Under the pieces are notes generated by a model. That model was not told the DNA's origin and did no database searches. It worked only from the letters and a program-made list of their open reading frames with translations. 30,578 bases of DNA. It comes from a virus. Positions 1 to 30,578 of the stretch are shown here, one piece after another. How positions within the stretch are numbered: position 1 is the stretch's first letter; every line of letters starts with the position of its first letter. Position numbers and translations under genes: made by a program. Location: positions 1 through 30,578 of IMG/VR virus record IMGVR_UViG_3300013126_000154; one strand, written 5' to 3'.

Positions 1-925
1 CTAAAACGACTTGCGCTTTCGCTAAAGAATTACTGCTACAAACGTTCCGTAAGTCAATTAACTTCTTCACAATCTCTGGAGCATTCTCATGTGTTTGTTT
101 TTTGTCATCAAAAGAAGATATAGCGTATCCAAACTTTTCTTCTATGTAGTTTTTAATGGCTTGAGTTTGTGTAAGCGCAGGCATATCAAAATCATTTAAA
201 ATTTCGCAAGCTTTTAATTGCGATTCCGCTGCTTGCGCTTCTGCAACTTCTGTAAGTTTCTTAGCAAGTTCTAGATTCACAGGAAATCCAGTCCGGTTTA
301 TTTTCGTGTCTAAACATTGAACAAGATAATCTGTGTTTTTTATTTCAAAGGATTTATAGAAATCTACTTGGGAGAAAAAAAGCTCAATGAGCGTATCAAC
401 ATCTTGTCTACAATAATCAAGCATTTCCTGTTCTAGCGTAGGGTCATAATTACGCAACCCATTTTTGTTCGGTTTGCTAAGTTGTTGTATCAAATATTTA
501 CCGCGAGTATCTTTTCGAAAGTTTAAAACGTGGAAATCCGCAGCACTGCTTAAACTGGCTGGCTGACCTAAAAAGTCTTGCCTTTTTTTTGTGCAAATTA
601 ATTTTGAGTTATTTGGGATTCCCGGATAACTGAAACGCTGTTGTAATATACGTAGATAAACTTCTAGGTCAAACTCGATATTGTGAGCGATTATATACTC
701 TGTTTGTTTGAATAGAACAGATAATATATTAGAAACAATATCAGAATGTTTTTTAGAAATTAACGTCTCTTGAGTAATTAAAACTTGTTCTATTACTTCT
801 CTTTCACGATTAACTAACTTAAATACTCCGCAAATAATATCAGACTCATCATGCGATAAATATTTTCTAACTCCACAAGAAATATCAACAGGTGAGTATG
901 TTTCAAAATCCATAAACAAAAACAT
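1..925 (-). CDS. Phage-type family A DNA polymerase, N-terminal part (cut by window edge)
   Basis: This is an open frame of 308 codons running off the left edge, so the polymerase domain itself is not seen. The visible part is a DEDDy 3'-5' proofreading exonuclease. Motif I is DFETYS (D6, E8), motif II is AHNIEFD (N82, D86) and motif III is YCRQD (Y171, D175). It is followed by a linker of the type INRTGFPVNLELAKKL, which in phage polymerases of this class precedes the family A palm/fingers domain. The ATG at 923-925 has an excellent AGGAGG 8 bases upstream. It is the last visible gene of the leftward replication block. The exonuclease call is secure; assignment to family A rests on the linker and on the neighbours (DUF2815, DUF2800, VRR-NUC, SNF2), a combination common in phages carrying such a polymerase. 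Confidence 0.88.
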   Translation of the reverse strand, partial: MFLFMDFETYSPVDISCGVRKYLSHDESDIICGVFKLVNREREVIEQVLITQETLISKKHSDIVSNILSVLFKQTEYIIAHNIEFDLEVYLRILQQRFSYPGIPNNSKLICTKKRQDFLGQPASLSSAADFHVLNFRKDTRGKYLIQQLSKPNKNGLRNYDPTLEQEMLDYCRQDVDTLIELFFSQVDFYKSFEIKNTDYLVQCLDTKINRTGFPVNLELAKKLTEVAEAQAAESQLKACEILNDFDMPALTQTQAIKNYIEEKFGYAISSFDDKKQTHENAPEIVKKLIDLRNVCSSNSLAKAQVVL

Positions 926-962
926 AAAATAGCCTCCTTTTTTTAATATATTTTAGATGAGC

Positions 963-1742
963 TTATACAAACTCATCTAAATAAGAATCTATTTTACTTT
1001 CTTTAACTATTTTACCCTGTTTAATTATTTCGCTTTGTTCTTCTGTAGCTATAGTGAAACCCATTGGTTTCGTAGCAACATCACCAAACATATTGCCATC
1101 GTCATCAGCTTGATCAAATTTAACACTATCTTGACGATAATTTATACTCGCAGGACTGATATATTGAACAGCGTGAATGTAAGGAGTTAAATAACTAGTT
1201 GGTGGAACGCTTATAAGCTTAATGTTAACCCTTACAACAGCAATAAAACTCGGCAAGAAAAAAGAATCATTTTCTACATGTAAAATATCACCATTTTTAT
1301 CAAAAATTTTAGGTGGGAATTCAGAAGAACTACTTGCAAAAAAATAACAAAGTTCTTCTAAATAATCTAAAACAGGAGAGTAATTTTTTCTCTCAGTTGG
1401 TTTTAAATGTAAATCAGCTTCTTTTTTTTCTGCGATAATCTCCCTGCCTATTTTTAAAAAATCTCTAACTATATATTTAGGGTTTGTTTTATTATTCGCA
1501 AAAGAAGGATGTACTTGAGTGGTTCCGTTGCATAATTTTGCGCACGCTTCTGCGATTTCTTTCCTAAATTCATCACATTTATCAGCTTTTAGCAAACATC
1601 TTAAAGAAAATTTCGGCTTCCCTTGGGGTACACCATCTTTTTTATATTGAACAGGTGTCACAAGTGCTGCCGTGTCGACTAAAGTTTTTAATTGTAATTG
1701 AACTGATTTTTTAGATTCGCTGTAAACAATTGAATAAGACAT
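963..1742 (-). CDS. DUF2815-like ssDNA-binding protein
   Basis: A 259-aa protein resembling the DUF2815 family, taken to be phage single-stranded DNA-binding proteins of the T7 gp2.5 kind. The N-terminal half is a beta-rich stretch containing TPVQYKKDGVPQGKPKFSLRCLL. The protein ends in a short acidic-hydrophobic tail (SYLDEFV), as is common in ssDNA-binding proteins that recruit partners through the tail. It lies between the DNA polymerase and the DUF2800-like nuclease, the usual order for this module, and would coat template strands during replication or recombination. The start has AGGAG 9 bases upstream. The family call rests on length, position and general resemblance, without a database search. 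Confidence 0.7.
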   Translation of the reverse strand: MSYSIVYSESKKSVQLQLKTLVDTAALVTPVQYKKDGVPQGKPKFSLRCLLKADKCDEFRKEIAEACAKLCNGTTQVHPSFANNKTNPKYIVRDFLKIGREIIAEKKEADLHLKPTERKNYSPVLDYLEELCYFFASSSSEFPPKIFDKNGDILHVENDSFFLPSFIAVVRVNIKLISVPPTSYLTPYIHAVQYISPASINYRQDSVKFDQADDDGNMFGDVATKPMGFTIATEEQSEIIKQGKIVKESKIDSYLDEFV

Positions 1743-1773
1743 AGAAATAACTCCTAAAAAAAATTAATTAAAC

Positions 1774-1825
1774 ATAAATAAACACATAAACAAAACAAAC
1801 TAAAACAAATTAAAACAAACTAAAA
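1774..1825 (-). repeat. Short A/C-rich tandem repeats between the DUF2800 and DUF2815 genes
   Basis: Plus-strand units of about 10-11 bases resembling ACAAACTAAA and ACAAATTAAA are repeated, starting inside the end of the DUF2800-like gene and filling most of the gap before the DUF2815-like gene. The gap otherwise holds only the SD of the latter. No promoter or terminator is evident. Confidence 0.5.
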
Positions 1826-2923
1826 CAGGTCATCGACTATTTTTTCTCCATAGACCTCCTTTTCTTTCACTTTTAAACTTTTAGCTTTTTCCCGTACTTC
1901 GATAAATTTTTCAGGGATTTCTACTGCGAGTTTATTTATTTGTGAAACCGTTTTTAATTTTGTATCAACTATATCAGAGCTTTTTAAATTGTTACTCTTT
2001 AAAATCTCATCTATAATCTCTTTCTCTGTGAAGTCTTTTGACCAACTTTTCATACTGCCGTTTGATTTCAAAGACACAAAGTCAAAAGATGCGCCATTTA
2101 ATAGCTTATCTTTGAAAAAATCCTCAGCATCTTCTATCGCATACTCAAGTAATTTACGTTTTAAAATGATATTTTTCCTGTACTCAAACTTTTCATCATC
2201 GCTTAAATTAAATTTATCCGCATTCTGCAATATCAATTGTTGTGTTTTCTCAACTTCTTCCTTCAGCGCAACACAATCAGGTCGATGTCTACACCATTCA
2301 CAAGCATTTTCTGATGGATTATAAGTATGTTTCTGAGATTGTTTAAAGACTTCAAATAGTCTATCTTTGAACACTTCTAAATCATCAAAAGTGACTTCGC
2401 AAAAATCAAGAGACTCATCTTGATAAATAGCTGTAATAAATTTTAAAGAAATTGAAGAAGCCCTTCCGTTAGTTTTCTCAAAACTTTTAAAAGAGTTGTA
2501 CACTAAAAAGGCATAAGCTAAAAGCTGCACGTTGTTTCTTGCTAATATTTTTTGGTAACCAAACTTATAATCAACAATAAAAACAGTTAAAACAAACCCA
2601 CGAAAATCACCAAAATAAACAAAATCAGGAGTTCCAGTTAAAATAAAATTATCAAATCCAATCCCATGTCTTTGTTCAATGATAAGATCATATGGTTTAA
2701 AATTAAGATCAAAAGTATCTTCTAACAAACGCACTAATCGTTTAGCATGCTCATTTTTATCAAAACTTTCTGGATTTTCAAAAGATTCTTGCATCTCTAA
2801 ATGCTTTCTTGTCCCTTCTTCAGCATATTTGCTTTGTTTTTGTTCAACAAAACCTTGCTCGTGCAAAAGAGCAGATGGGCATAAAAAATATCGATGCAAA
2901 GCTGATGCTCGTATGGTTATCAT
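1820..2923 (-). CDS. DUF2800-like PD-(D/E)XK nuclease with Fe-S-type cysteines
   Basis: A 367-aa RecB/Cas4/AddB-like nuclease. Seen in order: SALHRYFLCPS near the N-terminus (C15), EEGTRKH (H41), GTPDF with D100, VDYKFG with D118 and K120, and the Q-motif NVQLLAYAF (Q133). Then come three cysteines in CEWCRHRPDC (C208, C211, C217). The spacing C15-X192-C-X2-C-X5-C is the layout that binds a 4Fe-4S cluster in AddB and Cas4 enzymes. The C-terminal third is charged. DUF2800 proteins sit between the ssDNA-binding protein and VRR-NUC genes in many phage replication modules. A role in end processing for recombination is likely but inferred. The start has AAGGGG 6 bases upstream. Confidence 0.82.
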   Translation of the reverse strand: MITIRASALHRYFLCPSALLHEQGFVEQKQSKYAEEGTRKHLEMQESFENPESFDKNEHAKRLVRLLEDTFDLNFKPYDLIIEQRHGIGFDNFILTGTPDFVYFGDFRGFVLTVFIVDYKFGYQKILARNNVQLLAYAFLVYNSFKSFEKTNGRASSISLKFITAIYQDESLDFCEVTFDDLEVFKDRLFEVFKQSQKHTYNPSENACEWCRHRPDCVALKEEVEKTQQLILQNADKFNLSDDEKFEYRKNIILKRKLLEYAIEDAEDFFKDKLLNGASFDFVSLKSNGSMKSWSKDFTEKEIIDEILKSNNLKSSDIVDTKLKTVSQINKLAVEIPEKFIEVREKAKSLKVKEKEVYGEKIVDDLF

Positions 2924-2948
2924 ATATTTCCCCTTATTTTAAAACTTA

Positions 2949-3284
2949 TTATTTTTTTAATTTTTCTTCAAATAGAACTTTAAACTCTGCAAAAGTATCA
3001 GGGTTTAAAACATAGACTTTTACGCCGACTTTTTTTAGCTCATCATGTCGTATTTGTTGGATTGCGCTTACGACACCCTTTTTACTTTTCAATTCAAACG
3101 CATAAGTGGAACCATTGCAATAAAAAAACACATCAGGAATTCCACGTTTTTTAGAATATTGTCGAGCAAGATATTGTATTTCATGCACAAACCCAACTTT
3201 TAAACTCTCTAGCCACTTTACAAATTTTTCCTGAAAATCTTTTTCAGGCGTTTTTCTTATCTTAAACAAAGATTCTAGACTCAT
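2949..3284 (-). CDS. VRR-NUC domain nuclease
   Basis: A 111-aa single-domain nuclease of the VRR-NUC branch of the PD-(D/E)XK superfamily. The catalytic pattern is clear: KRGIPDVFF gives D51, and YAFELKSKKG gives E64 and K66. This is followed by the usual helix with a glutamine (IQQIRHDELKKVGVKVYVL). Length and layout match the stand-alone phage VRR-NUC proteins, which cut branched or flap DNA and are usually paired with a SNF2-type helicase, as here (the helicase gene lies just upstream). SD AAGGGG precedes the ATG. The 73-base gap upstream holds a TAAATT box but no good -35. Confidence 0.88.
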   Translation of the reverse strand: MSLESLFKIRKTPEKDFQEKFVKWLESLKVGFVHEIQYLARQYSKKRGIPDVFFYCNGSTYAFELKSKKGVVSAIQQIRHDELKKVGVKVYVLNPDTFAEFKVLFEEKLKK

Positions 3285-3357
3285 ACAAAGACCCCTTAAT
3301 TTAACTAAAATAAACTAACACAATGGAAAAACAAATGCAAGCAAAAAATAAAAATTT

Positions 3358-4572
3358 CTAAATCGCTCTTAAATCACTATATAACTCAAGCTCTTTTTTA
3401 ATATCATCAAAGCTTTTATTTGATTTTATCAGATCAAAAGCTTTATTATCTATCCCATCAGCTACAATATCAATATATTCAACACAATTTCGTTGACCAA
3501 TTCTGTGAAATCTGTCCTCACTCTGTGCTCTTTCTGTTGCAGAAAATGTGCGGGAATAATAAATAACTGTATTGCAATTTGTAAGCGTCACACCGACATT
3601 TAAACTTTGAATAGTTGCGACAAGTATTCTAATCTTTTTCTCTTTAAAATCATTTAAGATAATATCTTTTTCTTTGTTACTTAGCTCACCTGAAAAAGTT
3701 TTGTGGTTTATTTTTAATTCAGTTAATCTATCGCTAATTAAATTTAAACTCTTTATAAAAGCTACGTATACGACAATTTGGGTATCATTTTGTAGGCAGT
3801 CAATAAAATCAATTAAAACATCGATTTTGTTTGAAATCGATTTAAAAACTCCTTCTTCTGTTTGAAGTGTATACCCCTCTTGCAATTGTAATTTATGAGA
3901 TATATGCAAATTACGTGATACTTTTGTTCCTTTGCAATCTAACACTTTATAAATTTTTTCAGGTAGGTCTAAACATTCATTTTTTGTTTTTCTTTGAGAA
4001 AACGGTTCAAGTATTTTCATAAACTTATCAACGTTTTTCGGGATCGGTTTATCAAATTTATGATTTCCTTTTTGTACAAATTCACTATAGAACTTATTAT
4101 ATTTAGCGTAAAAATTATTTTTATCTAAACAAACTAAATGAGTATATAAATCGAATATATTACCATTCCCAATCGGTGTGCCTGTTAACAGTACGCATCT
4201 TTCTGAATCAATCACAGCACTAACAACTTTTTGAGTGCGCTTAGCTTTCCTATTTTTTATATAGTGAGCTTCATCGACAATAAAAAAATCAGACTTTTTG
4301 TGTAAATCATCTAGAGAACAAAACTTCTCGTAAGAAAATATCCTATATTTGCTTTTAAATTTAGACCATTTTTCGATCTCATCTCTCCAATTTGTTTGCA
4401 AAAAAGCAGGGCATACAACCGTAATTAATTTAGTATCGAAATTTAAAACACAATAATCAGCCGCTATTATACTCGTAATAGTTTTACCTAAACCTTGTTC
4501 ATGATATAAAGCGAATTTTTTCTTCTCTACTATAAGTTTTACAGCTTCTTTTTGATGTTTAAATAATGACAT
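3358..4572 (-). CDS. SNF2-family DNA helicase/translocase
   Basis: A 404-aa superfamily 2 ATPase of the compact phage SNF2 type. Motif I is EQGLGKT (residues 25-31), motif II is VDEAH (99-103) and motif III is LLTGTP (128-133). In the second RecA domain, motif V is VGVTLTNCNTVIYYS (327-340) and motif VI is QSEDRFHRIGQ (350-360). QSEDRxHRIGQ is diagnostic for SNF2-type enzymes. It would move along duplex DNA at forks or recombination intermediates, probably with the VRR-NUC nuclease encoded next. The start is ATG at 4570-4572. No accessory DNA-binding domain is visible, as is usual in phage versions. Confidence 0.92.
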   Translation of the reverse strand: MSLFKHQKEAVKLIVEKKKFALYHEQGLGKTITSIIAADYCVLNFDTKLITVVCPAFLQTNWRDEIEKWSKFKSKYRIFSYEKFCSLDDLHKKSDFFIVDEAHYIKNRKAKRTQKVVSAVIDSERCVLLTGTPIGNGNIFDLYTHLVCLDKNNFYAKYNKFYSEFVQKGNHKFDKPIPKNVDKFMKILEPFSQRKTKNECLDLPEKIYKVLDCKGTKVSRNLHISHKLQLQEGYTLQTEEGVFKSISNKIDVLIDFIDCLQNDTQIVVYVAFIKSLNLISDRLTELKINHKTFSGELSNKEKDIILNDFKEKKIRILVATIQSLNVGVTLTNCNTVIYYSRTFSATERAQSEDRFHRIGQRNCVEYIDIVADGIDNKAFDLIKSNKSFDDIKKELELYSDLRAI

Positions 4573-4604
4573 AAAATGACTTCCTAAATTATAAATTATA
4601 ATTT

Positions 4605-4832
4605 CTATTCCATAGATACTTCGATGTTATAAAGTCTTTTAATCTGTAAAATATGGTCAACGTTTTTATTAAAGTCTTCTGATAATTTATCTATGAAATA
4701 ATTTATAGTGTGTTGATTTAAATACGGTTCATGTTTTTCGTATTCATCTAAACATTGCTCAAAAATATCAACTACAAGCTCTTTAAATTTAGGATATCTT
4801 TCAAACATTAATTTAAGTTCTTTTATTTCCAT
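4605..4832 (-). CDS. Small conserved-type hypothetical protein, 75 aa
   Basis: Not recognised. The protein is 75 aa, mostly predicted helix and acidic (MEIKELKLMFERYPKF... then EQCLDEYEKHEPYLNQH), with no cysteine pair or membrane segment. It has a very strong ribosome site: the 26 bases from the A-tract through the first codons (GGAGATTAAAAAATGGAAAT) are identical to those of the next gene upstream at 5295. It lies in a leftward run of small genes between the SNF2 gene and promoter P1. A co-translated accessory protein is likely; the function is unknown. Confidence 0.7.
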   Translation of the reverse strand: MEIKELKLMFERYPKFKELVVDIFEQCLDEYEKHEPYLNQHTINYFIDKLSEDFNKNVDHILQIKRLYNIEVSME

Positions 4833-4875
4833 TTTTTAATCTCCTTTTTTATTTTAAATATTCATAATTTTAATT

Positions 4876-5295
4876 CTATTTAACTTCTAAATCATATTCC
4901 CCGGTGTCCCAATTGAAATCAAATTTTTTTTCTGTTTTAATCTTAATTCTGCAAAGTTCTTTAGGATCAGAAAAACAATTTTTGTTTTTAGAAAGTAAAA
5001 TACATTTATTGGATTCAACGTGATCTAATTTTAACAGACGTTCATATTTGTGTTTAGGCATATAAATCGGAACTTCTTCTTCAACTTCAATTTCTATCGG
5101 GGGAACTTTGTTAACTCTGACACAATGATCTTCGAGATGTGTAACCCAATGCCATTCGCAATAAAATTCAAAAGGAGGATCATCATCATCAGTAAATTCA
5201 AGCGCATAAAGGAATGCTCTGTTGTCGATTAATTTAAATACCTTAATAAACTTATAAAGACTACGCTGAAACACGTCACCAATTTTAATTTCCAT
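4876..5295 (-). CDS. Hypothetical protein, 139 aa
   Basis: Not recognised. The sequence looks like a compact beta-rich domain (IGDVFQRSLYKFIKVFKLIDNRAF...) with an acidic patch TDDDDPP near residue 40, two tryptophans in EWHWVTHLED, and a proline/glutamate-rich segment PPIEIEVEEEVPIYMP near the middle. No signal peptide, membrane segment or catalytic motif is visible. The strong SD AAAAAAGGAGATT is part of a block shared with the gene at 4832. The start overlaps the end of the small gene 5285-5446 by 11 bases, so translation is probably coupled. Confidence 0.7.
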   Translation of the reverse strand: MEIKIGDVFQRSLYKFIKVFKLIDNRAFLYALEFTDDDDPPFEFYCEWHWVTHLEDHCVRVNKVPPIEIEVEEEVPIYMPKHKYERLLKLDHVESNKCILLSKNKNCFSDPKELCRIKIKTEKKFDFNWDTGEYDLEVK

Positions 5296-5446
5296 TTTTT
5301 AATCTCCTTTTTTCTTTGCGTTGTAAATTTCGTATAGTACTTTTTAAAATATCTCGATTCCAAACACACCAACAATGCCCTCTATATTTTATTTCATTTT
5401 CGCAAGAATGATTGTTTATTTTATTTAACACATCATTGAGTCTCAT
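5285..5446 (-). CDS. Small basic protein, 53 aa, overlapping both neighbours
   Basis: A 53-aa frame beginning MRLNDVLNKINNHSCENE and ending EKRRLKNGN. The ATG has AAAAGGAGATTGAAAA directly upstream, nearly the same ribosome site as two downstream genes. It overlaps the end of the 137-aa basic protein by 14 bases and the start of the 139-aa protein by 11 bases. Without it there would be a 137-base hole in an otherwise tightly packed operon. Its last codons are the SD of the next gene, which explains the basic KRRLKN ending. It holds three cysteines and three tryptophans/tyrosines in YRGHCWCVWN; no family is recognised. Confidence 0.68.
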   Translation of the reverse strand: MRLNDVLNKINNHSCENEIKYRGHCWCVWNRDILKSTIRNLQRKEKRRLKNGN

Positions 5447-5846
5447 TTTTCAATCTCCTTTTCTCGTGATATTTTAACAAAATACGCTCTCTATTCTCGG
5501 AATACCAAAATCTGGCATATTCTGACCGTTGTTGTTTTCTTCTCATTTCTCGAATAGCTATCTCTTCCGGTGTTAATAAAAGTTTTTCGTCTTCACTTAA
5601 TTTTTTTATACGTGCTCGATATTGTCTTTGATATTCTGCTTGTTTCTCTTTGTTTTTTTGATACCATTTTTTTGTGTAGTGTTTTATCCTCTCCTTATTT
5701 TCTTTGTAATATCTTCTATGGTTTTCTCGCAATATTTCACGATTTCTTGCGTACCAACAGCGTTTATATTCTTTTTCTTTTTGAATTTTCTCGTCATTTT
5801 TTGCGTTTTCATCATTAACAGTGCTATTTTTATTTAATAAACTCAT
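5433..5846 (-). CDS. Lys/Arg-rich helical repeat protein, 137 aa
   Basis: A highly basic protein built from four or five degenerate repeats of about 14 residues of the form Y-x-K/R-x-W/Y-Y-x-K/E-N-K/R-E-R/K-I: CWYARNREILREN, RRYYKENKERIKH, KKWYQKNKEKQAE and, after an acidic spacer (LSEDEKLLLTPEEIA), RFWYSENRERILLK. Such repeats are common in uncharacterised phage proteins and suggest long charged helices able to contact nucleic acid. The start overlaps the stop of the 90-aa gene in ATGA, so translation is coupled. Function unknown; nucleic-acid binding is inferred from charge only. Confidence 0.72.
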   Translation of the reverse strand: MSLLNKNSTVNDENAKNDEKIQKEKEYKRCWYARNREILRENHRRYYKENKERIKHYTKKWYQKNKEKQAEYQRQYRARIKKLSEDEKLLLTPEEIAIREMRRKQQRSEYARFWYSENRERILLKYHEKRRLKNETQ

Positions 5847-6115
5847 TGAAAGACCCCGTTCAAAAAAGATTTTATGTAAGTTGACTCATTTTCGGGAACA
5901 TGAACTTCTACGAATATTTTTTTATCATCATTTAAAATTTGTCGAACATAATCAACTAACAACGGAAGTTCTCTCTCTAAAAAAGACCGACGATATTGTT
6001 TTTTTTCAGCTAATGATTTATCAAAAGCTTTTACATATAGAGATAGCTTTCTGTTCCTGCATCTAATAACACTTAATCTATTACACACATGGTTATCAAA
6101 GTTTTTTGTTATCAT
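5843..6115 (-). CDS. Hypothetical protein, 90 aa, first gene after promoter P1
   Basis: Not recognised. A 90-aa soluble protein (MITKNFDNHVCNRLSV...), basic in the first half, with an alpha/beta look near the end (KIFVEVHVPENESTYIKSFLNG). The ATG has GGAGG 6 bases upstream and a second AGGAG slightly further away. It is the first gene after promoter P1 (6172-6200), about 50 bases from the expected transcript start, and would head the operon that runs through to the polymerase. Confidence 0.7.
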   Translation of the reverse strand: MITKNFDNHVCNRLSVIRCRNRKLSLYVKAFDKSLAEKKQYRRSFLERELPLLVDYVRQILNDDKKIFVEVHVPENESTYIKSFLNGVFQ

Positions 6116-6171
6116 AGTTTACCTCCATAAAACTCCTTATATTTTAAAAAATTAACACCACTCACAAAATC

Positions 6172-6200
6172 AATTTAACAAAATTAAACCAACGTATCAA
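6172..6200 (-). promoter_or_regulatory. Leftward promoter P1
   Basis: On the minus strand, TTGATA (6195-6200) and TAAATT (6172-6177) are separated by exactly 17 bases. Spacing and -10 match P2, and the spacer shares GTTGGTTTAA with P2. It lies 6 bases behind the stop of the 33-aa peptide gene and about 57 bases upstream of the 90-aa gene start, and would drive the replication block. Unlike P2 and P3, no leader hairpin is evident. Confidence 0.65.
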
Positions 6201-6206
6201 ATTTTT

Positions 6207-6308
6207 TTAAAACTTTTTTGACGTAAAAAGATACACTATATACGAAACTATAAAAGCTAATAAAAAAATCAAAAAAATGTATAGAAGTATAGTAAATAGC
6301 CAATACAT
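6207..6308 (-). CDS. 33-aa single-span membrane peptide
   Basis: A 33-residue frame reading MYWLFTILLYIFLIFLLAFI followed by VSYIVYLFTSKKF. Residues 3-28 form one almost purely hydrophobic segment, followed by a positive TSKK end. The ATG has AAAGGG with spacing 6, and the leader AAAGGGTTTTATATG closely matches the leaders of the four Ser-Gly repeat genes just upstream (AAGGGTTTTGATTATG). It starts 29 bases behind the last repeat gene and is probably co-transcribed with them. An inner-membrane peptide is the clear prediction. A holin-like, signalling or anchoring role cannot be told apart. Spurious hydrophobic frames are easy to find in AT-rich DNA; the SD and shared leader are what support this one. 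Confidence 0.58.
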   Translation of the reverse strand: MYWLFTILLYIFLIFLLAFIVSYIVYLFTSKKF

Positions 6309-6337
6309 ATAAAACCCTTTATTTAAAAGATAAGCTA

Positions 6338-6664
6338 TCAATCATCTGACTCATCATCTGACTCATCGTCTGACCAAAAGCCTGACCCAGAACCATCGTC
6401 AGACCCATAACCTGACCTAAAGCCTGACCCAAAACCTGAACCATCGCCAGAGCCAGAGCCGGAGCCAAAGCCAGAGCCAGAGCCAAAGCCATAGCCATAG
6501 CCTGACGCGGACCCAGAGCCATCACCTGACCCATCGCCAGAGCCAAAGCCATCACCGAACCCAGAGCCATCACCTGACCCATCGTCAGAGCCAAAGCCAG
6601 ACCCATTTCCAGACCCAGAGCCCGAACGGTTTACAATTAATCTATCTTTCTCAGTAAAAATCAT
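6338..6664 (-). CDS. Ser-Gly-Asp repeat protein, copy 4 (108 aa)
   Basis: Last of four tandem paralogous genes. The N-terminus MIFTEKDRLIVNR matches [13 protein letters not shown] of copies 1 and 2. It is followed by about 75 residues of GSG, DGSG and FGSG repeats and an acidic end DDESDDESDD. ATG at 6664 is preferred over an upstream TTG because SD GAGGGG is 8 bases before the ATG. It starts 2 bases after the stop of copy 3. About 58 bases near its 3' end (about 6386-6443) are almost identical to part of copy 2, showing exchange or duplication between copies. The protein should be unfolded and strongly acidic. No family with known function is recognised. Confidence 0.78.
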   Translation of the reverse strand: MIFTEKDRLIVNRSGSGSGNGSGFGSDDGSGDGSGFGDGFGSGDGSGDGSGSASGYGYGFGSGSGFGSGSGSGDGSGFGSGFRSGYGSDDGSGSGFWSDDESDDESDD

Positions 6665-6666
6665 AA

Positions 6667-7242
6667 TCAAAACCCCTCATCATCTGACTCATCGTCTGAC
6701 CCATCATCATCATCACCTGACAATGACCCTGACCCCGACCCTGACCATGACCCTGACCCGTAACCTGAACCGTCACATGACCCTGACCCTGACCCTGACC
6801 CTGACCCATCATCATCATCACCTGACCCATCACCTGACCCGTAACATGACCCTGACCCATCACCTGACCCTGAACCATCACCTGACCCGTAACATGACCC
6901 TGACCCATCACCTGACCATGACCCTGACCCGTAACCTGAACCGTCACATGACCCTGACCCTGACCATGACCCTGACCATGACCCTGACCCATCACCTGAC
7001 CCATCATCATCATCACCTGACCATGACCCTGACCCCGACCCTGACCATGACCCTGACCCATCACCTGACCCGTAACATGACCCTGACCCATCACTTAACC
7101 CTGACCATAACCCTGACCCTGACCCATCACCTGACCCATCACTTAACCCTGACCATAACCCTGACCCTGAACCATCACCTGACCCGTAACATGACCCTGA
7201 CCCATCACCTGACCAAACACTTTTTTTTTCGCTAAAAAACAT
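6667..7242 (-). CDS. Ser-Gly-Asp repeat protein, copy 3 (191 aa)
   Basis: Third and longest gene of the array. The N-terminus MFFSEKKSVWSGDGSG has diverged from the [11 protein letters not shown] form. The body repeats GSGDGSG, GSCYGSGDG, WSGSGSG and DDDDGSG, and the end is DDESDDEGF. It uses a different DNA unit from its neighbours (minus strand GGGTCA instead of GGCTCT), so it expanded independently. SD GAGGAG lies 8 bases before ATG 7242. A run of nine A (minus strand) lies within the first codons, a possible slippage site. The repeat has five GGG runs at 6-base spacing at 6781-6807, a canonical G-quadruplex motif that would also be in the mRNA. Confidence 0.76.
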   Translation of the reverse strand: MFFSEKKSVWSGDGSGSCYGSGDGSGSGLWSGLSDGSGDGSGSGLWSGLSDGSGSCYGSGDGSGSWSGSGSGSWSGDDDDGSGDGSGSWSGSWSGSGSCDGSGYGSGSWSGDGSGSCYGSGDGSGSGDGSGSCYGSGDGSGDDDDGSGSGSGSGSCDGSGYGSGSWSGSGSGSLSGDDDDGSDDESDDEGF

Positions 7243-7244
7243 AG

Positions 7245-7634
7245 TCAAAACTCCTCATCATCTGACTCATCACCTGACTCATCACCTGACACAAAGCCAG
7301 ACCCAGAACCATCGTCAGACCCATAACCTGACCTAAAGCCTGACCCAAAGCCTGAACAATCATCAAACCCAAAGCCAGAGCCAAAGCCAGAGCCAAAGCC
7401 TGAACCATCGCCAGACCCAAAGCCAGAGCCATCGCCAGGCCCAGACCCAGAACCATCGTCAGACCCATAACCTGACCCATAACCTGACCCAAAACCTGAA
7501 CCATCGCTAGAGCCAAAGCCAGACCCAAAACCTGACCCAAAACCTGAACCATCGCCAGAGCCAAAGCCAGAGCCATCGCCAGACCCAATGCCAAACTCGC
7601 CCTCAATTAATCTATCGTTTTCAGAAAAAATCAT
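7245..7634 (-). CDS. Ser-Gly-Asp repeat protein, copy 2 (129 aa)
   Basis: Second gene of the array. The first 13 codons ([13 protein letters not shown]) and about 70 bases around the start are nearly identical to copy 1, pointing to a recent duplication. The body is [11 protein letters not shown] repeats with Phe, Tyr and Arg-Ser variants; the end is [20 protein letters not shown] sits 8 bases before ATG 7634, and the stop of copy 1 is 2 bases before it, so ribosomes could re-initiate. The final Phe codon and the stop are part of the conserved TTTTGA leader of the next gene, so the terminal residue may not be selected for function. Confidence 0.78.
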
Positions 7635-7636
7635 AA

Positions 7637-8044
<408 letters not shown>

Positions 8045-8057
8045 AATCAAAACCCTT

Positions 8058-8080
8058 AAAAAAGCCGCAAAAGTGCGGCT
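8058..8080 (-). terminator. Hairpin with T-tract between the DUF6948-like gene and the repeat array
   Basis: Minus strand AGCCGCA-CTTT-TGCGGCT is a perfect 7-bp stem with a 4-base loop, followed by TTTTT, the form of an intrinsic terminator for the gene ending at 8084. It stands 7 bases before the AGGG SD of repeat copy 1, the same spacing as the leader hairpins of P2 and P3, so it may also act as a leader hairpin. If it terminates, the array depends on read-through or antitermination. Confidence 0.7.
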
Positions 8081-8083
8081 AAA

Positions 8084-8491
8084 TTATTTTAAATTAGATG
8101 GTACAAAAACTGGAACATTTTGAATACTTTCGCGAGCTTTCTTAGTGCATTTACATATTTCAAAACCATATGTGGGGGAGCTTAAAGTTACTTCATCAAC
8201 CTCTGCCGGGAAACGACAATCGTGTGGGAGTGCAGTGCCGTCTGTCGCTAAAGTTGACAATGAGAAAGCACCTTCCCAATGCCAGAGTCTTCTGCATCTT
8301 CTGAGTACTTTTACTGTGTCAGTGCTTTTTTCTTTGTCTAAGTATCCTGCAAAGACTCCAAAGTTGTACGTGCGTACGATAACATAATCAAAAGATAGGT
8401 AGTCTTCATTTTCTTTTTTTCCTGAAGTTTCTTCGAGCTTTTCTAAAGCTTTCGAAAGGGTACTGGTTGCGATTTTCAATTCATCAAACAT
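8084..8491 (-). CDS. DUF6948-like small phage protein, 135 aa
   Basis: The core reads [20 protein letters not shown], then [25 protein letters not shown], then [12 protein letters not shown]. This layout (VIVRTY.aGV.aG.L, RR.W.W.GA.tL..lA) resembles DUF6948, a family of small phage proteins without known function. The first 30 residues are a helical charged segment. A longer frame exists to 8527, but it would read through the leader hairpin. ATG 8491 has AGGAG 7 bases upstream and fits the P2 transcript. It is first in the P2 unit, followed by the hairpin at 8058-8080. Confidence 0.68.
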
Positions 8492-8510
8492 AATAAAACT
8501 CCTAAAATTT

Positions 8511-8525
8511 GCTGCAAAGTGCAGC
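8511..8525 (-). promoter_or_regulatory. Leader hairpin II of the P2 transcript
   Basis: Minus strand GCTGCA-CTT-TGCAGC, a perfect 6-bp stem, located 7 bases before the AGGAG SD of the DUF6948-like gene. The leader of P3 has an equivalent hairpin at the same distance. Confidence 0.7.
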
Positions 8526-8535
8526 ATGTTAAAGC

Positions 8536-8557
8536 GAGCAACTAACCTCAGTCACCC
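8536..8557 (-). promoter_or_regulatory. Leader stem-loop I at the 5' end of the P2 transcript
   Basis: The 22-base element GGGT-G-ACTG-AGGT-TAGT-T-GCTC folds into two 4-bp helices (some G-U pairs) around an internal G/T mismatch. The matching element in P3 pairs at the same positions with different bases. It begins within 2-3 bases of the expected transcript start. Confidence 0.6.
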
Positions 8558-8565
8558 ACGAAATC

Positions 8566-8594
8566 AATTTAAAACACTTAAACCAACAAGTCAA
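8566..8594 (-). promoter_or_regulatory. Leftward promoter P2
   Basis: Minus strand TTGACT (8589-8594), 17-base spacer, TAAATT (8566-8571). The -35 overlaps the stop codon of the 96-aa gene. The leader would be about 68 bases, with stem-loop I and hairpin II. Same layout as P1 and P3. Confidence 0.72.
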
Positions 8595-8881
8595 GTTTTT
8601 TTATCAAAATATTTCGATATTAAAATATCTTCAGCATCAAAAATCGTGTCGCAGAGATCATCAGAGTTTAGAATAATGTCGTCTGTAGTGTATTTTTTCA
8701 ACCTGATGTCAAGCGCATCAAAAATAGGTAGCAGTAACTTATTTTCGACAAATGTACTAACTGCATCGCAAAGCTCTTCTTCAGAATCAAACTTAAAATC
8801 AGTATTATCGAACTCTTTAAGAATAGCAGACATAACAAGAGAACAGTTGACATGAATTGGCTCGAAACAAAAATCGTTCAT
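8591..8881 (-). CDS. Acidic hypothetical protein, 96 aa
   Basis: Not recognised. An acidic, mostly helical 96-aa protein (MNDFCFEPIHVNCSLVMSAI..., then SEEELCDAVSTF and TTDDIILNSDDLCDTIFDAEDILIS) with several cysteines and no membrane segment. The start has AAGGGG 7 bases upstream and is the first gene of the P3 transcript, nearest the control region. That position suggests very early expression. Small acidic early phage proteins are often host-takeover or anti-defence factors, but nothing in the sequence proves that here. Confidence 0.72.
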   Translation of the reverse strand: MNDFCFEPIHVNCSLVMSAILKEFDNTDFKFDSEEELCDAVSTFVENKLLLPIFDALDIRLKKYTTDDIILNSDDLCDTIFDAEDILISKYFDKKT

Positions 8882-8900
8882 AAAAAATCCCCTTAAATTT

Positions 8901-8914
8901 GCTGCTCATGCAGC
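8901..8914 (-). promoter_or_regulatory. Leader hairpin II of the P3 transcript
   Basis: Minus strand GCTGC-ATGA-GCAGC, a 5-bp stem, followed by AAATTTA and the AAGGGG SD. Same spacing to the SD as the P2 hairpin but different stem length and loop. Confidence 0.68.
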
Positions 8915-8923
8915 GGTTAGAGT

Positions 8924-8945
8924 GAGCTACTGACTTCAGTCGCTC
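8924..8945 (-). promoter_or_regulatory. Leader stem-loop I at the 5' end of the P3 transcript
   Basis: The 22-base element GAGC-G-ACTG-AAGT-CAGT-A-GCTC forms two 4-bp Watson-Crick helices. Compared with P2, bases differ on paired positions while pairing is kept. Confidence 0.62.
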
Positions 8946-8953
8946 GCAAAGTT

Positions 8954-8982
8954 AGTTTAACTCAATTGAATCATTAAGTCAA
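8954..8982 (-). promoter_or_regulatory. Leftward promoter P3
   Basis: Minus strand TTGACT (8977-8982), 17-base spacer, TAAACT (8954-8959). It would start transcription near 8947 and drive the 96-aa gene with a 66-base structured leader. It is the first leftward promoter next to the control region. Confidence 0.72.
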
Positions 8983-9433
8983 GTTTTTCTATCAAAATAT
9001 TTTAAATTTTTTTAAATGTGTGTTTTTAAAAGGATATTTATCGCACTAAAAATAGTTATAGGTATTCTATGTGTGTAGTGTTTAGCGTTTTGTAGTGAAA
9101 AATTTTAAAAAACAGCACTCTAACAACTACTACAACATACTCTAACACAACACTCTAACATCAACAGAGAGTAAGAAAAGTATGTGTTTTGTAATAGTGT
9201 TAGAGTCTTCTTATTCTTATATTAACTAGTATTATAATAATAGGAAACCATAACAGCTAAACACACACAGAAAAAGACTATATGCACACTTTATAGTTAT
9301 GGGTAACCAAAAACACACACTACACAGTAGCACCAAGGGGGCGCTTTTTACTCTTACACTCTAACATTCTAACACAACAAAAAGTTTTGTTACTGCCGCA
9401 TATATAAAAGTGTTGTAGTGGTTTGTTAGAGTC

Positions 9434-9477
9434 TGTGTAAGGATGCTGTTGGAGCTTGTGTAAGGATGCTGTTGGAG
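9434..9477. repeat. 21-bp direct repeat, two copies
   Basis: TGTGTAAGGATGCTGTTGGA followed by G is present at 9434-9454 and again at 9457-9477, a period of 23 bases. Each copy ends in a variant of the TGTTAGAGT motif. Confidence 0.9.
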
Positions 9478-9490
9478 TCTTACAACACGT

Positions 9491-9519
9491 TTTTTAGTTA
9501 TATTCTCGTTTGTTATACT
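9491..9519 (+). promoter_or_regulatory. Candidate rightward promoter with extended -10
   Basis: TGTTATACT at 9511-9519 is an extended -10 with five of six consensus bases. Seventeen bases upstream is TTTTTA, a weak -35. It would start about 90 bases before the small terminase gene and serve the morphogenesis block. Weak -35 promoters often need an activator. Confidence 0.45.
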
Positions 9520-9527
9520 TTAGATTT

Positions 9528-9556
9528 TGCTAGTTTAAACGGATTGTGCTAGTTTA
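9528..9556 (+). repeat. TGCTAGTTTA direct repeat upstream of terminase
   Basis: TGCTAGTTTA occurs at 9528-9537 and 9547-9556 (period 19, about two helical turns), directly downstream of the candidate rightward promoter. A paired binding site is possible. Confidence 0.5.
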
Positions 9557-9615
9557 TATAGTAGTAGCGCGTATTTCTAAATATGCTAAAGTTTTAAGCA
9601 AATGTGAGAAACAGT

Positions 9616-10167
9616 ATGCCAGGACGACTAAGACCGACGGGCCAAAAAAAAAGGCACAGACCAGCAAGATTTAACCCAACACCGGAAGAAATGAAAAAAG
9701 CAAGTGAAATATATCCTTACAAATATCAAATTGCAGATCATTTCAATGTTTCATTAGAAACACTTCACGCTTTTTTTGCAAATGAAGAATATAAAGAAGA
9801 AACAATAAGCGGCTACAAGTCAGAGATTCTTGACGCTTATAACTCAGGTAAGAATAAAACAAGAAAATTTGTTTTAGGGAAATTATTAAAGGGCGTGAAC
9901 GAAGACAACCCAGTACTGACTATCTTCGCATCTAAAACTTACGGTGGACTTCTAGAAAAAAAAGACTTATCTCATATTCATTTAAAGAAAGCTGAGCTGC
10001 ACATGAAGAAAGTGGCATCAAATTTAAAAGTAGAAGAATATGTTTTAAAGTTAAAAGAGAATCTGAATTTAACCGCAGAACAAATGAAAATAGTTAAAAA
10101 AGAAGCTAAGAACTTAATGTTTAATCTAGACAATATTCACAAAGTAGACGAGGATAAGAATTCTTGA
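9616..10167 (+). CDS. Terminase small subunit
   Basis: A 183-aa protein that would recognise phage DNA and load the packaging motor. After a basic N-terminal arm (MPGRLRPTGQKKRHRPARF) comes a helix-turn-helix-like segment IADHFNVSLETLHAFFANEEY at about residues 40-60, then a helical oligomerisation region rich in Lys and Glu. It is immediately upstream of the large subunit. ATG 9616 is preferred; a GTG at 9604 would add four residues, and neither has a strong SD. A run of nine A lies in codons 14-17. The call rests on position and HTH; small terminases are poorly conserved. Confidence 0.75.
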   Translation: MPGRLRPTGQKKRHRPARFNPTPEEMKKASEIYPYKYQIADHFNVSLETLHAFFANEEYKEETISGYKSEILDAYNSGKNKTRKFVLGKLLKGVNEDNPVLTIFASKTYGGLLEKKDLSHIHLKKAELHMKKVASNLKVEEYVLKLKENLNLTAEQMKIVKKEAKNLMFNLDNIHKVDEDKNS

Positions 10168-10177
10168 TACAAGAATT
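10159..10177. other. Perfect inverted repeat between terminase genes
   Basis: AATTCTTG-ATA-CAAGAATT is an 8-bp perfect stem with a 3-base loop spanning the stop codon of the small subunit. There is no T-tract, so it is not a usual terminator. It may tune expression of the downstream gene or be a protein or packaging site. Confidence 0.55.
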
Positions 10178-10196
10178 TAAATAAGAACTACACTTT

Positions 10197-11522
10197 ATGC
10201 TCACATGTTTTGCTTTAAACGTAATAGAAAAAAATAAAAAAAAATTTAAAAGTAAAATTGATTTTGGTTTTGAATATCCGCCAAAGTTAAAAGATTTTTT
10301 ATCTTGTCGTAAGATGTATCAAATTTTATACGGTGGTAGGTCCTCTGGAAAAACTCACTCAATCATACAAAAAATCATTGAGCGTACACACGAAAAAGAA
10401 AATCAGACTATACTTTGTACTCGTGAATATCAAACATCAATCGCGAGTTCAACTTATGCAGAACTAAAACAAATAATAAATCTAAAAAATTTAGAACATT
10501 TCTTTAAAATAAAGCATGACAGAATCGAACACATAAACGGCAGCGTAATAATTTTTAAAGGCCTTGCCCGAGATATTTCTTCAATTAAATCTATCCCGAA
10601 TATTACTTTATGCTTTGTAGAAGAAGCTGAGAATATAACGCAAGAACACTGGGAGACACTCGACCCAACGCTTAGAACAACCGGCTGTGAGCTAATCGTA
10701 GCTTTTAATCCTAAAGAGAAAACATCAGCTACTTATCAAAAATGGATAGAATCTCCTATCCCAGAAAAAAACATTTATAGAGTAGAAATAAACTATCCAG
10801 ATAATCCATATAATTCAAGTTTAATTTTTGAAAAAATAGCATATATGCGTGAGCACGACTATGCGAGATATGAACATATTTATCTCGGTAAAGTTCTTGA
10901 TATGTCTGAAGATGTTATATTTAAAAACAAATTTAAAATTTTAGACATGCAAGTTGAATTTAAATATAATAAATTTTTTTATAGAGGATCGCAAATCGCT
11001 CCGCTTTACGGGATGGATTTTGGTTTCAGTCAAGATCCCACTGCAATGATCGAAATATTTTTTCTTGATGAAAACACTATTTACATCAATAGAGAATATT
11101 ATCAAACACAATTGCTACCATCTTTTTACAAAAATGCTATTAAACTACATTTTGGTGAATACGCTTTATCAAGTCGGTGGTACGCCGATTCTGCTAGACC
11201 CGACACAATAGCGCAGCTAAATTACGATGGTTTAAAAATCGAAGGTGCACAAAAATTTAAAAATAGTATAGAATCTGGAATCGAATATTTGATGGGAAAA
11301 AATATTGTAATAGATCCAAAATGCACTAACATGATTTATGAAGCTTACAACTATCGTTATAAGCAGGACAAAAACAGCGGTGCAATTTTAAATGAAGCCG
11401 TTGACAAGGATAACCATCTTTGGGACGCTATACGATATGCTTGTTATAAACAAATATCAGCTATGCGCCAAAGAAACTTTTCTTTTGATAAAAGTAAATT
11501 GCTTCAAATGGGGATAAGATGA
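10197..11522 (+). CDS. terL: Terminase large subunit (Terminase_3/PBSX-like)
   Basis: A 441-aa packaging motor. ATPase: Walker A GGRSSGKT (46-53), and Walker B LCFVEE (138-143, catalytic Glu 142 or 143), then the coupling-type segment VAFNP (168-172). Nuclease: YGMDFGFSQDPTA (D274), WYADSARPD (D331) and DKDNHLWDAIRY (D404 and D410), the three-acid RNase H-like site. The arrangement fits the PBSX/SPP1-like terminase family, often associated with headful packaging, though the packaging type is not proven. The start ATG 10197 has only a weak SD. The stop overlaps the portal start in ATGA. Confidence 0.95.
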   Translation: MLTCFALNVIEKNKKKFKSKIDFGFEYPPKLKDFLSCRKMYQILYGGRSSGKTHSIIQKIIERTHEKENQTILCTREYQTSIASSTYAELKQIINLKNLEHFFKIKHDRIEHINGSVIIFKGLARDISSIKSIPNITLCFVEEAENITQEHWETLDPTLRTTGCELIVAFNPKEKTSATYQKWIESPIPEKNIYRVEINYPDNPYNSSLIFEKIAYMREHDYARYEHIYLGKVLDMSEDVIFKNKFKILDMQVEFKYNKFFYRGSQIAPLYGMDFGFSQDPTAMIEIFFLDENTIYINREYYQTQLLPSFYKNAIKLHFGEYALSSRWYADSARPDTIAQLNYDGLKIEGAQKFKNSIESGIEYLMGKNIVIDPKCTNMIYEAYNYRYKQDKNSGAILNEAVDKDNHLWDAIRYACYKQISAMRQRNFSFDKSKLLQMGIR

Positions 11523-13051
11523 GCAGAAAAGTTAAGACATTAGAGAATGAAATCAAATCTTTAAAAGAGCAGTTAAACACAAAAAAAAATCAAAATGGCT
11601 TTTGGTCAAGCCAAAATGTTCAATCAATATTAGATAAGATAAAACATCAAAACAACCAAACAAATAGATTCAATAATTTTAAAATGCCAGACCCCCCAAA
11701 GATTGTTCAAGACAGTGAAAAAATTACAACCGACTCGATGCCTTTAAATAGCTATGATTTTTCACAATTTAATAAATTAAATTCGACAGTAGTGAATTCT
11801 TGGTTTTATGGTTACCAAGAACTTGCTTTGCTGTCACAAAATGGACTTATACAAAACATCGTTCAAACATTGTCACAAGAATGCACGAGAGAATGGATTG
11901 AATTTCAATCTGTTAGTAAAGATAAAACAGAAAAAATAAACAGAATTGAAAAGGCTTTTTCAGATTTTAAAATCCAATCTCATTTTAACCGGTGTTTAGA
12001 AATGACTTTCCTTTTTGGTGGCTGTAAACTATACCCCAAAATTAAAGGCGACGATAGTGTTGAAGATGGCGCAACCTACGAAGAAAGATTCTATTTAGAG
12101 TCAATGGGAAAAGGCGACTTACTTTATTTTAAACCGATTGAACCGTTGTATGCAACACCGATCGAATTTAACGCTACAAACCCTTTATCAGAAGACTTTT
12201 ACGAACCTAAAATGTGGGCAGTGCAAACAACAAGAGTACATACATCTAGGCTTATGCACTTTGCGTATAATTATGTCCCAACTTATTTTAAGCCAGTTTA
12301 TTGGTTTTACGGTATGCCGCTTGCCCAACTATGCTTAGATTATATTTTCGGCTTTGAAACTGTAAGACAAAACGTAGTCGGAATCTCAGGTAGATACAAT
12401 CTAAACGTGTTTAAAACAAATATGGAATCGCTTTTAGACACAGGGGGTTCAGCTTTCCAAAGCGGATGTGATTTAGAGACAAGACTAAAAATAGCTCAGT
12501 ACTATCAATCCAATTTTTCAATATTTGCTATGAGTAATGACCCGACTTTACCCGAAGAGTGGCAACAATTTAACATGAGCATAGCTGGTTTAGATGGTTT
12601 GCTAAGCCAAAATGCTGAACTTGTGTGCGCAGTTGCTAGAACTCCTGCTATTAAATTGTTTGGGACCTCCCCAAAAGGTTTTAGCTCAACTGGAGAATAT
12701 GAAGTCAAAATATTTCACGAATTGGTAAAATCGTTACAGATGAGTTTAATGCAAGATAATTTAAAACGTACTCTAGATTTAATTCAGATCCATTTATTTG
12801 GAGAAATTGATGAAGATATTACGTTTGTGTTTAAACCTTTGGCTATTACATCGGAACTAGAAAGGGCGCAAATACAAGCTATAAAGAAAGACATAAATAT
12901 ATCTTATTTAAATGATGGGGTAATATCGGGAGAAGAAGTAAGAAATAAACTAAAAGATGATCCTGATTCTGGCTACAATAATCTAACTGATGATTTTGAA
13001 CTCGAAAACGAGTTAGCGGATAGTGATGAAAAAGTTAAAGAGAAAGAATAA
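11519..13051 (+). CDS. Portal protein (DUF1073-like)
   Basis: A 510-aa protein of the DUF1073 portal group. It opens with a short coiled coil (VKTLENEIKSLKEQL), then the family-like core with SWFYGYQELALLSQNGLIQNIV and CTREWIEF, the FLFGGCKLYP segment, RLMHFAYNYVPTYFKPVYWFYG, and the late ARTPAIKLFGTSPKGFSSTGEYEVKIFHE stretch characteristic of the family. The protein forms the dodecameric DNA gate at the capsid vertex. The start overlaps terL by 4 bases; the C-terminus is acidic and overlaps the minor head gene by 26 bases. Confidence 0.9.
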   Translation: MSRKVKTLENEIKSLKEQLNTKKNQNGFWSSQNVQSILDKIKHQNNQTNRFNNFKMPDPPKIVQDSEKITTDSMPLNSYDFSQFNKLNSTVVNSWFYGYQELALLSQNGLIQNIVQTLSQECTREWIEFQSVSKDKTEKINRIEKAFSDFKIQSHFNRCLEMTFLFGGCKLYPKIKGDDSVEDGATYEERFYLESMGKGDLLYFKPIEPLYATPIEFNATNPLSEDFYEPKMWAVQTTRVHTSRLMHFAYNYVPTYFKPVYWFYGMPLAQLCLDYIFGFETVRQNVVGISGRYNLNVFKTNMESLLDTGGSAFQSGCDLETRLKIAQYYQSNFSIFAMSNDPTLPEEWQQFNMSIAGLDGLLSQNAELVCAVARTPAIKLFGTSPKGFSSTGEYEVKIFHELVKSLQMSLMQDNLKRTLDLIQIHLFGEIDEDITFVFKPLAITSELERAQIQAIKKDINISYLNDGVISGEEVRNKLKDDPDSGYNNLTDDFELENELADSDEKVKEKE

Positions 13052-13838
13052 ATATTTAATAGAAATAGACGGGCCAAAAATTGACACCGTTGAAATGTTA
13101 AAATACAGACGTGAACTTTTTTTAATTAAAAAAGATATGGCAAAAGAATACGATTCTACTATTATAGATATTTACAAAAACAATTTATACCTACTTGTTA
13201 GTAACCCTACATATTATATAGAGAAACTACAGAATGCGATAAACATGTTGGGGGAAAAATATTTTTTAAAATACTCGTTTAATTCTTTTTCGTTAGCAAA
13301 TAATTTTATAAAAAATATAGAATCCAATAACTATAAACGTTTTGAAAGATTAGAAAAAAAACATGAGTTTTTAAAAACATCACCTTTTCTTTTAAAAAAC
13401 ACAAAAGATAGAGAAAATACTTTAAGAATAGTAGAAGCAAGTGTCGCAGAAAATGTGGGTTTGATTAAATCTATCCCGAAAGAATATCATGATGACATCT
13501 TGGGTGATGTAATGCGCACGGTGGGTAAAGGTGGGAATTTACAAGAATTAACCGAAGCTTTATCAAAAAGAAGTAATATTACATCGGGAAGAATAGATTT
13601 AATCGCACGAGACCAAACCGCAAAAGCTACAGCTTTGTTAGACCAACAGCATGCGAAAGATTTTGGTTTTAGAAGAGGATTTTGGAAAAAATCTATCGCA
13701 GGAAAAACACATAGAGCATCTCATGCAGAAGCAGACGGAAAAGAATTTGACTTAGAAAAAGGGTGTTTCATCGATGGTAAATATATTTTACCGAAAATGG
13801 AAATAAATTGTAAATGCTCATATAGATTAGTGATGTGA
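13026..13838 (+). CDS. Mu F-like minor head protein
   Basis: A 270-aa protein. The C-terminal 120 residues carry the Phage_Mu_F signature: IDLIARDQTAKATALLDQQH, then FRRGFWKKS and HRASHAEADGKEF, ending GKYILPKMEINCKCSYRLVM with the paired cysteines typical of the family. The N-terminal half is helical and Lys-rich and is not recognisable. Such proteins sit inside or at the portal vertex and are needed for DNA ejection or head assembly. ATG 13026 follows a GTG at 13023; both lie within the end of the portal gene. The following gene starts at or just after its stop. Confidence 0.85.
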   Translation: MKKLKRKNKYLIEIDGPKIDTVEMLKYRRELFLIKKDMAKEYDSTIIDIYKNNLYLLVSNPTYYIEKLQNAINMLGEKYFLKYSFNSFSLANNFIKNIESNNYKRFERLEKKHEFLKTSPFLLKNTKDRENTLRIVEASVAENVGLIKSIPKEYHDDILGDVMRTVGKGGNLQELTEALSKRSNITSGRIDLIARDQTAKATALLDQQHAKDFGFRRGFWKKSIAGKTHRASHAEADGKEFDLEKGCFIDGKYILPKMEINCKCSYRLVM

Positions 13839-13846
13839 GGTGTCAA

Positions 13847-15040
13847 ATGTTAGTTGAAGACACAAATAGAAGCGTAGACGAATTCGGGTACATGACTGTT
13901 AAAAATTGTGTACTCACGGGTGAAGACGTTGCAAAATATTATGGGTACGAGATCCCTGGATTTCAAGCACTTAAACTAGACCCTCAAAAAGTATACAGAG
14001 TTTATAGGCCAGCTGAAGAGATAGAAGATGCTGACTTTAGCAACAAGCCTCTTTTGAGTAGGCATGCAGATTTTTCGGCGGAAGACTATAAAAGTAAGCT
14101 TATTGTAGGCACGATCGGTGATACTGAAATGAACGGAACCGAAAATCACGGTACCGTCGTTTTTTGGAAAAAAGAAGCTATCGAAGAATTAAAAAAGGGA
14201 ATGAAATATCTTTCCTGCGGTTATATTTACATACCAATCTTGGAAAATGGTTTGCACAATGGTATTCCTTATGATATTCGAATGACAAAAATTAGAGCAA
14301 ACCACGTAGCAATGGTTGACAACCCCCGATATAAATCTGCTATAGTGGCAGATGAGATACCTACGTCAATTTTGAAGAAAGGGACAAAAGAAATGTTTTT
14401 TAGTAAAAAGACAAAAACAACTAAAGATTCTGAATGGAATTTTGAGGATGGTATGCAAGAAGTTTACGACTGTATGACTTCTGATGCAAGTGAAGAAGAA
14501 AAAGAAAAAAAATTTGATGAGTTAAAAAATAAAATTAAAGAACATTTACAAGACACTAAAAAACTTGAGACAGCTAAAGATAAAAAAGACGAAGAGTCTG
14601 AAGCAGAAAAAGAGAAAAAAACAGCTAAAGATAAAAAAGACGAAGGGTTGAAAAAAGAAAAAGATAAAGAGGAGAAAGTTGCGATGGACAGCGACTTTAT
14701 AAAAAAAATTGTAGCTGATCAAGTTAGCGTCGGTATCGAAGAATACAAAAAACAAGCAATGGCTTTTGATTCTGCTATTCGTCAATTTGAACGCACCTGT
14801 GGAAAAGTTAATCGTGACAGTTTTAAAAATGCTGCGAGTGTTTACGACGCAATTTTAAAAAATCACGGAGTAGTTTTTGACGGAAAAACTGTTGAACAAA
14901 AGTCAGCGATGGTCGAAATGTTAAGTGATGTAAAAAAACAAAATGTAAGACACAATACTTTAATTGTTGGAGACAGCGATTCATCTTCCACAATAAAAAT
15001 CCCAGACAATATTCTAAATTTTTTAAAAAAAGGAGCGTAA
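13847..15040 (+). CDS. DUF2213 prohead protease with C-terminal scaffold-like domain
   Basis: A 397-aa protein. Residues 1 to about 180 match DUF2213 (RSVDEFGYMTVKNCVLTGEDV, DADFSNKPLLSRH, IRANHVAMVDNPRY), regarded as a capsid assembly protease or processing domain. Then follows a long charged coiled coil with repeated TAKDKKDE (about 240-275) and a C-terminal helical region. The fusion of a protease-like head domain and a scaffold-like tail is typical of the family. ATG 13847 has GAGG 6 bases upstream; a GTG at 13835 overlapping the previous stop is the alternative. An internal in-frame ATG with its own SD lies at 14684. Confidence 0.85.
   Translation: MLVEDTNRSVDEFGYMTVKNCVLTGEDVAKYYGYEIPGFQALKLDPQKVYRVYRPAEEIEDADFSNKPLLSRHADFSAEDYKSKLIVGTIGDTEMNGTENHGTVVFWKKEAIEELKKGMKYLSCGYIYIPILENGLHNGIPYDIRMTKIRANHVAMVDNPRYKSAIVADEIPTSILKKGTKEMFFSKKTKTTKDSEWNFEDGMQEVYDCMTSDASEEEKEKKFDELKNKIKEHLQDTKKLETAKDKKDEESEAEKEKKTAKDKKDEGLKKEKDKEEKVAMDSDFIKKIVADQVSVGIEEYKKQAMAFDSAIRQFERTCGKVNRDSFKNAASVYDAILKNHGVVFDGKTVEQKSAMVEMLSDVKKQNVRHNTLIVGDSDSSSTIKIPDNILNFLKKGA
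14684..15040 (+). CDS. Possible nested scaffold protein from an internal start
   Basis: Within the DUF2213 gene, AAAGAGGAG (14666-14674) precedes an in-frame ATG at 14684 by 9 bases. Starting there would give a 118-aa protein (MDSDFIKKIVADQVSVGIEE...), exactly the region behind the charged linker. Lambda makes its scaffold Nu3 from inside the protease gene C in the same way. AG-rich sequence is common in this Lys/Glu-coding stretch, so the SD could be accidental. Confidence 0.4.
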   Translation: MDSDFIKKIVADQVSVGIEEYKKQAMAFDSAIRQFERTCGKVNRDSFKNAASVYDAILKNHGVVFDGKTVEQKSAMVEMLSDVKKQNVRHNTLIVGDSDSSSTIKIPDNILNFLKKGA

Positions 15041-15043
15041 ATA

Positions 15044-15580
15044 ATGGCTAATTTTGCAACATTTCAAAAAACAGCAGCGAACCCAGACCCCTGGCAAGCA
15101 GGCGTACCCACAGGGCCAATGCTTCCTGGTTACGCAATCGGAGCGCAAGTTGCGACGGCTGTTTATGTAGCGCAACCTTGTTTTTATCTTGGGGTTAATA
15201 CAAACGGTCCCTCTACGGTTGTTTCTTTTGTGAAAGGGCCTAATGATTCTTTCGCAGGTGTAGTCATGAGGAGTAATGCAAATGCGATGGCTTTTTCAGA
15301 CACGATTGCAGGTTACTCTATGACAATCCCAGACGGCCAAGGTTGTGAAGTACAAATCCAAGGGAGCGTACCTGTTCCGATCGCTGTCGCAAACGAAGGC
15401 GCATCACCGCTCGTTGGATCGTATGTTTATGCAACTGACGCAGGGGCTTGGCAAACACAAACACCCAGCGGTACTGCGCCCACAAATTCAACATTAACTA
15501 GATTTAGAGTTTCCGCTGTGAAACCAGGCTGGACAGCCGGTGGATTAGTCGAAATTTCTACACTATCGCCGGCAGCTTAA
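15044..15580 (+). CDS. Capsid cement/decoration protein
   Basis: A 178-aa protein resembling the structural cement (Gp24-like) proteins that trimerise on the capsid surface: WQAGVPTGPMLPGYAIGAQVATAVYVAQPCFYLG near the start, FAGVVMRSNANAM in the middle, GCEVQIQGSVPVPIA, and a late domain VGSYVYATDAGAWQTQ ending in GGLVEIS. It is Gly/Ala/Thr-rich and beta-type, with no signal peptide. It is directly upstream of the major capsid gene with SD AAAAGGAG. Position and sequence agree well. Confidence 0.8.
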   Translation: MANFATFQKTAANPDPWQAGVPTGPMLPGYAIGAQVATAVYVAQPCFYLGVNTNGPSTVVSFVKGPNDSFAGVVMRSNANAMAFSDTIAGYSMTIPDGQGCEVQIQGSVPVPIAVANEGASPLVGSYVYATDAGAWQTQTPSGTAPTNSTLTRFRVSAVKPGWTAGGLVEISTLSPAA

Positions 15581-15593
15581 AAGGAGATTAAAA

Positions 15594-16685
15594 ATGTTTG
15601 AGAATATGACACAACGTGAACTTATTACTCACTTTAAAGAAAAATACGGGATCCATTTCGACGGATCATACAATCCGCTTGTGTGCGACAGCGCAGTTTT
15701 TAAAAAAACAGTTAGAAAATTAGCAATGGACGATGATACTTTTAGCTATAATCCTGCGTCAAACGGCGTTCCAGCGCATTTAACTTTAGTAAATTTAGGG
15801 AAAGTAATCGAACAACTTTTGCCAACGCGAAGATACACTGAGATCGGTGAACCTTTACAATATGGCGGTTTTGAAACAAATACTGCTGAATTGATCACGG
15901 TATCACCAAACGGTCAAGTTGAGCCTTACGCTGACTACAGCGGTACGCAAATGTCAGACGTCAACGCAACTTTTCCTACTCGTGACGTTTTTCGTGGACA
16001 AACAAATATCCAGTACGGTGAGCTAGAAGTTGCGACAATGTCCACAGCAAAATTAGACATCGTTTCAAAAAAACAATATGCGGCAGCAATGAATATTGCT
16101 ATCGCACAAAATAAGCTTTTCTTTTTTGGAAATTTAACATCTGGTGGCGCATTTATTAATCATAATTTTGGTTTATTAAACGACCCTGGACTAAACGCTG
16201 CTGTTCCTGTTACGAACGGCGGATCTGGTTCGCCTTCTTGGATAGTAAAAGCTGGAACTGCAACAGGTGCGCAAGATATTGCAAATGATGTTATTGTTAC
16301 AGCGTATGCAGCTTTACAAGCCCAAATGGGTGGGAATGTTTCTTTAGATGATGAATTTTATTTGTGCTGTTCAACTGCTGCGGCTGCGTATTTAAACAAT
16401 ACAAATAGTTTCGGGAATAACGCTACAAGAATTATTGAAATGACTATGCCGAAAATTAAATTTATTTTTGCGCCTGAGTATGCGACTATCCAATCTTTTC
16501 AATTGATTTTAGCAAAAGCAATCGGCGAAAATCCTGTTAAAGATATGTTCAGCTATAAAGTAAAAGGCCATGGTGTAACGAAAACTTCTCCTACTTCTTT
16601 TTCAGAAAAGTGGTCCTTCGGCAGTTTTGGTGCAGGTATTTTGCAATATGCGCCGATCGTTACTTGTTCTGGAATTGGTTGCTGA
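15594..16685 (+). CDS. Major capsid protein (DUF2184-like)
   Basis: A 363-aa major capsid protein of the DUF2184 group with HK97-type fold expected. Landmarks: LVNLGKVIEQLLPTRRYTEIGEP, the long central region with NIQYGELEVATMSTAKLDIVSKKQYAAAMNIAIAQNKLFFFG, VSLDDEFYLCCSTAAAAYLN, and the C-terminal KTSPTSFSEKWSFGSFGAGILQYAP. It has one of the best SDs in the window (AAAAGGAGATTAAAA), suiting the most abundant virion protein. The codon choice is typical of the block. The N-terminal 70 residues could be processed by the upstream protease; no cleavage site can be assigned. Confidence 0.9.
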   Translation: MFENMTQRELITHFKEKYGIHFDGSYNPLVCDSAVFKKTVRKLAMDDDTFSYNPASNGVPAHLTLVNLGKVIEQLLPTRRYTEIGEPLQYGGFETNTAELITVSPNGQVEPYADYSGTQMSDVNATFPTRDVFRGQTNIQYGELEVATMSTAKLDIVSKKQYAAAMNIAIAQNKLFFFGNLTSGGAFINHNFGLLNDPGLNAAVPVTNGGSGSPSWIVKAGTATGAQDIANDVIVTAYAALQAQMGGNVSLDDEFYLCCSTAAAAYLNNTNSFGNNATRIIEMTMPKIKFIFAPEYATIQSFQLILAKAIGENPVKDMFSYKVKGHGVTKTSPTSFSEKWSFGSFGAGILQYAPIVTCSGIGC

Positions 16686-16695
16686 GGAGAAAAAA

Positions 16696-17055
16696 ATGGA
16701 ATTAATTAACGTTTATTCTAAAGCTTTAATTTCACATCAATTCCCGATTGTGCTAAACGGTGAACAAAAAAATTACGTGATCCACGGGACTAATTCACTT
16801 GGTGTATTAACCGGAAACGTTTTAGTCCCAAAAATCACAGAAATGGAAGAAAATGTTTTTGACGCAATAAAAGAAAAATATAAAGATAATGTTTTTCTCT
16901 TCGGAGGTACGCTAAACGGTGCAAAAGTTGAGCCTCAAATTTATAAAGCAGCAACAAAACAAGACGCCGCAAAAATAATGAGAGACACTAAACCAGTTGT
17001 AACAGATGCGCAAATGGCAACAAAGACAAAAGATGTAACAGTCTATAAAAAATAA
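16696..17055 (+). CDS. Small protein downstream of capsid gene, 119 aa
   Basis: Not assigned to a family. MELINVYSKALISHQFPIVL opens it, followed by a beta-rich core (YVIHGTNSLGVLTGNVLVPKI) and a basic, unstructured C-terminus. ATG 16696 is chosen because GAGGAG stands 6 bases upstream; a longer frame would overlap the capsid gene. Genes in this position between capsid and DUF4054 connector usually code for small head proteins. Confidence 0.72.
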   Translation: MELINVYSKALISHQFPIVLNGEQKNYVIHGTNSLGVLTGNVLVPKITEMEENVFDAIKEKYKDNVFLFGGTLNGAKVEPQIYKAATKQDAAKIMRDTKPVVTDAQMATKTKDVTVYKK

Positions 17056-17066
17056 ATGGTGCTTGT

Positions 17067-17459
17067 ATGCCGATTCCTGATTTTAATATAGCAACATTTA
17101 GGGATACGTATCAAATGTACTATGCTATTCCTGATGCTATTTTAGAAAATCTTTGGCAAGAAGTAGACGTAGTCGGCACGCCGATAATAAAAAAAGTTGT
17201 ATTAACAAAGCAAGAATACTATTACTATGTTGTTGAAGCTCATCTTGCAGAATTGTGGCAACGTGGGCCGGGATCAACCGGAGTCACAAGCGCATCAAGT
17301 CAAGATTCTGTTTCTGTTACTTTTGAAATTGATAAATCACCTTCTTTAATATTTTGGAATCAGACAGCATGGGGGCAAAAAATAGCTTTACTTATAAAAA
17401 TGTTGGGTGGTTTCAAATTTATTTACGGGGGTCAAAATTATTATGACCGTTACAGTTAA
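17067..17459 (+). CDS. DUF4054 head-tail connector
   Basis: A 130-aa protein matching DUF4054: an N-terminal FRDTYQMYYAIPDAILENLWQEV helix pair, YYVVEAHLAELW in the middle, the GPGSTGVTSASSQDSVSVTFE turn, then FWNQTAWGQKIALLIK and FIYGGQNYYDR. This is a head-completion adaptor that binds under the portal. It overlaps the next gene by 17 bases. Confidence 0.82.
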   Translation: MPIPDFNIATFRDTYQMYYAIPDAILENLWQEVDVVGTPIIKKVVLTKQEYYYYVVEAHLAELWQRGPGSTGVTSASSQDSVSVTFEIDKSPSLIFWNQTAWGQKIALLIKMLGGFKFIYGGQNYYDRYS

Positions 17460-17919
17460 ATCAAGTGGAGCTTTAGAAAAATTTTTAACTCAATTTTTAA
17501 ATTTAAAGAAGTCTAGAGTAGACGTTGGTTTTTTTCCTGAAGCGAAATATAAAGATGGAACCTCAGTAGCTCAAGTTGCAATGTGGAATGAATTCGGGAC
17601 AGAAACAAAAAACGGAAAACAATTCATACCACCGAGACCATTTTTATTGCCTACTTATAATGAGAACAAAGAGAAATGGAAACAAAAGTTTTTTTCAGAA
17701 ATAAAAAAACAACTTGATAACAAAAAAATAAACGTTAAAAAAGCTTTAGGAGCTGTTGGATTTGTTGCACAACATGATGTTCAAGATAAAATCGATTGGT
17801 GGGCTGAACAAGGTGTGCCAAGAAACGCAAAATATACACAAGAGAAAAAAGGTTTTGACTCACCTTTAATCGAAAACGGTCATCTTAGACAATCCGTTGC
17901 GTTCGAGGTTACAGAATAA
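17443..17919 (+). CDS. HK97 gp10-like head-tail joining protein
   Basis: A 158-aa protein with the gp10-type signature: VDVGFFPEAKYKDGTSVAQVAMWNEFGT, then IPPRPFLLPTYNENKEKW and a C-terminal SPLIENGHLRQSVAFEV (the usual PL..tG.L..si ending). ATG 17443 is preferred: GGGGG lies upstream (spacing slightly long, about 11) and the start avoids a 50-base overlap. Its stop codon shares bases with the start of the next gene. Confidence 0.8.
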   Translation: MTVTVKSSGALEKFLTQFLNLKKSRVDVGFFPEAKYKDGTSVAQVAMWNEFGTETKNGKQFIPPRPFLLPTYNENKEKWKQKFFSEIKKQLDNKKINVKKALGAVGFVAQHDVQDKIDWWAEQGVPRNAKYTQEKKGFDSPLIENGHLRQSVAFEVTE

Positions 17920-18299
17920 TGGGGATAAATTTAAATTATATCTCTAGCACTGCTTTAACTGCAACTTACCCTATTATAACAGTAACTTTAAATATTTTTA
18001 ACGGACAAACAAACGTATTAGGAACAATCACACCGACGTACACACAATTTACAAATATAAGCGCAAACGTTCAACTTTTGAATTCACAAGAACTTAAACA
18101 CATAGACGGCTACAATTCAACGAAAGTATATAAGAAATTTTGGTTAAACGCAGGTCAATTAACCGGTTTAAACAGAAATTTATCGACCGGAGGGGATTAT
18201 ATTTCTTGGAACGGTTTAGTGTACAAAATTATTGGCGTGGCTAACAATTTTTTAACTGGCTGGGTAAAAGTTTTAACAGTTGAAAGCAATGTGATATGA
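17919..18299 (+). CDS. Putative neck/head-closure protein, 126 aa
   Basis: A beta-rich 126-aa protein (MGINLNYISSTALTATYPII...) with a late WNGLVYKIIGVANNFLTGWVKVLTVE stretch resembling head-closure or joining proteins, whose last strands carry W..G..Y.v.g. It lies between the gp10-like and terminator genes with one-base and four-base overlaps, where myoviruses of this layout keep a neck protein. Family assignment is by position and pattern only. Confidence 0.55.
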   Translation: MGINLNYISSTALTATYPIITVTLNIFNGQTNVLGTITPTYTQFTNISANVQLLNSQELKHIDGYNSTKVYKKFWLNAGQLTGLNRNLSTGGDYISWNGLVYKIIGVANNFLTGWVKVLTVESNVI

Positions 18300-18802
18300 C
18301 ACCTTTGCAAATAATATGGACAATGCTTAAAGATCTACTTACAATTGACTACACGCTATATAATCAAAATAATATCATAGACGCATATCAAAATGATTAT
18401 ACTTTGCCACAAATAAATGATTTTATAATTATTCAACAGCGAAACACACATCAAAATGGCTTACCGTTGAGAGATTTTGATTATTTAAACCAAAAAAAAT
18501 TGCTTACAGGTTTTAATGATTTTGAGTATCAAATTGATTTATATGGGGATAGCGCAGACCTTGCGTCAACTATTCTTTACACTTATTTAAACTCAAGCGC
18601 CGCTTCAAATTATTTAAACCAATATAATATGGGTATTGGAAGAGTATACGATGCTAAAAATTTATCAAGCCCCAATGATCGTGATAGATATATGAAAAGA
18701 TACATGATACTATTTACAGCAATGAACATTCAGACAGTGCAAATACCGATGCAGGGGGTAGGTTTGTCTGACATTAATATCGAATACCAGGAGATTTTAT
18801 AA
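18296..18802 (+). CDS. Putative tail terminator (LIC_12616-like)
   Basis: A 168-aa protein with features of the LIC_12616/neck terminator group: an N-terminal helix, INDFIIIQQRNTHQNGLPLRDFDYLN, YQIDLYGDSADLASTILYTYL and DRDRYMKRYMILFTAMN. Such proteins cap the tail tube at the head end. It overlaps both neighbours (ATGA-type upstream; one base with the sheath gene). Start ATG at 18296. Confidence 0.65.
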   Translation: MTPLQIIWTMLKDLLTIDYTLYNQNNIIDAYQNDYTLPQINDFIIIQQRNTHQNGLPLRDFDYLNQKKLLTGFNDFEYQIDLYGDSADLASTILYTYLNSSAASNYLNQYNMGIGRVYDAKNLSSPNDRDRYMKRYMILFTAMNIQTVQIPMQGVGLSDINIEYQEIL

Positions 18803-20382
18803 TGTCGATTAATATTTCAACTTATTTTCCGGTTAGTTCTTCTATACAAACAATTTTGCCGACTAGCAAAGTTTTTGCAGGTTTAGCATTATCTTCAAAC
18901 CCATTAATCCCAAGCACTTTACCGATGTTGCAATTTAAAAGTGCGCCAGATGTTGGTGTGTATTTTGGTTTAAGTTCAAATGAGTACAGGGCATCTTTGA
19001 AATATTTTGCAGGGTCTTCTTTATCAACGAGTAAAGCTCCTTATATTTATTTTGGTAAATACAATACTGTTGCACTTGCGCCATATTTACGATCTCCAGT
19101 TATTACAAATAGAGTGACGAAACAATCTTCACTTGTCGCAGTAACCGCAGGTGATATCACTGTTTCTGTAAACGGGACAACTTATGCGACAACCGGAATT
19201 AATTTAAGTACAGCTACATCGTTATCTCAAGTAGCTTCTCTTTTGACTACCGCTATTACTACAGCTAATGCAGCTTTAGCTGCAGCGAGCTTTACAATAT
19301 TATACGACGGTGTTTTCAATCAATTTGTTGCGTCAATTACCGCAACTGGCGCAAGCGCAATGATGAATTATTTTTCTTCGTCTACTACACCAAATATAGC
19401 AACTTTAATCGGTTTTACTCAAGCGACAGGTGCAATCTTATCACAAGGTTCGGATGCGGTTTCTTACAATGAGTCCGGTGTAAATTCAAATATGTCTACT
19501 CTTTTGCCATATTTTACTGACCAATATTCAATTGCTTTTGTAGACAACCTTGGCGGTGTTTTAATTGACGCAATTGAATTAGGGTTATCAGCGTGGGTGA
19601 GTGGTCAAAATACACCTGACACTCGTTTCAATTTCTTTTGCTGGAATAACGATTCTGCGTTAGAATTGGCTGCACAATCAGACACCTCTAGCATTTGGTA
19701 TCAAGTCAATGAAGCTGGTTATAGCGATACTTCCGTATTTGATGAAGTTTTGTTGAACAATCCAGACCGTGCTTTTGCTGCCATGGGTGTTTTTGCTGCA
19801 TTAGATTTAACTCAACCCGAATCAGCGTTGACTTTAGCTTTCAAAACCCAATCGGGTTTGCAGCCTTCTGTAACACAAACTTCAATAGCAAAGATATTAA
19901 ATGATAAAAAGATAAATTATTACGGTAATGTAGGCTTCAACGGAGCAAGTACGCAACTAAACTTTTTCTATGGTGGTTACACAACTGGAGCATGGTCTTA
20001 TATAGACAATCAAGTTGCACAAATTTGGATTGCGTTTCAAATTCAAGTCGGGCTTGCTAATTTATTCTCCGCTCTAAATCAAGTACCGAACGACCCAGAT
20101 GGTGATGGATATGTCAGATCTGTTTTAACAACTGCTTTAAATCAATCAATCGATAATGGAATTATCGCAACAGGTGTTGTATTTGATAACGCTACGGTTC
20201 AACAACTATCAGTAGATTACGGTGTACGAGCCCAAGAATTAACTAACAATGGGTATGTAATTGTTAAAAGACCATCTTCACAAGAACAAAGACAAGATAG
20301 AGTAAGTTCACCATGGTTTGTTTTGTATGTAAAAGGTAGTGCTGTTCAATATTTACCCGTAAATACAACTACATACTTTTAG
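18802..20382 (+). CDS. Contractile tail sheath protein (DUF3383-like)
   Basis: A 526-aa sheath subunit. DUF3383-like features: a start with SINISTYFPVSSSIQTILPTS, YFGLSSNEYRASLKYFAGSSLSTSKAPYIYFGKY, an inserted Ala/Thr-rich domain (about 105-225), then NSNMSTLLPYFTDQY, the DNQVAQIWIAFQIQVGLANLFSALNQVPNDPDGDGYVRSVL helix region and a C-terminal DRVSSPWFVLYVKGSAVQYLPV strand that links subunits. It establishes the contractile tail. SD AGGAG. Confidence 0.9.
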   Translation: MSINISTYFPVSSSIQTILPTSKVFAGLALSSNPLIPSTLPMLQFKSAPDVGVYFGLSSNEYRASLKYFAGSSLSTSKAPYIYFGKYNTVALAPYLRSPVITNRVTKQSSLVAVTAGDITVSVNGTTYATTGINLSTATSLSQVASLLTTAITTANAALAAASFTILYDGVFNQFVASITATGASAMMNYFSSSTTPNIATLIGFTQATGAILSQGSDAVSYNESGVNSNMSTLLPYFTDQYSIAFVDNLGGVLIDAIELGLSAWVSGQNTPDTRFNFFCWNNDSALELAAQSDTSSIWYQVNEAGYSDTSVFDEVLLNNPDRAFAAMGVFAALDLTQPESALTLAFKTQSGLQPSVTQTSIAKILNDKKINYYGNVGFNGASTQLNFFYGGYTTGAWSYIDNQVAQIWIAFQIQVGLANLFSALNQVPNDPDGDGYVRSVLTTALNQSIDNGIIATGVVFDNATVQQLSVDYGVRAQELTNNGYVIVKRPSSQEQRQDRVSSPWFVLYVKGSAVQYLPVNTTTYF

Positions 20383-20404
20383 AAATCAAATAGGAGTCTA
20401 CAAA

Positions 20405-20866
20405 ATGGGTTACTTAGCAACATCAAAAAACGCCGTTATATCTTTTACTTCAGCAATCACAGGCACAACAACATTCACAGGATTTTCAGATGAAAATATT
20501 TTATCAATTCCTGACGTCGATGTAATTAAATCCAAAATGGGATGCGACGGAATTCTAAGCAGATCAGTTGTAGCAAAAAAATTAAATGCTAGTTTTAGTT
20601 TCCACCCAGGTTCTCCGTCTTTATTAAAAATATATCAATGGCAACAAGCCGCTTATTTAAGCGGTATACCGATTGTTGGAATTTTAACAGTTGCTCTTGA
20701 GTCTATTGGACAAGCATATGTTTTTCTTGATTGTTCTTTTGAAAGCGGAGCAAAAGGACTAGAAGCGGCAGACGAATTAAAATCTGTGACTATAAAATGG
20801 TCTTCACAATTACCAAACTTATCCTCGTTGGGTGCGATTGCACAAACAGCTCTAGGAGCAGTGTAA
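20405..20866 (+). CDS. Tail tube protein (DUF3277-like)
   Basis: A 153-aa protein that would form the inner tube within the sheath. It resembles DUF3277: KNAVISFTSAITGTTTFTGFSDENILSIPDVDVIKSKMGCDGILSRS, AKKLNASFSFHPGSPSLLKI, then YVFLDCSFESGAKGLEAADELKSVTIKWSS. SD TAGGAG. It stands directly after the sheath and before the assembly chaperone, the standard order. Confidence 0.87.
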   Translation: MGYLATSKNAVISFTSAITGTTTFTGFSDENILSIPDVDVIKSKMGCDGILSRSVVAKKLNASFSFHPGSPSLLKIYQWQQAAYLSGIPIVGILTVALESIGQAYVFLDCSFESGAKGLEAADELKSVTIKWSSQLPNLSSLGAIAQTALGAV

Positions 20867-20867
20867 T

Positions 20868-21332
20868 ATGGAAAAAATTATTACTTTTACTATTGAACAC
20901 AAAGGGATAAACAAAGAAAATAATCACAAACTAAATTTTATTGTAGAAAGATTAAAACCTTTTGAACAATTTAATCTTATTATGAGAATAATTTCGATTA
21001 TTTCAAAAGGTCATCACGATAGTGAAAAAGTTGAACAAATATTGCACAATACCTTTCAAACCGGTAAAAAGATTGAAAAACTAGGAAAAGACACAGAAGT
21101 TAATTCCCTCCAATTAATTCTAGACGCTCTAAAGGGTGCTCTTGCTGAATTATCAGACAAAGATAGAGATTTTTTAGTCAATGAATTACTTAAAAATGTA
21201 AAGATTGATACCGGGCATCCGACTTTAAAACTTGACGCAACTATTGAAGAGTTAAATCAACGTTTAGATACTTTTCACCCAATTTTTAAACTACTCGCAC
21301 AAGTTTTGAAGGTAAACCTAGGTTTTTTATAA
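20868..21332 (+). CDS. Tail assembly chaperone, short (zero-frame) form
   Basis: A 154-aa helical protein between tube and tape measure, where tail chaperones are found. It has a beta start (ITFTIEHKGINKENNHKLNFIVERLKPFEQF) followed by helices. Its last codons are GGT TTT TTA TAA: the -1 slippery heptamer T TTT TTA sits directly before the stop. The gene thus has the two-product design of lambda G/GT. The chaperones bind the tape measure and recruit tube subunits, and are absent from virions. Confidence 0.85.
   Translation: MEKIITFTIEHKGINKENNHKLNFIVERLKPFEQFNLIMRIISIISKGHHDSEKVEQILHNTFQTGKKIEKLGKDTEVNSLQLILDALKGALAELSDKDRDFLVNELLKNVKIDTGHPTLKLDATIEELNQRLDTFHPIFKLLAQVLKVNLGFL
21323..21329 (+). 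promoter_or_regulatory. Programmed -1 frameshift site
   Basis: TTTTTTA in the phase T TTT TTA, the same heptamer as in HIV-1 gag-pol, followed by the zero-frame stop TAA. Six bases further on, GGGA (21336-21339) could pair with TCCC (21351-21354), a weak possible stimulator. Confidence 0.85.
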
Positions 21333-21574
21333 CAAGGGAGAAGATTAGTATCCCATACATTTATTTTGATTCTAGTTTTTGTATCGAACATAAAAACTTA
21401 TTGCCCATCTTTGCTACAATTATTTCTAGCAAATTGGCGACATTGCATGAGCTTCGTCATGTATACTATTATGAAGAAGCTCTTGATCTATATGAATTGA
21501 TTTTAGTTAACAATTATAACGAAATGGCTTATCATCAAGTTAAGCAACTAGAAGCACAAGCGAAAGGTGTTTAA
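21329..21574 (+). CDS. Frameshift extension of tail assembly chaperone (long form)
   Basis: The -1 frame is open for 81 codons from ATA at 21329 to the TAA ending 21574 and has no ATG or other good start near its 5' end. Read after a slip it continues ITREKISIPYIYFDSSFCIE and ends HQVKQLEAQAKGV, giving a fusion of 235 residues. The extension contains a YYYEEALDLYELILVNNYNEMAYHQ helix. The gap between chaperone and tape measure is filled exactly, with the tape measure ATG at the next base. It is the analogue of the T part of GT. Confidence 0.82.
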   Translation: MTREKISIPYIYFDSSFCIEHKNLLPIFATIISSKLATLHELRHVYYYEEALDLYELILVNNYNEMAYHQVKQLEAQAKGV

Positions 21575-23290
21575 ATGTCGTTAGATAAGTTTATAGTTTC
21601 AATTTTATTTGATGATCAATCGACAAAAGAATCGGCCAGAAAAATAGACGATGTAGTTAAAGACCTTAAAAATAGTATCATTGGAAGCCTTGCAGCAGTT
21701 GCCTCTAGTGATTTTTTAAAAAATGTTGTAAAGAGCACAGTAGATTTATCAACAAAATTAGACAATTTATCTTATCAGACTAATGAAAGTAAACAAGATA
21801 TTTTTGCTTGGGGTGAAGCTGTAAAAAGAACAGGTGGAACCGCAGAAAGTTTTTATAGTTCCATTTCAGGTTTATCCGAAAAATTAATGGAAATGCAAAC
21901 TAATTTTGGTAGCGCAGGCCAAGTTGTTTTCATGAGACTGGGGATAAATCTAGTTGATGTTAATGGGAAGATGAAAAAATCAACCGACATATTGAAGGAG
22001 TTAGCGGATAAGTTTGTTGGTTTACCGAAAGCCTGGCAATTTAATTTAGGGAAACAACTTGGCCTAGATAATGCGACTATCAGAATGCTTTCTGAAGGTG
22101 GAAAAAGCACACAAGATTTAGTAGATAGGATGACGAAATTAGGCAATCTATCCGCATTAGACAGCGAAAAACTTAATAAATATAGAAACTCTCTTTACGA
22201 TATCAGTCTAATTTTTACTTCTTTAAAAATAGATATTACAAACGCTCTCATTCCTGCTCTTAAAAAATTTAACGAATACTATATTGTTTTTTTATCTTTT
22301 TTAGAAAGACATTCTGGGATTGTAAAAATAGCAGTAGTTGCGTTATCGGCAGTTTTAAGCGGTGCTTTATTATCAGCCATCTTATCAGTAACACGAGCTA
22401 TAATTGCGATGGGTGTTGCCTTTGCTGCAACGCCGATTGGAAGACTTATTTTAGCGTTATCAGGTTTGTTATTAATTATTGATGATGTTCGAACATATTT
22501 GAGAGGTGGCCAATCAGCTTTTGAGGAATACTACAAAGTAATAGAAAAATATTTTAATAAGATGACTGATTTTTTTGACAAACTAAATAGAAATGTACGT
22601 TCTTTTTTTGGGCTAAAAAAAGATGGGAGGTTTTTTGAAGGACTATTCGACTCGTTTGATGGGTTCGAAAACAAGCTTAAAGAAAAAGATATCGAAGATA
22701 AAATAAAAGAGATGGCAATTTCTTTAGGCGTAAATCCTAATTTAGCTGTACAAGTCGCAAAAAATGAAAACTCTAATTTAGACCCTAATTTAAAAAGCGA
22801 CACGTCATCAGCAAGCGGTATTTTCCAATTAACGGACAAGACCGCTGCAAGGTACGGAATACAAGACCCAAGTTTTAAAAATGATGTTGACGCAAACATC
22901 CGTGCTGGCTTAATGAATCTAAGAGATATTACACAAGGACTTTCTAAATATTTTAATAGAACACCCACGGCAGGTGAAGTGGGTCTAGGAGAAAGATTAG
23001 GTTTAGAGGGAAGTAAAAAAGTATTTTCAGCACCTAAAAATACCCCCTTATCAATTATACTAAGCCCAGAAGCAATAAAAGCTAACTCCGGTTTTGAAAC
23101 GATGACAAACAGCCAATTGATCGATAAGTCAAACAAAATGTACAGCACTAGTAAATCAGTAACAGTAGGGCAAGTTAAGATAAATGCGCCAAACTCAAAC
23201 GCAAAACAAATTTCACAGAAAATAGCAATGGAATTACAAAACCAACTGTCTTTATTTGTTACAAGCATAGATAACGGAGTCATAGCATGA
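21575..23290 (+). CDS. Tail tape measure protein with lytic transglycosylase domain
   Basis: A 571-aa protein. Residues 1-240 are helical, with segments such as SYQTNESKQDIFAWGEAVKRTGGT found in tape measure proteins. Residues 245-305 hold two or three hydrophobic segments (IAVVALSAVLSGALLSAIL, LILALSGLLLII). Residues about 378-490 form an SLT-type domain: GVNPNLAVQVAKNENSNLDP with candidate catalytic E398, then SSASGIFQLTDKTAARYG. The protein fixes tail length and probably opens peptidoglycan during ejection. With only 571 residues including the enzyme, the tail should be fairly short. Its start abuts the chaperone extension stop; the stop overlaps the next gene. Confidence 0.88.
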   Translation: MSLDKFIVSILFDDQSTKESARKIDDVVKDLKNSIIGSLAAVASSDFLKNVVKSTVDLSTKLDNLSYQTNESKQDIFAWGEAVKRTGGTAESFYSSISGLSEKLMEMQTNFGSAGQVVFMRLGINLVDVNGKMKKSTDILKELADKFVGLPKAWQFNLGKQLGLDNATIRMLSEGGKSTQDLVDRMTKLGNLSALDSEKLNKYRNSLYDISLIFTSLKIDITNALIPALKKFNEYYIVFLSFLERHSGIVKIAVVALSAVLSGALLSAILSVTRAIIAMGVAFAATPIGRLILALSGLLLIIDDVRTYLRGGQSAFEEYYKVIEKYFNKMTDFFDKLNRNVRSFFGLKKDGRFFEGLFDSFDGFENKLKEKDIEDKIKEMAISLGVNPNLAVQVAKNENSNLDPNLKSDTSSASGIFQLTDKTAARYGIQDPSFKNDVDANIRAGLMNLRDITQGLSKYFNRTPTAGEVGLGERLGLEGSKKVFSAPKNTPLSIILSPEAIKANSGFETMTNSQLIDKSNKMYSTSKSVTVGQVKINAPNSNAKQISQKIAMELQNQLSLFVTSIDNGVIA

Positions 23291-23865
23291 TGCAATCAAG
23301 TGGGTTATATTCTCAGAACGGAGACATAATCTTAGGTTTTGACTCATATATAGAAAATAATTATCATAATTCGAACGGTATCGCATTTGAGCCAATTGAA
23401 GATGGAAGCTTTTCAAACGATAGCAAACAAAATACTCCGTTTATTGTTGCACTCACAGTAGTTTTTGTTATAAAAGACCCAAAAGATAAAACAAATGTTA
23501 ATAAAACAACAATCGACAACATTACAAATATTTTAGAAAATCTAACGACAGGTGTGACTCTATATCATTTATATTTAGCACCTTTTGGTAAGCCAACCCA
23601 AAATTATTGGCAATATGGAAAGTATTATCAAAATGTTTGTTTAACTTCTTTCGATTATCAAAATACTTCTGAACAACTTGAACTTGTCGCTAACCTGATT
23701 TTTCAACAAGTTCGATTGACAAACACAGAGTATTCAAACGTTCAAAATACCGCAAACCCAGAAAATTCATATTTACAAAACAATGGTCAGGTGCAACCAT
23801 ATTCTGACCCATCTATCCTTTTCAATTCTTTTAGTTTGGTTCCACTCCCATTCGGTGGAGGTTGA
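23287..23865 (+). CDS. Putative baseplate Dit-like protein
   Basis: A 192-aa protein directly behind the tape measure. The central part, PFIVALTVVFVIKDPKDK ... YHLYLAPFGKPTQNYWQYGKYYQNVCLTSFDYQ ... LVANLIFQQVRLTN, has the beta pattern of distal-tail (Dit-like) hub proteins. The C-terminus is unstructured and ends PFGGG. ATG pair at 23287/23290; the first overlaps the tape measure stop as ATGA. Family assignment is tentative. Confidence 0.5.
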   Translation: MMQSSGLYSQNGDIILGFDSYIENNYHNSNGIAFEPIEDGSFSNDSKQNTPFIVALTVVFVIKDPKDKTNVNKTTIDNITNILENLTTGVTLYHLYLAPFGKPTQNYWQYGKYYQNVCLTSFDYQNTSEQLELVANLIFQQVRLTNTEYSNVQNTANPENSYLQNNGQVQPYSDPSILFNSFSLVPLPFGGG

Positions 23866-23866
23866 T

Positions 23867-24184
23867 ATGATTTTAGTCGTTCCGTTAAACAGTGTACCAA
23901 ATCAATCCTTAAATATAGTTTTAAATAGCCAAAATTGCACAATAAATATATGGACGAAAAATGGTAAAACTTTTTTTGATTTATTTTTAGATAACTCGCC
24001 TATCATCCAGTGTAGGAAAATAAATTTCACACAGATTTTACCTTACGCATATTTACAAGATAAATTTAACGGATATTTTTCATTTATAAATAATGACGGA
24101 AACACAACACCGATTAACTATAATTATTTTGGAAAAAGCCAATCTTTAATATATTATGATGAGAGTAGTGCTGTAAATGGCTGA
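23867..24184 (+). CDS. Baseplate plug protein (Pam3 gp18-like)
   Basis: A 105-aa beta protein: MILVVPLNSVPNQSLNIVLN, then TINIWTKNGKTFFDLFLDNSPIIQCRKINFTQILPYAYL. PNQ near residue 12, the w..dl...pi..g..l pattern and the length fit the small plug protein family named after gp18 of cyanophage Pam3. GGAGG is 6 bases before ATG 23867. It overlaps the hub gene by 8 bases. Confidence 0.66.
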   Translation: MILVVPLNSVPNQSLNIVLNSQNCTINIWTKNGKTFFDLFLDNSPIIQCRKINFTQILPYAYLQDKFNGYFSFINNDGNTTPINYNYFGKSQSLIYYDESSAVNG

Positions 24185-25070
24185 AATATTAAAACCTGAA
24201 AAGTTAAAAGACCGAAAAATACAATGCGTTTTTACTTTGCAATCAGGCGTTTTTAAACAAGGATATAATACAAAAACTACGTTAAACAATACAATAAATG
24301 CAGTTGTTAAAAAAACGATGAACAACAACTTTACAAACGGTGCTCAAGTAATAGTATACGGAATGAACTCGTCTGATATTGCCGCATTAACTACTTTGGG
24401 GTATGTACCTCTAAAATATAATCTAAATAAAATTAAAATATATGCACAATACGATGATGAGCCACAAAGTTTATGCTTTAGCGGTTATATTGTTAAAAGT
24501 TGGCCGGATTATTCTAACCCAAGTAGGCCAATGTATTTTGAGTGTAGTAGTTCATATTTTGACGCAATACAAAATCAAGAAAACACAAACATAAAAGGTC
24601 AAACAAAAGTAACAGATATTTTAAATAAATTATCCTCAAGTTTAGGGTTATCTTTACAAAATAACGGCGTAGAAGGTGTGTTAAATAACACAATACTAAC
24701 AGGGAGTTATGTTCAACAACTGCAACAATTATCAAGTCAATTAAATATAAATTGCGTGATTGATAAAGAAAAGTTAAAAGTATCGCAAAAAAGTGATCCA
24801 TTAGAAAAAACAATATTAAACATAAATAAAAACAGTGGTTTAATCTCTTACCCAACACCAGACACATTTGGTGTAAAATTTAAAATGCGGTATAATCCTG
24901 TTTTAAATATTGGTCAATACATATATTTACAAACAAAAGTCAATATTCCTAAAGCAATTGGAAAATGGTTTGTTTATGATATGGAACACTCCTTGAGTAA
25001 TCGTCGTGAAAATTGGTATACTGACGTTAAGTGCAGTTACAACAATTTCGAGGTACAAGGAAATGGCTAA
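24177..25070 (+). CDS. Baseplate hub protein (gp27/Mu gp44-like)
   Basis: A 297-aa protein resembling phage hub proteins that mount the spike: DRKIQCVFTLQSG, ANGAQVIVYGMNSSDIA-like strand (here TNGAQVIVYGMNSSDIAAL), KIYAQYDDEPQSLCFSGYIVKSW, a middle TKVTDILNKLSSSLGLSLQN helix pair, and a final domain with NPVLNIGQYIYLQTK and WFVYDMEHSLSNRRENWYTDVKC. It is immediately before the spike gene, with an 8-base overlap. Confidence 0.78.
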   Translation: MAEILKPEKLKDRKIQCVFTLQSGVFKQGYNTKTTLNNTINAVVKKTMNNNFTNGAQVIVYGMNSSDIAALTTLGYVPLKYNLNKIKIYAQYDDEPQSLCFSGYIVKSWPDYSNPSRPMYFECSSSYFDAIQNQENTNIKGQTKVTDILNKLSSSLGLSLQNNGVEGVLNNTILTGSYVQQLQQLSSQLNINCVIDKEKLKVSQKSDPLEKTILNINKNSGLISYPTPDTFGVKFKMRYNPVLNIGQYIYLQTKVNIPKAIGKWFVYDMEHSLSNRRENWYTDVKCSYNNFEVQGNG

Positions 25071-25758
25071 AATAATTAGTGCGAGTCGTGTTTTAACTTC
25101 AGACAGTACAATGTCTGATGCATTAAATTTTTTTAAAACAAAAATGTATTTAGAAATAAATACAATCACACTAGCAAAAATCATTTCAGTTGACGAGGAT
25201 AGAAAAAGATTAACTATTCAATCGCTAATAAATGGAACAGACAGCTCAAATAAACCAATCACACCGCCGACAATTTATGATGTTCCGTATAGCTGCATAC
25301 GGGGGGGGAACGCTGGCATTATTACAAAATATGTTGTGGGAGATAACGTAGTTGTTGGATTTTGTCAAAGACAAATAGACATTACAAAAGAAACTGAATC
25401 GCAATCCACGCCAAATTTATTTCGTTTTTTTCATTTACAAGACGCAATAGTGTTGTCACATTGGTCTAATAGTGAACCAAATATTTATATTAAAATAACT
25501 AACGACGTTGTTGAAATACAAGCTACTAGTAAACCAATAACAATATCAACAACAGCAAAAACGACAATAAACGCAAACAACGCAGAGATAAACGCAACAC
25601 AAACGACGATAAACGGGAACCTAATCGTAAACGGAAACGCTACAATAAATGGGAACGCCTCTGTAGAAGCATTGACGATTGATTCTAGTCCGTTTTTGGC
25701 GCATACTCATAGCGGAGTCTCAACCGGAACACAAAACACGGGCCCAGTAACGCCATGA
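25063..25758 (+). CDS. Baseplate spike protein (gpV/Gp138-like)
   Basis: A 231-aa membrane-piercing spike. An N-terminal OB-like domain (TLAKIISVDEDRKRLTIQSLI ... VVGDNVVVGFCQRQ) is followed by a beta-helix stretch with Asn/Thr/Ile repeats (TINANNAEINATQTTINGNL, IVNGNATINGNASVEAL) and the tip FLAHTHSGVSTGTQNTGPVTP. The HTH histidines match the metal-binding HxH apex of P2-type spikes. ATG 25063 is preceded by AAGG, while upstream starts overlap the hub strongly. A run of eight G lies at 25301-25308, unusual in this genome. Confidence 0.86.
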   Translation: MAKIISASRVLTSDSTMSDALNFFKTKMYLEINTITLAKIISVDEDRKRLTIQSLINGTDSSNKPITPPTIYDVPYSCIRGGNAGIITKYVVGDNVVVGFCQRQIDITKETESQSTPNLFRFFHLQDAIVLSHWSNSEPNIYIKITNDVVEIQATSKPITISTTAKTTINANNAEINATQTTINGNLIVNGNATINGNASVEALTIDSSPFLAHTHSGVSTGTQNTGPVTP

Positions 25759-26147
25759 CTATCTATCAACCGACTATACAATTAAAAGAATTTACAGACG
25801 AAAACGGTGTGAAATACGAAGACACGTTTTTGGATGAAAGTGGAAACATTTCTTTTATCTATGACGTTGATTCAGTATCGCAAACAGTTAAAAACGCTAT
25901 TTCGTTGTGGTTAGGGGAATATCAATTCGACACAACTTTAGGAATCAATTGGTTAACAGTTTTAGGACAAACACCGAATCGAACAATATTGACATCAGCA
26001 ATACAAAAAGCGGTTCTTAGTGTGCCATACGTTTCTTCTATTGTTTCAATAGATTTTGTTAATTTCAACAGCGAGAGAATTGAAGCAGTATCGGTTAAAT
26101 ATTTAAATACAGATAGCAAAGTGAACACAACATATGTCAATCTCTAG
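25755..26147 (+). CDS. Baseplate wedge protein (gp25/W-like)
   Basis: A 130-aa gp25-like wedge subunit: SQTVKNAISLWLGEYQFDTTLGINWLTVLGQ is the conserved EW..D...GI.W...L core (with the Glu of LGEYQFD), and an SAIQKAVLSVPYVSSIVSIDF region follows. It lies between spike and J-like genes, the standard place. It overlaps the spike by 4 bases and the J-like gene by 14. Confidence 0.85.
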   Translation: MTIYQPTIQLKEFTDENGVKYEDTFLDESGNISFIYDVDSVSQTVKNAISLWLGEYQFDTTLGINWLTVLGQTPNRTILTSAIQKAVLSVPYVSSIVSIDFVNFNSERIEAVSVKYLNTDSKVNTTYVNL

Positions 26148-27294
26148 CACCGGTGTAGTTTTAACACCCTCATCAACAGCAATAGCAGAAGCACAACAAA
26201 TACTTATAAATACGTATGGTAGTAGCGTTAATCTATCGCAACAAAGCCCCAACGGTCTTTTAGTACAAAACCAGGCTCTCGCTATTACACAAAGGGAAAA
26301 TGATCAAGCCGATGTTGTTAACTCAATTAATCCGTTGATAGCAACAGGGCAGCAATTAGATGCCTTGTGTTCAAATATGGGTATTCAAAGAGAGCCTGCA
26401 ACAAAATCAACAGCAACGTGCATTTTCACAGGTTTAACAGGCGTTTCAATTACAGAAGGATCGCAAGTATCTAACGAAAACGGAGATATATTTATAGTAG
26501 ACGCAACTTATGTGATTGGTGGTGATGGTACAGCAACAGGCACGGTCACCGCTCAAAATTCAGGCACAATTTTAGTACCCACAAACAGTATAGATAAAAT
26601 AGTTACAGGTATTCCCGGTTGGTCAACTGTAAACAATTCAACAGCTGGAAATGTCGGCACCGTAGAAGAATCTGACTATGACCTTTTATTAAGATTTTTT
26701 GACACAACGGCTTTTAATTCCGCAGGATCTTATCAATCAATTTTAGCAGGCGCATCACAGTTATCCCCGAAGCCTACAAGCGTGTATGTGTTGCCGAACA
26801 ACACAAAAGACTCTTATGTAAAAGACGGAATAACAATCGAATCGAATTCGATCTTATTATCGATTGATGGTGGTGGGTCTGATACTCTTATCGCTGAAAT
26901 GTTTTTAAAAAGAGTTAGTTGCACATTAAGCGGAAGCTATTCTTTTACTATACCTATACCAAATACAAGTGAAACTTTTACAGCAAAATGGCAGAAGGCA
27001 ACACAATTAGCTTTATCTTTGAACTTACAATTAAAAGTCGGTTACGTATACCCACCGAACGTGAAACAATTTATAGCGGACGCAATAACACAAAAATTCA
27101 ATTGGAATGTGATAGGAAGATATATTGACGCTACTCAGTTTATATATTTGCTTATACAAGCAGGGGTAACGCCCATTTTAAGTTTAACTTTTAACGTTGG
27201 CACAACGACTAATTTAATACAATACACAATGCCGATAAGCAGTAGTCTTGGAAACACTCTATTGTCAACGAATGTGAACCTCACCTATGTCTGA
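26134..27294 (+). CDS. Baseplate J-like protein
   Basis: A 386-aa wedge protein. Features: QSPNGLLVQNQALAITQRENDQADVVNSINPLIATGQQLDALCSNMGIQREPAT (the family's G.qLD..a...gi.R....), then TCIFTGLTGVSITEGSQVSNENGDIF and GTVTAQNSGTILVPTNSIDKIVTGIPGWSTVNNSTAG with GTVEESDYDLLLRF. These are the classical Baseplate_J segments. No clear SD; the start lies inside the previous gene, so coupling is likely. Confidence 0.92.
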   Translation: MSISSTGVVLTPSSTAIAEAQQILINTYGSSVNLSQQSPNGLLVQNQALAITQRENDQADVVNSINPLIATGQQLDALCSNMGIQREPATKSTATCIFTGLTGVSITEGSQVSNENGDIFIVDATYVIGGDGTATGTVTAQNSGTILVPTNSIDKIVTGIPGWSTVNNSTAGNVGTVEESDYDLLLRFFDTTAFNSAGSYQSILAGASQLSPKPTSVYVLPNNTKDSYVKDGITIESNSILLSIDGGGSDTLIAEMFLKRVSCTLSGSYSFTIPIPNTSETFTAKWQKATQLALSLNLQLKVGYVYPPNVKQFIADAITQKFNWNVIGRYIDATQFIYLLIQAGVTPILSLTFNVGTTTNLIQYTMPISSSLGNTLLSTNVNLTYV

Positions 27295-27871
27295 AACAGA
27301 TTTTCCAATATATTTACAATACCAAAATTCACCTAAATTAAAACAATTATGTAACTCATTTTCCAATGCTTTACTTTTCAAAGATTTTAATTTTGCTGAA
27401 GATTATTTAAATATAAAAACAGCAAAAACAGAAGGTTTAAATATTTGGGGAATTATTTTAGGCCAACCAAGGCGTGTTAAGTCTGGTTTGTCTTACGACA
27501 ATGTTTTTGGTTTTAAAAACAGTGACACAATAACAGACACAAAAAGCTATCCTCAAAATTTTTATTATTCCAATTTTTTTAATCCAGTCTATTCGCCGAC
27601 AATCGATCTTACAGATGATCAATATAGAGCGCTCTTGTTATTGATATATAGAAGTAAAAACACGAATAATTCTATATACGATATGAATAGGATAATACAA
27701 CAATATTCAAGCATGATGGGTGCGAGCGGAATCCCTGCTGTATATGTTTCAGCCCAAATGGAAATTACGTATAAGTTTAATTATTTTTTGGAGGCTTATG
27801 AGAGTTATCTTTTTACTCACAGCACTGTTTTGCCTTGCCCCGCAGGCGTTAAGCTTACAATTTTATTCTAA
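27287..27871 (+). CDS. DUF2612 baseplate/tail protein
   Basis: A 194-aa protein: QLCNSFSNALLFKDFNFAEDYLNIKTAKTEGLNIWGIILGQPRRV is the DUF2612 signature (ld..tA.g..Ld.wG.ilg..R), followed by LTDDQYRALLLLIYRSKNTNNSIYDMNRIIQQYSS and a C-terminal strand region. It takes the place of tail protein I as the wedge-fibre linker. It overlaps the J-like gene by 8 bases. Confidence 0.82.
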   Translation: MSETDFPIYLQYQNSPKLKQLCNSFSNALLFKDFNFAEDYLNIKTAKTEGLNIWGIILGQPRRVKSGLSYDNVFGFKNSDTITDTKSYPQNFYYSNFFNPVYSPTIDLTDDQYRALLLLIYRSKNTNNSIYDMNRIIQQYSSMMGASGIPAVYVSAQMEITYKFNYFLEAYESYLFTHSTVLPCPAGVKLTILF

Positions 27872-27881
27872 AGAGGTTTTT

Positions 27882-29024
27882 ATGAGTTATTCTTTCCCTG
27901 CACCATTATCTAAGCCGTTTTGTAACACCGGCGATGAAGTACAACCACCTTCACTTTCATCAGAGACAGACGCAAATCAAGAGACGGGTTTTCCTGCTGC
28001 GATGTCAGAACCATTTGACGCAGGGGGTGTGCCGTTAGAGCGACCACAATTTAACGGTGTTTTGAATTTCTACACGCAACAGATTTTAGCTATGCAAATG
28101 GGGAAGCAATATACTTTTCAAGATTTTAGTTCTGAAATTTCGGGGTGGGATGGTTACCCCCAAGGGGCTGTCTTGTATTGTGCGAGCAATAACAGTTATC
28201 AGATCTCTTTAATTAACGATAACACTGCTAACTTTATTACAACACCGAGTTATATAAACGACGGTGTGCATTGGAAAGATATAGCTACCTATGGTTATAT
28301 TGCACCTACCGTACAAATTTTTAAAAGTGGAATAGGAACTTACACACCGCCTACCTCCCCTAGAAAACCGTTATACATACGAGTAAAAATGGCTGGTGGC
28401 GGCGGTGGCGGCGAAGGATCGGCAACACTTGGGAACACAAAAACACCAGGGGGAGACGGTCAAGATAGCTCTTTTACAAATGTTGGTACGCCAGTAGTGT
28501 CTTTGCAAGCGTATGGGGGAAGAGGGGGTGGAACAAACACAGGCGCAGGAAATTCCGCTGGAATCTTAGGAGCAACGGGGACTATTATCAAAGGACAGAA
28601 CGGAGTAGGAGGAAGCGCAGTAAGTATAGATAGTAATTCTATCAATTTTGGTATTTATGCCTCTGGTGGGCAAGGAGGACAAAACTTTTTTGCTGGGGCT
28701 GGTCTTGGAAAAATTAGCACTGTAGATCCGAACGGACAAAACGCAATTGATGAAGACCCAGTATACAACCCACACGGGTTTGGAACTGGGTGCGGTGGGG
28801 CAGGTGGTGGCGTAAGTGCAATATCTGCCCTGGTTGCAAACGGTTTTTCAGGACAAGGTGGAGGAGCCGCAGGTTATCTAGATGCTATAGTAACAAATCT
28901 TGGGTCTGTTTTTAATTACAGCGTTGGTGCAAAAGGAATCGGCGGAGCAGGAGCAGGAGCGTATACAACAAAAGGGGGAGACGGCGCAAACGGTGTGATA
29001 ATAGTAGAAGAATATTATCAATAA
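27882..29024 (+). CDS. Tail fibre/adhesin with polyglycine-rich C-terminal domain
   Basis: A 380-aa fibre. The first 60 residues are a Pro/Ser-rich attachment segment with two FPAP/FPAAMSEPF copies. Residues about 60-145 form a fibre base common to Mu-like phages (FSSEISGWDGYPQGAVLYCASNN ... INDGVHWKDI). From about 170 the protein is rich in glycine blocks (MAGGGGGGEG, YGGRGGGTN, ASGGQGGQN, CGGAGGGVS, GIGGAGAGAY) and ends GGDGANGVIIVEEYY. Gly-rich blocks like these fold as polyglycine sandwiches in receptor-binding adhesins such as S16 gp38. ATG 27882 has AAAGAGG close upstream. Confidence 0.8.
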   Translation: MSYSFPAPLSKPFCNTGDEVQPPSLSSETDANQETGFPAAMSEPFDAGGVPLERPQFNGVLNFYTQQILAMQMGKQYTFQDFSSEISGWDGYPQGAVLYCASNNSYQISLINDNTANFITTPSYINDGVHWKDIATYGYIAPTVQIFKSGIGTYTPPTSPRKPLYIRVKMAGGGGGGEGSATLGNTKTPGGDGQDSSFTNVGTPVVSLQAYGGRGGGTNTGAGNSAGILGATGTIIKGQNGVGGSAVSIDSNSINFGIYASGGQGGQNFFAGAGLGKISTVDPNGQNAIDEDPVYNPHGFGTGCGGAGGGVSAISALVANGFSGQGGGAAGYLDAIVTNLGSVFNYSVGAKGIGGAGAGAYTTKGGDGANGVIIVEEYYQ

Positions 29025-29048
29025 AAAATAAATAAGAGAAATCAAAAA

Positions 29049-29426
29049 ATGAAAGCTTTAGAATTTATTATCGATAAAAATGGAAACTTTGTATTCCCGA
29101 CAACTATTTCAGAAGCTTTTACAACTGGTGTAGTTACGCCGCCGGTAGCAAACCAAATAACTTGCATCTATTACAATACAGTCACAGTATCCGGGGATAC
29201 AGCAACACCAAGCGACCCTGTTACAACCGGTTTAACTGGTACTATAAAATTGCAAGCCCGTATGACTTCGGACAGTAGCTGGAGTGATATAAAGAAAGGA
29301 ACTTTAGATTTATCATTAGGGCAAAACATGGTTTTTCCGTACGGCGTGATACAATCGATCAATGCTATCTGCACAAATGTGCAAGGTTGCCATTATGTTT
29401 TAGTGAGACTTGATCGAGGTGTGTAA
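29049..29426 (+). CDS. Hypothetical tail-region protein, 125 aa
   Basis: A 125-aa beta-rich protein between two fibre genes: MKALEFIIDKNGNFVFPTTI..., GTIKLQARMTSDSSWSDIKKGTLDLSLGQNMVFPYGVIQSINAICTNVQGCHYVLVRLDRG. The late half looks like an Ig/jelly-roll type surface domain. A fibre accessory or decoration role is possible by position; no family is recognised. Confidence 0.68.
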   Translation: MKALEFIIDKNGNFVFPTTISEAFTTGVVTPPVANQITCIYYNTVTVSGDTATPSDPVTTGLTGTIKLQARMTSDSSWSDIKKGTLDLSLGQNMVFPYGVIQSINAICTNVQGCHYVLVRLDRGV

Positions 29427-29432
29427 AATAAA

Positions 29433-30578
29433 ATGGGTACTACTTATCCGAATTGGAACAATGTTCAACAAGAATTAAACGCAATATACCCTATTGAAAT
29501 AAATCCAAATGATGATATCTCTGTTTTATACGCTAGTGATGTAGATGATGGAGTAATATCTTCTTATTATTTTAATTTATGGAATTCTGCAATATCAGGG
29601 GACAATTGGAAAAATCCAGTCGTAGCAGCAACAAGTCAAACAGACGGAAAAATACCACTAACAACAAACACTCCTTTTTTAGCTGACGGTCATTCTGTAC
29701 AAATCGGTGAAAGGGTTTTTCTTGGTTTTCAAAGTGGGAGCGGCTCTTTATCTAACAAAGAAAATGGAATTTATCTTTTAACTTATTCAGGTCTAACTAG
29801 AACTACTGACGCAGATACCTGGAACGAATTAAAAGGAGCTATATTTACTGTACAGAATGGCTCGACATACCAAGGGCATAATATAAGAATAATTGTCCCA
29901 CAAACCGGAGTTATAAATACAACCCCAATTTCATGGAATGACGTAGGTACAGGAGAATACACATTTAATTCTTCACAGTTTTTAGTAAACTCAAACAATG
30001 TATCTTTACAACCAAAAGGGATAACTTTAGATTTATTAGCACCAGACACGTCAACAAATTATTTTTTAACTTCAAATGGCCCAACAACATCACCAAGCTA
30101 CAAAGCGATAACTTCATCAAATAATACTATTAACATATCTTATGGCACGTCAATTAATTTTGATTTGCCACAAAGTGTTGCGCCTACATATTCACCAACT
30201 TTTACGAATATACTTTTGACAGCATTAGCAGCGTCAACAGCTATCTTTTGCAATGCTTCAGGTGCTCTTGAGTCTTCTTCAACTACAGCAACAGAGTTAG
30301 GGTATTTAAGCGGCGTTACTAGCTCTATACAAACACAAATAAACAATAAAATAACGCAACTTTATGGTGGACAAGTTACTACCCCAATCGCAGGAAGCGG
30401 TCTAGCGACTATTGTTGACGGAAGTGTAACGTTCTCAAACATACAAAACATAAGCAACAACACAATTTTAGGGAATAAAAGCGGAGCAATCGCAAGCGTA
30501 ACAAGTTTAAATTTAGGAAATTTAACAGAGAGTACGAGTAGCGTCCTTACAATAACAGGGACGAATACAGTTGTTGGA
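29433..30578 (+). CDS. Long tail fibre, N-terminal part (cut by window edge)
   Basis: An open frame of 382 codons from ATG 29433 to the right edge without a stop. It opens MGTTYPNWNNVQQELNAIYPIEINPNDDISVLYASDV, then has a fibre domain seen in many phages (ENGIYLLTYSGLTRTTDADTWNELKGAIFTVQNG) and, near residue 290, TATELGYLSGVTSSIQTQIN, a motif typical of long fibres and tail spikes. Composition is Thr/Ser/Asn-rich. It is probably the main host-binding fibre. Confidence 0.82.
   Translation, partial: MGTTYPNWNNVQQELNAIYPIEINPNDDISVLYASDVDDGVISSYYFNLWNSAISGDNWKNPVVAATSQTDGKIPLTTNTPFLADGHSVQIGERVFLGFQSGSGSLSNKENGIYLLTYSGLTRTTDADTWNELKGAIFTVQNGSTYQGHNIRIIVPQTGVINTTPISWNDVGTGEYTFNSSQFLVNSNNVSLQPKGITLDLLAPDTSTNYFLTSNGPTTSPSYKAITSSNNTINISYGTSINFDLPQSVAPTYSPTFTNILLTALAASTAIFCNASGALESSSTTATELGYLSGVTSSIQTQINNKITQLYGGQVTTPIAGSGLATIVDGSVTFSNIQNISNNTILGNKSGAIASVTSLNLGNLTESTSSVLTITGTNTVVG

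Follow-up and report, generated by a model that had tools for sequence, protein, structure and literature searches.

What is the role of a strongly folded RNA leader that occurs twice, at the predicted starts of two early transcripts, in a phage for which no close relative was found in the collections searched? The window analysed here is the 30,578-base IMG/VR record IMGVR_UViG_3300013126_000154, whose gene content marks the phage as contractile-tailed. The terminase, portal, head protease, tail sheath and baseplate genes all run rightward, and the leftward early genes include a SNF2-type helicase, a DUF2800/exonuclease and a candidate VRR-NUC nuclease, the last assigned on a score under the Pfam cut-off. 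The nearest terminases, 46-55% identical, come from metagenomic contigs and one Neisseriaceae MAG.

Layout of the duplicated promoter cassette

Two leftward promoters, P3 and P2, each sit ahead of one small early gene. Their starts are predictions that place +1 at 7 nt past the -10 hexamer, i.e., at G8947 (P3) and G8559 (P2). The elements of the two cassettes are the following:

8954 to 8982, minus strand: P3 promoter, -35 TTGACT (8982-8977), N17, -10 TAAACT (8959-8954)
8922 to 8947, minus strand: P3 stem-loop I, core 8945-8924 GAGC.ACTG-AAGT-CAGT.GCTC, with the predicted +1 at its first base
8915 to 8923, minus strand: P3 spacer ACTCTAACC, an 8/9 match to the array motif ACTCTAACA
8901 to 8914, minus strand: P3 hairpin II, GCTGC-ATGA-GCAGC
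8889 to 8893, minus strand: P3 Shine-Dalgarno (SD) sequence AGGGG, 7 nt past hairpin II and 7 nt ahead of the ATG
8591 to 8881, minus strand: 96-aa ORF under P3, of no known family
8566 to 8594, minus strand: P2 promoter, -35 TTGACT (8594-8589), N17, -10 TAAATT (8571-8566)
8534 to 8559, minus strand: P2 stem-loop I, core 8557-8536, 11 consecutive pairs of which 5 are G-U, with the predicted +1 at its first base
8511 to 8525, minus strand: P2 hairpin II, GCTGC-ACTTT-GCAGC
8499 to 8503, minus strand: P2 SD sequence AGGAG, 7 nt past hairpin II and 7 nt ahead of the ATG at 8491
8084 to 8491, minus strand: DUF6948 gene (PF22253, E = 1e-19)

Read on the minus strand, the P3 cassette runs TTGACT-N17-TAAACT-AACTTT-GCGAGCGACTGAAGTCAGTAGCTCAC-TCTAACC-GCTGCATGAGCAGC-AAATTTA-AGGGG-ATTTTTT-ATG, and the P2 cassette runs TTGACT-N17-TAAATT-GATTTC-GTGGGTGACTGAGGTTAGTTGCTCGC-TTTAACAT-GCTGCACTTTGCAGC-AAATTTT-AGGAG-TTTTATT-ATG. 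Both follow the same order, i.e., UP-like A-tract, -35 and -10 hexamers, stem-loop I, CTYTAAC spacer, hairpin II, AAATTTN, SD and ATG, and they are 77% identical across the 87 nt of promoter and leader. Since a 27-nt stretch upstream of P3 (AAATATTTTGATARAAAAACTTGACTT) is also present upstream of P2, the duplicated block starts at or before the A-tract, a putative UP element. The initial annotation described this site as a duplicated early promoter with a structured RNA leader, and the sequence supports that description: the shared TTGACT-N17-TAAAYT is present in both cassettes, the 22-nt stem-loop I lies at 8945-8924 in P3 and at 8557-8536 in P2, hairpin II with its GCTGC/GCAGC stem stands exactly 7 nt ahead of the SD (8914-8901 and 8525-8511), and the geometry as claimed holds throughout. 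The hexamers of P2 and P3 score only 9/12, and promoter-like sites of this score are common, with 27 observed between 4000 and 10500 against 19 +/- 5 expected. The stop codon (TGA) of the 96-aa gene falls within the P2 -35 hexamer TTGACT (8589-8594).

Folding and pairing of the leaders

When the first 61 nt past +1 were folded for 129 sigma70-like (9/12) sites across the whole window, the P2 leader gave the lowest energy and the P3 leader the second-lowest (-22.0 and -19.6 kcal/mol). Equally good folding is seen in 0.16% (P2) and 1.3% (P3) of GC-matched 68-nt segments, and the shuffle z values of the leader folds are -2.96 and -1.75. Because P2 and P3 are duplicates, this ranking counts as about one strong observation, not as two that are independent. 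In each copy, stem-loop I begins within 0-2 nt of the predicted +1, and its pairing can reach +1 over 11 positions, with standard pairs at 9 of them in P3 and at all 11 in P2; the predicted +1 is itself paired in P2, and the core stem of P3 sets in at +3, a further pair being possible at +1. Hairpin II keeps an invariant stem and the same distance to the SD in both copies, and its loop differs in length and sequence (ATGA versus ACTTT). The SD is unpaired in the P2 MFE structure and in the centroid of the longer P3 leader; in the P3 MFE structure, the spacer CUCU pairs with the SD. As predicted by these folds, the duplicated promoter cassette carries well-formed structured leaders without known relatives.

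The initial annotation had additionally read the differences between the two copies of stem-loop I as covariation, a claim that finds no support, as 0 of 16 pairs are changed on both sides in this comparison of two sequences only. Seven differences fall within 26 nt, one of them in the loop, and all 8 core pairs are kept. Three pairs change on one side through wobble (A-U to G-U, C-G to U-G and G-C to G-U), and two pair positions that are mismatched in P3 are G-U in P2. When the substitutions are permuted, the 8 core pairs all survive in 57% of the P3-to-P2 trials and in 1.5% of the P2-to-P3 trials, so that the duplication alone is no proof of selection on structure. Because the P2 changes yield G-U rather than A-C, the P2 stem is present only in the transcribed sense (-11.2 kcal/mol for the sense RNA, which holds via 5 G-U pairs, versus -1.2 kcal/mol for the antisense). 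The P3 stem is slightly better in antisense than in sense (-12.9 versus -10.5 kcal/mol). That RNA rather than DNA would be the functional form is thus weakly supported, the sense/antisense difference of the P2 stem being the sole asymmetry in its favour.

A third promoter copy without hairpins

A further copy of the promoter lies downstream, ahead of a 90-aa ORF and then, in order, the replication genes:

6172 to 6200, minus strand: third promoter copy, TTGATA-N17-TAAATT, E = 6e-10 to the P2/P3 region

This copy is clearly homologous to P2 and P3 and is 82% identical to P2 over 51 nt. It keeps GTGAGTG past +1 and has neither stem-loop I nor hairpin II, so promoter and hairpins are separable. 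The initial annotation had held that broken stems beside surviving promoters would speak against the structured leader; one such case is found here, within the window, and it indicates that the hairpins are dispensable for the promoter, without implying that they are useless.

Searches for relatives of the leader

Exact and degenerate leader patterns gave two chance matches each, or none, in IMG/VR, and these fell in one promoterless region, one coding region and two P2-like capsid scaffold genes. No match was obtained by blastn of the leader region against phage records, and no Rfam 15 family reached its gathering score for the leader. Among the portal/terminase relatives (46-55% identity; L016-L020, L098 and L105), no such leader is present in the three upstream regions examined (L019, L098 and L105). 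The initial annotation had proposed to search phage genomes with a covariance model of both leaders; when run, such a model gave no match beyond chance in 27 related loci, 80 DUF6948 loci and 300 genomes from the order of the terminase-bearing Neisseriaceae MAG. The novelty lies in the little-known phage rather than in the kind of element.

Possible protection of the 5' end

The preferred reading, held tentatively and at somewhat less than an even chance, is that the leaders belong to the 5'-terminal stem-loop type, as in ompA, and would shield early mRNA from 5'-end-dependent decay while keeping the ribosome site open. Protection of the 5' end is the best fit, given a predicted 5' nucleotide in the stem or no more than 2 nt away. 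Stabilisers of the ompA type prolong mRNA half-life, an effect dependent on base pairing at the 5' end. As in the stabilisers of E. coli ompA and papA, a stem-loop would stand at the 5' end predicted for the window leaders, with a strong, unpaired SD after it; unlike those stabilisers, the leaders precede phage early genes and contain two hairpins, with no sequence relation claimed and a role in stability proposed by analogy.

Under this reading, transcription would start at G8947 and G8559, placing the 5' triphosphate in stem-loop I or at most 2 nt from it, and stem-loop I would hinder RppH and 5'-end-dependent RNase E. Hairpin II would close off the upstream leader and leave the AU-rich SD single-stranded, the outcome being a long-lived and well-translated mRNA for the 96-aa and DUF6948 proteins. 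At the third promoter, the hairpins may have been lost or never gained, leaving an ordinary leader for the replication genes.

Several observations argue for such protection: the leaders are the two most stable folds past +1 among the 129 promoter-like sites, far above the GC-matched background; stem-loop I adjoins the predicted +1 in both copies; the SD stays unpaired both in the fold of P2 and in the P3 centroid; the P2 differences give G-U pairs that hold in RNA and not on the opposite strand; and hairpin II varies in its loop at a constant stem and SD distance. In line with this, both RppH and RNase E need the 5' end of the RNA to be single-stranded, and this accounts for the stabilising effect of structure there (PMC3997798). 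On the other side, the starts are predictions from hexamers of a common 9/12 type, compensatory changes number zero, the P3 antisense fold beats the sense fold, the third promoter does without hairpins, and the basis is one duplication, with no leader homologues found in the searches above. If true, 5'-end protection would make this locus a tidy natural case in which duplicated phage promoters carry their own stabiliser, and the sister promoter without hairpins would provide an internal control within one genome.

Alternative readings

The region downstream of the DUF6948 gene raises the question of antitermination:

8063 to 8080, minus strand: strong intrinsic terminator AGCCGCA-CTTT-TGCGGCT-TTTTTT, between the DUF6948 and Gly-Ser-repeat genes
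6338 to 8050, minus strand: four tandem Gly-Ser-repeat genes, downstream of the DUF6948 gene

The terminator (8080-8063) ends directly ahead of the SD of the first Gly-Ser-repeat gene, and the minus strand from 8490 to 6313 contains no promoter-like site (9/12). The Gly-Ser-repeat genes therefore appear to need read-through, which is why antitermination is kept as the main rival: a put-like two-hairpin leader, acting independently of protein or aided by a phage factor, would load on the polymerase and carry it past the terminator into the Gly-Ser-repeat genes and beyond. This is unlikely, and it is distinctly unlikely that the leaders represent a put-like, sequence-unrelated class of cis-acting antiterminator RNA reading through the DUF6948/Gly-Ser terminator. 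In the case of put, suppression of termination depends on the beta' zinc-binding domain. As with HK022 putL and putR, the first 60 nt or so of an early transcript in the window contain two hairpins, in two copies per phage, and those of HK022 putL stand at the very 5' end of the early transcript (PMC9378689). The DUF6948 and Gly-Ser-repeat genes, moreover, look translationally coupled in relatives (see below), and their co-expression is presumably wanted. The terminator, however, may simply end the unit, and the replication genes are served by a promoter of their own further downstream (6200), which lacks the hairpins. The proportions also differ, as the HK022 put RNA, of about 70 nt, has two long stems ~1 nt apart, whereas the spacer of the window leaders measures 7-9 nt and their hairpin II 14-15 nt, versus about 37 nt in put. 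In contrast to put, both window leaders adjoin an SD, which is more UTR-like, and both copies lie on the same strand. A put-like function, if true, would provide a second put-like RNA, unrelated to put.

A put identity proper was addressed with a covariance model (R2) built from eight put RNAs, for which HK022 putL was located via 25/25 nt from the published structure and confirmed by annotation in HK75. The model recovered HK022 putR at 46.8 bits, with putR itself left out and its close relative HK75 putR included, and had no match in the window at E<=10; an HK022 put identity of the leaders is therefore ruled out. The P2 leader also resembles lambda nut (boxA-boxB) in that a hairpin of 5 bp, with a loop of 5 nt, comes after a pyrimidine-AAC spacer (CTTTAACA), but the P3 spacer and loop do not fit, and no N-like gene was recognised. 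A boxA reading was rejected: the P2 spacer matches rrn boxA at 9/12 positions, yet 58 equal or better matches in the window put this at chance level, and the P3 spacer scores <9/12.

Passive duplication, in which promoter and leader were copied to drive another small gene and the hairpins are incidental and unselected, is rather unlikely. It would account for an identity of 77% that spans promoter and leader together over 87 nt, for a stem-loop I conserved no better than its surroundings, for the absence of compensatory changes and the ambiguous permutation test, and for the third copy without hairpins. It sits poorly with fold strengths ranking first and second of 129, with core pairing intact at 8/8 positions although 26 nt contain 7 differences, and with a hairpin II whose stem and SD distance are invariant while its loop has changed.

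There is a small chance that control is exerted at the DNA level, the dyads or the CTYTAAC spacer being operators at which a phage regulator acts, immediately past the promoters. All 6 perfect copies of the motif ACTCTAACA in the window fall within the neighbouring control region (9117-9432); 13 matches reach 8/9 or better, the P3 spacer among them, and 10 of the 13 are located in 8923-9478. The P2 spacer GCTTTAACA is a weaker match (7/9), however, the dyad of the P2 stem-loop I is broken as DNA (Watson-Crick at 6/11 positions), and no repressor gene was recognised among the window proteins scanned. Trans-acting control by an RNA-binding protein or RNase III at the leader, through translational repression or processing, is very unlikely, for although both copies have hairpin II at a constant 7 nt from the SD and the P3 MFE structure pairs the spacer CUCU with the SD, the hairpin II loops are wholly different, the stems are short for RNase III, and both the P2 MFE structure and the centroid of the longer P3 leader leave the SD free.

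DUF6948 genes and Gly-Ser-repeat genes

At least 471 DUF6948 genes were detected by pattern search, and no mention of DUF6948 was found in the literature searched. The loci for the pairing described here are L164-L243, L005 and L163. At nearly all of 50 loci, the DUF6948 gene is followed within a few bases by a Gly-Ser/Asp/Tyr/Phe-repeat ORF, 43 of the 50 reaching the threshold; several of the others have weaker repeats or end at a contig edge, as three of the exceptions do. The pairing spans G+C contents from 0.29 to 0.66, the repeats being kept in the protein as codons vary with G+C. An ATG, GTG or TTG at -10 or -13 from the DUF6948 stop overlaps the DUF6948 codon for the C-terminal Trp at 36/45 loci, and many of these starts have an SD-like stretch just upstream; thus, the pair looks translationally coupled. 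In the window, the terminator, together with separate SDs, takes the place of this coupling, and the repeat gene occurs in four copies. A programmed -1 frameshift, considered for the relatives' Gly-Ser ORFs (39/45 in the -1 frame), was set aside, since the frame is accounted for by a start codon that overlaps the conserved Trp codon. The pairing may merit a separate finding. In L164, the AT-rich contig with the best DUF6948 match, a 12-bp hairpin (GGATAACTGAAAAATTTAATTAAAGGAG) lies upstream of 2977, shortly ahead of an SD, a layout like that of the window leaders without sequence relation.

The control region between early and late genes

The ACTCTAACA array extends over 9117-9478, in the divergent control region that separates the early from the late genes; its 6 perfect copies occur in both orientations and are absent elsewhere in the window. 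They are possibly operators or origin iterons. Adjoining the array, a tandem 23-bp repeat (TGTTGGAGTCTGTGTAAGGATGC) is present in 2.5 copies at 9424-9480.
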